Source of the DNA: Microthrixaceae bacterium
Lineage (GTDB): Bacteria > Actinomycetota > Acidimicrobiia > Acidimicrobiales > Acidimicrobilacustridaceae
Length of the DNA: 64,000 nt
NCBI GenBank assembly: GCA_947449015.1
Contig: CANFQA010000011.1
Location: 1 to 64,000, forward strand
Reading direction: 5' to 3'
Below the pieces are notes generated by a model. That model searched no databases, was not told the origin of the DNA, and saw nothing but the letters and a program-made list of their open reading frames with translations. Shown here piece by piece: positions 1 to 64,000 of this stretch. A program made the translations under genes and the position numbers. Each line of letters starts with the position of its first letter. Within the stretch, counting starts at the first letter, position 1.

Positions 1-659
1 CGGTCATTGCTGAGCCGGTGCAAGGGGCAGGTGGCGTGTATCCGCCTTCGGCTGGGTATCTCGAGCGAGTGCGCGAACTCTGCACCGAACATGGCGCCCT
101 GCTCATTTTCGATGAAGTCATCACCGGTTTCGGACGTCTTGGTACCTGGTTTGCTGCGGACTACTACGGCGTCGTGCCCGACATGATCACCTTCGCCAAG
201 GGTTGTACCTCCGGGTATCTTCCACTTGGTGGTGTGGTTGTGGGCGATGCCGTGCTCGATGTCATTGAGGCTGATCCCACCTTCATCCTGCGCCACGGGT
301 TCACCTATTCCGGCCACCCGACCGCATGTGTCGCCGCGCTCGAGAACACCGCGATCCTTTTGGAAGAGAACCTCTTCGATCGGGTGCCAGCCATTGCCGA
401 ACATCTCGGCGGTGGGCTGGCCCGCCTCGCCGATCAGGGCGTGCTTGCCGCGTCGCGCGGTGTGGGCGGCATTTGGTCGGCAGTGCTGCCCGAGGGTCTT
501 GCTGCTCCGGCGGTGCGCAACGCCATGCTTGAGCGGGGGGTCATTGCCCGGCCGATCGGCGCGTCAGTCATTGCCTTCTGCCCACCGTTAGTTATCTCTG
601 ATGCGCAGCTGCTGCAGTGTGTGGATGCGCTCGAAGGCGCAATCGATACGGCGCGTTGA
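1..659 (+). CDS. Class III PLP aminotransferase, 5' truncated by the window edge
   Basis: Only the C-terminal part is present. The open frame runs in from the window edge (VIAEPVQGAGG), so the first internal Met at base 18 is not the true start. It is a fold-type I class III aminotransferase: the cofactor Asp motif DEVITGFGR is followed by the PLP-lysine motif TFAKGCTSGY, then a GFTYSGHP segment. These motifs are typical of omega-amino acid or diamine:pyruvate transaminases. It ends directly against the convergent Lrp-type regulator. With alanine dehydrogenase and a Pot importer next door, diamine or GABA transamination is likely, but the substrate cannot be read from this fragment. Confidence 0.85.
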   Translation, partial: VIAEPVQGAGGVYPPSAGYLERVRELCTEHGALLIFDEVITGFGRLGTWFAADYYGVVPDMITFAKGCTSGYLPLGGVVVGDAVLDVIEADPTFILRHGFTYSGHPTACVAALENTAILLEENLFDRVPAIAEHLGGGLARLADQGVLAASRGVGGIWSAVLPEGLAAPAVRNAMLERGVIARPIGASVIAFCPPLVISDAQLLQCVDALEGAIDTAR

Positions 660-1169
660 TCAGCGGGTGCCCCAGCTGTAGCTCTGCTTGGTGAGGTGCA
701 TGTAGGTGAATGTCTCGGCATGGGAGACGCCCGGTGTCTGGCGGATTACCTCGTTGACGAGCGTAAGCAACTCATCGGTGTTCTCGCAGACCACCTCACA
801 CATGATGTCGTAGCGGCCGGTGGTGATAACCACGTAGGTGGCCTGCTCAATGGCGGCCAACGCATCGGCAACCTCACGCAGATTGCCGTCGACATTGACG
901 GCAATGAGCGCTTCGAGACTGAACCCCACAGCAATGGGATCAGTGACCGCCACAACCTGCATGGCGCCGCTATCGATGAGTCGTTGCACTCGCTGGCGAA
1001 CCGCAGCCTGCGACAGACCCACCAGGGGACCGAGCTTGGCGTAGGGCATGCGGCCGTCGACCTGCAGCTCGCGGATGATGGCCTTATCGGTGTCATCAAG
1101 GTGCACTGGCGAGCCGGCGCGCACGATTCGTTCATCGCCGACTGCTCGCAGCGGTCGCTGAGCTTTCAC
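660..1169 (-). CDS. Lrp/AsnC family transcriptional regulator, AldR-like
   Basis: A 169-residue protein with an N-terminal winged HTH (about residues 24-70, LDDTDKAIIRELQ then LSQAAVRQRVQRL) and a C-terminal RAM ligand domain (GRYDIMCEVVCEN). The length and order are normal for the family. Its start overlaps the stop of alanine dehydrogenase by 4 bp, so the two are co-transcribed downstream of an aminotransferase. In mycobacteria the Lrp-type regulator AldR lies beside ald and controls it in response to alanine. By analogy this protein probably senses alanine or another amino acid and controls its own operon. The specific ligand is inference. Confidence 0.9.
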   Translation of the reverse strand: MKAQRPLRAVGDERIVRAGSPVHLDDTDKAIIRELQVDGRMPYAKLGPLVGLSQAAVRQRVQRLIDSGAMQVVAVTDPIAVGFSLEALIAVNVDGNLREVADALAAIEQATYVVITTGRYDIMCEVVCENTDELLTLVNEVIRQTPGVSHAETFTYMHLTKQSYSWGTR

Positions 1170-2293
1170 CCGAGGACCGTTTCGAGCGCGGTGTATGGCT
1201 TGGCGATGGACTCGGCAACGGCCTCGTTGGTGACATGGCCGCTCATGGTGTTGACCCCATGGGAAAGAGCGGTGTCGCGTTTGCAGGCACCGGCGACACC
1301 GTACTGGGCGAGTGCCGCGAGATAGGGCAAGGTGGCGTTGGTGAGCGCGTGGGTGGAGGTGTGTGGAACTGCACCAGGCATATTGCCCACTGCGTAATGC
1401 AGCACGCCATGTTTTTCGAACACCGGATCGGAATGCGTGGTCTCATGTGAGGTCTCGACGCAACCGCCCTGATCAATGGCAATGTCGATGATGACGGCGC
1501 CGGGTTTCATGGCTCGCACCATGTCCTCGCTGACGACTACTGGTGCGCGGCCGCCGGGTACGAGGACGGCACCGATGACGAGGTCGGCTTCAGCCACGGT
1601 GCGTTCGACCATGCCTCGGTTGGAACTGAGTGTGGTGACACGACCCATCTGAATCTGATCGATATGACGGAGCCGGTCGATGCTTTTGTCGAGCAGGTCG
1701 ACTTCGGCTTCAAGACCGGCTGCCATCCAGGCGGCGTTCCATCCCACGTTGCCGGCACCGAGCACCGCAACCCTGGCGGGACGCACGCCGGGCGCACCGC
1801 CAAGCAGCACTCCGCGACCACCGTTATGGCGTTCAAGGAGATGAGCGCCGACCTGCACACTCATACGGCCAGCCACTTCGCTCATTGGAGCCAGCAGCGG
1901 AAGTGCGCCATCGGCTAATTGCACGGTTTCATAGGCGATAGCTGTGACCTGTGCAGCAAGCAGTGCATCGGCCACCTTGGGGTAGGCGGCGAGATGGAGA
2001 TAGGTGAACAGCACGAGGTCGGGACGGAAATAGGCGAACTCGTCTTCGAGTGGTTCCTTGACCTTGCACACGATGTCGGAGCGTTCCCAGACCTCGGCAG
2101 CCGAAGCGACAATGGTGGCACCGGCGCGCAGATAGTCCTCATCAGGGATGCTGGAGTCGGCCCCCGCTCCGGCTTCGATGAGCACGGTTGCACCGGTGTG
2201 GAGAACTTCGCGAACACCGTCAGGAGTGATGGCAACGCGATGTTCCTCGTGCTTGATCTCTTTCGGTACACCGACGATGAGCGACGTGCTCAT
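1166..2293 (-). CDS. ald: Alanine dehydrogenase
   Basis: A 375-residue NAD-dependent L-alanine dehydrogenase, interconverting alanine and pyruvate plus ammonia. The N-terminal substrate domain has the family landmarks PKEIKHEEHRVAITP (substrate Arg), CKVKEP (pyruvate Lys) and TYLHLA (catalytic His, about residue 100). The Rossmann domain shows VLGAGNVGWNAA, and IDIAIDQGG carries the catalytic Asp. It overlaps the upstream aminotransferase and the downstream Lrp regulator by 4 bp each. In this setting it most likely deaminates alanine made by pyruvate-dependent transamination, regenerating the amino acceptor. The assignment is firm; the direction of flux is inference. Confidence 0.96.
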   Translation of the reverse strand: MSTSLIVGVPKEIKHEEHRVAITPDGVREVLHTGATVLIEAGAGADSSIPDEDYLRAGATIVASAAEVWERSDIVCKVKEPLEDEFAYFRPDLVLFTYLHLAAYPKVADALLAAQVTAIAYETVQLADGALPLLAPMSEVAGRMSVQVGAHLLERHNGGRGVLLGGAPGVRPARVAVLGAGNVGWNAAWMAAGLEAEVDLLDKSIDRLRHIDQIQMGRVTTLSSNRGMVERTVAEADLVIGAVLVPGGRAPVVVSEDMVRAMKPGAVIIDIAIDQGGCVETSHETTHSDPVFEKHGVLHYAVGNMPGAVPHTSTHALTNATLPYLAALAQYGVAGACKRDTALSHGVNTMSGHVTNEAVAESIAKPYTALETVLG

Positions 2294-3693
2294 GATGCAC
2301 TTGCTCCCATCACGATCGGGTTCATGCCGAGTTTCTCCATGCCTTCAATGAGCACCACCCGCAGGATGGCGACGATCTCGTCGAACTCCTTCGGGCCGCA
2401 GATGAGCGGCGGCGCCAACTGGATGACGGGATCGCCACGGTCGTCGGAGCGACAGATCAGCCCGAGTTCGAGCAGGCGGCGTGACAGATGCTGGCGGATG
2501 AGAAGTTCGCATTCGTCAGCATTGAAGGATTCCTTGGTCTCGCGATTCTTGACCATCTCGATGCCGTAGAAATAGCCCATGCCCCGAATGTCGCCAACGA
2601 TTGGGAGATCACGCAACGTTTCGAGAGCGGCCCGGAAGGCGCCTTCGTTGGCACGCACATTTTCGATGAGCCCGTCTCGCTCGAAAATCTCAAGGTTGGC
2701 CAAGGCAACGGCGCAACTCACCGGATGACCAGCGAAGGTGAGTCCGTGGGTGAACATTGCGCCCGGCTCAAGAAACGGCTCGACCACTTTGTCGTGCACA
2801 ATCATTGCGCCCAGCGGTGAGTAGCCCGAGGTCAGTCCCTTCGCCGAGGTGAGGATGTCGGGCACATAGCCGAGACGCTCACATCCGAACATGGCTCCGA
2901 GGCGGCCATAGGCGCAGATGGTTTCGTCGGAGATCATGAGAATGTCGTAGGTGTCACAGATTTCGCGAACCCTGGCGAAGTATTCGGGCGGCGCAGTGAA
3001 GCAGCCGCCTGAGTTCTGGACCGGCTCGACAAAGACTGCGGCAACGGTCTCGGGACCTTCGCGAAGAATGATCTGCTCGATGTCATCGGCGCACCACAGG
3101 TTGCAGCCCTCGTTTGCCTTGGAACACGAGATACAGCGATAGGCGTTGGTGTTGGCGGCACGACCAACGCCGGGTACCAGCGGTTCGTAGTCCTGGCGAA
3201 ATGCGGGGATGCCGGTGAGCGAAAGCGCTCCCATGGTGGTGCCGTGGTAGCCGAGATAGCGGGTGATGGCTTTGACCTTGGCCGGCTGGTTGCGCAGCTT
3301 GAAGTACTTGCGGGCCAATTTCCATGCGGACTCGATGGCTTCGCTGCCGCCGGTGGTGAAGAACACGCGGTTGAGATTGCCTGGCGCGAGCGATGCCAGC
3401 TTGCTGGCGAGCTCGATGGCATTGGGGTGGGCGTAGGTCCAGATGGGGAAGTAACCCAGTTGGGAACCCTGCGCTCCGGCGGCCTCGGCCAGCTCGCTGC
3501 GGCCATGACCGGCCTGGACTGTGAACAGACCGGAGAGCGCATCGAGATAACGCTTGCCGTCGACATCCCAGATGTAGAAACCCTCGCCCCGCTCCATGAT
3601 GGGGATGATTTCGTCGCTGGGGGCGAGTCGTGAGAAATGGCCCCAGAGGTTGGCCTGCGCCATGGTCCGCAGTTCTGCGGGTGAACGGGTCAT
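2290..3693 (-). CDS. Class III aminotransferase, putrescine/omega-amino:pyruvate type
   Basis: A 467-residue, full-length class III aminotransferase. The PLP Lys is in TSAKGLTSGYSPLG (about K285), and the cofactor Asp lies in the variant motif ISDETICAYGR instead of DEVxxGFGR. The N-terminus (NLWGHFS) resembles SpuC-type putrescine:pyruvate and omega-amino acid:pyruvate transaminases. Four cysteines lie close together at about residues 187, 190, 197 and 201, in an insert before the cofactor domain. It is the first gene of an aminotransferase-ald-lrp operon with 4 bp overlaps, which fits pyruvate as acceptor and alanine as product. Start codon ATG at 3693. Confidence 0.9.
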   Translation of the reverse strand: MTRSPAELRTMAQANLWGHFSRLAPSDEIIPIMERGEGFYIWDVDGKRYLDALSGLFTVQAGHGRSELAEAAGAQGSQLGYFPIWTYAHPNAIELASKLASLAPGNLNRVFFTTGGSEAIESAWKLARKYFKLRNQPAKVKAITRYLGYHGTTMGALSLTGIPAFRQDYEPLVPGVGRAANTNAYRCISCSKANEGCNLWCADDIEQIILREGPETVAAVFVEPVQNSGGCFTAPPEYFARVREICDTYDILMISDETICAYGRLGAMFGCERLGYVPDILTSAKGLTSGYSPLGAMIVHDKVVEPFLEPGAMFTHGLTFAGHPVSCAVALANLEIFERDGLIENVRANEGAFRAALETLRDLPIVGDIRGMGYFYGIEMVKNRETKESFNADECELLIRQHLSRRLLELGLICRSDDRGDPVIQLAPPLICGPKEFDEIVAILRVVLIEGMEKLGMNPIVMGASAS

Positions 3694-3751
3694 GAGGAAC
3701 GCTCCGTCGGTTCGCCGTCGGCGGGTGCCGGTCGACGTTTGTGGTTCGACC

Positions 3752-3766
3752 GCAAGTATTGCTTGC
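3752..3766. promoter_or_regulatory. Possible operator: 15-bp imperfect palindrome upstream of the aminotransferase-ald-lrp operon
   Basis: GCAAGTATTGCTTGC has 5-bp inverted arms around a 5-bp centre and lies about 60 bp upstream of the start at 3693. Lrp/AsnC proteins bind roughly 15-bp dyads, so it may be the autoregulatory site for the operon's Lrp-type regulator. It is a single short site and may be coincidence. Confidence 0.25.
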
Positions 3767-3937
3767 CGAAGCGTGGTCTGACAACCGATTCCATCGTCAA
3801 ATCTGTGTTTCAGGCATGATTCCGGACGAATTCAGCCGTAGGGCCATCGAAATGGCACCCCAAAGGGTGATCGGCGCTGGAATCCGCGCTCAACGAGCCC
3901 GGAATCGGGGAGCGGGCGGAACCGGATGTCTGACGGC

Positions 3938-4804
3938 TTAGCCCGCGGCGAGACCGTGGGTGCCGATGCCGGTGGATGCCGACGCGGCACCGTCGAGCGC
4001 TCGCTGCCGGCGCCGGCCCTGCCAGATGACCAGCAGCGCCATGAGCACGCTGATGACCAGAAGAGATGTGGAGAACACATTGATCTGGGTGGGGACCCGA
4101 CTGCGCTTGAGGTTCCAGATCTCGATCGGGAAGGTGTTATCGAGTCCCGAGTTGAGATAGGTGATGATGAAGTCGTCGAGCGAGAGCGCAAAGGTCAGCA
4201 TGGCGGCCGCCAATACACCCGGTGCAATGAGCGGCAGCGTGATCTTCGTGAAGGTGCGCACAGGGCCGGCGCCGAGATCGGCGGAAGCTTCCTCAAGACG
4301 CCAGTCGAATCCGCGGATTCTCGCTCGTACGGTGGTGGCCACATAACTGACCGAGAACATCACCTGAGCGATGATGATGGTGACGAAGCCGCGCGACCAG
4401 TTGAGTGTGACGAACAGGGTGAGCAGTGAGAAGCCCATGACGACTTCGGGCATGGTGAGTGGCAGCACGATGACCGCACCGAGCACACCCTTGGCGCGGA
4501 ACTTGTACTTCACCATGGCCATGCCCATGAGGGTTCCCAACACCGTGGCAATGAGCGTAACGACGAACGCCACCTTGAGGCTGTAGACGAGCGAATTGGT
4601 CAGTTCGGGATACTTGAATGGGTCCTTCCAGGCTGCGAGGGAGAACTTGTTCCAGATGTAGTTGTACTTCCCGGTCGGCTCGTTGAACGAGTAGATGACG
4701 GTGACCACGATGGGTGTGAACAGGAAGATGAATCCGAACACAGCCCACGCGATGAGCGCTATGCGGCCGACGCGTCGGACCGCTGGTGAGTCTGTGACGC
4801 TCAT
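3938..4804 (-). CDS. potC: Polyamine-type ABC transporter permease, PotC-like
   Basis: A 288-residue inner-membrane permease with about six hydrophobic segments. The cytoplasmic EAA loop reads EEASADLGAGPVRTFTKITLPLIAPG, where the importer ATPase docks. The sequence after the first helix (VTVIYSFN) is typical of PotC/YdcV permeases for spermidine/putrescine. It overlaps the potB-like gene upstream by 4 bp, so the pair is translationally coupled. The C-terminus ends in an Ala/Gly-rich tail. Substrate assignment rests on family and on the adjoining polyamine-catabolic genes; other small cationic or amino substrates remain possible. Confidence 0.9.
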   Translation of the reverse strand: MSVTDSPAVRRVGRIALIAWAVFGFIFLFTPIVVTVIYSFNEPTGKYNYIWNKFSLAAWKDPFKYPELTNSLVYSLKVAFVVTLIATVLGTLMGMAMVKYKFRAKGVLGAVIVLPLTMPEVVMGFSLLTLFVTLNWSRGFVTIIIAQVMFSVSYVATTVRARIRGFDWRLEEASADLGAGPVRTFTKITLPLIAPGVLAAAMLTFALSLDDFIITYLNSGLDNTFPIEIWNLKRSRVPTQINVFSTSLLVISVLMALLVIWQGRRRQRALDGAASASTGIGTHGLAAG

Positions 4805-5682
4805 GCGAGCTCCTCGGTGCCAAGGATGCGGGCGTAGATGATGACGCCTACGAGGATGATGGCCATGAGCATGAATGACAGGGCCGAGAGTTCAGGACGG
4901 AAGAACTCTTTGCCGAAGTTCTTCTCAATGATGTTGCCGATCATGACGGTGCGCTCCGAGCCGAGCAGTTCGGAATTCACAAAGTCGCCAGCGGCGGGAA
5001 TGAAGGTGAGCAGAGTGCCCGCAAACAGACCGGGCAGCGACAATGGCAGCGTGACCCGCCGGAACGCACGGGCGGGGCTGGAGTAAAGGTCGGCGGCTGC
5101 TTCGAGCAGTCGGCGATCCATTTTTTCGAGGCTCACATAGATGGGCAGAACCATGAACGGCAAGAAGTTGTAGGTGAGCGCGGCCACCACGGCGAAGGGC
5201 GAACCGAGGATGCCCTGGCCCTCGTTGAGCACGCCGACCGAGTGCAAGATGTTGACCACGGGGCCGCCGTCGAACAGCAGGATCTTCCATGAGAGCGTGC
5301 GCACCAGATAGGTGACGAAGAACGGCAGCACCACCAGTGCGAGCAGCAGGTTCTTGAAGCGACCGCCCTTGTTGGCAATCACGTAGGCCAACGGGTATCC
5401 GATGATGATGGCGGCGATCGTGGCGATGCTGGCGTAGACGAAGGTGCGCACGATGACTGTGCTGTTATCGGAGATGACGGTGCTGTAGTTGGAGAGTCCA
5501 CCGCTCTTCAGTGAAAGCCGGCCGAGACTGAACAGCGGAATGATGAAGAAGATGAGCAGCCACAGGGTGCCTGGAGCAATGAGCAGATAGGGGGTGAACC
5601 ACCGCCGTGCGAATACGCCGGAGTCGTCGGCCTCCTTCTTGGAGAACCGACGACTCTTCACGGGCGCGGACACGGTGGTCAT
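4801..5682 (-). CDS. potB: Polyamine-type ABC transporter permease, PotB-like
   Basis: A 293-residue permease of the PotB/YdcU type. A short basic cytoplasmic N-terminus is followed by a first helix (LLIAPGTLWLLIFFIIPLF) and several more hydrophobic segments. The EAA loop is LEAAADLYSSPARAFRRVTLPLSLPG, and the following LTFIPAAGDFVNSELLG is characteristic of this permease family. It overlaps the potC-like gene by 4 bp and follows the binding-protein gene by about 19 bp, so both sit in one minus-strand operon with it. Confidence 0.92.
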   Translation of the reverse strand: MTTVSAPVKSRRFSKKEADDSGVFARRWFTPYLLIAPGTLWLLIFFIIPLFSLGRLSLKSGGLSNYSTVISDNSTVIVRTFVYASIATIAAIIIGYPLAYVIANKGGRFKNLLLALVVLPFFVTYLVRTLSWKILLFDGGPVVNILHSVGVLNEGQGILGSPFAVVAALTYNFLPFMVLPIYVSLEKMDRRLLEAAADLYSSPARAFRRVTLPLSLPGLFAGTLLTFIPAAGDFVNSELLGSERTVMIGNIIEKNFGKEFFRPELSALSFMLMAIILVGVIIYARILGTEELA

Positions 5683-5701
5683 CGGTGGATGATGACTGCT
5701 T

Positions 5702-6871
5702 CTACTGCTCGGTGGCCGCGGTGAATGCGCGGCTCACTTCTTCGATGTCATCGGCGCTGAGCACGTTGAACTCATAGAGCGGTGGCGTGCCTGGCGGGTT
5801 GATGAACGGGCTGGCCTGAGCCTCGGCAGACATGAGGGCAACTGCGCCCTGCACCGGTGGCTCGTAGCTGATGGCCTCGTACAGCGGTGCCGCGACCTCG
5901 GGGGTGTACACGTAGTTGAGGAATTCGTTGGCACCCTTGGCATTGCTGGAGCCCACCGGAATCATGGCGTTGTCGACCCACTGCATGCCGCCCTGTTCGG
6001 GGATGAGCCATTCGAGATCGGGATTTGTGGCTTGGAGGGACGCAACGTCACCGGACCAAGCGACTGCGATCCAAGTGTCGCCGAGCGAGAGATCTTCGGT
6101 GTAGGAGTTGCCGGTCACCTTCTTGAACTGGCCTTCGTCGCGGGCCTTGCCGATCTTGGCGATGGCTTCGAGCATCTGGGCTTTGGTGCCGGTGGTGGGG
6201 TTGTAGCCCATGCCGAGCATGGTGAGACCCACGGTGTCGCGCAGTTCGTCGAGGATCGTGACCTTGCCCTTGAACTTGGGGTCGAAGATGGCGTTGACAT
6301 CGGTGAGCTTCCCGCCGACCTTGTCGGGGTAATAGGCGATACCCGTTTGGCCAATGGCCCACGGCACCGAGAACTTGCGGCCCGGATCCCAGCTGGGGTT
6401 GGCCAGCTTCGAGACGACGTTCTTCTTGTTGGCGAAGGCGCTCGTATCGAAGGCTTCGACGCGGTTGGCACCGATATAGGCCGCAGCATTCCAACTGGTG
6501 AGCACGATGATGTCGGCGCCAATTCCCTTGCCCTTGTCGAGGGTGTCGGTGTACTTGGTATTGAACGACTCGTTGCCGTCGATGCTGGCTTGGTAGTTGA
6601 CCTTGATGCCCGTTGCATCGGTGAAACCCTTGATGGTGGCCGAGGTCGAGGGGTCGTCGTTCTCGATGTAGAGCGGCCAGTTGAGCATCGTGATGCTCTT
6701 GGAATCGCCTGACGCGTTACTGCTGGAGCCAGAACTGCAGGCGGCGAGGAAGGTCGGACCGAGAGCCAGGCCACCGAGGGCCAGACCACTCATGCCGAGG
6801 AACCGGCGACGCGAGGTTGAGCGCTCAGCGAATGCAGCGAGGATCTCGGGATCGGGTGTGGGGTTGGCCAT
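5702..6871 (-). CDS. potD: Polyamine-type substrate-binding lipoprotein, PotD-like
   Basis: A 389-residue extracytoplasmic binding protein. The N-terminus carries a twin-arginine motif (SRRRFLGMSG) followed by a hydrophobic stretch and a lipobox (FLAAC), so it is probably exported folded by Tat and lipid-anchored at that Cys. A Ser/Gly/Asn linker follows. The mature part (NWPLYIENDD, ITMLNWP) matches the PotD/PotF spermidine/putrescine binding family. It lies between potA and potB of the same operon. The precise polyamine, or another organic cation, cannot be read from sequence alone. Confidence 0.93.
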   Translation of the reverse strand: MANPTPDPEILAAFAERSTSRRRFLGMSGLALGGLALGPTFLAACSSGSSSNASGDSKSITMLNWPLYIENDDPSTSATIKGFTDATGIKVNYQASIDGNESFNTKYTDTLDKGKGIGADIIVLTSWNAAAYIGANRVEAFDTSAFANKKNVVSKLANPSWDPGRKFSVPWAIGQTGIAYYPDKVGGKLTDVNAIFDPKFKGKVTILDELRDTVGLTMLGMGYNPTTGTKAQMLEAIAKIGKARDEGQFKKVTGNSYTEDLSLGDTWIAVAWSGDVASLQATNPDLEWLIPEQGGMQWVDNAMIPVGSSNAKGANEFLNYVYTPEVAAPLYEAISYEPPVQGAVALMSAEAQASPFINPPGTPPLYEFNVLSADDIEEVSRAFTAATEQ

Positions 6872-6947
6872 GATGACTCCTTCGAATGCGGTGGGGTTTG
6901 CACTGGGTCAGGTACTGCGTTGTGAAGTACGTACGGAACTGCGGGTT

Positions 6948-8132
6948 TCAGCCCTCGTCGACCACGTCAGTGGCGGTGAGGGGATGATCAGGTGATGCGG
7001 GGAGCACGGAGGCTGCGTTTGTGCTCCATGAGGCCCAGACGTTGTCGCCGGGGCGCAACATCGGGAGGTCGTGGTCGGGATCAATGTTGGCAATGATGGG
7101 AGTGTCATCGCTGGTGTGAAGCACAAGGCGAACGATCGGGCCCTGGAAGGTGAGATCGACCACGGTGCCGCGGACACGTTGAATGGTGGGTCCCGGATCG
7201 TTGGTGGAGATGGTGATGCGCTCGGGACGGACCATGAGTACGGCATCGGTGCCACTTCGCAGGGCCTCGCTCTGGCAGCGACCCTTGAGTGATGCACCGC
7301 CAAGGGCGACGATGTCGGCGGTTTCGCCCGATCGGCCGGTGACGGTTCCGGGCCAAAGGTTCGCCTGACCGATGAAACCAGCCACGAACACACTGGCTGG
7401 GTTGTCGTAGATCTCGGTTGGGGTGCCGATCTGCTCGACCCGCCCATCGGACATGACCGCAATGCGGTCACTCATCGTGAGCGCCTCTTCCTGATCATGG
7501 GTGACATACACAAAGGTGATGCCGACCTCACGCTGGATGCGCTTGAGTTCGAACTGCATGGCATGGCGGAGTTTGAGATCAAGAGCGCCGAGTGGCTCGT
7601 CGAGCAGGAGGGCCTTGGGAAGATTGACCAGTGCCCGGGCCAGCGCCACACGCTGCTGCTGGCCGCCGGACAGCTGCGAGGGACGGCGATTGGCGAAATC
7701 GGCGAGCCGGACGATTTCGAGCAGTTCGGGAACGCGCTTGGCGATCTCGTCTTTGGAGGCCTTACGCGACCGCGGGCCGAAGGCCACGTTGTCGAACACG
7801 TTCATATGGGGGAACAGCGCATATTGCTGGAACACAGTGTTGACATCGCGCTTGTTCGGAGGAACCCGGGAGACATCGGTGCCGTCGAGACGGATGGCGC
7901 CCGAAGTGGGCTGCTCGAATCCGGCGATCATGCGCAAGGTCGTTGTCTTGCCGCAGCCGGACGGGCCCAGCATGGAGAAGAACTCGCCTTGCGCGATGGA
8001 GAAGTTGGCGTCGTCGACCGCGGTGAACGAACCGAAGGACTTGGTGACGTGATCGATCTCGATAATCGAGGTGGACGGGTCGTAACCGGACGTCGGAGTG
8101 CTCAAGCCCTCTTGCGTCGCCTGCTGTGTCAC
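6948..8132 (-). CDS. potA: Polyamine-type ABC transporter ATPase, PotA-like
   Basis: A 394-residue ATPase with Walker [10 protein letters not shown] (about residues 56-64), signature LSGGQQQR (about 154-161) and Walker B ALLLDEP (about 174-180). A C-terminal TOBE-type regulatory domain contains [10 protein letters not shown]. The extended C-terminal domain and the [13 protein letters not shown] context fit PotA/FbpC-type importers. It is the first gene of the potADBC operon, reading away from the aldehyde dehydrogenase at 8413. The intergenic space between them holds a 13-bp tandem repeat that would lie in the potA leader. Confidence 0.94.
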
Positions 8133-8163
8133 CGCACCCTCTTCCCAGTTCTGTCGAAGCTCG

Positions 8164-8215
8164 TTCTCTGCGCTGGTTCACTGCGCTGGTTCTCTGTGCT
8201 GATTCTCTGTGCCGG
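8164..8215. repeat. 13-bp tandem repeat, four copies, upstream of potA
   Basis: Four consecutive 13-bp units: TTCTCTGCGCTGG, TTCACTGCGCTGG, TTCTCTGTGCTGA, TTCTCTGTGCCGG. A decayed partial fifth unit follows. The unit length is not a multiple of three, and the array lies between the divergent potA and aldehyde dehydrogenase starts. It is therefore non-coding and would sit in the potA leader or promoter. Confidence 0.85.
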
Positions 8216-8412
8216 TCCTCTGGCAGCGTGAACCCCTCGAATTTGCCGGTGACCCGGCGTCGACTGCGACTTGCAGACCCGCAAGATTCCCAACATTCCC
8301 CGTGCTGCGCAAGCGAACTTACGGTAGTTCATGCTGCTGTCACAGAACCGCTTGCCATCGGGCTGCCGATGGCCCACGATTCGGGGGTTCGAACCTGACC
8401 TGAGGAGCAGAT
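8216..8412. other. Divergent intergenic region between potA and the aldehyde dehydrogenase
   Basis: This stretch must contain the promoters of two divergent units, the potADBC operon and the aldehyde dehydrogenase gene. A good Shine-Dalgarno (GAGGAG) precedes the GTG start at 8413. I see no clear structured RNA or coding frame here. Confidence 0.5.
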
Positions 8413-9834
8413 GTGAAGCACGCGAATTTCATTGGTGGGCAGTGGGTGGCGGCCGTCAGCGGCGCCACAGACGAGGTGCTGGCTCCGGCAACCGGCGAGG
8501 TCATCACCTCTGTGCCCTCGAGCGATGCCGCCGATATTGATGCGGCGGTTTCCGCGGCCCGTGCGGCGTTTGCCGAATGGGGCACCAGCACACCGCGGGC
8601 CCGCTCCGAGGCGCTGCTCGCTCTCGCTGATCGCATTGAGGACCATCTCGACGAACTCAAGTCCATTGAGATGGCCAATGTGGGTAAGCCGCTTTCCATC
8701 ATCGACTTCGAATTCGACCTCACCGTTGACAACCTCAGGTTCTTCGCTGGCGCGGCTCGCACCATGGAAACCCAGGCCGCAGGTGAGTACATGGAGGATC
8801 ACACCTCGATGTTGCGTCGCGACCCGCTTGGCGTGGTTGCCGGTATCGCTCCGTGGAATTACCCACTCAACATGGCCGTGTGGAAGTTCGGCCCGGCGCT
8901 GGCTGCCGGCAACACGTTCATCCTGAAGCCTTCGGAGCTCACGCCGCTCAGCGCGCTGCGTTTGGCCGAACTCACTGAGGGCATTCTGCCGGCCGGTGTG
9001 TTCAACGTGGTCACTGGTCAGGGTGAGACCGCCGGCGACGCCATCGTGCGTCATCCCGGTATTGCCATGCTGTCGCTCACTGGCGACGTCAACACCGGCA
9101 AGCTCATCGCCCGCAATGCTGCCGACACGCTCAAGCGTGTGCACCTCGAACTTGGTGGCAAGGCCCCAGTGGTGGTGTTCGATGACGCCGATGTCGATGC
9201 TGTCGTCGCCTGTCTGGCCGAGACCGCCTATTACAACTCTGGCCAGGACTGCACGGCGCCTTGTCGTGTCATCGCCGGCCCGAAGATCTACGACGCATTG
9301 GTGAGCGGCCTTGAGGCAGCGGTCTCCGCGCTCATCACTGGCTCACCAGAGGATGAAGCGACCAATGTCGGACCGGTCATCTCTGCGGGTCAGCAGGCTC
9401 GTGTGGCCGGCATGGTGTCGCGCGCGGTCGAGGCAGGCGCACAGGTTGTTATCGGTGGTTCCACGATCGAACGCCCGGGCTATTTCTATGCGCCCACCGT
9501 GATTGCTGCGCCGGCTCAAGATTCTGAGTTGGTGCAACGCGAAGTCTTCGGTCCCGTCATCAGTGTGCAGCGGTTTGCTGATGAGGCGCAGGCGCTGGCT
9601 TGGGCCAACGATGTCGATTACGGCCTGGCGGCATCAGTGTGGACCAGCGATGTTGGTCGGGCAATGCGTATGTCACGCTCAATGATGTTCGGCACGGTGT
9701 GGGTGAACAACCACATCCCGATCATTTCTGAGATGCCGCATGGTGGCTTCAAGAACAGTGGCTACGGCAAGGACATGTCGCGCTACGCCCTCGAGGAATA
9801 CACCGAGCTCAAGCACGTGATGATCAAGCACTGA
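8413..9834 (+). CDS. Aldehyde dehydrogenase, gamma-aminobutyraldehyde type
   Basis: A 473-residue NAD(P)-dependent aldehyde dehydrogenase with GTG start behind a GAGGAG ribosome site. It has the general base Glu in ELGGKAP (about E246) and the nucleophile Cys in NSGQDCTAPCR (about C280). The N-terminus (NFIGGQWV) and the SLTGDVNTGK segment recall 4-aminobutyraldehyde dehydrogenases (PatD/KauB type). It reads divergently from the Pot importer, which fits oxidation of 4-aminobutanal made from putrescine to GABA. Aldehyde specificity is inferred from context; betaine aldehyde dehydrogenase is the main alternative. Confidence 0.88.
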   Translation: MKHANFIGGQWVAAVSGATDEVLAPATGEVITSVPSSDAADIDAAVSAARAAFAEWGTSTPRARSEALLALADRIEDHLDELKSIEMANVGKPLSIIDFEFDLTVDNLRFFAGAARTMETQAAGEYMEDHTSMLRRDPLGVVAGIAPWNYPLNMAVWKFGPALAAGNTFILKPSELTPLSALRLAELTEGILPAGVFNVVTGQGETAGDAIVRHPGIAMLSLTGDVNTGKLIARNAADTLKRVHLELGGKAPVVVFDDADVDAVVACLAETAYYNSGQDCTAPCRVIAGPKIYDALVSGLEAAVSALITGSPEDEATNVGPVISAGQQARVAGMVSRAVEAGAQVVIGGSTIERPGYFYAPTVIAAPAQDSELVQREVFGPVISVQRFADEAQALAWANDVDYGLAASVWTSDVGRAMRMSRSMMFGTVWVNNHIPIISEMPHGGFKNSGYGKDMSRYALEEYTELKHVMIKH

Positions 9835-9879
9835 GTACAGGCTGCTGATCTTCGTTCGCTACCAAGAAAAGGGTTCACA

Positions 9880-10632
9880 ATGTCCGAGACAGTCCTAACC
9901 GAGGTACGCGATCGCGTACTCGTGGTGCGACTCGAGCGCGAAGCCAAGCGAAATGCCATCGATGTCGATATGGCAGAAGGCATCAGCGCGGCGCTCGATC
10001 GACTCGAGGATGACGAGTCTCTGTGGGCTGGTGTCATCACCGGTACCACCTCGGTGTTCTGTGCCGGTACCGATATGCGTGCGGGTGTGCACTCCACCGA
10101 ACGTGGAGGGCAGTACGGCATCATCCGTCGAAGCCGTCGCAAGCCACTCATCGCTGCAGTCGAGGGCTCGGCGCTTGGTGGTGGGTTTGAGGTGGTCATG
10201 GCCTGCGATCTCGTTGTGGCCTCCACCACCGCGCAGTTCGGTCTGCCCGAGGTGCAGCGCAGCTTGGCTCCCATTTGTGGCGGGTTGTTCCGTGCCCCGA
10301 AGATCCTTCCGCTCAACGTGGCCCGAGAAATGCTGCTCACCGGCGACCCCATCGAGGTTGACCGAGCAGAACGATTGGGAGTGGTCAATCTCGTCACCGA
10401 AGCCGGTGGGGCGCTCGATGCGGCGGTGGCCCTCGCGCAGCGCATCTGTCGCAACGGTCCGGTGGCGGTGCGAGAGACCATGCGATTCCTTGAGGCCATC
10501 GCTGCCGATGATGAAGCCACCGGTTGGGCCGAGACCGTCACCTCCGAATCAGTCATCTATTCCGCCGAGGACACCCGTGAAGGGGTCCAGGCGTTCTTCG
10601 AGCGACGCGAGCCCAACTGGAGCGGTCGCTGA
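9880..10632 (+). CDS. Enoyl-CoA hydratase/isomerase (crotonase) family protein
   Basis: A 250-residue crotonase-fold protein. The oxyanion-hole segments are visible at FCAGTDM (about 60-66) and EGSALGGGFE (about 95-104), followed by the FGLPEVQRSLAP helix. Length is normal. The family covers hydratases, isomerases and hydrolases of acyl-CoA, and the reaction cannot be fixed from sequence. It follows the aldehyde dehydrogenase by 45 bp with its own ribosome site (AAGAAAAGGG) and precedes an acyl-CoA dehydrogenase, which suggests a small acyl-CoA oxidation unit. Confidence 0.88.
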   Translation: MSETVLTEVRDRVLVVRLEREAKRNAIDVDMAEGISAALDRLEDDESLWAGVITGTTSVFCAGTDMRAGVHSTERGGQYGIIRRSRRKPLIAAVEGSALGGGFEVVMACDLVVASTTAQFGLPEVQRSLAPICGGLFRAPKILPLNVAREMLLTGDPIEVDRAERLGVVNLVTEAGGALDAAVALAQRICRNGPVAVRETMRFLEAIAADDEATGWAETVTSESVIYSAEDTREGVQAFFERREPNWSGR

Positions 10633-10711
10633 GGTCGCAATTAGTGGGGTTTGGCCCTGCGGCGCAGAACTAGACAAGATGACACCCGTTCTTCACCGCT
10701 AGGGGGCTTGG

Positions 10712-11929
10712 ATGGATTTCGAAGAGACACCAGAGGAAGCTGCATGGCGCGCCGAGTGCCGAGCGTTCCTGTCGCAGCACGCGTCAGAGAAGTCCGCCGA
10801 CAAGATGACTCTCACCATGAGCACCATGGCCGAGGACGAACTGGCCCATGTGCAGGCCTGTCGCGACTGGCAGCGCACCAAGGCCGAAGCTGGTTGGGCT
10901 GGTCTCACCTGGCCGGTCGCCTATGGCGGTCGCGGGCTCAGCGGTCTGCTGCAGGGAATCTTCCTCGAGGAGGAATCACATTTCGATGTAGCCCCGGGCA
11001 TGTTTGCCCAAGCCATCGGCATGGTGGGCCCATCGATCATCGTGCACGGCACCGAGGAACAGAAGCAGGCGTTCCTTCCTTCGATCCTTCGCGGTGAGCA
11101 GGTGTGGTGTCAGCTGTTCTCCGAACCGAATGCTGGTTCCGATCTTGCTGGTCTGCGCACAAAGGCCGAACTTGATGGCGATGAATGGGTCGTGACCGGA
11201 CAGAAGGTGTGGACCTCTTCGGCTCATGTCTCCGATTGGGGCATGTTGCTGGCCCGCACCGACTTCGATGCACCCAAGCATCGTGGCATTACCTACTTCT
11301 TGGTCGATATGCGCTCGCCGGGTATTGAGGTTCGTCCACTGAAGCAGGCCACCGGTGGCGCCGAGTTCAACGAGGTGTTTCTCGAAGAGGTGCGCATCCC
11401 GGTCGGCAATGTGCTGGGCGAGGTCAACGGTGGTTGGGGAGTGGCCATGACCACGCTCACCAGTGAACGCGCAGATATCGGTTCCGGACACGGCATGAGT
11501 TTCAGCAACATTCTCGAGTTGGCTCGTCGCTTCGGTGTTACCGAAGATCTGGTGATGCGCCAGAAGCTCATGGAGCTCTACATCAGTTACGAGATCAGTC
11601 GGTTCACCGGATATCGCATGCGCACGGCTGTGTCGCGCGGCGAAGCCCCCGGCCCCGAGGTGTCGGTCGCCAAGATCGCGGTGTCCAACCGCCTCGCATT
11701 CCAGGGCGATCTGGTTGAGGAGATCATGGGCGCCCAGGGAATGCTGTGGGGTGACGACGCTCCCGATGAGGGTTACTGGCAGTCGATGGTTTTCACCGGG
11801 CAGTGGATGGCACGCATCGGTGGCGGTACCGAGGACGTGCAGCGCAACATCGTGGGTGAACGAGTGCTCGGCCTGCCACGCGAGCCCAGCAACGACCGCA
11901 CCACACCATTCCGCGAACTTCCCCACTGA
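10712..11929 (+). CDS. Acyl-CoA dehydrogenase family protein
   Basis: A 405-residue flavoprotein of the acyl-CoA dehydrogenase superfamily. It contains QLFSEPNAGSDLA and VVTGQKVWTSSA, the FAD and substrate-binding middle domain. The C-terminal helical domain ends with IGGGTEDVQRNIVGERVLGLPR, the usual family tail. It would oxidise an acyl-CoA to the enoyl-CoA and pass electrons to ETF. It lies between a crotonase and a cytochrome P450 on the same strand, 79 bp and 36 bp away. The natural substrate, perhaps a branched, cyclic or steroid side-chain acyl-CoA, is unknown. Confidence 0.92.
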   Translation: MDFEETPEEAAWRAECRAFLSQHASEKSADKMTLTMSTMAEDELAHVQACRDWQRTKAEAGWAGLTWPVAYGGRGLSGLLQGIFLEEESHFDVAPGMFAQAIGMVGPSIIVHGTEEQKQAFLPSILRGEQVWCQLFSEPNAGSDLAGLRTKAELDGDEWVVTGQKVWTSSAHVSDWGMLLARTDFDAPKHRGITYFLVDMRSPGIEVRPLKQATGGAEFNEVFLEEVRIPVGNVLGEVNGGWGVAMTTLTSERADIGSGHGMSFSNILELARRFGVTEDLVMRQKLMELYISYEISRFTGYRMRTAVSRGEAPGPEVSVAKIAVSNRLAFQGDLVEEIMGAQGMLWGDDAPDEGYWQSMVFTGQWMARIGGGTEDVQRNIVGERVLGLPREPSNDRTTPFRELPH

Positions 11930-11965
11930 TCCCCGATTCCATTCGAAGGCCGAGAGCCACCTCCT

Positions 11966-13180
11966 ATGTTCAATCCCTTCGAACCAGGCTTCGCTGCCGA
12001 TCCGTATCCGCACCTGCGTGACCAGCGCGAGACCGAACCCATCCAGCGGCTGCCGTTCGGACCGTGGATCGTCTTTGAACATGCCGATTCCATGGCATTG
12101 CTGCGTAATACCTCGACAAGTGTCGATGTTGGGAACGCCACCTCACTTGATCCCGAGAGAGAGAAACTTCGTGAGGCGCTTATCGACGAGGTTGCCCCTG
12201 AGTCCAAGGGTCGCGAACGCCTCGCCATTTTGAACATTGACCCGCCCGATCACACCCGACTGCGCAAGTTGGTCAGCTCGGTGTTCGCCCCGCGTCGCAT
12301 CGGTGAGCTGCAGCCCATGATTGAACGGGTGGTCAATGAGCACCTCGACGCGGTTGAGGCGAAAGGTTCGATGGATCTCGTTGCCGACCTCGCCTTTCCG
12401 CTGCCGTTCACGGTCATCTCCGAGATGCTCGGTATGCCTACTGAACATCGCGAGCAGGTACGCGAATGGTCACACACGCTTGTGCGCATCCTGGACTTCA
12501 CCATCAGCGAAGAGGAGACCCGGGCCGCACTCATTGCCGGCTCAAAGATGCGCGAGCACCTCCGCGGTGTCATCGAATGGAAGCGCGCGAATCCTGCTGA
12601 TGATCTGCTCACTGCCATGATCCGAGCCGAGGAAGACGGCGACAAGATGAGCGACGCCGAACTTCTCGAACAGGTCACCTTGCTGTACATCGCCGGCCAT
12701 GAGACCACCGTGAACCTCATCGGCAATGGCACATGGGCCCTGCTGCAACATCGCGATCAGCTCGAGCGTTGGCGCGATGGAGATGCCGACGACAATGTGG
12801 CAATTGACGAACTGTTGCGTTACGACTCACCCGTGCAACTGTCGCGTCGCATTGCCATGGTTCCCATGGAGATCCATGGTGAGCAGATTGATCCCGGCTC
12901 GTTCGTTTTCACCTCATTGGGTTCGGCCAATCGTGATCGCCTGATGTTCGGCGAGAGCGCCGATCAACTCGACCTAGGTCGAGCAGACGCCAGTCGCCAC
13001 CTGTCATTTGGCAGCGGACTGCACCATTGTTTGGGTGCTTCGCTGGCCCGACTGCAGGGGGCCGAGGCCATCCGTGGACTCATCCAGCGTTTCCCAACTG
13101 TGCAGGCCGAGCGCGAGCCCGAGTGGAATGGTCGACTGGTGCTGCGCGGCATGGAGTCGCTGCAGCTTTCGCTTCGCTGA
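11966..13180 (+). CDS. Cytochrome P450
   Basis: A 404-residue soluble bacterial P450. The I-helix oxygen-activation motif is YIAGHETTVN (about 241-250), the ExxR pair sits in DELLRYDSP (about 282-285), and the heme-thiolate loop is FGSGLHHCLGASLARL with Cys near 355. All key residues are intact. It needs external ferredoxin and reductase, which are not seen nearby. It stops exactly against the convergent FAD oxidoreductase. With the crotonase and acyl-CoA dehydrogenase upstream it could hydroxylate a lipid or terpenoid, but the substrate is unknown. Confidence 0.95.
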   Translation: MFNPFEPGFAADPYPHLRDQRETEPIQRLPFGPWIVFEHADSMALLRNTSTSVDVGNATSLDPEREKLREALIDEVAPESKGRERLAILNIDPPDHTRLRKLVSSVFAPRRIGELQPMIERVVNEHLDAVEAKGSMDLVADLAFPLPFTVISEMLGMPTEHREQVREWSHTLVRILDFTISEEETRAALIAGSKMREHLRGVIEWKRANPADDLLTAMIRAEEDGDKMSDAELLEQVTLLYIAGHETTVNLIGNGTWALLQHRDQLERWRDGDADDNVAIDELLRYDSPVQLSRRIAMVPMEIHGEQIDPGSFVFTSLGSANRDRLMFGESADQLDLGRADASRHLSFGSGLHHCLGASLARLQGAEAIRGLIQRFPTVQAEREPEWNGRLVLRGMESLQLSLR

Positions 13181-14464
13181 TCAGCGCCGACGATCCTGCA
13201 TTGCGAACCAGGACCCCACCATTGGACTCCAGAGCTGACGCCAGCGCGAAAGCGGCACAGGCCGATGGCGAAGTTCGATGAATGGTGGCGGCGGACCCTC
13301 ACCGATCATGGCATCGGCCATCTGGGTTCCTAGCCATGGCATGAGTGAAACGCCACTGCCATTGCAGCCGGTGGCATAGGCAACACGTCCGAAGCTTCCG
13401 ACATGGGGAAGTCGGTCGACGGTCAGTGCCACTTCGCCGCCCCATGCGAACTCGATTGCGGTTTCGCCCAGTTGCGGGTGCACTCGCACCATGGAGTCGT
13501 AGAGGAAGTCGGCTGCTTCGGAAACGGTGGTGGAGCGCAAGGACTTGCGACCGCCGAACGCGAGACGACCGTCGGGTGTAAGCCGCCAGTAGAACAGAAG
13601 ATTCTTGGCGTCGACCAACATGCGGTTCTTGGGTGAAATTGCCCGCGCAAGTTCTGGATCCAGCACTTCGGTGGCAATGATGAAACTGCCAACCGGCAAC
13701 ACTCGTCGCTGCAGTTTTGGCAGCAGTGCATCGGCGGTGGCGTTGGTGGCCACGAAGACCAACTGGGAGCGGATCGACCCTCGAGTGGTGCTGACGGTAT
13801 GCGCACCCGGCCCATCATCAGTGATGGAGACCGCACGTGTGTGCTCATGCAGTTGCACGCCAATGTTCAGACAGCGGCGCAGCAGCCCGGCATGGAATTG
13901 CGCTGGCTGGAGCCCTCCTGTTCGAGCAATGACCATGCCGGCGCCGTAGACCTCGGAGCCAATTTCGGCACGAAGATCGTCTCCCTCGAGGTACCGGACG
14001 TCCTCGCCGTGGGACAGGTGATCGGCGGCAGCTTCTCGGATAGCCCGACGGGTGACCTCGTTATGGGCAAGGAAGAGTTGGCCGCTGCGTTCGTAGTTGC
14101 AATCGATGCGCTCGTTGGCGATGAGTTGCTCGGTCCAGTCGAAGGCCTCATTGACCGCCGCATGCATGCGGGTGCCGAGGTCGCCGTAGGTGCGATGCAG
14201 TGCTCCCGGGCCGGCCTTGAGCTCGGGGATGACCATGCCGCCATTTCGGGTACTGGCCCCGGTACTGAAGGGCGCAGCCTCGATCACGACCACGGAGCGG
14301 CCATGTTCGGCGAAGCGGCGGGCCGCGGCCAGTCCCGCGTAGCCGCCGCCGACCACGACCACATCGGCATGGTCGGGAAGGGGAGCGTTCGGAACTTCGG
14401 GCGACTCAGCATCGACATGCCACAGCACTGATTCGGTGAAGGACGCGCAACGACGAGCGGGCAT
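13181..14464 (-). CDS. FAD-dependent amine/amino-acid oxidase, DadA/PuuB-like
   Basis: A 427-residue member of the DAO family of glycine/D-amino-acid oxidases. The dinucleotide-binding motif VVVVGGGYAGLAAARRFAEH (about 35-54) is followed by STGASTRNGGMV, the PuuB/OrdL-type flavin contact. The C-terminus has the ATGCNGSGVSLMPWLG segment typical of these oxidases. Gamma-glutamylputrescine oxidase (PuuB) is a plausible role because of the polyamine genes around it. However, no PuuA ligase is visible, so D-amino-acid or sarcosine-type substrates stay open. It is transcribed divergently from the AGXT2-like aminotransferase. Confidence 0.85.
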   Translation of the reverse strand: MPARRCASFTESVLWHVDAESPEVPNAPLPDHADVVVVGGGYAGLAAARRFAEHGRSVVVIEAAPFSTGASTRNGGMVIPELKAGPGALHRTYGDLGTRMHAAVNEAFDWTEQLIANERIDCNYERSGQLFLAHNEVTRRAIREAAADHLSHGEDVRYLEGDDLRAEIGSEVYGAGMVIARTGGLQPAQFHAGLLRRCLNIGVQLHEHTRAVSITDDGPGAHTVSTTRGSIRSQLVFVATNATADALLPKLQRRVLPVGSFIIATEVLDPELARAISPKNRMLVDAKNLLFYWRLTPDGRLAFGGRKSLRSTTVSEAADFLYDSMVRVHPQLGETAIEFAWGGEVALTVDRLPHVGSFGRVAYATGCNGSGVSLMPWLGTQMADAMIGEGPPPPFIELRHRPVPLSRWRQLWSPMVGSWFAMQDRRR

Positions 14465-14588
14465 GGTTTGAGCGTAGAGCCGGACCGAGCGGGGATCGCG
14501 GGCCTTTCGGTGGCAGAATCTCGGGCACCGACCGCTTCGGGTCGGACTCGTGAGATCCGGCCCTGCGCCGGGGAGAGAACCGATAGCC

Positions 14589-15896
14589 GTGTCCTCGCAC
14601 GCCGAATTGCTGGCCCGTCACCGCCGAGCGCTACCCGATTGGTTGGCGCTTTATTACGGGGAGCCGATCGCTCTTGTCGACGGCGATGGTCGCCATGTCG
14701 TCGATGCCGAAGGCAACCGCTACCTCGACTTCTTCGCTGGCATCCTCACCACCATGACCGGGTACAACGTGCCCGAGGTGGTCGAGGCCATTCGCGACCA
14801 AGCCGGTCGCATGATTCACACCTCAACGCTCTATCTCATTGAACCGATGATCGAGTTGGCCGAACGCCTTGGTGAACTCTCGGGCATTCCCGATGCCAAG
14901 GTGTTTTTCGCGACCTCCGGCTCCGAAGCCAATGAGGCGGCGCTACTGCTGGCCTCCACCGTGCGTCGTTCCAATCAGGTCTTGGCGTTGCGCAACAGTT
15001 ATCACGGGCGTTCGTTCGCCACGATGGGAGTCACCGGCAATCGGGGCTGGTCAGCATCGAGCCTTTCGCCATTCAATGTGTCCTATGTGCATAACGGCGA
15101 CACGTTTCGCTCGCCGTTTCGTGATCGCGACGCCAAGGGTTTCGTCGATGCCATCGTCGAAGATCTGCGCCACATCATCGCCACGACTACCTCTGGCGAT
15201 GTTGCATGCATGATCGCCGAGCCCATCCAAGGCGTGGGTGGTTTCACCGTGCCGCCCGATGGTCTTCTTGGTGCATTGCAGGAGGTCTGCAATGAGTACG
15301 GCATTCTCTGGATTACCGATGAGGTCCAGACTGGCTGGGGTCGTACCGGCGAGCACTTCTGGGGCTACGAGGCTCACGGCCTGCGTCCTGACATGCTCAC
15401 CTTCGCCAAGGGACTTGGGAACGGGCTGTCCATGGCTGGGGTCATTGCCGGCGCTGAACTGATGGACTCCATCTCGGCCAACTCGGTGTCCACTTTTGGT
15501 GGTAATCCGCTGGTCTGTGCTGGCTCACTTGCCAATCTTTCCTTTTTGCTCGAGAACGATCTCCAAGGCAATTCGCTCCGCCAGGGCGCAACAATGCGCA
15601 AAGCGTTGGACCCATTGGTGGACGAGCTTCGTGTGGTGGGCGATGTGCGCGGCAAGGGGCTCATGATCGGCATCGAGCTTGTTGGGGCCGACGGGTTCAC
15701 GCCAGACGCGCCGGCCGCGGTCGCAGCACTCGAAGCCTGCAAGCAGCGCGGTCTGCTTATCGGCAAGGGTGGTCTGTATGGCAACTGTCTGCGCATCGCA
15801 CCGCCGATGAGTCTCACCGACGAGGAATGCGCGCATGGCACCACACTGCTCGTTGATGCGCTTCGTGAGGTTGATGCGGCACGAGGAACTCGATGA
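14589..15896 (+). CDS. Class III aminotransferase, AGXT2-like (beta-alanine or GABA:pyruvate type)
   Basis: A class III aminotransferase of about 435 residues. I choose the GTG at 14589 because GGGAGAGAA lies just upstream; an in-frame GTG at 14550 adds 13 residues. Landmarks are FFATSGSEANEAALLLA, the cofactor Asp in WITDEVQTGWGRTG, and the PLP Lys in FAKGLGNGLSMAGV (about K274). The AKGxGNG pattern is typical of AGXT2-like and beta-alanine/aminoisobutyrate:pyruvate transaminases. Its stop overlaps the start of methylmalonate-semialdehyde dehydrogenase by 4 bp. This fits transamination of beta-alanine or aminoisobutyrate followed by CoA-acylating oxidation. Confidence 0.87.
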   Translation: MSSHAELLARHRRALPDWLALYYGEPIALVDGDGRHVVDAEGNRYLDFFAGILTTMTGYNVPEVVEAIRDQAGRMIHTSTLYLIEPMIELAERLGELSGIPDAKVFFATSGSEANEAALLLASTVRRSNQVLALRNSYHGRSFATMGVTGNRGWSASSLSPFNVSYVHNGDTFRSPFRDRDAKGFVDAIVEDLRHIIATTTSGDVACMIAEPIQGVGGFTVPPDGLLGALQEVCNEYGILWITDEVQTGWGRTGEHFWGYEAHGLRPDMLTFAKGLGNGLSMAGVIAGAELMDSISANSVSTFGGNPLVCAGSLANLSFLLENDLQGNSLRQGATMRKALDPLVDELRVVGDVRGKGLMIGIELVGADGFTPDAPAAVAALEACKQRGLLIGKGGLYGNCLRIAPPMSLTDEECAHGTTLLVDALREVDAARGTR

Positions 15897-17434
15897 CCTC
15901 AGCGAGCAGTTCTGCCACTCCAGCGCTCGATGGTGTGACAACTGGTGTCATTGGCCATTGGATCAACGGCGCGCGGTTCGCTGGTTCACCCGATGGCACG
16001 CTTGCGGTGTTCGATCCCGCCACTGGAGCGGTTGCTGCACAGGTGGCTCTGGCCTCCGGATCCGATCTCGAAGCGGCAGTGGCATCCTCTCGTGCCGCGT
16101 TCGAGTCCTGGCGCCGTTCATCGGTTGCCACCCGCACCAAAGTGATGTTCGCCTATCGCGAAATTCTCAGCGAGCGTCGTGAGCAACTGGCTGCAGTCAT
16201 CACCGCGCAGCACGGCAAAGTACTCAGCGATGCGGTTGGCGAAGTTGGTCGAGGCATTGAGGTCGTCGAGTTCGCCTGCGGTGTGGGCGAACTACTCAAG
16301 GGCACTTATAACGAGCAGGTCTCCACTGACGTCGATGTTTGGACCGTGCGTCAGCCGGTAGGTCCGAGTGTTGGAATCACTCCGTTCAATTTCCCGGCCA
16401 TGGTTCCGTTGTGGATGCTGCCAGTGGCCATCGCGTGTGGCAACACCTTCATCCTGAAACCCAGTGAGCGCGATCCCGGCGCCTCGGTGCTGCTCGCGCA
16501 GTGGTTCTCCGAAGCCGGTCTGCCCGATGGCGTGTTCAATGTGCTGCAGGGCGATGCCACCGCGGTGAACGGCCTGATCGATCATCCCGATGTGAAGGCC
16601 GTCAGCTTCGTGGGCTCGACGCCCATCGCCCGTCACGTGGCCACCGCGGCCACCGAGAGTGGAAAGCGCGTGCAGGCATTGGGTGGCGCCAAGAACCACA
16701 TGATTGTGCTGCCCGATGCCGATCTCGAACTCGCAGCTGATGCTGCGGTGAGCGCCGGGTACGGCTCGGCGGGAGAGCGCTGCATGGCCATCAGCGTGGT
16801 CGTAGCGGTTGACCCAGTCGGCGATGAATTGGTCGAGGCCATTGTCGAGCGCGCCAAGGCGCTTGTCATCGCTGACGGACGTGACCGTGCTGCCGATATG
16901 GGGCCGCTGGTCACCGCTGCCCATCGTGATCGGGTGCGCTCCTATGTTGACCTTGGCGTCGAAGAGGGCGCAGTGCTCGTTCTCGATGGCCGTGACATCA
17001 CGGTTGATGATCATCCCGAGGGGTTCTGGCTGGGTCCCTGTCTGTTCGATCATGTGAGCACCGAGATGCGCATCTGGTCCGAAGAGATTTTCGGTCCGGT
17101 GCTAGCTGTCGTGCGGGTGTCGTCCTATGACGAGGCCGTCGAACTGGTGGAGCGCAGTCCATTTGGCAATGGCGTTGCGCTGTTCACCCGCGACGGTGGT
17201 GCCGCTCGTCGCTTCCAACAGCAGGTCGAGGCCGGAATGGTCGGCATCAACGTGCCCATTCCCGTGCCGGTCTCCTATCACTCGTTCGGCGGTTGGGGTG
17301 CTTCGATGTTCGGTGACACAAAAGCCCATGGCACCGAAGGCGTGCACTTCTACACCCGAGCCAAAACCGTGACTGCCCGCTGGGCTGATCCCGCCACCCG
17401 CGGGCCCGACCTCGGCTTCCCCCGAAATACCTGA
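15893..17434 (+). CDS. mmsA: CoA-acylating methylmalonate-semialdehyde dehydrogenase
   Basis: A 513-residue ALDH-superfamily enzyme. Catalytic Cys lies in GSAGERCMAIS (about C297). The usual ALDH Glu position reads QALGGAKNHM, the hallmark of the CoA-dependent MmsA/IolA branch, which lacks that Glu. ITPFNFPAMVPLWMLP is also diagnostic. It converts malonate or methylmalonate semialdehyde to acetyl- or propionyl-CoA. It is translationally coupled to the AGXT2-like aminotransferase (ATGA overlap) and followed by another ALDH 13 bp later, so the three form an operon for beta-alanine-type or valine/pyrimidine catabolism. Confidence 0.93.
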   Translation: MTSASSSATPALDGVTTGVIGHWINGARFAGSPDGTLAVFDPATGAVAAQVALASGSDLEAAVASSRAAFESWRRSSVATRTKVMFAYREILSERREQLAAVITAQHGKVLSDAVGEVGRGIEVVEFACGVGELLKGTYNEQVSTDVDVWTVRQPVGPSVGITPFNFPAMVPLWMLPVAIACGNTFILKPSERDPGASVLLAQWFSEAGLPDGVFNVLQGDATAVNGLIDHPDVKAVSFVGSTPIARHVATAATESGKRVQALGGAKNHMIVLPDADLELAADAAVSAGYGSAGERCMAISVVVAVDPVGDELVEAIVERAKALVIADGRDRAADMGPLVTAAHRDRVRSYVDLGVEEGAVLVLDGRDITVDDHPEGFWLGPCLFDHVSTEMRIWSEEIFGPVLAVVRVSSYDEAVELVERSPFGNGVALFTRDGGAARRFQQQVEAGMVGINVPIPVPVSYHSFGGWGASMFGDTKAHGTEGVHFYTRAKTVTARWADPATRGPDLGFPRNT

Positions 17435-17447
17435 GACGGAGAGAACG

Positions 17448-18881
17448 ATGACTGATGTGACACCGATGCGAATCGGCGCGGACCTCGTAACAACCGAGGA
17501 GAGCATGGCCGTGCTGTCGCCCTTCGACGGTCATGAGGTTGGGCGCGTGCCGGTTGGCACCGAAGCTCACCTTGATGCGGCAGTGGCGATTGCCGTCATT
17601 CGTCGTGACGGTGAACAACTGCCGGCATGGAAACGCGCCGAAATCCTTGACCGTGCTGCAGTGCGGCTGGCCGAGCGTCATGAGGAGTTCTCCCAGCGCA
17701 TCGCCGGGGAGGCGGCCAAGCCCATCCGCACCGCCCGTGTTGAAGTCACCCGCGCCATCGACACGTTCCGGTTCTCGGCGGCTGCGGCCCGAACCCTCAC
17801 TGGCGAGACCATCCCGATCGACGCATCAGTGGCCGGCGGCAACAAGATCGCGTTTGTTAGCCGCGTGCCGGTCGGAGTTGTTGCCGCAATCTCGCCGTTC
17901 AACTTCCCGGTCAATCTTGTGGTGCACAAAATCGGTCCGGCTATTGCTGCCGGTTGTCCTGTTGTTCTCAAGCCAGCCTCGGCCACGCCGCTGTCCGCGC
18001 TGGCTCTTGCTCAGATGCTTGTTGAGGAATGTGGCTTGCCCGCCGGCTGGCTCAACGTGGTCACCTGCAAGGGTTCGGTTGCCAATCACCTTGTCGAGCA
18101 CGAGGACGTAGCACTCATCACGTTCACGGGTTCGCCTCCTGTTGGCTGGGGAATCCGCGCGAAAGCACCGCGCAAGCGTGTTGGCCTCGAGCTGGGCAAT
18201 AACGCACCTGTCATCGTTGAGCCCTCAGCTGATGTTGTGTCCACTGCTGACAAGATCACCGCGGCGGCCACGGCCTTTGCCGGACAGTCCTGCATTTCGG
18301 TCCAGCGAGTCTTCGTGCACCGCGCAATCGCTGATGCGTTCGTGGCCCGCCTCGTTGAGGGTTTTGCTGCACTTGTGGTCGGTGATCCAATGGATGAGGC
18401 CACAGCAGTGAGCGCCATGATCGACACCGGCGAAACCAGTCGTGTTGCCGGGTGGATCGCCGAAGCCGTCACCGATGGTGCCCGCATTGCATGTGGCGGT
18501 GCCGTCGAGGACAACGGTGTGCTGCAACCCACGGTGCTGGTCGATGTGCGACCGGAGATGGAAATCTGTCGCACCGAAGTGTTTGGCCCTGTGGTCGGCG
18601 TGCAGGTGTACGAGGATGTCGATGACGCACTGCGCATGGCCAATGACAGTCGGTACGGCCTGCAGGCGGGCATCTTCACTGCAGATCTGGATACCGCCAT
18701 GAAGGCAGCCCGGCAGCTCGACTTCGGTGGCGTGCTGATCAACGAGGTGCCCACCTGGCGTGCCGATCAGATGCCCTATGGCGGTCTGCGCGACTCGGGT
18801 AACACCCGCGAAGGCCCGGCCTACGCAGTTCGGGAGATGACCGAGGAACGCTTGGTCGTCATCCACTCGCCGTCGCTCTGA
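17448..18881 (+). CDS. Aldehyde dehydrogenase, non-acylating
   Basis: A 477-residue aldehyde dehydrogenase with catalytic Glu in GLELGNNAP (about E248) and Cys in AGQSCISVQRV (about C282). The GQSCISVQR motif groups it with lactaldehyde, glyceraldehyde-3-phosphate and sulfoacetaldehyde-type ALDHs, not with classical succinate-semialdehyde dehydrogenases. A GGAGAGAACG ribosome site precedes the ATG. It is the third gene of the operon after the aminotransferase and mmsA. A role in oxidising another semialdehyde of the same pathway, such as succinate semialdehyde from GABA, is possible but not shown by sequence. Confidence 0.88.
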   Translation: MTDVTPMRIGADLVTTEESMAVLSPFDGHEVGRVPVGTEAHLDAAVAIAVIRRDGEQLPAWKRAEILDRAAVRLAERHEEFSQRIAGEAAKPIRTARVEVTRAIDTFRFSAAAARTLTGETIPIDASVAGGNKIAFVSRVPVGVVAAISPFNFPVNLVVHKIGPAIAAGCPVVLKPASATPLSALALAQMLVEECGLPAGWLNVVTCKGSVANHLVEHEDVALITFTGSPPVGWGIRAKAPRKRVGLELGNNAPVIVEPSADVVSTADKITAAATAFAGQSCISVQRVFVHRAIADAFVARLVEGFAALVVGDPMDEATAVSAMIDTGETSRVAGWIAEAVTDGARIACGGAVEDNGVLQPTVLVDVRPEMEICRTEVFGPVVGVQVYEDVDDALRMANDSRYGLQAGIFTADLDTAMKAARQLDFGGVLINEVPTWRADQMPYGGLRDSGNTREGPAYAVREMTEERLVVIHSPSL

Positions 18882-18977
18882 TTCGTCGAGCCAAAGGCCA
18901 ACTCCGGACCACCTGCGGCCCCACACGCACCGAACTGTGTCCGAACCGTGACTGACCGCAGGCGTTAGCGTCGCGGC

Positions 18978-19778
18978 ATGAACACCTCGGTCCTGCTCGC
19001 GTCCGCTATTGCTATTGCTGTGCTTATGTTCGGCACCTGGCTTGTGAGCCTGCCGCTCAAGAACGCATCGATTGTCGACCCGATTTGGCCACTCGGATTT
19101 GTCATAGTCGGGTGGGTGGCTGCATTCGCCGGCCACAGCGGTCGATCGAGCACAGACACCGAGCGTGTGGTGGCGCTTGTGGCCATGGTGTCGATCTGGG
19201 GCCTTCGACTTTCGTTTCATCTCTTCCGGCGCAACATCGGCCATGGCGAGGATTTCCGCTATCGGGCGATGCGTAAGAACATTGGTCCGCGTTTCGGTCT
19301 GGTGAGTCTCGTCACCGTGTTCGCCCTGCAAGGCACATTGATGTTCATCGTGTCGCTGCCCTTGCAGTTCGGTGCCGGCATTCATCATCACGACGCGTTC
19401 GCATGGGTGGTGCTTCCCCTCGGACTTTTGGTCTGGATCACTGGCTTCCTGTTCGAAGCAGTCGGCGATGCGCAGCTGCGGGCGTTCAAGGCTGACCCGG
19501 CATCGGCCGGTCAGGTCATGGATCGCGGCCTGTGGCGGTACACCCGTCACCCCAACTACTTCGGTGACTCCTGCGTATGGTTCGGCATTTTCCTGGTTGC
19601 CGCCTCAGCTGGCGGTTGGGCCTGGTTGGGCATCGTGAGCCCCATCGTGATGACGTACTTCCTGCGCTTCGTTTCCGGAGTCACCATGTTGGAGCGCTCG
19701 ATGGTGAAGCGTCGACCGGGGTACGCCGACTACATGCGTCGCACCAGCGCGTTTCTTCCGCGCCCGCCGCGCTCCTGA
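18978..19778 (+). CDS. DUF1295 (steroid 5-alpha-reductase-fold) membrane protein
   Basis: A 266-residue polytopic membrane protein with about six hydrophobic segments. The C-terminal signature RGLWRYTRHPNYFGDSC, followed by LRFVSGVTMLERSM, defines the DUF1295 / 3-oxo-5-alpha-steroid 4-dehydrogenase-like family. Members bind NAD(P)H near the RHPNYFG motif and act on lipid or isoprenoid enones, but few bacterial members are characterised. It is a single gene with no tight overlap to its neighbours. The exact substrate is unknown. Confidence 0.9.
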   Translation: MNTSVLLASAIAIAVLMFGTWLVSLPLKNASIVDPIWPLGFVIVGWVAAFAGHSGRSSTDTERVVALVAMVSIWGLRLSFHLFRRNIGHGEDFRYRAMRKNIGPRFGLVSLVTVFALQGTLMFIVSLPLQFGAGIHHHDAFAWVVLPLGLLVWITGFLFEAVGDAQLRAFKADPASAGQVMDRGLWRYTRHPNYFGDSCVWFGIFLVAASAGGWAWLGIVSPIVMTYFLRFVSGVTMLERSMVKRRPGYADYMRRTSAFLPRPPRS

Positions 19779-19860
19779 AATACACGTTTGAAGTGGCAGC
19801 AGCCTGCGGGCGGCACAACTACGCTCAACGTTCTGTGCACGGCATCTCGGGAGAAGTGAG

Positions 19861-21438
19861 TTGAGCGAGTTCCACAAGTTCGTTGTCGATGGTTCACCCG
19901 ATATCGAACTTGAGGAACTGGCAATCCATCTGGGTCTGCATGAGACCGAGGCCGAAGAACTCGAACGACGGTTCTTCGACACCCCCGATGGCCGACTTCA
20001 TGCCATGGGTGCCACCCTTGAAGTGCGTAATCCTGTCGAGTACCCGATGATGCGTTCGCTGGTATGGATGCGTGGGGGCCAGGTGTTGGCCTCAGGCCGC
20101 GTTGATGCGTCGTTCGCTCCGGGCTTCGCCGAGACGCTGCCCGCTGGGCCCGCCTTCGACCGGTTGCGCGAGGTCATCGAAATGCGCAGGCTGCTCCCCG
20201 TCGTTGAGGTGCGTTCGCGCCTTAGCGTTGCCGCGTACCTCGACTCCGAGGAGAAGACCAACGCCCGGGTGATGATCGATCTGCCGACTCTGCCCGACGG
20301 CCGACCGCTTCCAGCAGTGCTCGAAGTGCGTTCCGTGCGTGGCTATGAGTCCGAAACTGATCGACTGCTGGCTCACCTTGATGCCCGGGACGGATTCGAT
20401 GCCACCGATCTCTCCACCGCCGATTTCGCACGGTCCATGCTTGGAGCCCCACCCTTCGTCCCGTCGAAGTTCTCTGTGCATGTCGAGGTCTCTGCCAGTT
20501 CTGCTGAGGTCTGGGTCACGGTGATGCGGGAACTGCACAACGCGATGATCGCCAATTTCGCCGGCACCGTTGACGATGTTGACTCCGAGTATCTGCATGA
20601 TTTCCGGGTCGCAGTGCGCCGCACGCGCTCGGTACTGCAGGAAGGTCGTGATGTGCTCGACGCTGGGGCACGCGAACACTTCCGAGCCGGCTTCAAATGG
20701 TTGGGTGACATCACCACGCCAACCCGAGACGCGGATGTGCATCTGCTCGACTACCCGCACATGTTGGCGGCGTTGTCACCTCAGTACGCGGCCGCGCTGG
20801 CTCCGCTCGGTGAGTTGCTCCTGGACCGTCAGCGCGCCTGTCAGGCCCAATTGGCCACAGATCTGCGCTCAGCGCAACGGGCCCAACTCGGGGCTGAGTG
20901 GGCGGAGTTCCTTGCCGGAGATGGACCCTGGGCCGGTCGGTCCACCGATGCTGCCGATGCTGATCGCCCAGCTCGGGAAGTCGTGGCTTCGCGCATCGCC
21001 CGGGCTCATTCTCGTCTCGTGCGTGATGGTCGGTCGATCGACGCGCAGTCGCCGCCAGTGGCGCTGCATGACCTGCGAAAGGACGCCAAGCGACTTCGCT
21101 ATCTCCTCGAGTGCTTCGGGTCGCTGTTTCCTGCCGAGGTTCTGGCTGTCGCGGTGCGCCCCCTGAAGTCCTTGCAAGATGTACTTGGTGAGTTCCAGGA
21201 CACCGAGGTGCAGGCCCATGCCCTCGCCGATTTCGGTCGCCAACTCGACGATGCTGGATCGAGCACTGAGACCATCCTTGCGATGGGTGGTGCCATTGAG
21301 CAGCTCAGCGTGCGTTCGGCGCGTGCCCGTCGCGAGTTCGCATCGCGGTTCTCCAACTTTGATGGCGCCTCAGTGAACGACGCGTATGACCTGCTTACCA
21401 ACGCGTCGAAGAAGCAGCGACGGAAGAAGAAGCGATGA
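19861..21438 (+). CDS. CYTH-CHAD domain protein, predicted polyphosphate binder
   Basis: A 525-residue protein. TTG start is supported by GGGAGAAG five bases upstream. The N-terminal about 190 residues look like a CYTH triphosphate-tunnel domain (RRFFDTPDGRLHAMGATLEVRN). The first beta strand reads EFHKFVV, without a clear ExExK catalytic motif. The C-terminal half is a CHAD helical domain with two hallmark segments, LHDFRVAVRRTRSVL and LHDLRKDAKRLRYLLE, whose Arg/Lys/His residues bind polyphosphate in known CHAD proteins. The tail is very basic (KKQRRKKKR). Its stop overlaps the ParA gene by 4 bp, which suggests a joint function. Confidence 0.9.
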   Translation: MSEFHKFVVDGSPDIELEELAIHLGLHETEAEELERRFFDTPDGRLHAMGATLEVRNPVEYPMMRSLVWMRGGQVLASGRVDASFAPGFAETLPAGPAFDRLREVIEMRRLLPVVEVRSRLSVAAYLDSEEKTNARVMIDLPTLPDGRPLPAVLEVRSVRGYESETDRLLAHLDARDGFDATDLSTADFARSMLGAPPFVPSKFSVHVEVSASSAEVWVTVMRELHNAMIANFAGTVDDVDSEYLHDFRVAVRRTRSVLQEGRDVLDAGAREHFRAGFKWLGDITTPTRDADVHLLDYPHMLAALSPQYAAALAPLGELLLDRQRACQAQLATDLRSAQRAQLGAEWAEFLAGDGPWAGRSTDAADADRPAREVVASRIARAHSRLVRDGRSIDAQSPPVALHDLRKDAKRLRYLLECFGSLFPAEVLAVAVRPLKSLQDVLGEFQDTEVQAHALADFGRQLDDAGSSTETILAMGGAIEQLSVRSARARREFASRFSNFDGASVNDAYDLLTNASKKQRRKKKR

Positions 21439-22181
21439 AGATTCTGGCTACCTACAACATCAAGGGCGGGGTCGGGAAGACCGCCTCGGCGGTGAACCTT
21501 GCCCATGTTGCTGCCGGCCGCGGAAATCGCGTACTGCTGTGGGATCTCGATCCGCAAGGGGCAGCCACCTTCTACTTCCGGGTGAAGCCCAAGGTGAAAG
21601 GTGGCGGTGAAGCACTTCTCACTGGCCGACGAGACCTTGGTGATGTCATCAAGGGCAGCGATTACGACAACCTCGACATCGTTCCCGCTGATTTCTCCTA
21701 CCGTCACCTCGATCTCATGCTCGATGAGACCAAGAAGCCATTAGCTCGCCTCCGCAAGGTTCTTTCCAGCGTGGCTGATGAGTACGACTACGTGTTCCTC
21801 GACTGCGCCCCGAGCATCTCGCTCACCTCGGAGAGCGTGTTCCGAGCCGCCGATGCGTTGCTCGTGCCGGTGATTCCCACCACCTTGTCGATCCGGACCT
21901 TCGATCAACTCGACGCCTTCGTCGATGAGAACCCCGACATCGTTCGCAAACTGAAAATTCTCGGTTTCTTCTCGATGGCTGATGCACGCAAGCGCCTGCA
22001 TCGCGAACTGGCTGATGAACTGCGCCAGCAGCGTCCCGAACTGCTCGCCACGCAGATCCCAATGGACACCGATATCGAGCGCATGGGTATTCATCGCCAA
22101 CCGGTCACCGCGATCTCTGCGCGTTCGCGCCCGGCCCGCGCCTATCAGTCGCTCTGGGACGAGATCCTCGAGCGACTCTGA
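21435..22181 (+). CDS. ParA/MinD family ATPase coupled to the CHAD protein
   Basis: A 248-residue P-loop ATPase with the deviant Walker A motif KGGVGKTA near the N-terminus. Walker A' is LLWDLDPQGAAT and Walker B lies in DYVFLDCAPSISL. There is no N-terminal HTH, so it belongs with small orphan ParA proteins. No parB gene or parS-like site is seen beside it. ParA-type ATPases can position plasmids, chromosomes, carboxysomes, storage granules or chemotaxis clusters on the nucleoid. Since it is translationally coupled to a CHAD protein, polyphosphate granule positioning is a reasonable hypothesis. Confidence 0.92.
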   Translation: MKILATYNIKGGVGKTASAVNLAHVAAGRGNRVLLWDLDPQGAATFYFRVKPKVKGGGEALLTGRRDLGDVIKGSDYDNLDIVPADFSYRHLDLMLDETKKPLARLRKVLSSVADEYDYVFLDCAPSISLTSESVFRAADALLVPVIPTTLSIRTFDQLDAFVDENPDIVRKLKILGFFSMADARKRLHRELADELRQQRPELLATQIPMDTDIERMGIHRQPVTAISARSRPARAYQSLWDEILERL

Positions 22182-22195
22182 ACTCTGGTCCGACG

Positions 22196-23122
22196 ATGCC
22201 TGATGGTCGGTTCGCCCCGAGTCCGAGCGCAGGTCTGCATCTCGGCAACCTACGGACCGCGCTCATTGCCTGGCTCTTCGCCCGTTCCACCGAAAGCCGG
22301 TTCCTAGTGCGGATCGAGGATCTCGATCCGGTGTCGTCACGTGCTGAGCATGTCGAGTCGATCCTCGCCGACCTCGCATCTTTGGGGATTGATCACGATG
22401 GTCCGATCATGTTCCAGTCGGAGCGACGCGAAGCACATGAGCGTGCACTTGCCGCGTTGCTCGCCACGGGTGAGACCTACTCGTGCTTCTGCACCCGCAA
22501 GGAGATCCTCGCCGAAGCCGAGGCAGCCCCACGCGCGCCACACGCTCCGGCATTTGCCTACACCGGAACCTGCCGCGATCTGAGTACTCGTGACAGGAAC
22601 GAACGCGAGGCGGCTGGTCGCCGCCCCACCCTGCGAGTGCGCGGCGAGGGCCACAGCTTCGGGTTCGTCGATGATGTGATGGGCGCATACGAGGGCACGA
22701 TCGATGATTTTGTGGTGCGTCGTGCCGACGGCGTTCCTGCCTACAACCTTGCTGTGGTGGTGGACGACCATGATCAAGGCATCGGACAGGTCGTGCGTGG
22801 TGATGATCTTCTCGAAACCACACCCCGGCAACTGTTTCTCAGCGAACTGCTTGGATTCGCGCCACCGCAGTACGCGCATGTGCCGTTGGTGCTCGATTCG
22901 TCCGGAGAACGCTTAGCCAAACGCCATGGAGCGGTCACCCTTGATGATCAATCCGCAGTGGGACGAACACCAAAAGATGTGCTCGCGTTATTCGCGGTTT
23001 CGCTGGGTCTTGCTGATGAAGGCGAGACCGTCCGCGCTATCGATCTCATCGAGAGGTTTGATCCCGCTGCGCTTGGACGGCAGCCGTGGGTGATGCCGGC
23101 GTGGATCACTGCGGCTCAGTAG
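22196..23122 (+). CDS. gluQ: Glutamyl-Q tRNA(Asp) synthetase
   Basis: A 308-residue class I synthetase paralogue lacking the anticodon-binding domain. The N-terminus has FAPSPSAGLHLGNLRTAL (HIGH-equivalent HLGN) and RIEDLDP. The zinc site is CFC with YTGTC. The KMSKS-equivalent is RLAKRHGAVTL. These match GluQ-RS, which adds glutamate to queuosine at position 34 of tRNA(Asp). The length (about 300 residues, against about 480 for GltX) rules out a normal glutamyl-tRNA synthetase. The last 7 bp overlap the convergent HNH gene. The start ATG lacks a strong ribosome site. Confidence 0.93.
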   Translation: MPDGRFAPSPSAGLHLGNLRTALIAWLFARSTESRFLVRIEDLDPVSSRAEHVESILADLASLGIDHDGPIMFQSERREAHERALAALLATGETYSCFCTRKEILAEAEAAPRAPHAPAFAYTGTCRDLSTRDRNEREAAGRRPTLRVRGEGHSFGFVDDVMGAYEGTIDDFVVRRADGVPAYNLAVVVDDHDQGIGQVVRGDDLLETTPRQLFLSELLGFAPPQYAHVPLVLDSSGERLAKRHGAVTLDDQSAVGRTPKDVLALFAVSLGLADEGETVRAIDLIERFDPAALGRQPWVMPAWITAAQ

Positions 23123-23547
23123 GGCTGTGGACGGCCTCGCTCAAGCCGCCGCAATTGCGAGACCACATACGGGCGGGCCCGTCGTTGGCCACCACGTTCG
23201 GCGATCGCCTGCTGCAGTGAATGCAATGCACGCAGCACGGCGTCGCGATCGGGTTCGAGCCCGCGGCGTTCAAGCTCATCAATCCAGTCCGCCGGTGTGC
23301 GGTGGCCGCGCTCGCGATTGCAGCGGGCACAGGCCGCCATCTCGTTCTCGAACCAAGACGGCCCGCCCTTGATGCGGGGCACGAGGTGTTCGGTGGTGGC
23401 GAGCACTTTGTCGGTGTCGATCTCTCGTTGGCACCACACACAACGAGCTCCATCACGCTGGAGGATGAGTCGCATTCGGGCGCTGCGCGACAGATTGCGA
23501 TCATTCGGGGACTCGGCGTCACGATCGGGCGCCGACTCTCTCGCCAT
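23116..23547 (-). CDS. HNH endonuclease-type protein
   Basis: A 143-residue small HNH protein. The zinc and catalytic pattern is CVWCQREI, then TEHLVPRIKGGPSWFENE (H and N of HNH), then ACARCNRERGHRTP. Such short stand-alone HNH proteins are common in Actinobacteria and their cellular role is usually unknown. Its stop overlaps the convergent gluQ end by 7 bp. It lies 9 bp downstream of the DUF6457 gene, so the two are probably one transcript. There is no associated methylase or phage gene that would suggest restriction. Confidence 0.88.
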   Translation of the reverse strand: MARESAPDRDAESPNDRNLSRSARMRLILQRDGARCVWCQREIDTDKVLATTEHLVPRIKGGPSWFENEMAACARCNRERGHRTPADWIDELERRGLEPDRDAVLRALHSLQQAIAERGGQRRARPYVVSQLRRLERGRPQPY

Positions 23548-23556
23548 GGGGAGTGG

Positions 23557-23769
23557 CTACGCCTCGGCCATCGCCCGAGCCCGGGCGAGAGCATCAGTGG
23601 GAGAGATGCCGGCCTTGGCCGCGAGGTAACAGGTAAGCGGTGCAGCGAGACGTTCGGATGCATGCGCGGCCACACCGGCAAGGTCGAGCAGGGCCTCGAT
23701 GTCGGCTTCAGTAAGTGGCTCAAGTCCGAGTTCGGCGGCGAAGGTGGAAATCCATTCCTGACCAGTCAT
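23557..23769 (-). CDS. DUF6457 small protein
   Basis: A 70-residue acidic, helical protein starting at ATG 23769 (MTGQEWISTFAAELGLEP). A longer open frame on this strand extends to 24276, but the upstream part overlaps the GGQ protein and has no family character, so I use the internal start. The pattern LLDLAGVAAHASERLAAPLTCYLAA resembles DUF6457, which also occurs fused to molybdenum-cofactor guanylyltransferases in Actinobacteria. No cofactor gene lies next to it here. Function unknown. Confidence 0.7.
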   Translation of the reverse strand: MTGQEWISTFAAELGLEPLTEADIEALLDLAGVAAHASERLAAPLTCYLAAKAGISPTDALARARAMAEA

Positions 23770-23835
23770 GGCTGCAGCGTAGAGGGCCACCACTCCTAGG
23801 CTTGGGTGATGGACAAAGCGGAGGAGGGACTGCGG

Positions 23836-24228
23836 GTGACGGCGAGTGTTGTCATCGCTGTGTCCGAACTTGAGTGGCGCTTTGGTCCGAGCAGCGGCCC
23901 CGGTGGGCAGCATGCCAATCGGGCCCACACCAGGGCCGAAGTTCGATTCGATATCGAGACCTCCTCCTCGCTCACGGAGGGTCAGCGCAATCGCCTCATG
24001 ACGAAGTTGGGCTCGGCAGTGGTGGTTTCGGCCGAGGATGAACGATCGCAGTTGCGCAACCGTCGCCTTGCCCTTGACCGGCTCCGGGTGCGCCTTGCCG
24101 ATGCGCTCGTGGTGGAAAAACCCCGCCGCCCCACCCGACCCGGACGTGGTGCCGTTGAGCGGCGCTTGGATGCCAAACGCAGACAGGCCAGTCGGAAGCA
24201 GGATCGTCGCCGGAATTTCGAGGACTGA
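23836..24228 (+). CDS. arfB: ArfB-type peptidyl-tRNA hydrolase (release-factor domain)
   Basis: A 130-residue protein with the class I release-factor GGQ motif in RFGPSSGPGGQHANR and a basic, flexible C-terminal tail (RRLDAKRRQASRKQDRRRN). This is the layout of ArfB/YaeJ, which rescues ribosomes stalled without a stop codon: the tail inserts into the mRNA channel and GGQ hydrolyses peptidyl-tRNA. I take the GTG at 23836 because GAGGAGGGA lies 8 bases upstream; in-frame GTG/ATG at 23806/23809 would add ten residues. The usual Asn after the GGQ-His-Val is replaced by Ala-Asn (HANR), a minor variation. Confidence 0.9.
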   Translation: MTASVVIAVSELEWRFGPSSGPGGQHANRAHTRAEVRFDIETSSSLTEGQRNRLMTKLGSAVVVSAEDERSQLRNRRLALDRLRVRLADALVVEKPRRPTRPGRGAVERRLDAKRRQASRKQDRRRNFED

Positions 24229-24276
24229 ACAACACTTCCAGCGGTGTCCGATGACCCCGATCGGTAACCTGATCAC

Positions 24277-25119
24277 ATGCGCTTCGGATTCAAGACCTCA
24301 CCACAAAACACCACCTGGCAGGCGATGCTCGATGTCTGGAAGGCAGCCGACGACATCGAACTATTCGAGTCGGGTTGGAACTTTGATCACTTCTATCCGA
24401 TCTTCTCCGACTCCACTGGCCCCTGTCTCGAAGGTTGGTCCACGCTCACCGCGCTGGCGCAAGCCACATCGCGGATTCGCGTTGGCGTGCTTGTCACCGG
24501 AATGCCGTATCGGCATCCCGCGGTGCTGGCCAACATGGCAGCGACTGTCGACATCATCTCCAACGGTCGCCTTGAACTCGGATTGGGCGCGGGATGGAAC
24601 CAGGAGGAGGCCGACGCATATGGGCTCGACCTCGGGTCTTCGCTCACCGAACGTTTCGATCGCTTCGATGAGGGTGTCGAGATGATCATCTCGTTGCTCA
24701 CCAATGAGACCACCGATTTCGCCGGTGAGCACTTCAGGTTGAGTGGTGCCCGCTGCGAACCCAAACCGATCCAGCGTCCCCATCCGCCGATCTGCATCGG
24801 TGGCACTGGTACCAAGCGCACCATTCCTGCCGCTGCTCGCTTCGCCCAACATTGGAACCATCCCGGCGGCAGTGTGGATGACTGGCGTGCCGCCCGCGAT
24901 GTGCTCTGGGCCGAATGTGATCGCATCGGCCGCAACCCCGCTGAGATCACCACCTCGATCCACTTGCTGGCCGATGCCGCCGAACCGGGACGCACTGCCG
25001 AACAAGCCGCGGCGTTTGCCGAAGCGGGACTGGACCTCGGCATCGTCTACGTTCCACCTCCGCACAGCCCCGCGGTACTCGAGGCCCATGCTGCGGTGCT
25101 TGAACCGCTTCTCGGCTGA
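24277..25119 (+). CDS. LLM-class F420-dependent oxidoreductase
   Basis: A 280-residue luciferase-like TIM-barrel flavin/F420 enzyme. The segments GVLVTGMPYRHPAVLANMAATVD and NGRLELGLGAGWNQEEADAYG are the standard cofactor-binding and signature regions of the F420-dependent LLM family. Full length for the family. It is followed 75 bp later by a second, more distant LLM protein. F420-dependent LLM enzymes reduce or oxidise diverse alcohols, sugars and enones; substrate unknown. Presence of this class supports an F420-producing actinobacterial host. Confidence 0.9.
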   Translation: MRFGFKTSPQNTTWQAMLDVWKAADDIELFESGWNFDHFYPIFSDSTGPCLEGWSTLTALAQATSRIRVGVLVTGMPYRHPAVLANMAATVDIISNGRLELGLGAGWNQEEADAYGLDLGSSLTERFDRFDEGVEMIISLLTNETTDFAGEHFRLSGARCEPKPIQRPHPPICIGGTGTKRTIPAAARFAQHWNHPGGSVDDWRAARDVLWAECDRIGRNPAEITTSIHLLADAAEPGRTAEQAAAFAEAGLDLGIVYVPPPHSPAVLEAHAAVLEPLLG

Positions 25120-25193
25120 ACCACAGTTCGCCCAACGCTCGCTCGCGGAACCACTCCGCGCAATGAAGCCTTTCTACGAATCAAGGAGTCACC

Positions 25194-26078
25194 ATGGAAC
25201 TCGGACTGTTCATTCAACGCCCTACCGTCGATGAGGTTCTCGTCGATGTTCGTACCGCAGCCGACGCTGGGTTCAGCTCAGCCTGGATGCCGCAGATCTT
25301 CGGAATCGACACACTCACCGCGCTGGCCATTGCTGCCCGTGAGGTACCGAAGATGAAGTTCGGCACAGCGGTGATCCCTACCTTCCCGCGTCATCCGATG
25401 ATGCTCGCCGCGCAGGCCCGCACGGTGCAGCAGGTCTCCGGGGGCCGGTTCACCCTCGGCATTGGTCTTTCGCATCAGATGGTCATCGAGAACATGCTTG
25501 GCATGTCCTGGGAGAAGCCCGTGCGTCACTTGCGCGAGTACCTCGACGTCCTGCTGCCGCTTGTGCGCGGCGAGGCCGCCGATGCGACGGGCGAGACGCT
25601 CAGTGCTCATCTCGAACTCGATATTCCGAACTCCACGCCTATCGAGGTATTGGTTGCTGCTCTCGGCACCCAGATGCTCACTGTCACCGGTCGCATGGCT
25701 GAGGGCACCGGTACGTGGATGACCGGCCCCGAGACCATCCGCACTCATATTGCCCCCACCATCAACGCCGCCGCCGCCGGTGCTGGTCGTCCCACCCCGC
25801 GCATCGTGTGTTCGTTGCCAGTGTGCGTCACCGATGACGAGGCGACCTCCCGTGCCAAAGCTGCCGAGGAATTCCTCTACTACGGATACTTGCCGTCGTA
25901 TCGCGCCATGCTCGATCTCGAAGGTGTCGAAGGACCTGCTGATGTTGCCATCATCGGCGATGCCAACACCGTGCGCGCCGGTATTGAGCGCATCATGGAG
26001 GCTGGCGCTACCGAATTCGTCGCGGTGCCATTCAGCAATCGCGAAGCCACCATTGAGGTCCTGCAGTCGATGATGTAG
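25194..26078 (+). CDS. LLM-class F420-dependent oxidoreductase
   Basis: A 294-residue LLM protein with a strong AAGGAG ribosome site. It begins MELGLFIQRPTVDEV and has FGTAVIPTFPRHPMMLAAQA and SGGRFTLGIGLSHQMVIENMLG, typical of F420 LLM enzymes in Actinobacteria. The last residues (VPFSNREATIEVLQSMM) are the family tail. It is only distantly similar to the LLM protein upstream, so this is not a recent duplication. The reaction cannot be inferred. Confidence 0.9.
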   Translation: MELGLFIQRPTVDEVLVDVRTAADAGFSSAWMPQIFGIDTLTALAIAAREVPKMKFGTAVIPTFPRHPMMLAAQARTVQQVSGGRFTLGIGLSHQMVIENMLGMSWEKPVRHLREYLDVLLPLVRGEAADATGETLSAHLELDIPNSTPIEVLVAALGTQMLTVTGRMAEGTGTWMTGPETIRTHIAPTINAAAAGAGRPTPRIVCSLPVCVTDDEATSRAKAAEEFLYYGYLPSYRAMLDLEGVEGPADVAIIGDANTVRAGIERIMEAGATEFVAVPFSNREATIEVLQSMM

Positions 26079-26153
26079 ATCGAGCTCGGATCCCAACGAT
26101 CCGGTTCGCAATGATGTTTCACTATGCGCGGCTTGGGGCCGCGCACAGTCGCG

Positions 26154-27692
26154 TCAGACCGGAGCCTGCGGGCGCAGTTCCATCGTGGATTCCACGAGGT
26201 TGTCGAACAGGTCAGCCAGCAGATCAGCCTTGATGCTCTGACGGCTTGGATCATCCCAAAGGTTGACGCGCTGCAGTGGGTCGGCGACGAGGTCATAGAG
26301 CTCGCCCTCGGTCCCGTCGTGCATGGTTCCGGGTCGGTACATGGTGCACACCAGGTTGTCGCGCAGGATGGTTCGGCAGTGCACATCAGTGCCGTCGGGC
26401 TGACAGCTATCCCATTCGATCAGTGAACGCTCAAAGCCACGGGCTTCGGCATCTGCGTCGGTGATGGGCAATGGCTTGCCCTCCATCCACGACGGCGGGG
26501 TGAGGCCGGCAATGGCACAGAACGTAGGAGCAAGATCAAGCAGTCCGACAGGCTTGGACACGCGTTCGGGATCCTGTTGCACTGCTGATGGCGCCGGGCG
26601 CCAGATCAGCGGCAGTCGGGCCAGCGCATCGACGTGATAGGGACCTTTGAACAGGAAGCCGAAGTCGCCCTGGAACTCGCCGTGATCAGTGGTGAACACG
26701 ATGTCGAGGTCATCGCCCCAGCCTTTGGCGTCAATATGGGCAAGCACGCGGCCGATGGCCTCGTCGATGAGTTCGTTTTCGACATGGGCATACGCGTTGA
26801 CTTCGCGGATCTGATCTGCAGTCAGCGTGGCCGGAACCCACTTGGCCGGCGCTTCGTAGTTGCTGACCATCTCGCCGTCGTACCACTTGCGCCAGTGGCG
26901 GGGCTTGGCATCGATGATGGCCTCGCGCTGGGCGCGATCGGTGACGTAGTTCTCGGGAAGATCGAGCTCGCGCCAGTTGACGCGGTGCATCTCAGAAGCC
27001 GGCGGATCCCATGGGTGATGCGGATCGGGAAAACTCATCCAGCAGAACCAGTCATCGTTGGTGCCGATGCTGTCGAGCCATGACATGGTCTGACGGGCAA
27101 CCCAATCGGTGTGGTACCACTCGGGATCAATCGGATTGACCTTGATCTGCGGAGCGCCGGTGTCGCCGCCGGGCACCCCGCTTACCTCAAGTTCGCGGTC
27201 GAGCACCTGGAAGAAGCCACCGAGAGATTCCGGATGATTTTTCTGCATCCACTGGGCGTAATGATTGAAACCAACGGCGCCATGCGTGGCCAGCTCCATG
27301 TACTCGAACCCATGGCTGCCGGTTGTCTCGCCCCGCATGGCGTGTTGGTTCTCGCCGAAACGCAGGAACGGATCAAGCAGCGGTTCGAAATGGCTCTTGC
27401 CGATAAGTGCAGTGCGGTAGCCGGCTTCGCCCAGCACTCGGGCCACGCTGGCTGACTGCTCGGGCAGCGGCACGCCGTTCATCCACACACCATGAGTACC
27501 GACGTTCTGACCGGTGACCATGGTGGCCCGCGATGGCATGCACACCACATTGGTGGGTTGCGCTCGGTCATAGCTGATGCCATTGGCGGCAAGGCTGTCG
27601 ATGACCGGGGTGCGAGCCACTCGGCCGCCGTTGGCCCCGATGGCGTCGTAGCGCATCTGATCGGTGGTGATGAAGAGGATCTTGCGTCCCAT
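26154..27692 (-). CDS. Sulfatase (type I, formylglycine-dependent)
   Basis: A 512-residue alkaline-phosphatase-superfamily sulfatase. The N-terminal metal Asp lies in ILFITTDQMRYD. The formylglycine site is NVVCMPSRATMVTGQ, a Cys-type C-x-P-x-R motif (Cys near 51), which needs a formylglycine-generating enzyme not seen here. A second metal site is TTDHGEF. The ATG overlaps the stop of the SRPBCC gene by one base (TAATG), so I use 27692 and not earlier in-frame codons. No signal peptide, so it is probably cytoplasmic; choline-sulfatase-like and aryl sulfatase roles are possible. Confidence 0.92.
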   Translation of the reverse strand: MGRKILFITTDQMRYDAIGANGGRVARTPVIDSLAANGISYDRAQPTNVVCMPSRATMVTGQNVGTHGVWMNGVPLPEQSASVARVLGEAGYRTALIGKSHFEPLLDPFLRFGENQHAMRGETTGSHGFEYMELATHGAVGFNHYAQWMQKNHPESLGGFFQVLDRELEVSGVPGGDTGAPQIKVNPIDPEWYHTDWVARQTMSWLDSIGTNDDWFCWMSFPDPHHPWDPPASEMHRVNWRELDLPENYVTDRAQREAIIDAKPRHWRKWYDGEMVSNYEAPAKWVPATLTADQIREVNAYAHVENELIDEAIGRVLAHIDAKGWGDDLDIVFTTDHGEFQGDFGFLFKGPYHVDALARLPLIWRPAPSAVQQDPERVSKPVGLLDLAPTFCAIAGLTPPSWMEGKPLPITDADAEARGFERSLIEWDSCQPDGTDVHCRTILRDNLVCTMYRPGTMHDGTEGELYDLVADPLQRVNLWDDPSRQSIKADLLADLFDNLVESTMELRPQAPV

Positions 27693-28108
27693 TAGCTGCG
27701 CTCCTCGGCGTGATCGTTCAGGATGGTGGCCAAATTCGCGATGGCAGTGGAGGTGGCGCCGTCGAGCACGAATGACATGGGGTCGGGCACGATCTCGGTG
27801 CTGTAGGTCAGCAGTGACTCGGGGGACTCGGGTGTGCCGATATCGATGACGTCCATGGTGGCCAGATGGAAACTCACCGGCAGTGGTCCAGTGATCTTGT
27901 ACTGGAACCGGCGCAGCCGATGGTCGATCGTGATGATGTCCTCGTTCACTGGAAGGCCCGATGCCATGACGATGGTGCGTACGTCGCCCTCCATCGAGAC
28001 GCCAGTGATGCCGGGGAACCATTCAACGATGCGCATGGGATCGCGCAGCACCTGCCACACATCATCGGGATGTCTGTGAATGCGGACCTGACTGCGACTG
28101 GTTGCCAT
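27692..28108 (-). CDS. SRPBCC (START/Bet v1-like) family protein
   Basis: A 138-residue protein. I use the ATG at 28108 because AAGGGGGAACAG precedes it; an upstream in-frame start near 28189 has no such support and would run through the palindrome. It begins MATSRSQVRIHRHPDDVWQVLRDPMRIVEWFPG, the usual SRPBCC opening with a helix-grip fold around a lipid or small-molecule pocket. It is translationally linked (TAATG) to the sulfatase, so it may bind or channel the sulfatase substrate. A 19-bp perfect palindrome lies just upstream. Confidence 0.87.
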   Translation of the reverse strand: MATSRSQVRIHRHPDDVWQVLRDPMRIVEWFPGITGVSMEGDVRTIVMASGLPVNEDIITIDHRLRRFQYKITGPLPVSFHLATMDVIDIGTPESPESLLTYSTEIVPDPMSFVLDGATSTAIANLATILNDHAEERS

Positions 28109-28146
28109 CTGTTCCCCCTTCAACCGAAAACTGAGCCTATTCGTTC

Positions 28147-28165
28147 GTGACAGTCTGACTGTCAC
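28147..28165. promoter_or_regulatory. Perfect 19-bp palindrome, probable TetR-type operator
   Basis: GTGACAGTCTGACTGTCAC is a perfect 9+1+9 inverted repeat, centred between the divergent SRPBCC-sulfatase operon and the acyltransferase gene. Its size, symmetry and place fit a TetR-family operator. No regulator gene is adjacent, so the protein that would bind it is unknown. Confidence 0.7.
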
Positions 28166-28203
28166 TAGGGCATCTTGGTGCGGTCGCACTAGCGTGCGCA
28201 GCC

Positions 28204-28929
28204 GTGTCCCGAGTTGCCCACATCAATTCACCGATGCATCGCGCCATGACCTCGGTCATCAACCGGGCATGGACCTGGATCCGGGCCCATGGCGCAGTCA
28301 ATTGGCAGCATCCGCTGGCCCGGAAGTACGGGTCCATGGGTGAGGGCAGCTATCAGGCGTTCCCGCCGGGTGATTGCACCAACCCGCATGCCATCCATAT
28401 TGGACAGAACTGTTTCATCGGCGCTGGAGTCACCCTTGCTGTCGGTATGCCCACGGAGGTGTTCGCCCCCGACTGTGCGCCGGTGATCGAAATCGGTGAT
28501 CGCACCACGATCGGCAAGGACTGCTGGTTTGTGGCCCGACACTCAATCGTGCTTGAACACGATGTGATGATCGCTCCCAACGTCTATTTCACTGATCACA
28601 ATCACACCTATGCCGATCCATGGTTGCCAGTTGGTCAGCAAGTGATCCAAGGCAAGCCCGTGCGCGTCGGCACCGGCACGTGGATTGCTACCAACGCAGT
28701 GATCCTCCCTGGCACCACCATTGGCGCCAACTGCACCATTGCCGCCGGTGCAGTGGTGCGCGGCGACATCCCTGATCACTCGGTGGTGGCGGGAATCCCT
28801 GGTCGCGTCATCCGTGGTTGGACTCGCGCTGATGGCTGGCAGCCACCATTCACTGAACCGATCGGTGTCGTCGAGGGATGGCCGGTGGGCGTTCCCCCGG
28901 AACTTCGCGAGACCGAACCGGAAGCCTGA
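28204..28929 (+). CDS. Left-handed beta-helix acyltransferase (hexapeptide-repeat)
   Basis: A 241-residue trimeric-type acyltransferase. Hexapeptide repeats run through the middle (ITVGTGTWIATNAVILPGTTIG and NCTIAAGAVVRGDIPDHSVVAGIPG), with an NVYFTDHNHTYADP loop bearing the catalytic His seen in maltose/galactoside acetyltransferase-type enzymes. GTG start at 28204 has no strong ribosome site; ATG at 28234 is an alternative. It is divergent from the SRPBCC-sulfatase pair across the palindrome and may share its control. Acceptor unknown. Confidence 0.88.
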   Translation: MSRVAHINSPMHRAMTSVINRAWTWIRAHGAVNWQHPLARKYGSMGEGSYQAFPPGDCTNPHAIHIGQNCFIGAGVTLAVGMPTEVFAPDCAPVIEIGDRTTIGKDCWFVARHSIVLEHDVMIAPNVYFTDHNHTYADPWLPVGQQVIQGKPVRVGTGTWIATNAVILPGTTIGANCTIAAGAVVRGDIPDHSVVAGIPGRVIRGWTRADGWQPPFTEPIGVVEGWPVGVPPELRETEPEA

Positions 28930-28942
28930 AACGAAGCCGCGC

Positions 28943-29521
28943 TCAGACTGGATCGATGTCGATGGTTTCGGCGGGTGAACCATCGGGGAGAAGCAACGCT
29001 GCGAGTTCTTCGCACAGGCGGTCGAGCTGGTCGGCGGTGCGTTGGTAGACCGTAAGCCCCTCGCCAACTGGATCGGCGATCTCGTCACCGCCAATACCTG
29101 GTGGTCGATTCGGCAGGCGCAGCGTGGCTACTTCGGCACACCAGTCGCGCACGGACTGTTCGGGACGACGGGGCCCTACTTTGCGGCCGAGACGAACAAC
29201 CTCTCCCATGACGAAGGTGCGATCACGGGCGCTCGGGTCGTGGTTGAGCGAGCCGGTGACATGGTCACGGGTCATGCCCAGCACCAGATCCGCCTCGGCC
29301 ACAAACGCGGGGGAGAGACGTCGGCTCTCGTGATCGGACAGGTCGATCCCGCGCGCAGCGAGGATCTCCACGGCATGGGCAGTTGCCGGGCCGCCCCAAC
29401 CGATAGTGCCAGCTGAGTGCACCCGTGCGGTCATGCCTCGACGTTCGAGGTGATGCGCGAGCAGGCCCATCGCCATCGGGGAGCGGCAGGTATTACCGGA
29501 ACAGACGAACAGGATCTCGAT
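28943..29521 (-). CDS. Low-molecular-weight protein-tyrosine phosphatase with no canonical start codon
   Basis: The frame encodes the full LMW-PTP P-loop, VCSGNTCRSPMA, near its N-terminus. Between the upstream in-frame TAG and the P-loop there is no ATG, GTG or TTG. Candidates are ATC at 29521 (giving xEILFVCSGNTC, the length usual in the family) or CTG at 29512; AGGA lies 7 bases before the ATC. The first ATG, at 29476, is downstream of the catalytic Cys and would give a dead protein. The rest is normal, including a DPVGEG segment with the general-acid Asp. Either a non-canonical start is used or the gene is damaged. Confidence 0.75.
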   Translation of the reverse strand: MEILFVCSGNTCRSPMAMGLLAHHLERRGMTARVHSAGTIGWGGPATAHAVEILAARGIDLSDHESRRLSPAFVAEADLVLGMTRDHVTGSLNHDPSARDRTFVMGEVVRLGRKVGPRRPEQSVRDWCAEVATLRLPNRPPGIGGDEIADPVGEGLTVYQRTADQLDRLCEELAALLLPDGSPAETIDIDPV

Positions 29522-29606
29522 GCACTGATCCTAGGAGTTCGCCGCCGGTGGTCAGGCGGTAGCGTCTCATCGTCATGTTCTTTGCGATCACGCTCCCATT
29601 TCTTCC

Positions 29607-30278
29607 ATGACTGCACTTGTCATCGGCACCGGTGGTCTCGCCCGTTCGATCGGCGAGCACTTTGTCTCCGCGGGACGTTCGGTTGCCACCATCACCGCCG
29701 ATGCGGTGTTCGACGATCGCGTCACCGCAGGCGATGCCCTGCGCTCGGCGGTGGGTGATTCGGTTGTTGAACTTGTGGTGTTGGCCCAGCTTGATCCTGC
29801 GGGATTCGCGACTGCCCCCATCACTGCGATAACCGAGCAGCAGTGGGATGACACCTGCGAGCGTTCGCTACGACGAGCGTTCATTGCGCTGCAGCAGGCG
29901 CATGATCTCGTCGCCGATGGCACTCCCATCGTGCTGGTACTGCCCAATGTCGGAGCGGTCGGTGTGGCCGGGCTGGTCCCGTTGTGTACAGCGGTCGAGG
30001 GCATCAGAGTCATGGCCAAGGCCGTGGCCCGCCGCTGGGGAGCTCGATCCATCACCGTCAACACCATCGGGGTTGAACTCGCAGCATTCATGCTTGGAGA
30101 TACCGAGGACAGAAGCGGCACAGTGCCACCGGTACCGGTGCTTGGATCGCCAGCACTCCCTGCCTCGTCTGTAGTCGACGATGTGGTCGGGTTGATCGAA
30201 GTGTTCGAGTCTCCCGCCGGTCGTGCGGTGACCGGAGCGTTCCTCATGGCTGATCGAGGCACGGTGATGCTGCCGTGA
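29607..30278 (+). CDS. Degenerate short-chain dehydrogenase-like protein
   Basis: A 223-residue Rossmann protein of the SDR superfamily with GTGGLARSIGEHF at the nucleotide-binding loop and ARRWGARSITVNTIGVE, the usual SDR region after the active-site helix. Where SDRs carry YxxxK, this reads CTAVE: both catalytic Tyr and Lys appear to be gone (about residues 127 and 131). It is translationally coupled to a normal SDR (stop and start overlap, GTGA), so it may be a non-catalytic partner subunit or NAD(P) sensor. Function unknown. Confidence 0.75.
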   Translation: MTALVIGTGGLARSIGEHFVSAGRSVATITADAVFDDRVTAGDALRSAVGDSVVELVVLAQLDPAGFATAPITAITEQQWDDTCERSLRRAFIALQQAHDLVADGTPIVLVLPNVGAVGVAGLVPLCTAVEGIRVMAKAVARRWGARSITVNTIGVELAAFMLGDTEDRSGTVPPVPVLGSPALPASSVVDDVVGLIEVFESPAGRAVTGAFLMADRGTVMLP

Positions 30279-31045
30279 ATACCCGAATGCTCGATGGTCA
30301 GGTCGTACTGGTCACCGGTGCTGCTGCTGGTGTCGGCCGTGGTGTCGCCGTTTCACTTGCACGAGCGGGTGCTGTGGTTGGCATCGGTGTACGTCGTCCC
30401 GAAGCTGCTGGTGAGGTCGCCGATGAGGTGCGCGACGCGGGCGGAACACCTGTGATTCTGCGTTGCGATGTCACCAATGCCCAGCAGTCGGCCGAGGCCA
30501 TCGAACAGCTCATCGACACCCATGGCCGTCTCAATGCGCTGGTACATAACGCGGTGAGTAACCGGTCGAGCGAACCCACCGATTTCGAGCACGCGGACCT
30601 TGACCTCTGGGAGGAGCATGCCTCGGTCACAGTGCGGGCCACCTGGCGCCTTGCGGTGCAGGCCCATCCCCATCTGCGTGCCACGCAGGGCGCATATCTA
30701 CTGATGACGTCGCCGGCCGGTATCGAAGGTTCGGCACCGCTGCCGTTCTACAGCGCAGTCAAAGCCGCTCAGCGTGGCTTTGTGCGGGCGCTGGCTCGTG
30801 AGTGGGGTCCTGACGGCATCCGCGTGAACAGCATTGCTCCGCTGGCCGTTTCACCGGCGCTCGAGAACCTGCGCGCCACCGATCCTGAGCGCGTCGCTCG
30901 CATCGAAGGATTGGTGCCACTTGGTCGCCTTGGCGATCCCACCGATGACATCGGACCGCCCTCGGTGTTCCTGTGCAGCCAGGAGGCTCGCTATGTCACG
31001 GGTCAGACGCTGGTTGTGAGCGGCGGCCGGTTCACCTCGCTGTAG
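30275..31045 (+). CDS. SDR family oxidoreductase
   Basis: A 256-residue classical SDR: coenzyme loop VTGAAAGVGRGVA, the region HNAVSNRS in place of NNAG, catalytic FYSAVKAAQRGF (YxxxK intact), and a C-terminal GGRF where family members end GG. GTG start overlaps the stop of the upstream degenerate SDR (GTGA), so the two proteins are made together. Enoyl-ACP-reductase-like and 3-oxoacyl reductase activities are possible. Specificity is not apparent. Confidence 0.88.
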   Translation: MNTRMLDGQVVLVTGAAAGVGRGVAVSLARAGAVVGIGVRRPEAAGEVADEVRDAGGTPVILRCDVTNAQQSAEAIEQLIDTHGRLNALVHNAVSNRSSEPTDFEHADLDLWEEHASVTVRATWRLAVQAHPHLRATQGAYLLMTSPAGIEGSAPLPFYSAVKAAQRGFVRALAREWGPDGIRVNSIAPLAVSPALENLRATDPERVARIEGLVPLGRLGDPTDDIGPPSVFLCSQEARYVTGQTLVVSGGRFTSL

Positions 31046-31083
31046 CGCGTCATTGCTCACCCGGCACTGCCAGCTGTGCTGTC

Positions 31084-31926
31084 TTACCAATCGCGAAGCC
31101 GCGCTCGCAGTTCTTCGTTATGCACAAACACCGGCAATTCGTCGCGGTCATTGACGGTGGGTCGCACCGATGTGCCGCCGTCGACGCAGAGCACCTGTCC
31201 GGTGACATAGCCCGCGAGTTCGCTGATCAGGAATAGCACTGCCGCGGCGATGTCATCGGAGGTACCACGACGTCGCATGGGGATGACCTCGAGATCGGTT
31301 CCGTCGGTGTCGCCCGCTTTGCGATTGGATGCACTCTTCGGTGTGGCGATGGAACCCGGGGCCACCGCGTTGACACGGATATCACGTGCCCCCCATTCCA
31401 CAGCAAGCGAACGCGTCAGCGAAAGCACGGCGGCCTTGGCCGCGGCATAGGCCGAGCCGTATGGCATGGCATTGAGCGCAGACACCGTGGCGATATTGAC
31501 GATCGAACCGCCTTGACCCTGCTCGACCAGCCGGCGACCCACAGCGCGCACCGTGTTGACCGTGGCTCCGAAGTTGAGGTCCATGATGTCGTCGAAGAAC
31601 ACGTCATCGCTGGCGAATGGTGCCCACTGCGGCAGCCACATCCCGCCGGCCACCTGCACGCAACCATGCAGTGTCCCGAGATCGCAAGCGGCCTCGACAA
31701 CCGGGCTCAATGCGCCGCGGTCGCGCCCATCGGCGATGAGGCCGACGTGTTCGACGCCAATCTCACGAAGTTCATCGGTGCAGACGGCGAGCTTGTCGGC
31801 ATCGATATCGACAGCCACGATGCGGGCACCGGCACGACCAAGGTGACGACAGACCGCAGTGCCGATTCCGCCGCCGCCGGCTCCGACGACAACGACTGAC
31901 TTTCCTTCGATCCCCCAGATATCCAT
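31084..31926 (-). CDS. SDR family oxidoreductase
   Basis: A 280-residue SDR on the minus strand: coenzyme loop GAGGGGIGTAVCRHLG (an extra Gly-rich variant of TGxxxGxG), Asp-type NAD preference suggested by VAVDIDADKL, catalytic YAAAKAAVLSL, and CVDGGTSVR near the end. It carries an extra ~25-residue tail after the usual GG (NDRDELPVFVHNEELRARLRDW). It is convergent with the SDR pair at 29607-31045 and lies just downstream of another SDR on its own strand. Confidence 0.9.
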   Translation of the reverse strand: MDIWGIEGKSVVVVGAGGGGIGTAVCRHLGRAGARIVAVDIDADKLAVCTDELREIGVEHVGLIADGRDRGALSPVVEAACDLGTLHGCVQVAGGMWLPQWAPFASDDVFFDDIMDLNFGATVNTVRAVGRRLVEQGQGGSIVNIATVSALNAMPYGSAYAAAKAAVLSLTRSLAVEWGARDIRVNAVAPGSIATPKSASNRKAGDTDGTDLEVIPMRRRGTSDDIAAAVLFLISELAGYVTGQVLCVDGGTSVRPTVNDRDELPVFVHNEELRARLRDW

Positions 31927-31989
31927 GGCCAGACTCTAGGGGTGCTCCGCGTCACGCAATGTCGCCAGGGCGTTGGCCGAGATCGTCTC

Positions 31990-32811
31990 TCAGGTATGCA
32001 TGGCGTCGGGGTCGGAAGGACGATGCCAGCCACCTGCAGCCCAGTTGCCGCCATCAACATGAATGGTGCTGCCGGTGATGAACCGCGACAGATCGCTGGC
32101 GAGGAACAACGCAGTGGCAGCCGAGTCCTCCGGGGTACCGAAGTAACCGAGCGGCGGCATGAACGCGGGGAGGAACTCTGGTTCGCTCGCCAGCATGGCC
32201 AAGCGGGCTTCCTGTTCGCCGGCGCTGGGCTGGCCATCGGGGGCGATGGAGTTGATGCGGATGCGGCGGGTGCCAAGTTCGAGGGCGAGTGATTTGGAGA
32301 AGCTGGCGACTGCGGCCTTCATGGCGGCGTAGATGCCGAATCCGGGGCCGGCCTGATGGGCTTCGATGGATGTGAGATTGATGATCGAGCCACCATCGCT
32401 CATGACCGGCGCCACGCGTCGCACGAAGTGGGTGAGCTGTGTGAAGTTCTCGGCGATGATCGAGGCTTCACCCTTCGGGGCGGTGTCAAGAAACTGCGAG
32501 ACGAATGTGCCGCCGGCATTGTTTACGAGGATGTCAACGCGATCGAAGCGGGCAACGACCGCCTCAACGAAGGTGTCGACTGCTTCGGCATCGCGAACAT
32601 CGAGCACCGCGCTCATGACTGGTCGTCCCAGCGCTTCGATCTCGGCGACGACCTCGGCGAGTTCGGTCTCTTTGCGATCACACAGCGCGAGCGAGGCTCC
32701 ACAGCGCGCGTACAGCAGAGCGGTGGCGCGGCCGATGCCCTGGGCTGCGCCGGTCACGATGGCCACGCGGTCGGTCAGCAGGATGGACTGTTCATCAAAG
32801 AGGTGCGACAT
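31990..32811 (-). CDS. SDR family oxidoreductase
   Basis: A 273-residue SDR. I place the start at ATG 32811 (MSHLFDEQSILLTDRVAIV) behind GGGAGAG; the longer open frame upstream to 32913 overlaps the flippase-like gene and lacks support. Coenzyme loop TGAAQGIGRATALL, NNAGGTF, catalytic YAAMKAAVASF, and IHVDGGNW at the C-terminus. It looks like a 3-oxoacyl- or 3-hydroxy-type dehydrogenase. It is probably transcribed with the next SDR (63 bp gap). Substrate unknown. Confidence 0.9.
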   Translation of the reverse strand: MSHLFDEQSILLTDRVAIVTGAAQGIGRATALLYARCGASLALCDRKETELAEVVAEIEALGRPVMSAVLDVRDAEAVDTFVEAVVARFDRVDILVNNAGGTFVSQFLDTAPKGEASIIAENFTQLTHFVRRVAPVMSDGGSIINLTSIEAHQAGPGFGIYAAMKAAVASFSKSLALELGTRRIRINSIAPDGQPSAGEQEARLAMLASEPEFLPAFMPPLGYFGTPEDSAATALFLASDLSRFITGSTIHVDGGNWAAGGWHRPSDPDAMHT

Positions 32812-32873
32812 GTGCTCACTCTCCCACAGCGCGATGGTGGAACGGAGCGCTGTTGCTCCCGAAAAACCTTGGG

Positions 32874-33995
32874 TCAGCCAGATTGGTCGGCAGTGCCGAC
32901 AGGGCGCCGCCAACTGCGCATCGTGGCCCAGACGCCCCAGGCAAGGGCTCCGGTGGGGATCTCGAGGAGATAGGTGAATCCTCGGAACAGGAACACGGCG
33001 GCAGTTGCCGCTTCGGCGTGCCCGCCGAAACTGATGAGCGTGGCTGCGGCGCCCGTCTCCACGAAGCCAACACCGCTCGGGGTGATCGGAATGGTCTCAA
33101 GTAGTCGGGCGAACGCGAACGCCGCGAACACCTCGATCCACCCGAGTTCGTGGGTATCGAGTCCGATCGAGCGGACACAGGCGAGCAGTAGGAGGTACTG
33201 GATGAGGTTGAACAGCACAACCCAGACCGTGATGAGTAACCAGTGGCGTCGTAACAGGCCGATGCTGTGATGGCGGAACTCGAGAACCGAGCGTTCAACG
33301 TCGAGTGATGCCAGCCGATGAATGCGCCGAGCCAGTGGCGTGACAAATTTCTGACCAAGGTCGGCGACCCGGATGGCCAGCGCCTCGCTGCGCATGATGA
33401 GCGCAAGCACGGTGATGGCGGTGACAAGCGCGGCCACACCGAGGATGGCGGGGATCACGAGTTGGCCGGTATCGCGTCCGGTGGTGAGGAGAAGCACCAA
33501 CGCAATGACTGGGAGAGCGAGCTTCACGAACACGTTCCACACGCCGGAGACGAGGATCGACAGCGTGACGGTGGGAGGAGAGAACCCCCAGGACATGTCG
33601 ATGGCGTAGGTGGCGCCGACCCCGACCGCTCCGCCAAAGGGCACCACATTGGACACAGCGCTACCGGCCAGGTTCACGGTGACGGCTTGTCGGCGGCGCA
33701 GACCGGGAAGACAATTGACCATCACACCGCTGTAGGCGAGAACGGCGAGCGCCCAGATGCCGCTGAGCGTGGCCAGATGAGCGATGGACAACTGCGAGAT
33801 CTGGTCCCAGATAGACGAGTAGTGCGAGCCGCTTACGGCAGGCACGACAAAGAGAAACATGATGACGGTGACGGCGAGTGAAAGCGCGCTCTCGATGAGT
33901 CGCCGTCGAGGAGTTTTTTTCTGCAGCTCCTGAGAGACAGCGGAGACCGGATCGACGTTGGGGTCGGGAAACTCGCTTTGATCCGGCGAGGTCAC
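32874..33995 (-). CDS. LPG-synthase-TM / flippase-like membrane protein
   Basis: A 373-residue polytopic membrane protein of the UPF0104/MprF-flippase-like family, with about eight hydrophobic segments and the landmarks SNVVPFGGAVGVGATYA and ETIPITPSGVGFVETGAAA. I choose GTG 33995, which overlaps the stop of the PIG-L gene by 4 bp (GTGA); an earlier in-frame start would overlap that gene by over 60 bp. It lacks the synthase domain of MprF. It probably moves or modifies a lipid-linked intermediate together with the PIG-L and glycosyltransferase products nearby. Confidence 0.88.
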   Translation of the reverse strand: MTSPDQSEFPDPNVDPVSAVSQELQKKTPRRRLIESALSLAVTVIMFLFVVPAVSGSHYSSIWDQISQLSIAHLATLSGIWALAVLAYSGVMVNCLPGLRRRQAVTVNLAGSAVSNVVPFGGAVGVGATYAIDMSWGFSPPTVTLSILVSGVWNVFVKLALPVIALVLLLTTGRDTGQLVIPAILGVAALVTAITVLALIMRSEALAIRVADLGQKFVTPLARRIHRLASLDVERSVLEFRHHSIGLLRRHWLLITVWVVLFNLIQYLLLLACVRSIGLDTHELGWIEVFAAFAFARLLETIPITPSGVGFVETGAAATLISFGGHAEAATAAVFLFRGFTYLLEIPTGALAWGVWATMRSWRRPVGTADQSG

Positions 33996-34816
33996 GACAC
34001 CACCGGGGTGAACAGGTCGGCAAATGCGGCGGGGATGGGGCTGTGCGCCACGAACCATTCCGACGCGAAGGCAATGGCGTAGATGTCATCGGGAAGTCCG
34101 ATGAACACCGCCAATGTGCGGACTGAATCGGCAGACGAGCTGCTGGCCTGGGTGGCATGCGCCGCCATTGAGGCACGCTTGCGGTCCAGCACTCCGGAGA
34201 CGTCAACCACATGGGTGAGTTGATCATGCGGTGTATACCAACTCGACAGATCCGGTGGCATGAAACCCTCCGGAACCTCAAGGCCGAGACTTGCGGCCAG
34301 TTCAATGCCGCCCGAAAGGAATTCGCGATCGATGGTGACTTCGATCATGGCAATGCCAGCGCCTGCCGCTGCCCCGACAGCCACCTCGTGAACACGCACA
34401 TGATCGGGGTGGCCGTATCCGCCGACCGCATCGTCAGCGATGAGCAGGTCAGCGTGTTCCTCGCGCAGCACTGCGGCGAGGCGATCGATGGCCTCGCCGG
34501 TCTCCGCGGCGCAGAACGATCCCTCGGGCCAACCATTGTCGGGTTCAAGCCCAGAGTCGGCGTATCCGAGGAACACCAGTCGATGAACGCCGAGCGCCTC
34601 GGCTGAGGCGTGGGCTTCGCGTTGGCGGCGATCGGCGAGTGTTTCACCGGATGCGAGCAGTGTTGGGTCGAAGAAGCCGGCACCGCCATCAGTGGCCAGT
34701 ACAAGCACGACCCGAGAACCGGCATCGACTGCTCGGGCGATGGTGCCGGCGCTAATGAGCGCCTCATCGTCAGGATGAGCATGGAAGAACACGATTGTGC
34801 CGGTGGTCACCGTCAC
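33992..34816 (-). CDS. PIG-L family deacetylase
   Basis: A 274-residue zinc deacetylase with the hallmark FFHAHPDDEALISAG near the N-terminus and a second metal segment GYGHPDHVRVHEVA. This family includes MshB and Mca of mycothiol metabolism and N-acetylglucosaminyl-lipid deacetylases. Without the longer family-specific regions I cannot tell which. GTG start at 34816 is close to the divergent GT4 gene, and the stop is coupled to the flippase-like gene. Mycothiol or glycolipid deacetylation are the main candidates. Confidence 0.9.
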   Translation of the reverse strand: MTVTTGTIVFFHAHPDDEALISAGTIARAVDAGSRVVLVLATDGGAGFFDPTLLASGETLADRRQREAHASAEALGVHRLVFLGYADSGLEPDNGWPEGSFCAAETGEAIDRLAAVLREEHADLLIADDAVGGYGHPDHVRVHEVAVGAAAGAGIAMIEVTIDREFLSGGIELAASLGLEVPEGFMPPDLSSWYTPHDQLTHVVDVSGVLDRKRASMAAHATQASSSSADSVRTLAVFIGLPDDIYAIAFASEWFVAHSPIPAAFADLFTPVVS

Positions 34817-34923
34817 ATTGTGTCAGGCCCTCATGTCGGAGCGGTTCCCATTGGTACTGCCGGGGATGATCGCTGGCGGAGTACCGTGCAGCACTGTCGT
34901 TCACCGCATCGGGGAGGTGGGTT

Positions 34924-36102
34924 GTGGCCGACGCCGGACCCAATTCCCAACCCAATTCCCAACCCAACCTCGGACGCGACGCCGGAGGCGACCGACCGCT
35001 GCGTATTGGTCTGGTCTCTGACTGTTACGTGCCTCGTCTGGGTGGCATTGAAATGCAGGTGCATGATCTCGCCCAGCAGTTGCAGCGGGCCGGCCATGAG
35101 GTTGTGGTCATCACACCAACACCCGGTCCCACAACTGTCGACGGTGTCCGCGTGCAGCGCATCGACGTCCCCTTGCTCCCGTTCGATATTCCCTTCACCC
35201 GAAAAGCATTCCGGGCAGTTGGTTCGTTGTTACGTAGTGAACGGGTCGACGTGGCGCATTTCCAGGGTGGAATCGCCAGCCCCATGACCTACATCGCAGC
35301 GCGGGCCGCGCAGCGCGCTGGGGTTCCCAGTGTCATCACGCTCCACTGTGTCTGGGGCTACGCGGCGCCAGGGTTCGCCCTGCTCGATCGCCTCACCGGG
35401 TGGGGGGATTGGCCTGTGGTTCTTTCCGCGGTCAGCGATGTGGCCGCGGAGCCCATCCGACGAATCGCCGGCCCTACTCATCCGGTTCTGGTGCTTCCCA
35501 ATGGCATCTCCAATGATGTTTGGCGCGTCGAACCGGCACCACGAACTCCCGGAGTCGTCACCCTGGTGTCGGTAATGCGGCTCGCGCCGCGTAAACGACC
35601 AATGCATCTGTTGCGGATGGTTCGTCGCGTTGTCGATCAACTCCCACCGGATCTCCGTCTCAGAGTTGTTGTCATTGGCGATGGTCCCGAACGCACGCAG
35701 CTGGAGAAGTATCTGCGTGCCAATGGACTCACCGAAGTTGTCGAACTCGTCGGTCGGCGTTCACGTGACGAAATTCGAGAGATCTTTGCCACCGCTGATG
35801 TCTTTGTCGCTCCCGCCAACCTCGAATCCTTTGGTATCGCCGCGCTGGAGGGTCGCTGTGCCGGCCTGCCGGTTGTGGCCAAGGCGCAGACCGGTATCCG
35901 TGAGTTCATTACCCATGAACGCGAGGGGTTGCTGGCCACCTCTGATGACGACATGGTGGTGCAGCTCACCCGAATCATTCGCGATCAGGATCTGCGGGAT
36001 CGGATGACTGCGTTCAACAGATCAACACCATCGCCGGTGGACTGGTCCGATGTGGTGGCAAAAAATGTCGAGGCGTACCGACTGGCGATGACGCTGGTCT
36101 AA
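34924..36102 (+). CDS. Glycosyltransferase family 4
   Basis: A 392-residue GT-B enzyme. GTG start is supported by GGGGAGG six bases upstream. The N-terminus contains a 12-bp in-frame tandem duplication (NSQPNSQPN), then GLVSDCYVPRLGGIEMQVHDLA, the acceptor-domain opening of PimA/PIG-A-type enzymes. The C-terminal donor-binding half has VIGDGPERTQLEKYL and NLESFGIAALEGRCAGLPVVA. It faces the PIG-L-flippase operon and converges on PAP2. The pairing with a PIG-L deacetylase recalls GlcNAc-PI-type chemistry, but the acceptor is unproven. Confidence 0.92.
   Translation: MADAGPNSQPNSQPNLGRDAGGDRPLRIGLVSDCYVPRLGGIEMQVHDLAQQLQRAGHEVVVITPTPGPTTVDGVRVQRIDVPLLPFDIPFTRKAFRAVGSLLRSERVDVAHFQGGIASPMTYIAARAAQRAGVPSVITLHCVWGYAAPGFALLDRLTGWGDWPVVLSAVSDVAAEPIRRIAGPTHPVLVLPNGISNDVWRVEPAPRTPGVVTLVSVMRLAPRKRPMHLLRMVRRVVDQLPPDLRLRVVVIGDGPERTQLEKYLRANGLTEVVELVGRRSRDEIREIFATADVFVAPANLESFGIAALEGRCAGLPVVAKAQTGIREFITHEREGLLATSDDDMVVQLTRIIRDQDLRDRMTAFNRSTPSPVDWSDVVAKNVEAYRLAMTLV
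34941..34964. repeat. 12-bp perfect tandem duplication inside the GT4 gene
   Basis: CAATTCCCAACC occurs twice in direct succession. It is in frame and encodes NSQP twice at the N-terminus, ahead of the conserved domain. Confidence 0.9.
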
Positions 36103-36106
36103 GTCG

Positions 36107-36130
36107 TGGCCGAACCGCTGGCCGAACCGC
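36107..36130. repeat. 12-bp perfect tandem duplication between convergent genes
   Basis: TGGCCGAACCGC is repeated exactly twice in the 32-bp space between the GT4 stop and the PAP2 stop. It is not coding, and no clear terminator stem is formed by it. Confidence 0.85.
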
Positions 36131-36134
36131 TGGC

Positions 36135-36965
36135 TTACTTCCCGGCGAGTACCGGGCCCCGGCCGGCACGTGCGACCACTCGTGCGATGGCGAAGCCCGC
36201 AAGGAAGATCACTGCGCCACCCACCGCGTCGAGCCAGTAATGGTTGCCGGTGATGATGACGACGGTAATGGTGACGATTGGATAGAGCACTGCGAGTGAC
36301 TTCGCCCACCAACTGCGCACTCGGGGATAGAACACCGCTGTTCCCCACATGGCCCAGCCGCAGTGCAGCGATGGCATGGCGGCAAACTGATTCGAGATGC
36401 TTTTCATTCCTTCGGAGTTGAACGACCAGAAGGTCGGGTACTTCACCAGCGTGTCGACGAATCCGTAGTGGGCTCCGCCCATGGAGTCGAGCAGCCGCGG
36501 TGGCATCAGCGGGAACGTGGCGAAACCAATGAGGCCAAGCAGCGTGCCGATGAGCAGCGTGGTTCGCCACAGCGAGTAGTCATCGGGGAACCGGACGTAG
36601 AGGAAGCCAAGGCCGAACAGGGTGGCGGCGATGTACACCGAACCGTAGAAGTAATTGGCGACCACAATCGCCGGCGTGAAATTGAGCGCCCAGATCTGCA
36701 TCTGTCGCTCATGGAACAGCCCGATTGCTTTCTGCCAGCCGATGAGGCGTTCGGCATTGGCGTATGCCCGAGCCGGGTTGGCCGAGGACACATTGCGGAT
36801 GCTCTCGTAGACGACATCGACGACCAGTACGAGAATGATTTCTCGCCACCAGTAGAGCTTCGAGCCGTCGGAGAGAATCTTTCCCCGCCGCCAGCGAGGC
36901 GCGACGCGTTCACTGTTTGGCTCGTCGCCGGCAGCGCTGTCGATTGTCGAGGTGATCTCGGTCAT
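36135..36965 (-). CDS. PAP2-superfamily membrane phosphatase
   Basis: A 276-residue membrane protein with about six hydrophobic segments. The acid-phosphatase-like motifs are NQFAAMPSLHCGWAMW (C2, catalytic His) and GNHYWLDAVGGAV (C3, His and Asp). This is the pattern of the PAP2_3 / inositol-phosphorylceramide-synthase-like branch, which works on lipid phosphates or phospho-headgroups at the outer membrane leaflet. Its start overlaps the stop of the sugar-dehydrogenase gene by 4 bp. The neighbouring GT4 and PIG-L genes support a lipid-glycan role. Confidence 0.9.
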   Translation of the reverse strand: MTEITSTIDSAAGDEPNSERVAPRWRRGKILSDGSKLYWWREIILVLVVDVVYESIRNVSSANPARAYANAERLIGWQKAIGLFHERQMQIWALNFTPAIVVANYFYGSVYIAATLFGLGFLYVRFPDDYSLWRTTLLIGTLLGLIGFATFPLMPPRLLDSMGGAHYGFVDTLVKYPTFWSFNSEGMKSISNQFAAMPSLHCGWAMWGTAVFYPRVRSWWAKSLAVLYPIVTITVVIITGNHYWLDAVGGAVIFLAGFAIARVVARAGRGPVLAGK

Positions 36966-38371
36966 TTCGTACCTACGAGCACGGCGATGGTTCCTGAGGA
37001 GGATACGACGTAGACCTCGCCCTGATCGTCCTGCCCGAAGCTCACAAGCGACTGTGGGTCGACAGATGCACGAAGCGTGTGATCATCAAGGCGGACACCG
37101 CGGCGACTCAGGAGTCCCCGGATCTGACTGGTGCAGTGATCTCCGTAGACGTAGACGCCCTGCAGCGCCGTAATTGCCGTGCCCCGATAGACGAACCCGC
37201 CGGTGATTGCGCAGTTCCCGTTCTCGTGGGAGTACGTGGCGACAGGCTCCACGAGATCGGTCGCAGTGCCGGCGGCGGTCGTGGCGCTTGAGCCACCATC
37301 GATGTTCCCCTCGCGCAGGGGCCAGCCGAAGTTGGCTCCCGGAGCCGCGTCATGGGCGAGTTCGTCGATCTCCTCGCGCTCGCTTTGGCCGACATCGCCG
37401 ATCCAGAGGTCGCCGGTTCGGCGATCAAAGCTGAACCGCCAGGGATTACGCAGCCCGAGCGCCCATACTTCGGGAGCGCCGCCACTTTGCGCGAACGGGT
37501 TTGTTTCCGGGATCGAATACGGCGTGGATCCGTCGGTCACCGCAGGATCGATGCGGAGGATCTTGCCGAGCAGCGATCGGGGGTCCTGGGCGTTGGATGC
37601 ATCAACCGGTCGACCGCCGTCGCCGGTTCCTATGTAGAGGTATCCATCGGGTCCGAGCGCGAGTTGACCGCCGTTGTGATTATTGGCGGTCCGATGCGAG
37701 ATGGTGAGCAGCACCTTGCGACTCGACGGGTCGACCCGCGGACGCGACACCGACAGTGGTGCTGTGCTGGTCGTCGATGACGGGGACGGGTCGACGTTGT
37801 CCTCCGGGATCGTCGGTGCACCGGAGTCGTCGAGCACATCGGTGATTGCATACGACGCGATCACGATGTCACCATTTTTCGCGGTGTGATCGACATAGAG
37901 GGTTTGGCCGTCAGAGGAGAAGGCGAGCCCCAGAAGTCCGCGTTCGCCCTCGGTGCTGGTGAGATCAGAGAGATCGAGTACGGCCGATGGTTGGAGTTGG
38001 TAGCCGCTGCGGGTGGCCTGGGAACGGGTCAGATCCCAGGTGGTCGTACGGGCGATGACTTTGATGTGACCGCCGCGCTCGGCCACCCAGAGCTGGTTGC
38101 GCATGGGTCGGGCAACCAGAGCGATCGGAGAATCAAGCCCGGACGCAACGGGGTCGAGTCGGACTGCAGCAGTGAAGGTTGTGGGCCCGGGCCCGGGATC
38201 GATTGGTGCGGTGGTCGTGATGCTGTCGACACCCGCGGCGTTGCTTTTGGTGGATGTGCCGCAACCGGCCATGACTGAAGTCGCCAGCAGAACCAGTGCG
38301 AGCCCGACGGCTACGAACCTCGGGTTCAGGATCCGGGCCGCAGGGGCCGTGCTCAATCGGGGAAGGGACAT
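36962..38371 (-). CDS. PQQ-type soluble sugar (aldose/sorbosone) dehydrogenase, lipoprotein
   Basis: A 469-residue beta-propeller protein of the GSDH family. The N-terminus has a hydrophobic signal with a lipobox (SVMAGC, Cys near 37) and a Ser/Thr-rich linker. Propeller landmarks include NNHNGGQLALGPDGYLYIGTG and NPWRFSFDRRTGDLWIGDVGQ, the metal and PQQ region of soluble glucose and L-sorbosone dehydrogenases. It would act on the outer face of the membrane, passing electrons to quinone. PQQ genes are not in the window. It overlaps the PAP2 gene by 4 bp, so both form one transcript. Confidence 0.9.
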   Translation of the reverse strand: MSLPRLSTAPAARILNPRFVAVGLALVLLATSVMAGCGTSTKSNAAGVDSITTTAPIDPGPGPTTFTAAVRLDPVASGLDSPIALVARPMRNQLWVAERGGHIKVIARTTTWDLTRSQATRSGYQLQPSAVLDLSDLTSTEGERGLLGLAFSSDGQTLYVDHTAKNGDIVIASYAITDVLDDSGAPTIPEDNVDPSPSSTTSTAPLSVSRPRVDPSSRKVLLTISHRTANNHNGGQLALGPDGYLYIGTGDGGRPVDASNAQDPRSLLGKILRIDPAVTDGSTPYSIPETNPFAQSGGAPEVWALGLRNPWRFSFDRRTGDLWIGDVGQSEREEIDELAHDAAPGANFGWPLREGNIDGGSSATTAAGTATDLVEPVATYSHENGNCAITGGFVYRGTAITALQGVYVYGDHCTSQIRGLLSRRGVRLDDHTLRASVDPQSLVSFGQDDQGEVYVVSSSGTIAVLVGTK

Positions 38372-38429
38372 AACGATCCGAGGTTAGCGAGGCTCAGGAG
38401 TCGCCGGTCGGCGTGTCCGGAACCTGTTT

Positions 38430-38465
38430 GTCACCTTGCGTTCACCTGAGCGACAGAGATTCACC
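38430..38465. promoter_or_regulatory. PHO-box-like direct repeat upstream of pstC
   Basis: GTCACC and TTCACC occur with their TCACC cores exactly 11 bp apart (38431 and 38442), inside TTTGTCACCTTGCGTTCACC; a third TCACC lies at 38461. Actinobacterial PhoP binds 11-bp direct repeats containing GTTCACC-like cores upstream of pst genes. The site ends about 130 bp before the proposed pstC start. Confidence 0.6.
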
Positions 38466-38593
38466 CACTGTTGGTGACTGGTTGGTTGCCCATATTCGGC
38501 ATCTGCCGTTGACTGGGGCTCTCGATGTGGTCCGGCGCGTCCGGACACGACCGAGCCCCCCTCACCCCTTCCCGATGGAGCAGTGGAATACCC

Positions 38594-39616
38594 GTGTCAG
38601 AGACTGCTGTGGATGATGCGCCGGCACCGATCCCCGCCTCGCCGAAGGTTGGTCCGACCCCACGGATCGTCACTGAGGTACCTAGCGCCGTTGACCGACG
38701 GTTCAACGCCGTCACCATGGGCGCAGGAATCTCAGTTCTCGTCCTTTTGCTGCTCGTCGGCGGCTTCCTGCTCATTCAGAGCTCTGATGCCATCTCCCAG
38801 ACCGGCATCCTTCGGTTCCTGACACGCACCGAATGGCGCACCGATGTGCAGCCTCCGGCAATCGGCGTCTTTGGGCTGCTCACCGGCACAGTGCTGGTTG
38901 CGCTTGTGGCGGTGTTCTTCGCAGTGCCGCTCAGCGTGTTCTGCGCTCTCGCCATCACCGAGTATTCAACGGCACGTCGACGCAAGTGGCTCATTGGTGT
39001 GGTCGATCTGCTTGCCGCAGTGCCGAGTTTGCTCTTCGGTCTCTGGGGCTTTTTGTTCCTCTCCGACAAGATGGTTCCGATTTCGCGCTGGCTGTCAGAC
39101 AACCTCGGGTTCATCCCGTTTTTCCATACTGAGCAGAACGCCAGCCTGACCGGTTCGATCTTCATCGCCGGCGTTGTCGTGGCCCTTATGGTCCTGCCGA
39201 TCATCACCTCTGTCACCCGGGAAGTCTTCTCACAGACCCCGGCAGGGGAGAAGGAAGCGGCACTCGCTCTCGGCGGTACCCGATGGGGCATGATCCGCGC
39301 GGTGGTTCTGCCTTATGGGCGTGGCGGCATCATCGGTGGCTCGATGCTCGGCCTGGGCCGTGCACTGGGTGAAACCATTGCCGTGGCGCTGCTCCTTCCG
39401 CAGGTGCCGCAGCGCATTGGCGACAGCATCCACATCCTGCAGAACGGCGGCGCAACGGTGTCGGGCTTCATTGCCAATCGTGCCGGCGCTGACTCGTTCA
39501 CTGTGTCGGGTCTGATGGCAGCCGGTCTCGTGCTGTTCATCATCACGCTGGCAACCAACATGGTCGCCTCAGTGGTCGTATCCAAGAGCCGTTCTGGCGC
39601 GGGGGTTGACCTGTGA
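38594..39616 (+). CDS. pstC: Phosphate ABC transporter permease PstC
   Basis: A PstC-type permease of about 340 residues from GTG 38594. I choose that start because the product then opens VSET, like the next gene; an ATG at 38525 would add 23 poorly conserved residues. It has a cytoplasmic N-terminus, about six membrane segments, and the permease loop EKEAALALGGTRWGMIRAVVLPYGRGGIIGG. GALGETIAVALLLPQ follows. First gene of the pstCABS operon; its stop overlaps pstA by 4 bp. Confidence 0.93.
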   Translation: MSETAVDDAPAPIPASPKVGPTPRIVTEVPSAVDRRFNAVTMGAGISVLVLLLLVGGFLLIQSSDAISQTGILRFLTRTEWRTDVQPPAIGVFGLLTGTVLVALVAVFFAVPLSVFCALAITEYSTARRRKWLIGVVDLLAAVPSLLFGLWGFLFLSDKMVPISRWLSDNLGFIPFFHTEQNASLTGSIFIAGVVVALMVLPIITSVTREVFSQTPAGEKEAALALGGTRWGMIRAVVLPYGRGGIIGGSMLGLGRALGETIAVALLLPQVPQRIGDSIHILQNGGATVSGFIANRAGADSFTVSGLMAAGLVLFIITLATNMVASVVVSKSRSGAGVDL

Positions 39617-40869
39617 GCGAGACGACTGTTACTCCGCCGACTTCACCTCAGCGCGCTGCTCCTTCGCGTCCCGGCCCAGTTCGTCGGGCTCGTCGCCCGC
39701 GGGAGTTCACCAACTTCGATGTGGTCGTTCTCGTCGGATCGCTCATCAGCGCCTTGTGCTTCAACTGGCTGATCTTCTACCGCCTCACTGCCGGCGCAAG
39801 CCTCTTCGGCTTCCTTCTGTGCTCCTATCTCAGCTTCCTCGCCTTGTTCGCGGTCGTTACCGCTGATCGGCTAGGTCGTCTTGTGGCCACCGATCGAGTG
39901 ATGACGGTCGTGGTTGTCAGCGCGGCGGCGATCGTATTCGTTCCGCTGGTGCTGCTCATCGGGTACATCCTTGTGCAGGGCCTCAAAGCGCTGCGTCCCA
40001 ACTTCTTTGTGAATGATCAGCAGGGCATCACACCGGTTCTTCCCTCCACCGCCGGTGGGGCATCGCATGCCATTGTCGGCTCGATCGAACAGGTGGGTCT
40101 GGCACTTTTGTGGTCGCTGCCGCTCGCGCTCGCAGCTGCGGTGTTCCTCAACGAGTCGCGTAGCAAATGGCGTCGACCCGTTCGCATCTTCGTCGATGCC
40201 ATGAGCGGCCTTCCCTCCATCGTTGCTGGTCTGTTCATCTTCGCCACGCTCATTCTTCCGTTCGCCAAGAGCGGCAATCCGCTGTTCGGTTACAACGGCT
40301 TCATGGCCTCGCTTGCCTTGGCGATCACGATGCTGCCCACCATCACCCGCACTGTTGATGTGGTGCTTCGTCTTGTTCCCGATGGCCTTCGCGAAGCATC
40401 GCTCGCACTTGGCGCATCACGGGCTCGCACCGTGTTCTCGGTGGTGTTTCCCACCGCTCGTACCGGCATGACCACCGCCGTGGTGCTTGGCATCGCCCGC
40501 GCGGTCGGCGAAACCGCACCGCTGCTGTTCACGGCGTTTGGCTACGACCTCATGAACGCCAACCCTTTCTCGGGGTCGCAGGAGAGCTTGCCGCTGTTCG
40601 TTTATCGCAATATCCGCAAGCCTGATATCTCCGCAATCGAACGTGGTTTCGCCGGCGCCCTTGTGCTGCTGCTTCTGGTGGTGGCGCTCTTCGCCCTTGC
40701 CCGTTTCATCGGTCGCGACCGTTCGAAACGCCGTGGCGCGCCAAAAGGTGGCGGCGCTGCGGTGCAGACCAATCCCGATGATCCCTTCAACTCGCCGACC
40801 TCGGACGCATTGGCGCCCGCGGGTGCTTTGGCGATGAATCCACACATCCAGGAGCCGATGACCCCATGA
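39613..40869 (+). CDS. pstA: Phosphate ABC transporter permease PstA
   Basis: A 418-residue permease, longer than usual for PstA (about 300). About 100 extra residues at the N-terminus contain additional hydrophobic segments ([19 protein letters not shown] and a second). The core carries the permease loop [27 protein letters not shown] and the PstA-type [26 protein letters not shown]. Start GTG overlaps the pstC stop, and its own stop overlaps the pstB start by 4 bp, so all four are coupled. A hydrophilic tail with Pro/Asp follows the last segment. Confidence 0.93.
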
Positions 40870-41741
40870 CTGACCTCGATGAAAGGGCACTGCCCATGAC
40901 TGATTCCGGAATTCTCCTCGCCGAACGACCGTCGGTCGGTCGAGCCACGATCATCGGTGGTCCGCCTCCGGGTGCGGCGACGCTCGAAGCCAAGGGAGCC
41001 TGCGCGTGGTTCGGTGAGCGTCTCGTGCTCGAGGGTGTTGACCTCATCATGCCTGCCGGTCAGGTCACAGCGCTTATTGGTCCTTCGGGCTGCGGCAAGT
41101 CCACGTTCCTGCGTCTGCTCAATCGCATGCATGAGCTCATTCCGGGCGCAGCACTCGACGGCGAGATCCTGCTCGATGGTGACGACATCTATGCCACTGG
41201 CACCCGAGCCCAGCAGGTTCGCATGCGCATCGGCATGGTGTTCCAGAAGCCCAATCCTTTCCCAGCCATGAGCATCCGCGAGAACGTCCTTGCTGGTCTC
41301 AAACTTGCTCGACTCAAGTGCGACGAGAAGGACGATCTTGTTGAGCAGTCGCTGATTCGCGCCGGCCTCTGGAAGGAAGTACGTGATCGTCTCGACAGCG
41401 CCGGTGGTGCGCTCTCCGGTGGTCAGCAGCAGCGTCTGTGCATCGCCCGATCACTTGCGGTGCAGCCCAATGTGCTGCTCATGGACGAACCGTGTTCGGC
41501 GCTCGATCCCACCTCAACTCGACGTGTCGAGGAGACCATTGACGAACTTCGCGGTGAAGTGACTGTCGTCATCGTCACGCACAACATGCAGCAGGCCAAT
41601 CGTGTCTCTGACAGCTGTGCGTTCTTCCTCGCCGCCGAGAACCAGCCCGGTGTCGTTGTCGAGCAGGGTCCCACCCGCAAGATGTTCGAGAACCCCGACG
41701 ATCCCCGCACCCTTGACTATGTCGAAGGTCGCTTCGGCTGA
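40866..41741 (+). CDS. pstB: Phosphate ABC transporter ATP-binding protein PstB
   Basis: A 291-residue ATPase with Walker [10 protein letters not shown] (about 72-80), signature [17 protein letters not shown], Walker [14 protein letters not shown], and the H-loop [14 protein letters not shown]. The [16 protein letters not shown] segment and [12 protein letters not shown] are specific to PstB. There are about 40 extra N-terminal residues; an in-frame ATG at residue 11 (40896) is an alternative start. The stop and the next ATG share a base (TGATG), coupling pstB to the binding-protein gene. Confidence 0.95.
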
Positions 41742-43255
41742 TGTCTGGTTACCTCATTCGCTGCGCAACGCGACTTCTCGCCGTTGTCAGCGTGTTGGCA
41801 TCGGGAGCATTGCTTTCGCTCTCGGCGGCTCCTCCTGCCAGCGCGGCCCCGGCGCGCATCAATGGCCAGGGATCCTCCTATGTGGCACTTGCCATGCAGC
41901 AGTGGGTTGCCGACGCGCAGACCTCCGGCCTACAGGTGAACTATCTGCCTACCGGTTCCCCGGCTGGTCTCACCTCCTTCGGGCAATCCCTCGCCGATTT
42001 CGCTGGTACCGAAGCGGAGTTCTCGGCGCTGTCCACTCAGGGCATCGGTGACACCCGCGGCTACCAGTACGTACCCGACGTCGCTGGCGCAGTGGCGATC
42101 ATGTACAACGTCCAGGATACGGCTGGCCGCAAGGTCGATTACCTGCATCTGACCCGGCGCACTATCGCCCGGATTTTCACTGGCGACATCACATCCTGGA
42201 GTGATCCGGCGATCACGGCCGACAACAAGGGTCTCGTGCTGCCGAATCAGCCCATCAATGTGGTGTACCGCGGTGGACAGTCAGGTACCACCGGGTTGTT
42301 CTACGACTTCGTCGCCAACGTGGCCCCCGATGTGTTCGGACCATGGGCGGCACGCAACAGCTTCCCCACGTCGGTTCGCATCATCCAGCTCGACAGTTCG
42401 CCAGGGTTCGTGCCGAAATCCCAAGCGTTCCAAGGTTCAGATCAGATCGCCCAGTACATCGGCAGCGGTCAGGGTCTCTGGAGCATCGGCTACGACGAGT
42501 TCGGCTATGCCAAGACCTATGACGTGAGTGCCGCGTGGGTTGAGAACGCAGCCGGCCAGTCAGTCCTTCCCTATGCCGAGAACATTTCGGCTGCGCTCGA
42601 ATCGGCGGCGCTGCGTTCTGATCTTTCGCAGGAACTCTCGGGTGTCTACAACTCAACCAACCCGATCGCCTATCCAATCTCGGCCTACAGCTACATCGTC
42701 ACCCAGTGCACCAGGTCCGCTGATCGCCCCACCTGTCAGGGGCCATATCCCAACTCCGGTATCACCGAGACGCTCACGAGTTGGATGCGCTACATCGCAT
42801 GCGAAGGTCAGGTGAATATGGCCCGCATCGGCTATTCACCGCTGCCACCCAACCTCTCGCAAGAGGTGGCGAATTCGATTGCCCGCCTCACGGGTGCCCC
42901 AGCCGAGCAGCTCAGTGCTGCCAACTGTGCCAACCCTCGATTCAGTGGATCAGTGGGTGATGGCGGCGCACCGCCTGTCGATCCGATCGCCAATGTTGAT
43001 TCCATTGGCGGGGGAACCGACATTGGTGCGGATGGCACTGGAACCTCGGCAGCAGGCGGGGGCAAAGGGTTGGTTGTTTCCAGCGGAGGCGGCAGCACTG
43101 ACTGGCGTCGTGCCACCCCAGTTGCCTACTTGGGCCCGTCGGTAGCTTCGTCGAGCCCGATCGCCGTACTTGGCCTGGTGGCGATCATGGTTCTGCCGTT
43201 GGCGGTTGGTGGCGTGATCGCCCGCCGACGCCGGGTTGGCTCACCCAAGGCCTGA
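41741..43255 (+). CDS. pstS: Membrane-anchored phosphate-binding protein PstS
   Basis: A 504-residue binding protein. A Sec signal ends near PPASAAPA (type I cleavage; no lipobox). The phosphate-binding region is visible as GQGSSYVALAMQQW and GGQSGTTGLFYDFV, with the PstS-type C-lobe (MRYIACEGQVNMARIGYSPLP). After a Gly/Asp-rich linker the C-terminus has one membrane helix (AVLGLVAIMVLPLAVGGVIA) and a basic tail RRRRVG. So it is anchored by a C-terminal helix and not by a lipid. No LPxTG is seen. It is coupled to pstB by one base. Confidence 0.9.
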   Translation: MSGYLIRCATRLLAVVSVLASGALLSLSAAPPASAAPARINGQGSSYVALAMQQWVADAQTSGLQVNYLPTGSPAGLTSFGQSLADFAGTEAEFSALSTQGIGDTRGYQYVPDVAGAVAIMYNVQDTAGRKVDYLHLTRRTIARIFTGDITSWSDPAITADNKGLVLPNQPINVVYRGGQSGTTGLFYDFVANVAPDVFGPWAARNSFPTSVRIIQLDSSPGFVPKSQAFQGSDQIAQYIGSGQGLWSIGYDEFGYAKTYDVSAAWVENAAGQSVLPYAENISAALESAALRSDLSQELSGVYNSTNPIAYPISAYSYIVTQCTRSADRPTCQGPYPNSGITETLTSWMRYIACEGQVNMARIGYSPLPPNLSQEVANSIARLTGAPAEQLSAANCANPRFSGSVGDGGAPPVDPIANVDSIGGGTDIGADGTGTSAAGGGKGLVVSSGGGSTDWRRATPVAYLGPSVASSSPIAVLGLVAIMVLPLAVGGVIARRRRVGSPKA

Positions 43256-43283
43256 GCCAAACGTCTCAATAGTTGGTCTGATC

Positions 43284-43327
43284 TTCACCTTCTGTTCGGA
43301 TCATCTCGGTTACCGGTTCACCTTGGT
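43284..43327. promoter_or_regulatory. PHO-box-like 11-bp repeat array upstream of the secreted binding protein
   Basis: Four 11-bp units start at 43284, 43295, 43306 and 43317. The first and last begin TTCACCTT and are exactly 33 bp apart; the middle two are weaker (TTCGGATCATC, TCGGTTACCGG). The array ends 80 bp before the GTG start at 43408, giving this gene its own probable phosphate-responsive promoter. Confidence 0.55.
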
Positions 43328-43407
43328 ACCGCAGAATCCCCTGTGTCGTGCAAGGTGCCGACACATTGCAGCTCCCCGAAACCCACCTTTCCGAAAGGAC
43401 CCATGCT

Positions 43408-44763
43408 GTGAAGAGTTCTCTTCTCAAGCGCAGTCTCATCGCCGGTGCAGTGGTTGCCACCTCGGTCGCCACCTACATCCCGATGATTTCCGCTGCGTCT
43501 GCCGACGTCATTGCCGCCGGCGGTTCCGACACCACTGAAAATGTGATGGGGTCGATCCTGTCGCAGCTCAACACCGACGCAAACCCGACGTACAACATTC
43601 CGGTGTACTCGGCGAGCAATTTCACGGTTCCGGCTGACGCCAACTGCCCGTCGGTCACCTACTACCCGCAGAGCACCACTGGGCTTACCTACCCGAATCA
43701 GGTCGCCCCGAACGGTTCCGGCGCTGGCCGCAACTTGCTGCGTGATTATGTTGCCAGCACCCGCAAGTTCGCCAACGGCTCCGAGGTCACGGTTGCGGGT
43801 CAGGGCCAGCCGGCCTATGACGCCGCTACCGGGGTGAAGGGCTGCCTCGACATCGCCCGCTCATCCTCCTACGGCTCAGCGTCACCGGCCGCGACCAAGG
43901 GTCAGTACTTCGCGTTTGCTCTGGACGCAGTGTCCTGGGCCTCGCCAAGCACCCTTGCTCCGTCCACGCTCACCCTGACGCAGCTGTCAAAGATCTACGA
44001 CTGCACCTACACCAACTGGTCGCAGGTCGGAGGCACTGACGGTCCGATTCAGCGTTATCTGCCGCAGAGTGGCTCGGGTACCCGCGATTACTTCGTGACC
44101 GATCTCCTCGGCCTTTCGAAGACTTTTTCGTTCGGCACGGGCGACAATTGCCCGGCAGTCAAGGTGCTCGATAAGAACGGCAATGGCTTCGAAGAGAATC
44201 GTGGCGATCGCATCCCCGACGCTGATCTTCAGAAGGCCATCCTGCCGTTCTCAGCAGGCCAGTGGTCCTACCAGGCCAATAACGCCGCGAACCCCTCGAT
44301 TGATCAGCGCAAGTCCGCCGGTGGCGTCACGACTGTCATCAAGGGAATCGACAAGCACGATGGTGACTCGCAGCTGTGGAACTCCACCCCGGTTGCTTGG
44401 AATGACATCGACGGCCGCTACCAGCTCAATGATGCTGGCTGGGCCACGGTTGACACCAGCACCGACGCTGGTGGATACCCGGTCATTGAGGGCAACACCA
44501 CGCAGGCCTCGGGCTCAGCGTGGAACATCGTGGCTTACCCCGGCGTCCGCCTTGTGTACAACGTGCTGCACACCGATTCGCCGAGCTACTCCGTTGCTCG
44601 CGGCCTCGTGGGCTTCAACAACGTTGATAGTGGTGTGAAGAGCACGCTGTGCAGCGGTGGATTCAAGACCACCATCGCCGCCTACGGCTTCTCGCCGCTG
44701 ACGAACACGGCGAATGGCACGTCGAACATCGCCGGCTCCACCTGCCGTCGCTACCTCGCCTAA
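43408..44763 (+). CDS. Secreted PstS-like phosphate-binding protein
   Basis: A 451-residue protein. I use GTG 43408, which follows GAAAGGA and opens with a Sec signal (KSSLLKRSLIAGAVVATSVA then MISAASADV). No lipobox and no C-terminal helix, so it should be released or loosely wall-bound. Fold landmarks are AAGGSDTTENVMGSI and the ligand loop YLPQSGSGTRDYFV, the SGTR pattern of phosphate-binding proteins. It lies after the anchored PstS, behind its own PHO-box-like array. Three other proteins of this cluster are also exported. Binding of phosphate is likely but not proven; organic phosphates are possible. Confidence 0.85.
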   Translation: MKSSLLKRSLIAGAVVATSVATYIPMISAASADVIAAGGSDTTENVMGSILSQLNTDANPTYNIPVYSASNFTVPADANCPSVTYYPQSTTGLTYPNQVAPNGSGAGRNLLRDYVASTRKFANGSEVTVAGQGQPAYDAATGVKGCLDIARSSSYGSASPAATKGQYFAFALDAVSWASPSTLAPSTLTLTQLSKIYDCTYTNWSQVGGTDGPIQRYLPQSGSGTRDYFVTDLLGLSKTFSFGTGDNCPAVKVLDKNGNGFEENRGDRIPDADLQKAILPFSAGQWSYQANNAANPSIDQRKSAGGVTTVIKGIDKHDGDSQLWNSTPVAWNDIDGRYQLNDAGWATVDTSTDAGGYPVIEGNTTQASGSAWNIVAYPGVRLVYNVLHTDSPSYSVARGLVGFNNVDSGVKSTLCSGGFKTTIAAYGFSPLTNTANGTSNIAGSTCRRYLA

Positions 44764-44779
44764 TCAAACGAACGAACCC

Positions 44780-44820
44780 GGTGCAGGGGTGGGATCGCAG
44801 GTCGGTCTCACCCCAGCACC
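44780..44820 (+). terminator. Intercistronic hairpin after the secreted binding-protein gene
   Basis: GGTGCAGGGGTGGGA pairs with TCTCACCCCAGCACC (13 of 15 positions) around an 11-base loop, starting 17 bases after the stop. There is no U tract, so it may be a weak terminator, an attenuator, or an mRNA-stabilising structure that lets the binding protein be made in excess of downstream genes. Confidence 0.45.
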
Positions 44821-44837
44821 AAGGTGAAAGGTCACCG

Positions 44838-45521
44838 ATGTCCGCAATTCGCTCCACCTGGCTTGAACCGAGAGTCATGGTCCCCTCCGTCATCGCAGTG
44901 GTGGCGGTCGTGGCCCTACTCACGGTGCTGCTGGTGGGCGGAGGTTCGGGTGGAACGACTGGAACCGCTGCTGGTGCCAATGCAACAACGTCAGAGGTTT
45001 CCGGATCCGGATCGACTGACACCGGCGGTTCTCCAGCATCATCGGTAGTCCCCACCCCGACGACACCGCAGGGTCCCTACACCACACCGACAATGCCGGT
45101 GCAGGTGGAGGTGCCCGATTCCGCTGGGGTTTCCCAGACCGACGGGGTCCTCGATGGGCAGGCCGTCACGGTTCACGCCAGTCCCGAATCCGGATCTCAG
45201 CTCTTCGGGGTCGAGGCCAGGTTGTGTCGGGGTGATGTGGCGGTCTCCAGTGACGGGGACTTCGCTCCCACGCTGGGCGGTGTGTGTATCGACAAGCCAC
45301 TCTCAACCGGATCCGACGCCAAGGTCAGTGTCGTCGGAGTCGAGCCCTACTCGGGGCTGGATGTCACCTTCCGAGTTGGTGTCGGTTCCACCACCTTCAT
45401 GACCCAGTACGACGGATCTACCGCCATCACCTGCGGTCCGGGTTCTCCTTGCCAGATCGTGCTCAAGCTTCAGTACCCGAAGGGATTCGGCTTCAAGGGA
45501 ATCCCTGTTACCTACCGCTGA
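44838..45521 (+). CDS. Membrane-anchored protein with a neocarzinostatin-like four-cysteine domain
   Basis: A 227-residue protein starting at ATG 44838 (AAAGGT upstream). One membrane helix near the N-terminus (about 14-34, IAVVAVVALLTVLLV) and a long Gly/Ser/Thr/Pro linker lead to a single outside domain (about 98-227). The domain has cysteines near 130, 150, 199 and 205 in RLC, GGVC, ITCG and PCQIV, with the motifs GDFAPTLGG and FMTQYDGST. The same domain occurs in the next two proteins. Its pattern resembles neocarzinostatin-type Ig-like domains. Function unknown. Confidence 0.8.
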   Translation: MSAIRSTWLEPRVMVPSVIAVVAVVALLTVLLVGGGSGGTTGTAAGANATTSEVSGSGSTDTGGSPASSVVPTPTTPQGPYTTPTMPVQVEVPDSAGVSQTDGVLDGQAVTVHASPESGSQLFGVEARLCRGDVAVSSDGDFAPTLGGVCIDKPLSTGSDAKVSVVGVEPYSGLDVTFRVGVGSTTFMTQYDGSTAITCGPGSPCQIVLKLQYPKGFGFKGIPVTYR

Positions 45522-45600
45522 TGCATCTCCTGCTGTTGTTCTATTCCTCGCCGTTCATCCATAGACCGGGCGCCGTGCGCTCGAGAGAGGTCACACTCTG

Positions 45601-47724
45601 ATGATTCGTACCTTCCGATCCCGCCTCGTGGCTGTGTCCACCGGTGTGCTGCTCACCGCAGCCACACTCGGTTCACTTGCCCCGATGGCCCAGGCTGAGA
45701 CCGTGGCAGGGCAGATCCCCGCCACGATCACTGCCTCACCCACCACGGGGCTCGTCTCGGGCTCCACGGTCACGGTCTCAGCCACTGCTGACACCAACTG
45801 GAACATCTATTCACTCCGGGCTCGCCTCTGTAAGAGCGATGCCGTCATCAACAACGCTGGTGACTTCTCGCCGACCCTCGGCGGAAACTGTGTTTCCGCT
45901 CCGCTGGCCAACAACACCGACAGCGATGTCACTGTGAACACCGAACCCGGATCTCGCGGTTCAGCGTCACTTGATTTCAAGGTCGGCGCCGGCAGCAACA
46001 CCTTCACCACCCAGTACGACGGCTCAACGACGATCGCATGCGGCGTCACCTCAGCCACCGGGTGCAAACTCGTTGTCGAGATGTCGGCCACCAATCTTGC
46101 GGCCCGCGTGATCTACACCTCGTTCCCGCTCACGTATGCCTTGCCTGCTGCTCCTACAAGTGTCACCGCAGCTTGGGGTAACGCCAAAGCACTGGTGTCC
46201 TGGACGGCTCCTGCCTCCCAGCAGGGCCTGCCGGCGGTGACGTCCTACACGGTGACCTCCTCGCCCGGCAGCTTCACCTGCACCACCGCAACCACATCGT
46301 GTGAGGTGCCAAGTTTGAGCAACGGCACGCCGTACACGTTCAGCGTGGTCGCCACCAACGCGCTCGGTGACTCCTCGGCCTCAACCCCGTCGACTGCAGT
46401 CACGCCGTCGAGTGCTCACTATGTACTCTCGGCCACTCCGACAACCGGACTTGTTTCTGGAAACACTGTGGCGCAGTCGGTCACGATGAGCTCGGGATAC
46501 AACCTGTATTCGGTTCGTACTCGCCTGTGTCTGGCATCGGCCACCATCAACAACGCTGGTGATTTCTCGCCGACGCTCGGTGGTAACTGTGCCGCGGCAC
46601 CGCTGGCCAGCAACACCAACAACGACGTCACTGTGACGACAACTGCTGGTAACCGCAACGCAGCCACGCTGAATTTCAAGGTGGGTTCGGGTACCAACAC
46701 CTTCACCTCTCAGTACGACGGCTCAAAGACCGTTGCATGTGGCCCGAGCGCACCAGCAGCATGTGCCCTGGTGACCGAACTCAGCTACACCACTGCACTT
46801 GGCGTTGGCAAGGTCGTCTACACCTCCACGGCCCTCACCTATGCCACTGCCCCGGCTGCCCCGGCAGCCCCGACTGGCGTGCGCAATGGTACCGGCGCTG
46901 TGACCGTGTCCTGGACTGCTCCGGCTTCAGATAGCACGATCACGGGCTACACCGTTGAGGCTTCGCCCCAGGTCGCTAGCGTGACCAAGGGCTGCACCGT
47001 TGCAGGAAACGTGACGAGCTGTTCGGTGACAGGTCTGACCAACGCCACCAGTTACACCTTCAAGGTCAAGGCCACGAGTGCTGCCGGAGTTGGTGCGTTC
47101 TCCGCCAACTCTCAGGGGATTGCTCCCTCCGCTACGGCAGCAGCAGTTTCGGCCAACCCCTCGGGGTTCGCTGTTGACACTGCGTCGAATGGCACCTTCG
47201 TGGTCCACTGGACCGCACCGACGGACAACAGGGGATCAAGCATCATCTCCTACACCGTCACTGCAACGAAGAGTGGTGAAACCACTCGAAGCTGCACGGT
47301 GAACTTTGGTACGAACTCCTGCAGCGTCGCCAATGTTGTCAACGGTGTGAAGTACACGCTCAAGTTGGTGGCGACGAACTCGAAGGGCAACAGCACCGGT
47401 AGTAGCCTGACGAACAAGCTGACCACGGCTGCACCTGATGCCCCGACTGGGGTCTCTGCAACCCAGACCGGCAATAGCACGTCACCAGTCAAGGTGTCTT
47501 GGACCAAGCCCAACACCAATGGTTCAACTATCACGCTGTACACGGTCACCGCGTACCGCAACAACGTGCTGGTGGACGGGAAGTCGTGCACGAGCGGTGG
47601 TGCAGCCAACTGCACCATCAGTGGTCTGACCAAGAACACCACGTACACCTTTAAGGTCACCGCTACCAATGGCGCAGGCATAAGCCTGGCCGGCGTTTCA
47701 AGCGGTTACACCACGAAGGCCTGA
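45601..47724 (+). CDS. Secreted protein with two neocarzinostatin-like and four fibronectin type III domains
   Basis: A 707-residue exported protein. Signal peptide ends near PMAQA. Order: four-Cys domain (about 41-180, Cys 77, 97, 147, 155), Fn3 (182-272), a second four-Cys domain (275-416, Cys 310, 330, 380, 388), then three Fn3 domains to the end (WTAPASDSTITGYTV, WTAPTDNRGSSIISYTV, WTKPNTNGSTITLYTV). Both four-Cys copies share NNAGDFSPTLGGNC. No C-terminal helix or sorting motif, so it should be free or held by partners. It looks like an adhesive or spacer protein of the Pst cluster. Confidence 0.85.
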   Translation: MIRTFRSRLVAVSTGVLLTAATLGSLAPMAQAETVAGQIPATITASPTTGLVSGSTVTVSATADTNWNIYSLRARLCKSDAVINNAGDFSPTLGGNCVSAPLANNTDSDVTVNTEPGSRGSASLDFKVGAGSNTFTTQYDGSTTIACGVTSATGCKLVVEMSATNLAARVIYTSFPLTYALPAAPTSVTAAWGNAKALVSWTAPASQQGLPAVTSYTVTSSPGSFTCTTATTSCEVPSLSNGTPYTFSVVATNALGDSSASTPSTAVTPSSAHYVLSATPTTGLVSGNTVAQSVTMSSGYNLYSVRTRLCLASATINNAGDFSPTLGGNCAAAPLASNTNNDVTVTTTAGNRNAATLNFKVGSGTNTFTSQYDGSKTVACGPSAPAACALVTELSYTTALGVGKVVYTSTALTYATAPAAPAAPTGVRNGTGAVTVSWTAPASDSTITGYTVEASPQVASVTKGCTVAGNVTSCSVTGLTNATSYTFKVKATSAAGVGAFSANSQGIAPSATAAAVSANPSGFAVDTASNGTFVVHWTAPTDNRGSSIISYTVTATKSGETTRSCTVNFGTNSCSVANVVNGVKYTLKLVATNSKGNSTGSSLTNKLTTAAPDAPTGVSATQTGNSTSPVKVSWTKPNTNGSTITLYTVTAYRNNVLVDGKSCTSGGAANCTISGLTKNTTYTFKVTATNGAGISLAGVSSGYTTKA
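45721..46848 (+). repeat. Internal duplication of the four-Cys domain coding sequence
   Basis: Two direct copies (about 45721-46140 and 46423-46848) encode the same about 140-residue domain. They remain similar at the DNA level around the GDFSPTLGGNC segment (near 45862 and 46563). Confidence 0.8.
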
Positions 47725-47742
47725 TGAGGAGTTACTGATCCG

Positions 47743-49824
47743 ATGATGACCCCCCGGCTTCGCCGGATCGGTTCGCTGGTGGTGGTGAGCGCCGTGGCAG
47801 TTGCTGCGGTACTCACCACCTTCGGCGCGTCAATCGCCCCTGTGCACGCAGCCGATAACGCATCGGCACCATGGACCGTGTCGGTGACCCCTAACACGGC
47901 CCTCACCGATGGCCAGTTGGTCTCGATCAACCTTCAGACCACGACCGACCATCGGATCTACGAGGCGAACGCGCAGATCTGTCGTCTCGGTGTTGACTAC
48001 GCCCCGAGCGATGGAGAGCGCCCGGCCACAGACTTTTCAGCCGGCGATCTCAACTGCCCCGCTGTCCCGATCTCTTCGAGTGCTGACGTGCAGACCGGCG
48101 ACGAAAACACCTACATCGGCGCGGTCGAACCGGGCGGAGAGACCTTCAGCATGTACGTCGGGAGTGGAGTGGTTGAGTGGCCTGCCTCCTCAAGCGGCCG
48201 GACCCAGCGCCTGGCGTGCGACTCTGAGAATCCGTGCGCGCTTGTGGTGGAGGTCTATGGCTCCACTGCTCCAGGTGTTGCTCGTTGGATCCCCTACGTC
48301 CAGACCCTTAACTACCGGGTCGATGATCCGGTCGCCGGCTGCGGCGGACCGGCGACTGGCATCCTCAATACTGCTGGGGCTGAACGAACCACTGATGTTT
48401 GGATTAACTGGACTCTCGATCAATGTCACCTCCCCGGTGCGCAGGCTGGGGCCGCAAGTCGGGCAAGTTTCTCTGGCGAGGGTGATGCCATGGACGGCTA
48501 TTCGAGCGGCGCACTTGATCTTGCCTATAGCGCCGTTGGGTATGAGCCGGAACCGAAGCTCGGTCTCGGAACAAGATCCGAACCACTCGCCGCGCGCGCG
48601 TCGAGCGCCGTGCCGCTGGGGCTGAATGCCACAGTTGTTGCCGTTGGCAACGGCCGTCAGGGACCGAACAACCGCAAGATTCCGTTCTCCGATGTCAAGC
48701 TCACCATCGATATGGTCGCTCACATGTTTTCCGGCGGAGCGAGCGACTTCAACGATTACTCGTTGAGTGATTTCCTTGATCTCAATCCGCAGTTCCGCAC
48801 CGTGAGCGTGTTTTTACCAGCAGCAATCCAGGTGGGTGCGTTCGCTCCTGCTGATGCATCGTCTTGGTTTCTCACCAGCTTCATGAAGGCGAATCGTCCC
48901 GAGCTCTGGAAGGTTCCGGACACCAATAAGTTCGGCCCGGAACGGGGTCTCACCAGAAACGCTGAAATCGCGTTTGGCTTGGCTTCCCCCTCCTTCAACG
49001 GTGCCGTTGACATGTTCACTGGCAATTCCGTGCTGGTGAAGACGTTGCGGAGCCAGAACACCAATGCGTACGGCGGTATCTGGTACCTCACTGATCTGGC
49101 GACTGCCAAGCGCCTCGGCCTTTCCGTCGCCAGCATTGAAAATGCCAATGGCGACTTCGTTTCTCCTACTGCTGCGTCCATGACCGCGGCGGTGGCCACG
49201 ATGACGAAGACCGATGACGGGCGCCTCATGCCTGACCCCACTGCAACAGTGGCTAAGGATGCAGTGCAGCCCTATCCGCTGACCTTCGTTGACTACGCCA
49301 TTGCGCCGACCTCGAAGCTCGTGGATTCGACCTGCAAGGGTCGGACCGCATCGCAAGCGCTGCTCAGCACCTGGCTGAACTACGCGGTCGCTGATGGGCA
49401 GGGCAAGCTGCCCGACGGGTATGTGCCACTTCCCGAGGATCTGAAGGCTTCGGCCACCGATGCAATCGCCAAGGTTGGCTCGGTGACGCCCGATTGCTTT
49501 ATCGAGGGGGATGCTCCGGGTACACCCGAGCCTCCGGACAGCGCCGGAGCGAATTCGTCAGGCGGCGTTGGTCGCGGTGGCCAGCGAGCCTCCACCGGGG
49601 CACCCGCCAACGGAGAGACACCAGTAGGTGGCGGAACGAATCGAGCCTCCGATGTGGCCTCTGCTGAGGTTCCAGAGTTCATGTCGCGGTCGGCTGCGAG
49701 TACGGCGGCCGCCCTTGGCGGTCTCGTCGTCGTGTTCGGTCTGCTCACCACCATGGCGCTGGCCACAACTGGCCGCATGCCGTCGCTTGCCAGCATCCGT
49801 TCCCGATTCGGAGGCACCCGATGA
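47743..49824 (+). CDS. Membrane-anchored protein with a four-Cys domain fused to a PstS-like domain
   Basis: A 693-residue exported protein. Signal peptide ends near PVHAADN. The N-terminal domain (about 44-193) is a divergent copy of the cluster's four-Cys domain (Cys 80, 105, 159, 165; ACDSENPCALVVEV). Then comes a long PstS-like region whose C-lobe is clear: YPLTFVDYAIAPTSK and LLSTWLNYAVADGQGKLPDGYVPLPEDL. A Gly-rich linker leads to a C-terminal membrane helix (ALGGLVVVFGLLTTMALATT) with a basic tail. ATG at 47743, with ATG also at 47746, behind GAGGAG. Its stop overlaps the sortase-fold gene by 4 bp. Confidence 0.82.
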   Translation: MMTPRLRRIGSLVVVSAVAVAAVLTTFGASIAPVHAADNASAPWTVSVTPNTALTDGQLVSINLQTTTDHRIYEANAQICRLGVDYAPSDGERPATDFSAGDLNCPAVPISSSADVQTGDENTYIGAVEPGGETFSMYVGSGVVEWPASSSGRTQRLACDSENPCALVVEVYGSTAPGVARWIPYVQTLNYRVDDPVAGCGGPATGILNTAGAERTTDVWINWTLDQCHLPGAQAGAASRASFSGEGDAMDGYSSGALDLAYSAVGYEPEPKLGLGTRSEPLAARASSAVPLGLNATVVAVGNGRQGPNNRKIPFSDVKLTIDMVAHMFSGGASDFNDYSLSDFLDLNPQFRTVSVFLPAAIQVGAFAPADASSWFLTSFMKANRPELWKVPDTNKFGPERGLTRNAEIAFGLASPSFNGAVDMFTGNSVLVKTLRSQNTNAYGGIWYLTDLATAKRLGLSVASIENANGDFVSPTAASMTAAVATMTKTDDGRLMPDPTATVAKDAVQPYPLTFVDYAIAPTSKLVDSTCKGRTASQALLSTWLNYAVADGQGKLPDGYVPLPEDLKASATDAIAKVGSVTPDCFIEGDAPGTPEPPDSAGANSSGGVGRGGQRASTGAPANGETPVGGGTNRASDVASAEVPEFMSRSAASTAAALGGLVVVFGLLTTMALATTGRMPSLASIRSRFGGTR

Positions 49825-50849
49825 GTCTGTTTGAGGAAGTCTCCGTCGTCGGAAGTCTTGACGTCCTTCCGCAGCACCGTGAGTTCGCGCCACAACCTGA
49901 GGCCGCGCCAATGCATCGCCCCGGAGTCCCCTCCGGGCGATTGCTCGCGTTGTGGGTGGTTGTTCTGCTTGTGGTTGTCGCGGTTGTGCTCATCGCCGTC
50001 GAGCCGTTGTTCCAGCAGCGTGAGCAGTCATTGCTGCTTTCGGACTACCGCGAGTCGATCCAAATGGCGGCGAATCAGTCCACCGGTCTCGGTGGGGTCG
50101 AGGTTTCGACCACGGCACCAGAGTTCGGCAGCCCCGTCGGGATTATGGAAATCGGGCCGTTGGCACTCCAGCAGGTGATCGTCGAGGGCGCGTCCTCCCC
50201 GGTCATGCAGAACGGTCCGGGACATGTCCCTGGCACCGCGGCGCCTGGTCAGCCCGGTAACAGCGTCATCGTTGGTCGGTCCGCGCTGTTCGGTGCACCG
50301 TTCGCCGATCTCTCGGCGCTTGCCGTCGATGATCTGATCGCGGTCTCCACCACCCAGGGCCAGGTTGTCTATCGCGTTGCCGAGGCGTCATCTGTGCAGT
50401 TGAGCAACGCCAAGTCAGCGAACGCCTCGAAGCCCACAGCAGCCGCAAGTAGCACCTATTCGCCGATTCTGGATTCCGGTCGTATCTCCATCGATGACCT
50501 GTACGGCCCGTCATCGGACGATCGCCTCACGCTGGTCACATCGAACAGCGCGTTCCCGTTCAATACCGCTGATGCCCGCGTCGTGATCGCAGTCATGGAT
50601 GGCAAGCCGTTTGCTCCCACTCCGCAGAACGGTCGAAGCACACGTCAGACCGGCACCAGCGGTGACACCTCTCGCTGGCCAATGGCCCTGCTCGCTCTTC
50701 TCTGTCTCGGCGGCGCAATTGTGGGCGCGGTGCTGCTCTACCGTCGTTCAAGCCCGCGGGTTGCCTATCTGCTTACCGTGCCGCCACTGCTGGTGTTCGC
50801 CGTGGTCGCCTCGGAGACGCTGAGTCAGTTGCTCCCCGCCTGGTTCTAG
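49821..50849 (+). CDS. Sortase-fold membrane protein lacking catalytic His and Cys
   Basis: A 342-residue protein with one N-terminal helix (about 43-61), a sortase domain (about 95-262), and two more helices at the C-terminus (about 287-307 and 317-335). The fold is recognisable from NSVIVGRSALFGAPFADLSAL and DDLIAVSTTQGQVVYRV. Active sortases have GH in the first segment and TLxTC before the last strand; here these are GR (R153) and TLVTS (S241). The Arg of the last strand (ADARVVIAV, R253) is kept. So two of three catalytic residues are absent. It is translationally coupled to the preceding surface protein. Confidence 0.85.
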   Translation: MSLFEEVSVVGSLDVLPQHREFAPQPEAAPMHRPGVPSGRLLALWVVVLLVVVAVVLIAVEPLFQQREQSLLLSDYRESIQMAANQSTGLGGVEVSTTAPEFGSPVGIMEIGPLALQQVIVEGASSPVMQNGPGHVPGTAAPGQPGNSVIVGRSALFGAPFADLSALAVDDLIAVSTTQGQVVYRVAEASSVQLSNAKSANASKPTAAASSTYSPILDSGRISIDDLYGPSSDDRLTLVTSNSAFPFNTADARVVIAVMDGKPFAPTPQNGRSTRQTGTSGDTSRWPMALLALLCLGGAIVGAVLLYRRSSPRVAYLLTVPPLLVFAVVASETLSQLLPAWF

Positions 50850-50899
50850 GTCGTCTCCACTCGTTCAAGATCGCTGCTTGCGCGCAACACAGCCGGTGA

Positions 50900-51751
50900 T
50901 CAGCGCGGCGGACGGACCAGGCCTTCTTGCACCACGGTGACGGCAAGCTTGCCATCGGCGGTGAACACCTCGCCTCGGGCGAAGCCGCGACCACCTGAGG
51001 CCGATGGTGTGTCCTGCGCGTAAAGCAGCCATTCGTCGGCTCGGAACGGGCGATGGAACCACATGGCATGGTCGAGGCTGGCCATGAACACGTTGTCGAC
51101 AGGACCGAGGCCGTGCGGAAGCAGGGCGGTGTCGAGCAGCGTCATGTCAGAGGCATAGGTGAGCGCGCAGGCATGAAGCACCGGATCGTCAGGTAGGCGA
51201 CCCGTGGCCTTGAGCCAGATGCGCTGATACGGCGGCAGCTCGCGCTCGCGATCGGTGGGAGACCAGTCACAGTTGCGCAGGTCGAACGGAAGGTCGAGCT
51301 CGAAGCGTTTGTCGCCGTGCTCAGCGGCCACTTCCGCCCATCGCTCCTTGATATCAGGAAGACCTTCGGGAGAGGGCACATCGGGAATGGTGGCCGAATG
51401 GTCGAAGCCGTCCTCGGGCACCTGGAACGAGGCCGAAAGACTGAAAATGGCGCGGCCGTTCTGGATGGCGGTGACGCGGCGGGTCGTGAATGACAGACCG
51501 TCGCGAATGCGCTGCACGTCGTAGAGGATCGGAATGCGGGCATCGCCGGGACGCAGGAAATACGCATGCAGCGAATGCACCCTGGTTTCGGGTTCAACAG
51601 TGCGGGCGGCTGCCACAAGGGCCTGTCCGGCGACCTGTCCACCGAAGACCCGCTGGCGATCCGCGTGGGGGCTGCTGCCCCGGAAAATGTTGAGCTCGAT
51701 CTCCTCGAGATCAAGCAAGTTCAAAAGTGCGTCAACGGCTGCCTGAGTCAC
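50900..51751 (-). CDS. tesB: Acyl-CoA thioesterase II (TesB-like)
   Basis: A 283-residue double-hotdog thioesterase. I choose GTG 51751 (VTQAAVDALLNLLDLEEIE), preceded by GGGAG, which matches the usual 285-residue length; ATG 51769 adds six residues. Landmarks: RVFGGQVAGQALVAAARTV in the first hotdog, ASLDHAMWFHRPFRADEWLLY in the second with the catalytic Asp, and a final VVQEGLVR with the catalytic Gln. It hydrolyses acyl-CoA to free acid. It is divergent from the GH1 gene. Confidence 0.93.
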   Translation of the reverse strand: MTQAAVDALLNLLDLEEIELNIFRGSSPHADRQRVFGGQVAGQALVAAARTVEPETRVHSLHAYFLRPGDARIPILYDVQRIRDGLSFTTRRVTAIQNGRAIFSLSASFQVPEDGFDHSATIPDVPSPEGLPDIKERWAEVAAEHGDKRFELDLPFDLRNCDWSPTDRERELPPYQRIWLKATGRLPDDPVLHACALTYASDMTLLDTALLPHGLGPVDNVFMASLDHAMWFHRPFRADEWLLYAQDTPSASGGRGFARGEVFTADGKLAVTVVQEGLVRPPR

Positions 51752-51832
51752 CCTTCCAATCTCCCACATTCGCGACCCTTGTCGCGTCGATGTCGACCCA
51801 TCCGATTGGGTTGGGAAACTAGGGTCCGTTTC

Positions 51833-53023
51833 ATGACGAACAACTTCCCCGAAGGTTTCCGCTGGGGCACCGCGACTGCGGCGCATCAGGTTGAAGGTGG
51901 CAACTGGAACAACGATTGGTGGGCATGGGAGCACGCTGAGGGATCACCATGCGAGGCGCCCAGTGGCGACGCGGTCGACCAATGGCATCTCTACGAGCAG
52001 GACATTGCACTGTGCGCCGCGCTCGGCTTCGACAACTACAGGTTCTCTATTGAGTGGTCGCGAATTGAACCCGAACCGGGCGAGTTCTCCCGGGCCGCGC
52101 TTGACCACTACCGACGCGTCTGTGCGGCCTGTCATGCCCATGGCATTGAACCGGTGGTCACCTTCCATCACTTCACCACTCCGCGTTGGGTGGTGGCCGA
52201 AGGCGGCTGGCATACCGCCAGCACAGTCGATCGATTCCTGCGCTTCAGTGAGGTCGCAGTGGGCGCGCTTGGCGATCTCATCGGTCGGGCCTGCACCATC
52301 AATGAGCCCAACATCGTGGCGATGATCGGCTATCAGATGGCGTTCTTCCCTCCCGGTGTGAGCGATCTTGATCAGTACCGTCGGGCCTGCGACAACTTTC
52401 TCGCCGCGCACCAACGGGTTGTGCCGATCCTGCGTGGTGGCCCGGGCGACTTCCCGGTCGGGCTCACGCTGTCGATGGCCGATTATCAAGCGGTGCCCGC
52501 CGACGATGCCGATGCCGTGTCCACGCGGGACTCGGTGCGGCGCGACATGGAGGACCAGTACCTCGATGTCTGTGCCGGCGACGACTTCCTCGGCGTACAG
52601 ACCTACAGCCGTACCCGGGTCGGGCCAACCGGCGTCATCGGTGGCGAGCCCGGTTACGACATCCTTGAGATGGGCTACGAGTTCTACCCCGAAGCGCTTG
52701 AGGCCTGCATCCGTCGGGCCTGGGACTACACCGGGGGTTCCATTCCGTTGCTCGTCACCGAAAATGGCATCGGCACCAATGACGACGAGCAGCGTCGTCG
52801 CTATGTCGCCACCGCGCTCGAAGGCGTGCTGTCATGCTTGGCCGATGGCATCGATGTGCGCGGCTATACGTACTGGAGCTTGCTCGACAATTTCGAATGG
52901 TGCTTCGGCTATCGCCCGCGTTTCGGCATCATCGATGTCGACCGTTCCACACAACGACGCATTGTGAAGCCCAGCGGTGAATGGCTTGGCCGTGTGGCCC
53001 GTGCCAATGCCCTCATCGAGTGA
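51833..53023 (+). CDS. Glycoside hydrolase family 1 (beta-glucosidase type)
   Basis: A 396-residue GH1 enzyme. Start ATG 51833 opens NNFPEGFRWGTATAAHQVEG, the usual GH1 N-terminus. Acid/base Glu is in TINEPN (about E158) and the nucleophile Glu in LVTENGIG (about E310), with WSLLDNFEWCFGYRPRFG near the end. It is shorter than typical family members (about 440-480), with shorter loops, but all catalytic parts are present. No signal peptide, so it probably acts on imported or intracellular beta-glycosides. Confidence 0.95.
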   Translation: MTNNFPEGFRWGTATAAHQVEGGNWNNDWWAWEHAEGSPCEAPSGDAVDQWHLYEQDIALCAALGFDNYRFSIEWSRIEPEPGEFSRAALDHYRRVCAACHAHGIEPVVTFHHFTTPRWVVAEGGWHTASTVDRFLRFSEVAVGALGDLIGRACTINEPNIVAMIGYQMAFFPPGVSDLDQYRRACDNFLAAHQRVVPILRGGPGDFPVGLTLSMADYQAVPADDADAVSTRDSVRRDMEDQYLDVCAGDDFLGVQTYSRTRVGPTGVIGGEPGYDILEMGYEFYPEALEACIRRAWDYTGGSIPLLVTENGIGTNDDEQRRRYVATALEGVLSCLADGIDVRGYTYWSLLDNFEWCFGYRPRFGIIDVDRSTQRRIVKPSGEWLGRVARANALIE

Positions 53024-53121
53024 GATCGGTGCGCCGGCGCTCGATGGGCTCGGGAGTAGTGTTGGCAGGCTCGTGGTTCAGTCTGGACACACGAGCATGA
53101 TCCGCAAGGAGAGTCATCCAT

Positions 53122-53610
53122 ATGAGTTCTGAGGCTCCCGCTGACCATGTGATCACTCCAATGCCCGAACCCACTGGAACGATTGGGCACATCGTCGGAC
53201 TCGTGCGCACCAAGGGTCTCCGTTATTGCCTTGTGGCTGCGGTCAATGTGGTTATCGGTCAGGCCTTGCTGTTTGCGCTCCAAGGAGCGTTCGGACCGGT
53301 CTGGGCCAATGTGCTCGCTGTGGGAATTTCATCGGTTCCCGCCTATTACATGAACCGTTCCTGGGTGTGGGGAAAGAGCGGCAAGAGCCATATGCGTAAA
53401 GAGGTGGCGCCATTCTGGGCGTTCACCCTCGCGGGTCTCGCGCTCTCCAGCCTGGCGATCTGGGTCCTGAAGCACTTCACGCAGGACAAGCTGGCGGTTG
53501 GCCTGGTGCAGTTGGTGGCCTTCGGCATTTTGTGGGTTGTCCGATTCTTTGTCCTCGACAAGTTGTTCCATGTTGAGGTCTTCGAAGACGACACCCCCGA
53601 CCTCGACTGA
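53122..53610 (+). CDS. GtrA family membrane protein
   Basis: A 162-residue protein with four membrane segments. The opening GLRYCLVAAVNVVIGQALLF and the middle SSVPAYYMNRSWVWGKSGKS are hallmarks of GtrA, which helps move polyprenyl-phosphate-linked sugars across the membrane or assist cell-wall glycan assembly. AAGGAGA precedes the ATG. It lies 20 bp upstream of a methyltransferase on the same strand. Its likely partners are the glycosyltransferase and related genes in the convergent operon that follows. Confidence 0.92.
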   Translation: MSSEAPADHVITPMPEPTGTIGHIVGLVRTKGLRYCLVAAVNVVIGQALLFALQGAFGPVWANVLAVGISSVPAYYMNRSWVWGKSGKSHMRKEVAPFWAFTLAGLALSSLAIWVLKHFTQDKLAVGLVQLVAFGILWVVRFFVLDKLFHVEVFEDDTPDLD

Positions 53611-53630
53611 AGGAACGGACGGCAACTCGC

Positions 53631-54257
53631 ATGAACCCCGAACTCCAGCGCGCCGCGGAGGCCGCCCGCGGCTTCATGCCAACGGATGAAGGTCTCGCCC
53701 TGCATGACGCGGCGGCCACGGTTCCGGTGGGCGGCTCGCCCATGCTCGAGATCGGCAGTTACTGCGGCAAGTCCGGTGTGTATCTCGGTGCTGCCGCCCA
53801 AGAACGCGCCACGGTGCTTTTCGCGCTTGATCACCATCGTGGTTCGGAGGAGAACCAGCCGGGATGGGAATGGCATGAACCCGATCTCGTCGACCCCGAG
53901 GTTGGCCGTATCGACACGCTGCCGCAGTTCCGCCGCACAATCTTCAACGCCGGACTCGAAGGGACGGTGGTCGCCATCGTCGGCGATTCACCCACCTTGG
54001 GTCGTCACTGGCAGATCCCGCTGTCATTTCTGTTCATCGACGGTGGCCACGGCCATGAGCCAGCCCATCGCGATTTCGAACTGTGGACGCCATGGGTGGA
54101 GCGCGGCGGCCTGCTCGCTATCCACGATGTGTTTCCCGATCCCGCTGACGGCGGACGCCCACCGTTTGAGATCTACTGCCGCGCCATTGACTCAGGCGAC
54201 TTTGTTGATGTCTCCGCTACCGGCTCGCTGCGGGTGCTGCGTCGAGTGCACAACTGA
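53631..54257 (+). CDS. Class I SAM-dependent methyltransferase
   Basis: A 208-residue Methyltransf_24-type enzyme. SAM motif I is MLEIGSYCGKSGVYLG, the acidic residue of motif II is LFALDHHRGSEE, and a later motif is LFIDGGHGHEPAHRDFELW. The HGHEPAHRDFE segment is typical of small-molecule or glycan methyltransferases in surface-polysaccharide clusters. It follows gtrA closely and converges on the cyclase-like gene. Acceptor unknown. Confidence 0.88.
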   Translation: MNPELQRAAEAARGFMPTDEGLALHDAAATVPVGGSPMLEIGSYCGKSGVYLGAAAQERATVLFALDHHRGSEENQPGWEWHEPDLVDPEVGRIDTLPQFRRTIFNAGLEGTVVAIVGDSPTLGRHWQIPLSFLFIDGGHGHEPAHRDFELWTPWVERGGLLAIHDVFPDPADGGRPPFEIYCRAIDSGDFVDVSATGSLRVLRRVHN

Positions 54258-54288
54258 TCAGATCAGTTTCTGCAATTCGACCAGTGGA

Positions 54289-55377
54289 TCAGTCGGCGCG
54301 GTCTTCGATCGGGGAGTCAGTGTCGAGATCGACCAGCGGTGGCAGTGCGTGATGATCGATGAACAGTCCCGAGGCAGCTGAGGTACGGCTGAGCGCATCG
54401 GCAGCGAGGATCACGGCGGCATCGGTATAGGTGGTGCGCTCGTCTGCAGGAAAGTGCACCTCATCAGGGAACACAATGCCGGTCCAGTAATGACCGTCGG
54501 TGTCACGTAGGGCCTGAGCCCAACTGAACATCTGCAATGCGATATCACGGTTGCCCACGGACAGCTCTGCAATGAGGCATTCGCAGGTTTCAGCTGCGGT
54601 GACCCAGGGACGATCGCTCACACAACGGATGCCGCGGTCCTCAACAAGGAACGTGTTGCGACGCGATGCGAGACGCTCGCGACCTTCGTCTTCAGTGAGC
54701 ACGCCACCGAGCACCGGGTAGTACCAGTCCATGGCCCAGCGGGCCTTGGGGGCGAATGCATCGGGTGCGTCGCCGAGGCAATGGGCACGAATGACCTGTG
54801 CAAGACGCGACACACTGAGCTCCCAATCGGGACGCTCATGGCCGAGCAGGTTGGCAATGGCCACTGCGCAGCGCAGGCTGTGGCAAATGCTTGATGATCC
54901 GGTGAGCAGCGCAAATGACCATGGGGTGCCGTCAGCGTGGCGGGCCCACAAGATTTCGCCGCGTGGTGTTTGCAGATCAAGCACGAAATCTATGGCGTGC
55001 TCAACGGTGGCCCACATCGATTCAACGAATTTGAGATCGCAGCTGAGCAGCCAGTGATGCCACACGCCAGCGGCGATGTAGGCGATGGTGTTGGCGTCAA
55101 GCTTGTCCTGTTCGATGCTGTCGGCGAGGTAGTACTGGTGCCAGGAGCCGTCGGTGCGCTGCACATCAACGAGCCACTGATACGCGCGCAGGGCTTCGTC
55201 GGTCAGACCGGCGAGGTCAAGGGCCATGGCTGCTTCGATGTGGTTCCACGGGTCGGCGTGTCCGCCGGGGAACCACTGGATCATGCCGTTGGGCAACTGC
55301 AGCGACGCGATGGCCTCAGCGGTTTCACGTACCTGATCGGCGGTGATGATTCCGGGCACAGAAGGGATAGTGGTCAT
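54289..55377 (-). CDS. Terpene-cyclase/prenyltransferase-fold protein
   Basis: A 362-residue protein with an alpha/alpha toroid pattern of repeated helical hairpins and aromatic-rich motifs (IASLQLPNGMIQWFPGGHADPWNHIEAAM and QWLVDVQRTDGSWHQYY). QxxDGSW is the QW motif of squalene-hopene cyclases and protein prenyltransferases. The catalytic DxDD acid of cyclases is not evident, so it is more likely a non-cyclase member of the fold. It overlaps the start of the methyltransferase upstream by 4 bp. Similar genes sit beside a methyltransferase and GT4 in other Actinobacteria. Function unknown. Confidence 0.8.
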   Translation of the reverse strand: MTTIPSVPGIITADQVRETAEAIASLQLPNGMIQWFPGGHADPWNHIEAAMALDLAGLTDEALRAYQWLVDVQRTDGSWHQYYLADSIEQDKLDANTIAYIAAGVWHHWLLSCDLKFVESMWATVEHAIDFVLDLQTPRGEILWARHADGTPWSFALLTGSSSICHSLRCAVAIANLLGHERPDWELSVSRLAQVIRAHCLGDAPDAFAPKARWAMDWYYPVLGGVLTEDEGRERLASRRNTFLVEDRGIRCVSDRPWVTAAETCECLIAELSVGNRDIALQMFSWAQALRDTDGHYWTGIVFPDEVHFPADERTTYTDAAVILAADALSRTSAASGLFIDHHALPPLVDLDTDSPIEDRAD

Positions 55378-56138
55378 GCGGAGGCTCCCACTGGTTCGGT
55401 GTTGCGTCCGGCGCTGCGAGTGACCGGCTTGGTCGCGTACACAACCAGCGACTTACCGAGCACCGGATTGAGGGCACGTTCGGTGACTCGAGTAACGGCC
55501 GGGGCGGTCATGATGTCCCACTCCAGCAGCTTCGTGTAGGCCTTGACCAGCGGGTTGGTGGCATTGGTCGGTCCGACTGCGCAGCGCAGCCACCAGTAGG
55601 GGGCGTGCAGAGCGTGAGCACGATGCGAGACCGACGGATTGAGCCCCGCCGTGCGCATCTTGTCGCGCAGTTCGGACTCGGAATAGATGCGCACATGACC
55701 ACCTTCGACAAACGGTGCGTGGTACTCATCGGAGAGTTTCCAGCAGATCTTCTCGGGGAACTCGGCCGGAATAGTGATGGCGATGGTGCCACCGGGTCGC
55801 AGCACGCGTGTGAGTTCATCGAGTGCAGCCATATCGTCGGGCACATGTTCCATGACCTCCGACGCGATGATGCGATCGAAGGAGGCATCAGCGAAGGGAA
55901 GGCGGGTGCCGTCACCGTTGACTGAGGTGCATGACAGTCCCGGTGCGATCTCGCCGGCATCGCGCATGGCGTTGGCCGTGCCGATGACCTGGGTGAGTTC
56001 AGGGAACGCCATATCGCAGGCCACCACGGTCGCTCCGCGTCGCAGCGCCTCAAATGCATGACGACCGAAGCCACAACCGAGGTCGAGGAGACGGTCGCCG
56101 GCCTGCAGGTCGAGGCGGTCGTAGTCGGCGGTCAGCAC
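55374..56138 (-). CDS. Class I SAM-dependent methyltransferase
   Basis: A 254-residue Methyltransf_11-type enzyme with motif I LLDLGCGFGRHAFEALRRG, motif II VVACDM, and IIASEVMEHVPDDMAALDEL. The C-terminal third has aromatic and Pro-rich segments for acceptor binding (HAPYWWLRC). It lies 3 bp after the GT4 gene and overlaps the cyclase-like gene, so the three form one operon. It resembles glycan or lipid O-methyltransferases of surface pathways. Acceptor unknown. Confidence 0.88.
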   Translation of the reverse strand: MLTADYDRLDLQAGDRLLDLGCGFGRHAFEALRRGATVVACDMAFPELTQVIGTANAMRDAGEIAPGLSCTSVNGDGTRLPFADASFDRIIASEVMEHVPDDMAALDELTRVLRPGGTIAITIPAEFPEKICWKLSDEYHAPFVEGGHVRIYSESELRDKMRTAGLNPSVSHRAHALHAPYWWLRCAVGPTNATNPLVKAYTKLLEWDIMTAPAVTRVTERALNPVLGKSLVVYATKPVTRSAGRNTEPVGASA

Positions 56139-56141
56139 GAA

Positions 56142-57518
56142 TCAGGCTCCGGTGCTCGGGAGACGCGACAGTTGGTAACGCGGGGCAGCGCCGGCGCCGC
56201 CGGGGCGGCGGGCTTGGATTGCTGCAGTTTCGGCCAGCAGGGCCCGATAGTGCTCGACAGTGCCGACCGCAGTGTGACGCCAGGTCCAGCGTTCGATGAC
56301 GCGTTGACGACCGGCGCTCCCAATGCGATCGCGCAGAGCCTGATCGTCGAGGGCCAGAGCGATCTTGGCGGCCAAAGCCTCGCTATCGCCCGGGGGAACA
56401 CACAGCGCGGTGTCGTTATCAGCACCGACGACCTCGGGCAGAGCGCCGCCGGTGGTTGCCACCAACGGAACACCGCAACTCATGGCCTCGATGGCCGGCA
56501 GCGAGAAACCCTCATAGAGCGATGGCACGACGGCCAGTTGGGCCTCGGAGTACAGCTCGATGATGCGTTCCTCGGGAACTCCAGTGATGAAGGTGACCGC
56601 ATCGCGCAGGCCAAGTTCATCGATGATGCGGGCCGAGGGGCCGCCCTCTTTGAGGCGACCGATGACAACGAGCTCGATATGACGCTCGGTGCGTAGCTTG
56701 GCCACAGCCTCGAGGAGATAGCGCAGGCCCTTCATGGTCACATCGGCACTGGCGGTGGTGATGAGGCGCCCGGGTACTCGCTGCACCTGAGGCTGGGGCT
56801 TGAAGAGGTCTTGATCGACGCCGACGGGCACGACATGCAGGCGATCGAGCGGCACCTTCTGATCGGCGTGGATGTCCTTGAGCGAGTTCTGCGACACGGT
56901 GATGACGCGGGGCATGCGTGATGCCACCCGGGTCTGCATTTTGGTGAACCCATACCAGCGACCCTTGGAGAAGCGCTTGAACGCGGTCTCGGCATGTTCC
57001 ATTTCGAGACGTCGGTCCACGGTGATGGGGTGATGGATGGTGGCCAGCACCGGCAGGCCGATGCGCTCCATGGCCAGCAGGCCGTAGCCGAGGCACTGGT
57101 TGTCCTGGACGAGGTCGAACTCGTTGACTCGACGACGCAGATGCTGGAAGGCCCGCACGCTGAACGCGAGCGGCTCAGGGAAACTGCCGCCCATGAACGA
57201 GCCGACCTCGATGAGGTCGCCGAGGCTCTTGATCTCCCACGGTCCGGGCAGGCGCATGGGGAACTGGTCGTTATAGATGTCGAGGCTGGGCAGATCGATC
57301 AGCGGCACCCGAGGATCAACGATTGGGTACGGCTGGCCGCTGAGCACTTCGACCTCGTGGCCGAGGTCAAGCAGGGCCTTGGTGAGATGGCGCGTGTAGA
57401 CGCCCTGGCCGCCCACATGGGGCTTGCCGCGGTAGGTCAGGAACGCGATGCGCAGCGGAAGATCGCCGTCTGCAGCGGTGCGTCCCGAGGTTCGGGGGGC
57501 ATCTGCGGTGGGGGACAT
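56142..57518 (-). CDS. Glycosyltransferase family 4
   Basis: A 458-residue GT-B enzyme. N-terminal acceptor domain: AFLTYRGKPHVGGQGVYTRHL. C-terminal donor-binding domain: VIGRLKEGGPSARIIDELGL and VPSLYEGFSLPAIEAMSCGVPLVAT, with the conserved Glu pair typical of retaining GT4 enzymes. It opens the operon with the two downstream genes. Together with GtrA across the convergence it suggests glycosylation and methylation of a polyprenyl- or lipid-linked glycan. Sugar donor unknown. Confidence 0.92.
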   Translation of the reverse strand: MSPTADAPRTSGRTAADGDLPLRIAFLTYRGKPHVGGQGVYTRHLTKALLDLGHEVEVLSGQPYPIVDPRVPLIDLPSLDIYNDQFPMRLPGPWEIKSLGDLIEVGSFMGGSFPEPLAFSVRAFQHLRRRVNEFDLVQDNQCLGYGLLAMERIGLPVLATIHHPITVDRRLEMEHAETAFKRFSKGRWYGFTKMQTRVASRMPRVITVSQNSLKDIHADQKVPLDRLHVVPVGVDQDLFKPQPQVQRVPGRLITTASADVTMKGLRYLLEAVAKLRTERHIELVVIGRLKEGGPSARIIDELGLRDAVTFITGVPEERIIELYSEAQLAVVPSLYEGFSLPAIEAMSCGVPLVATTGGALPEVVGADNDTALCVPPGDSEALAAKIALALDDQALRDRIGSAGRQRVIERWTWRHTAVGTVEHYRALLAETAAIQARRPGGAGAAPRYQLSRLPSTGA

Positions 57519-57552
57519 GAGTCGTCAAGTCTCCCCGCCCACCCCTGACGGG

Positions 57553-59043
57553 TCAAGATGAGCGGCTCCGGCGCAGGGCTGGTCGACGGGGCATCGGGCG
57601 GCCCATCGCCAGCCACCAGGCAAGGGCGACAAGGGCAATTGAGGCCCCCACCATGGGATCGGGGCCGATTCGGGTGGCGATGGTCTCGCCGGCCCGTTTC
57701 CCGACTGGCTGCTCCAACACGGCCTGTTCGGAGATGCTCGTGCGGGCCATAACCCGCCCCTCGGGGGTCACAATGGCGCTGAACCCAGTTGGAGCGGCCT
57801 GAAGGACCCAACGGTCGTTTTCGATGGCGCGGAGGCGACTCGAGGCCACTTGCTGGGACTGGACCTCGGTGAGCCAGTAACTCGAACCGTTGGTCGGGTT
57901 CAGCAGGATCTCTCCACCGTGGAGCACACCGTCGCGGCCGCGGTTGGTAAAGAAGATCTCCCAGGAGATGGCCACCGCCAGAGCTCCGGCAGGGGTGTGT
58001 AGCACCGCGGGCTCGGTGCCGGTATGGGCATCGCGACTTGGCAGTCCGCTGTTGGGGCCCGCCGCCCATTCGATGAGCGAACGCATCGGAACGTATTCGC
58101 CGAATGGAACCCGGCGAACTTTTTCGTAGCGCTCGCCGATGGAACCGTCGGGCAGATACACCTGGGCCACGTTGAGGAATGTTTTGGAATCCACTCCCTC
58201 GGTGATGCCGGCCACCAAGGTGGTGTTGAGGTGCTCGGCGAGCGCCGAAAGCGCAGCGTTCTCGCGGTTGGCGCCAATGGGTCCTTCAACATCGACAACA
58301 TTCTCTGGCCATAGGACCAGATCCACCGGCGTCTCGATTGCCGCGCTGGCATCGAGATGGCGTTGGAACACAACGCGGGCATCAGTCGATGCGGCTCGCG
58401 TGCCTTGGGGTCCGCCTCCTTGCACGACTGCGGCTCGGATGACGCCAACCTCATGTCCGCGGGGGGCAACCATGGCGATGCCCCAGAGCGCGACTACCAA
58501 AGCCAGTGCCCCGCCGGCCATCAACCAGCGACGTTCCCAAGCAGCCGATAATGCGACGCCGACCACGGCGACAGCGAACACCACGCCAATGGCACACAGC
58601 ACCCGGGCGATCTGCCCGAGAGGTGCGGCCGCTTGGCTCATGGCAGTGGTGGCCAACGGCACGCCGCCGAACGGAAAGGTCCACCGGGTGATTTCAGCCA
58701 GGGTGAAAGCCCCGGGGACTGCCAACCAACGGATCCAGGCCTGCTCGCTGCGGCCCGGCACTGCCATGCCGGCGAGACCGACCATGGCCGAGAACACGAT
58801 GATGGCAATCGGATAGCCGATGGCGGTGAGACCGGCCATCCAGAGCATGGTCGGAGCGAACCAGGCCGCGGCCATGAGCCAGGACCGGACAAAGCGCGCC
58901 TTGGCACTGGCACCGGCCAGGAGGCGATCCCAGAGTGCAACTCCAATGAAGGCCAGTGGCCACCACCCAAACGGCGGCACCGCGGCGGCGAGCAGCAGAC
59001 CAGCGAGGATCGCCGCCGCTGCAGTGCGAAGACGCGTTCGCAT
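57553..59043 (-). CDS. lnt: Apolipoprotein N-acyltransferase, with Ser at the catalytic Cys position
   Basis: A 496-residue Lnt with an N-terminal membrane domain (about seven segments to residue 195) and a C-terminal nitrilase domain. The catalytic Glu is in VLWPENVV (about E247) and the Lys in YEKVRRVPFGEYVPM (about K308). The nucleophile motif, ICYE in E. coli, reads AISWEIFF here, so Ser (about 360) stands where Cys is required. The codon is TCC. The following NPTNGSSYW segment is intact. Start overlaps the stop of the PCuAC-like gene by one base. Lipoproteins are plainly present (potD, sugar dehydrogenase). Confidence 0.85.
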   Translation of the reverse strand: MRTRLRTAAAAILAGLLLAAAVPPFGWWPLAFIGVALWDRLLAGASAKARFVRSWLMAAAWFAPTMLWMAGLTAIGYPIAIIVFSAMVGLAGMAVPGRSEQAWIRWLAVPGAFTLAEITRWTFPFGGVPLATTAMSQAAAPLGQIARVLCAIGVVFAVAVVGVALSAAWERRWLMAGGALALVVALWGIAMVAPRGHEVGVIRAAVVQGGGPQGTRAASTDARVVFQRHLDASAAIETPVDLVLWPENVVDVEGPIGANRENAALSALAEHLNTTLVAGITEGVDSKTFLNVAQVYLPDGSIGERYEKVRRVPFGEYVPMRSLIEWAAGPNSGLPSRDAHTGTEPAVLHTPAGALAVAISWEIFFTNRGRDGVLHGGEILLNPTNGSSYWLTEVQSQQVASSRLRAIENDRWVLQAAPTGFSAIVTPEGRVMARTSISEQAVLEQPVGKRAGETIATRIGPDPMVGASIALVALAWWLAMGRPMPRRPALRRSRSS

Positions 59044-59612
59044 CAGTTGCCGTTCGGCACCTTCAGCCGCGGCGGCAGCAGACGATCACCGATGACGTCA
59101 TAGGGCTGAGCTTCTGCCTGCACCGTGAGAGCGCCCGAACGGGCGAACTCAAGGGTGATGGGAATTGTGGAACCCACCGTCAGCGGTTCGGTGAGGCCAG
59201 AGAGCAGTAACTGATCGCCACCGGGTTGCATATGGAGCTCGCCAAAGCCCGGCACCTCGAGTTGGGACACAGTGACGAGCGCGCTGACCGGCGCCGTTCC
59301 ATCGGTGGGATCTGAACTCTGCCAGTGCTGGATCACAACAGTGGCGGCCGCCGGCGTGGATGCGCCGAGCAACGTGTCAGAGCCGCCACCGTTGTGAATC
59401 ACGACGTACGCGGCAGCAGGGTCGCCCTCGGAGGCCACCAATGGTGATCGAAGCTGCAGCGCCACCGGTGGTTTCTCGAACGGATGCACAACCGCGGCGA
59501 ATACCAGGATGGAGATGCAGAACAGCACCACAAGCACTGGTGCCAGTCGGCGGATGCGCGCATAGATATCGGTGCGGGGTTGGGGTGCTGCTGGTGTTTG
59601 GGGGGTGGTCAT
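59043..59612 (-). CDS. PCuAC-like copper-chaperone-fold protein, copper ligands incomplete
   Basis: A 189-residue membrane-anchored protein. I choose ATG 59612 behind AAGGA. A hydrophobic segment (LAPVLVVLFCISILVFAAVV) precedes a PCuAC-type beta sandwich with YVVIHNGGGSDTLLGAST, LHMQPGGDQLLLSGLTEPL and VGSTIPITLEFARSG. In PCuAC proteins the PGG segment is followed by a His-x-Met pair; here this is QLLL, and the other His/Met ligands are only partly visible. It is coupled to lnt by one base. It may have lost copper binding or use other ligands. Confidence 0.72.
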   Translation of the reverse strand: MTTPQTPAAPQPRTDIYARIRRLAPVLVVLFCISILVFAAVVHPFEKPPVALQLRSPLVASEGDPAAAYVVIHNGGGSDTLLGASTPAAATVVIQHWQSSDPTDGTAPVSALVTVSQLEVPGFGELHMQPGGDQLLLSGLTEPLTVGSTIPITLEFARSGALTVQAEAQPYDVIGDRLLPPRLKVPNGN

Positions 59613-59637
59613 TGGTTCCTTCATCAGGCCGGTGGGT

Positions 59638-60297
59638 TCACATCTCAAGAGTGGCGAGCCACTCGCCGAGTGGTTCAAGAAGTACAGGGCCAAGGTGATG
59701 GCCGCCCTCGACGTCGACCCAGGTCACCTCCGCGCCCGATCGTTCGAGAAATTTTGCCGCAGCACGTCCGCGTGTCTGTTCAACCTGGGTGTCATGGCGT
59801 CCATGCACGATGAGCGCATGGCGACCTTCAAGGCGGCTGGCGTCGATCTCCTCGCGATGCAGCAGATAGGGCGAGATGGCGGCGATGGCGCGCGGCGTGA
59901 CCGACACGGTGCGGTCGAGTGCCACGTTGAGCGCGAGTGCACCGCCCTGAGAAAACCCTCCGAGCACCAGGCGATCCGGGCCGAGGCCCGATTCGGCCAG
60001 CGCGTCGTCGATGGCGGCCGCCACTGACCGAACACTCACAGTGACCTCATCAAGATCGGGACCGTTCTCGTCGACGCGGTACCAGCAGGTTCCCTCATCG
60101 AGTTCGATTCGTGGTCTCGGCGACACAATGCGCCACTGTTGCTCGGGGTCGAACATCATCGCCCGGGACAGGAATCGTTCGGGTCGATCTCCGAATCCGG
60201 GGAGCAGGAACAAGATCCGATCGGCATCGGCCGGACCGCTCACCACGATCTCGAGAGGTTCGGCCTCGAGAGGTTCTGACGTGTGCTGATCGCTCAT
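59638..60297 (-). CDS. Alpha/beta hydrolase (carboxylesterase/phospholipase type)
   Basis: A 219-residue serine hydrolase. Opening LFLLPGFGDRPERF gives the oxyanion-hole region; the nucleophile elbow is LGGFSQGGALALN (GFSQGG, Ser); the Asp is in VHGRHDTQV and the His in EGGHHLGP. This is the pattern of small phospholipase/carboxylesterase family enzymes. I place the start at ATG 60297; an earlier TTG-type start upstream would add about 19 unconserved residues. It lies just upstream of the PCuAC-like gene on the same strand (25 bp). Substrate not known. Confidence 0.88.
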   Translation of the reverse strand: MSDQHTSEPLEAEPLEIVVSGPADADRILFLLPGFGDRPERFLSRAMMFDPEQQWRIVSPRPRIELDEGTCWYRVDENGPDLDEVTVSVRSVAAAIDDALAESGLGPDRLVLGGFSQGGALALNVALDRTVSVTPRAIAAISPYLLHREEIDASRLEGRHALIVHGRHDTQVEQTRGRAAAKFLERSGAEVTWVDVEGGHHLGPVLLEPLGEWLATLEM

Positions 60298-60377
60298 GGT
60301 GCGACCGACGCTACTGGTATCAGTACTCACCAATCCGACCGAAGCCGGAAGCATTGCTGAAGCGTCGGTTCAGCAAT

Positions 60378-60421
60378 GGAACAGGGCTGGAACAGGGCTG
60401 GTTCAGGGCTGGTTCAGGGGA
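60378..60421. repeat. 11-bp tandem repeat, four copies, at the NlpC/P60 stop
   Basis: GGAACAGGGCT twice, then GGTTCAGGGCT, then GGTTCAGGGGA. The array runs from the intergenic space into the last codons of the NlpC/P60 gene, so the final residues are encoded within it. Confidence 0.9.
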
Positions 60422-61148
60422 GACGGCCGGCGGCGACCGTGGCGCCGCTCCACCACCAGATGCTGTCGTAGCGGACTGAGGTTCCGCCGCTGGGGGCGTG
60501 GATCATCATGCCGTCGCCGACGTAGAGACCGACATGGTCGGGGGCACTGCCACCGAAGCCCCAGTCAAAGACGAGGTCGCCGGGCTGCAGCTGGTCGATG
60601 GAAATGTGAATGGTGTTGGCCCACTGCGCACCGCTGTAGTGATCAAGCGTGATGCCGGCCTGTTGGTAGACCCACCGGGTGAAACCGGAGCAGTCGAAGG
60701 CGTAGGGGCCGGCAGCGCCGTAGGAGTAGGGCGAGCCGATCTTGGAGATGGCCGCGGCAATCGCTGAGGCGATGGCAACCTGTCGGGGATCGGGAGCCGG
60801 GGCGGGAGTCGGTTCGGCGACAGCGGTGGCACTGGGACTTGACCCAGTGTTGGTCACGGATGCCGGTGCCGGAGGAGGGGTGAGAAGCGGCGAGTCGACC
60901 GACATCGCAGCTGACTCAGTGAACACCACTGGTGCGTCGGTGGTGAGGGTGGCTGCCGGTGTGTACTCGCCGGCGACTGAGCGGGCGCTGGCCGCCGGGG
61001 CCGCGGCCATCACACAGACGAACGCAGCAATGACGGCGAGTGCGCGCAGCGCAGCGGAGAGTCTGCGGCGAGACTGGTGGGCCAGTGAGAATCCCTGGGG
61101 GAATCTCTGGGGGAGACTCTGGGGGAGGGAGAGCAGTTGCAGTCGCAT
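60414..61148 (-). CDS. NlpC/P60 family cell-wall hydrolase
   Basis: A 244-residue exported C40 peptidase. A signal peptide (RRRLSAALRALAVIAAFVCVMAAAPAASA) follows about 30 N-terminal residues that include a 12-bp tandem repeat. A Pro/Ala-rich linker leads to the catalytic domain: Cys in YAFDCSGFTRWVYQQAG, His in APDHVGLYVGDGMMIHAP, and a polar third residue before the end (SVRYDSIWWW). It would cut peptidoglycan stem peptides between D-Glu and the diamino acid. ATG 61148 lacks a clear ribosome site; an in-frame codon at 61181 is an alternative. Confidence 0.9.
   Translation of the reverse strand: MRLQLLSLPQSLPQRFPQGFSLAHQSRRRLSAALRALAVIAAFVCVMAAAPAASARSVAGEYTPAATLTTDAPVVFTESAAMSVDSPLLTPPPAPASVTNTGSSPSATAVAEPTPAPAPDPRQVAIASAIAAAISKIGSPYSYGAAGPYAFDCSGFTRWVYQQAGITLDHYSGAQWANTIHISIDQLQPGDLVFDWGFGGSAPDHVGLYVGDGMMIHAPSGGTSVRYDSIWWWSGATVAAGRLP
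61091..61126. repeat. 12-bp tandem repeat, three copies, in the NlpC/P60 N-terminus
   Basis: ATCCCTGGGGGA, ATCTCTGGGGGA and GACTCTGGGGGA follow each other. On the minus strand they encode the repeated PQ-containing segment SLPQSLPQRFPQ, ahead of the signal peptide's hydrophobic core. Confidence 0.85.
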
Positions 61149-61240
61149 TGTTGCGAAAGTGTTGCAGTTTGATCGCAACATTGCAACGCACTCTGTAACA
61201 TTTCCCGTCCCGGACGAGGCTCAGATCGACTGGAAAAACA

Positions 61241-62674
61241 TCAAAAACCCTGTTCAGAGACCTGTTCGGCAGCAGTTCTGGCCTGACGAATACATGACGG
61301 AATTCCCAGACCGTCATGGGCAGCACCGGCCACAAGCAGCCCCGGCGCCCCGGCCTGTAACTCTGCGCGCAGGGCCTCGACCCGGCCCAGATGGCCTGGT
61401 CGAAACTGGGGCAGGGCCTCGTTCCACCGGCTGATCCGCACCTGCTCAAGTGGGCCCCGAAGTCCCATGGTTGTTCCCAGATCCTTGGCAATAGCGCTGG
61501 CCAAAGCCTCATCATCAAGCGCGAGCGCAGCGCTATCGCCGTGGCGACCGGCCGAGACGCGCAGCACGGCGAGGTCGGGATCGCCCAGATGAGCCCATTT
61601 GGAGGAGGCCCAGGAGCAGGCGGTCAGCGCTGGGAGGCGATCGGTGAGGGCCACAAGGAACCCGCTGCCATCGAGGTCACAGTCGAGATTGGCCCGATGA
61701 ACAGCCACGGTGACCATGGCGACGGAGGCGTATTCCAACTCTGCGAGCACCGCCGCACCCTCTGGGGCATGGGACGCAAGGAGTCGGGAGGCGCCGGTTG
61801 CCGGAAGGGCCAGAACCACTGCATCGGCATGAAGCACGCCGTTGGCGGTGTCAACCAGCCAGCGACTGGCGTCGCGTCGCAGGGCTGTGGCCGCAGTGCC
61901 GAGCGCGATGGTTCCGCCGCGTCGGATGATCTCAGCTCCGAGAGTGTCAGTGAGCATCTGGGTTCCCCCGGGCAGCCCAGCAAACACGGGAGCGTTGGGA
62001 TCCGCGCCTGCGCGCCGGGTGGCTTCGATTTGCTCATGCAGCGATCGAATGAGGCTTGGATGGGTGCGAGCGGCCGAGGCAAGCTGTGCGGCGCCGGTGG
62101 CCAGACTCAACTGGTCGGCATCGCCGGCGTTCACTCCTGACAGCAGCGGAGCCACGAGTCGTTCGAACACCTCGTCGCCCAGCCGTGAACGCACGAGGTT
62201 TCCGACTGATTGGTCGTCGACACCACCGGGATCAGCGCCGGGCGCTCCCTGTGGCCAGTCGACGCGGTCAAGATCCTCGGCCGCACGCGCCACACCAGCG
62301 GCGCTGACAATGCCCGAGGCGGCGAGCGCATCGAGGTCGGTGGGTACGCCGAGCACGAGCCCGGCGGGAAGTTGACGAAGCGCGCCATCGGTCCAGACCC
62401 GTGCTGATGAACTCGCCGGTGAGGCGAGGAGATGATCAAGGCCGAGTTGTCGGCACAGATCCACGGCGTCGGGAACACGGGCAAGGAATGCATCCGCACC
62501 GCAGTCGACGATATGACCAGCGAACTCGCCGGACATGATTCGTCCACCACTACGATCAGCCGCCTCGATGACAGTGACGTGTCGGTTGGGTTCGTTCACA
62601 AGCAGCGTGTATGCCGCGGTCAGTCCGGTGATGCCGGCGCCGATGACAATCGTGTGCGCGCCGGTTGCTGGCAT
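61241..62674 (-). CDS. hemY: Copro-/protoporphyrinogen oxidase (HemY/CgoX)
   Basis: A 477-residue FAD-dependent oxidase starting at ATG 62674, one base after the hemH stop. FAD loop IVIGAGITGLTAAYTLL, then VIEAADRSGGRIMSG. The C-terminus has GLLVAGAAHDGLGIPSCIRQAR, the usual family end. It oxidises the porphyrinogen ring in heme synthesis. In most Actinobacteria the coproporphyrin-dependent route is used, in which case this is CgoX and hemH is CpfC. Sequence alone cannot decide between proto- and coproporphyrin. Confidence 0.93.
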   Translation of the reverse strand: MPATGAHTIVIGAGITGLTAAYTLLVNEPNRHVTVIEAADRSGGRIMSGEFAGHIVDCGADAFLARVPDAVDLCRQLGLDHLLASPASSSARVWTDGALRQLPAGLVLGVPTDLDALAASGIVSAAGVARAAEDLDRVDWPQGAPGADPGGVDDQSVGNLVRSRLGDEVFERLVAPLLSGVNAGDADQLSLATGAAQLASAARTHPSLIRSLHEQIEATRRAGADPNAPVFAGLPGGTQMLTDTLGAEIIRRGGTIALGTAATALRRDASRWLVDTANGVLHADAVVLALPATGASRLLASHAPEGAAVLAELEYASVAMVTVAVHRANLDCDLDGSGFLVALTDRLPALTACSWASSKWAHLGDPDLAVLRVSAGRHGDSAALALDDEALASAIAKDLGTTMGLRGPLEQVRISRWNEALPQFRPGHLGRVEALRAELQAGAPGLLVAGAAHDGLGIPSCIRQARTAAEQVSEQGF

Positions 62675-62675
62675 G

Positions 62676-63617
62676 TCAGATCGCGCCACCAGCAGTGGCC
62701 GTAGCGATCGCGAGATCCGCAAGTGCGGTCATGACGCTGGCATCGGCGTTGAGCGACCGCGTGCGCGAGAACTTGAGCCCGAGTTGGTCGGCGAGCGCGG
62801 CAGCTTCGATGTCGAGGTCGTAGAGCACCTCGAGATGATCGGCGGTAAACCCTTGTGCGCAGACCACGACGCCATCGGTGGCATCGGCATCGGCGAGTTC
62901 GCGCATTACCTCGAGGATGTCAGGACCGCGCCAGGGCTCCGGAGTGCGACCAGCGCTCTGCCAGGCCAAGCCCCAGTCGCCAAGCGCGAGGCGGTCGGCC
63001 ACGGTTGATGCGCTCTGTTCGAGTTCATCGGGATACGGGTCATCGACCAGCACCCGCTCGGGCAGCGAGTGTGCAGTGAACAGGACTTTGTGGCGCTCGG
63101 GTTGACCGATGCGCGCCTCGTCAACTGCATTCGTGAGGAAGTCCAAATAGGCGGATTGGAGATGCCAGTTGTTGATGGCATGCACGGTGAGTCCGACCTC
63201 GGCTCCGGCCTCGGTGGCACGGCGTTGATATTCGCCCACGCTGAATCCGGAGAAATGGGGAGCAAGTACGAGGCCCACAGCCTGGGTGATGCCCTCGGCT
63301 GCCAGTTGCGCCACAGCATCCTCGATGAACGGAGCGGCATGCTTCTGGCCAAGCACCACCCGCCACTGATCACCCATAGCGGTGTTGAGCGCAGTTTCCA
63401 GTGCAGCCCGCTGGGCCTCGGTGCGCTGGGCCAGTGGCGAGATACCGCCAATGGCGTCGTAGCGCATGATGAGATCTGCCAACTGCTCAGGGGTGGGCGG
63501 TCGGCCCCGACGGATATGGAGGTAGTACGGCTCGATATCCGCGGGTGAACCAGGCGTGCCATAGGCCATGACAATGAGACCGATGCGGTTCGACGCACCG
63601 GTGGAGTTGGAATTCAT
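62676..63617 (-). CDS. hemH: Ferrochelatase (HemH/CpfC type)
   Basis: A 313-residue ferrochelatase. Opening [26 protein letters not shown], a catalytic His in [14 protein letters not shown], the second metal region in [11 protein letters not shown], and a tail [19 protein letters not shown]. It inserts Fe(II) into the porphyrin. It overlaps the hemE stop by 4 bp and is followed by hemY after one base, so hemE, hemH and hemY are one unit. The coproporphyrin form (CpfC) is likely for this phylum. Confidence 0.95.
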
Positions 63618-64000
63618 GATGCAGCAACCTCCGCGCTGAGAGTTCCGTCGCAGCGACCTTCGCGATGGACAAGTTCGACGATCCGTTCGAGCACGCTCGG
63701 ATCGGTCTCGGGCATCACGCCATGGCCGAGATTAAAGATGTGGCCGGGATTGCCAGCGTTGCGACGCAGAACATCGCGCACGGCGGCCTCGGTGACCTCC
63801 CAGGGAGCGAAGCACAGTGCGGGATCGAGATTTCCCTGCAGCGGTGTGCCCGCTGGTACGCGGGTGCGGGCAACGTCGAGCGGCACACGCCAGTCGACGC
63901 CCACGACATCGGCGCCGGCTGCAGCCATGAGTCCGAGCAACTCGCCGGTGCCAACACCGAAGTGGATCCGGGGCACACCGAGATCAGCAACGCCCTCGAA
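63614..64000 (-). CDS. hemE: Uroporphyrinogen decarboxylase, 5' end beyond the window
   Basis: The C-terminal part of HemE is present. The minus-strand frame is open to the window edge ([15 protein letters not shown]), so the internal GTG at 63976 is not the true start. Landmarks are [28 protein letters not shown] and [15 protein letters not shown], which line the active site. It converts uroporphyrinogen III to coproporphyrinogen III. It is the promoter-proximal gene of the hemE-hemH-hemY set as seen here. Its stop overlaps hemH by 4 bp. Confidence 0.95.

Follow-up and report, generated by a model that had tools for sequence, protein, structure and literature searches.

The window, i.e. the whole stretch of 64,000 nucleotides that we analysed, carries an operon that runs in the order PstC, PstA, PstB, PstS, a second binding protein, a beta-domain protein, a fibronectin type III (FN3) repeat protein, a PstS-like protein and a sortase homologue, which we call the pseudo-sortase. 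The first four genes lie at 38525-43255 and stand in the same order in relatives. Genes were called as open reading frames (ORFs); the names PstC, PstA and PstB are based on sequence and on operon order. We use pst2 for this alternative type of Pst operon, in which PstS lacks a lipobox and has a C-terminal membrane helix. The locus comprises:

38525..39616, + strand: PstC-like permease, first gene of the module, kept in relatives
39613..40869, + strand: PstA-like permease, kept in relatives
40866..41741, + strand: PstB-like ATPase, kept in relatives
41741..43255, + strand: PstS of the pst2 type, with SGTT, without lipobox, with a C-terminal membrane helix
43348..44763, + strand: second solute-binding protein (PBP_like_2, E 3.4e-13)
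44838..45521, + strand: small beta-domain protein, exported or membrane-tethered, kept in the pst2 operons of the clade
45601..47724, + strand: exported protein with FN3 repeats (fn3, E 7.9e-50)
47743..49824, + strand: PstS-like protein of 693 aa, with a C-terminal membrane helix, without SGTT and GxGAT
49821..49824, + strand: ATGA stop/start overlap between the PstS-like gene and the pseudo-sortase gene, kept in three orthologues
49821..50849, + strand: pseudo-sortase of 342 aa, with an N-terminal helix, a sortase ectodomain (residues 98-262 approximately) and two C-terminal helices
50277..50279, + strand: codon CGG, Arg153 in place of the catalytic His (SrtE1 His251)
50541..50543, + strand: codon TCG, Ser241 in place of the catalytic Cys (SrtE1 Cys320)
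50577..50579, + strand: Arg253, the catalytic Arg (SrtE1 Arg329), retained here and missing from most orthologues

The PstS of the window keeps SGTT, and phosphate is its putative substrate. The PstS-like protein encoded directly upstream of the pseudo-sortase lacks both SGTT and GxGAT in 6 of 6 orthologues, that of the window included, and probably does without the usual phosphate binding. The preliminary description had proposed that these last two genes are translationally coupled, which agrees with the ATGA overlap found here and likewise in the three orthologues tested.

The fold and its catalytic positions

Sortases are enzymes that attach proteins to bacterial cell walls. They are regarded as transpeptidases, and their homologues are automatically annotated as such. 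The ORF at 49821-50849 had been described as having a sortase fold in which the catalytic His and the Cys of the TLxTC motif are replaced and only the Arg is kept. The fold is borne out: Pfam PF04203 (Sortase E) matches residues 110-256 with E 6.8e-15, over the curated cut-off, and a profile of the family retrieved two class E sortases of solved structure, 5go6 and 5go5 (E 3e-22 and 5e-21). Class E is also the best subfamily in NCBIfam, at 63.8 bits for a cut-off of 160. The structure models are of low confidence. AlphaFold2 gave a pLDDT of 43 for the full-length protein and of 48 for the ectodomain (four input sequences each). When the ectodomain model was searched with Foldseek, sortases occurred throughout the 50 best matches, but with E above 1e-3 and TM of 0.3-0.4. 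Membrane helices were placed at residues 39-88, 286-309 and 312-341 in the low-confidence model of the full-length protein.

The catalytic triad of SrtE1 consists of His251, Cys320 and Arg329, and a Tyr in the b3/b4 loop reads the LAxTG signal (PMC5148588). Both replacements in the window are as described. The position of the catalytic His is Arg153 (GNSVIVG-R-SALFGAPF, for AGHRTTY in catalytic relatives), and that of the Cys is Ser241 (LTLVT-S, for LMAC or LTTC in relatives). The retention of Arg holds for this copy and for two close orthologues, but not for most orthologues of the window's clade, which have Gln, Glu, Asp, Thr or Asn at position 253. The signal-reading Tyr is also replaced, by Val (GPGHV). 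The sole Cys of the protein, Cys295, lies in the second membrane helix, therefore the ectodomain holds no substitute for the catalytic one. Its sole His, H135, belongs to the GPGH motif that is common to active relatives.

The replacements are shared across the family. All orthologues examined lack both His and Cys; they include sequences of 11 further genomes in the genus and of two that do not belong to it. The named relatives are metagenome-assembled genomes of Actinomycetota, one of them labelled Microthrixaceae. Between orthologues, dN/dS is 0.06-0.18 (Nei-Gojobori; dS exceeds 0.9 in all pairs, which makes the values imprecise), and the reading frames are intact in all complete orthologues. 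A private mutation of the copy in the window is ruled out by the orthologues and by dN/dS. The loss of catalytic residues might also be that of a decaying pseudogene, but this reading is refuted by the intact frames, by these ratios and by the conservation of the gene across the class. A non-catalytic sortase fold is thus strongly supported for this ORF by comparison of sequences, because the residues are lost family-wide, the gene is under purifying selection and the ectodomain has no further Cys.

Distribution and association with pst2

We read the stretches of sequence around some 100 sortase homologues. Nearly all of them belong to the class, and they were ranked by similarity to the pseudo-sortase profile, therefore they are not a random sample. 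Among the first 60 homologues, 32 were in a Pst locus, and four further Pst-linked homologues were from elsewhere in the phylum (one in a genome of 9.9 Mb). His was absent in 34 of these 36 pst2-linked homologues, whereas the sortases outside Pst loci (n = 29) kept Cys in 27 cases and His in all 29. Cys was absent in all 36, and its loss was associated with pst2 linkage (Fisher exact test p = 3e-16, with related sequences counted as independent). The next 40 homologues of the class followed the same pattern: 39 were intact and the single Pst-linked one lacked Cys and His. In the whole census, the pst2-linked homologues (n = 37) kept Cys in no case and His in two, while Cys was kept in 66 of 68 sortases outside pst2 operons. 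Five more homologues, apparently linked to pst2 but on short or broken contigs, all lack Cys. None of the 33 readable pst2-linked members has the signal-reading Tyr of SrtE1, compared with 17 of 27 others. Judged from its members' sequences, the Cys-less family is a pseudoenzyme, conserved and tied to pst2. Two homologues without Cys, L053 and L147, have the His and lie away from Pst genes; they are possibly a separate kind of pseudo-sortase. An intact class E sortase (L292, genome G284, contig C5) was found divergent from an ordinary Pst operon whose PstS has a lipobox, which fits the rule that pseudo-sortases go with pst2. A scan of viral contigs gave no relative of the pseudo-sortase, and a search of plasmids gave one distant partial match only.

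The residues found at the Cys position bear on whether the protein could still be an enzyme of different chemistry, e.g. with Ser241 as the nucleophile. Ser is frequent there (23 of 36 members; in the window's own clade, every member except one), but the position is Ala in 10 members and Val, Thr or Gly in one each, the His has become Arg, and the Arg is lost in most members of the window's own clade. We rejected a Ser nucleophile as the mechanism of the family, because Ala, Val and Gly also occur at this position, and consider residual enzymatic activity of this kind very unlikely.

The pst2 operons differ from ordinary Pst operons in the anchoring of PstS. A C-terminal membrane helix is present on PstS in 27 of 27 pst2 operons and in none of 44 ordinary ones, counts that take related loci as independent (a 28th pst2 row, L119, was left out since an ordinary PstS had been picked up from the same stretch). 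A simple pattern finds the lipobox in 32 of the 44 ordinary PstS. The loci with a tail-anchored PstS and no pseudo-sortase gene are all interrupted by contig ends. Descent from a single ancient operon could also explain the association between tail-anchored PstS and the pseudo-sortase.

Within the genus, the PstC of pst2 occurs in 13 genomes and the pseudo-sortase in the same 13, although in G006 it is a 34-residue fragment at a contig end; G002 has a different type of pst2, likewise with a pseudo-sortase. In G020 (L231, contig C5, 4728-5376) the usual flanking genes are kept with only a short pstC remnant between them: this is an empty site from which the pst2 module was deleted. Across the genus, the genes of the module occur together or are missing together. 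Besides pst2, the genome of the window has an ordinary Pst operon (L227, contig C3, 15000-25000), which encodes a lipobox PstS and lacks a sortase. The same holds for the other genomes of the genus in which this operon is readable.

The position of the gene also allows its product to be read as a permease subunit for structure or assembly, one that makes no contact with the tails of binding proteins, e.g. a sensor or a chaperone of PstCA. Its three membrane helices would suit such a role, and in some lineages the gene sits within the permease operon, between pstS-like genes and pstB. However, the gene directly before it encodes a tail-anchored surface protein at almost every locus, and the two genes are coupled in the window, which makes this alternative unlikely.

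Sorting signals and a proposed docking role

It had also been proposed that the neighbouring exported proteins lack LPxTG-like motifs. This stands for the operon of the window, where no protein has such a signal before its C-terminal helix, but does not extend to the whole family. A LATTG at the end of the protein encoded at 47743 was rejected as a signal: it sits in the tail, beyond the membrane helix. In five members of another branch (L049, L050, L112, L113 and L115), a surface protein with an LPxTG-like tail is encoded directly upstream of the Cys-less sortase, with the motifs LPMTG, LARTG, VPVTG, LPGTG and IPRTG. Overall, LPxTG-like tails were found in 10 of 296 tail-anchored ORFs, those five included. 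The LPxTG-like neighbours of this branch suggest that the family descends from a sortase-substrate pair. Elsewhere in the genome of the window, three proteins end in LPYTG signals, and one other sortase (contig C2) has intact GHRTTY, TLMAC and TRIVV motifs, so that an ordinary sortase pathway exists alongside the dead one.

This coexistence raises the alternative that the pseudo-sortase is a shield or competitor of the active sortase, one that binds sorting signals and spares nearby surface proteins from cutting and from wrong attachment to the wall. The active His/Cys/Arg sortase of the same genome, with its identical three-helix topology and LPYTG substrates, would provide the partner, and the LPxTG-like tails of coupled neighbours in one branch would provide the signal. 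Yet the neighbours in the window's clade have no signal and the Tyr that would read it is lost; we regard shielding as unlikely.

Our best available reading is that the protein is a dead class-E-type sortase, once half of a sortase-substrate pair, that now probably acts as a non-covalent dock and keeps binding proteins with tail anchors at the Pst permease. A docking platform in place of a transpeptidase had been suggested in the preliminary description, which did not recognise the Pst context. The ancestor would have been a sortase whose substrate was an LPxTG-type protein encoded at this locus. In the present protein, the old groove for sorting signals, or an adjacent face of the ectodomain, may bind the coupled PstS-like protein at its juxtamembrane tail and leave this tail uncut, and the three membrane helices may help to hold the tail-anchored binding proteins beside PstCA. 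Against docking stands the lack of a recognisable signal in the upstream protein of the window. Since the Tyr is absent in all 33 readable pst2-linked members, any binding of tails by the groove would differ from that of class E enzymes.

A more tentative proposal, which we put forward as possible, concerns history and partners. The sortase fold would have become such a non-covalent dock probably in a single event early in the history of Actinomycetota. The dock would pair with a PstS-like protein that has itself ceased to bind a ligand, and the result would be a tail-anchored, multi-protein complex for solute capture around the Pst permease. A quick tree was built from 70 sequences. On it, one side of a branch is made up of the pst2-linked proteins and one long-branch member; the support of this branch, 82, is not strong. 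The tree requires one change of the Cys state and four of the His state; it has no outgroup root, and the direction of the Cys change depends on the root.

We found no paper on a sortase pseudoenzyme in the open-access literature searched, outside of which most subscription papers and preprints lie. A conserved Cys-less lineage that spans the class and is tied to one type of uptake operon would show that the sortase fold has also been put to use as a binding module, and the dock, if true, would be a non-enzymatic use of it. Part of the sortase annotation in Actinomycetota would then be wrong, and pst2 would stand apart as a Pst-type system of its own, in which binding proteins are tail-anchored.

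Comparison with known systems

The closest known fold is that of class E sortases (SrtE1 of Streptomyces coelicolor, 5cuw; SrtE of S. avermitilis, 5go5 and 5go6), shared with the pseudo-sortase by profile. Both have the PGQPGN, FGxPF, GD and GPGH motifs and the LTL strand. In contrast to these enzymes, the pseudo-sortase lacks the catalytic Cys and His and the Tyr after GPGH, has additional C-terminal helices and is linked to a Pst operon. Another relative is the active sortase of this genome (L001, contig C2 of G000), which is 32% identical to the pseudo-sortase. The two proteins share the N-terminal helix, the domain and a pair of C-terminal helices that end in LLPAxF. Unlike the pseudo-sortase, the active one keeps GHRTTY, TLMAC and TRIVV and is encoded away from Pst operons. 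As for the transporter, pst2 shares PstC, PstA, PstB and a PstS with SGTT with the phosphate ABC transporter PstSCAB. The two differ in that PstS is tail-anchored in pst2 and a lipoprotein in PstSCAB, and in that pst2 adds binding-protein-like proteins, repeat proteins and the pseudo-sortase.
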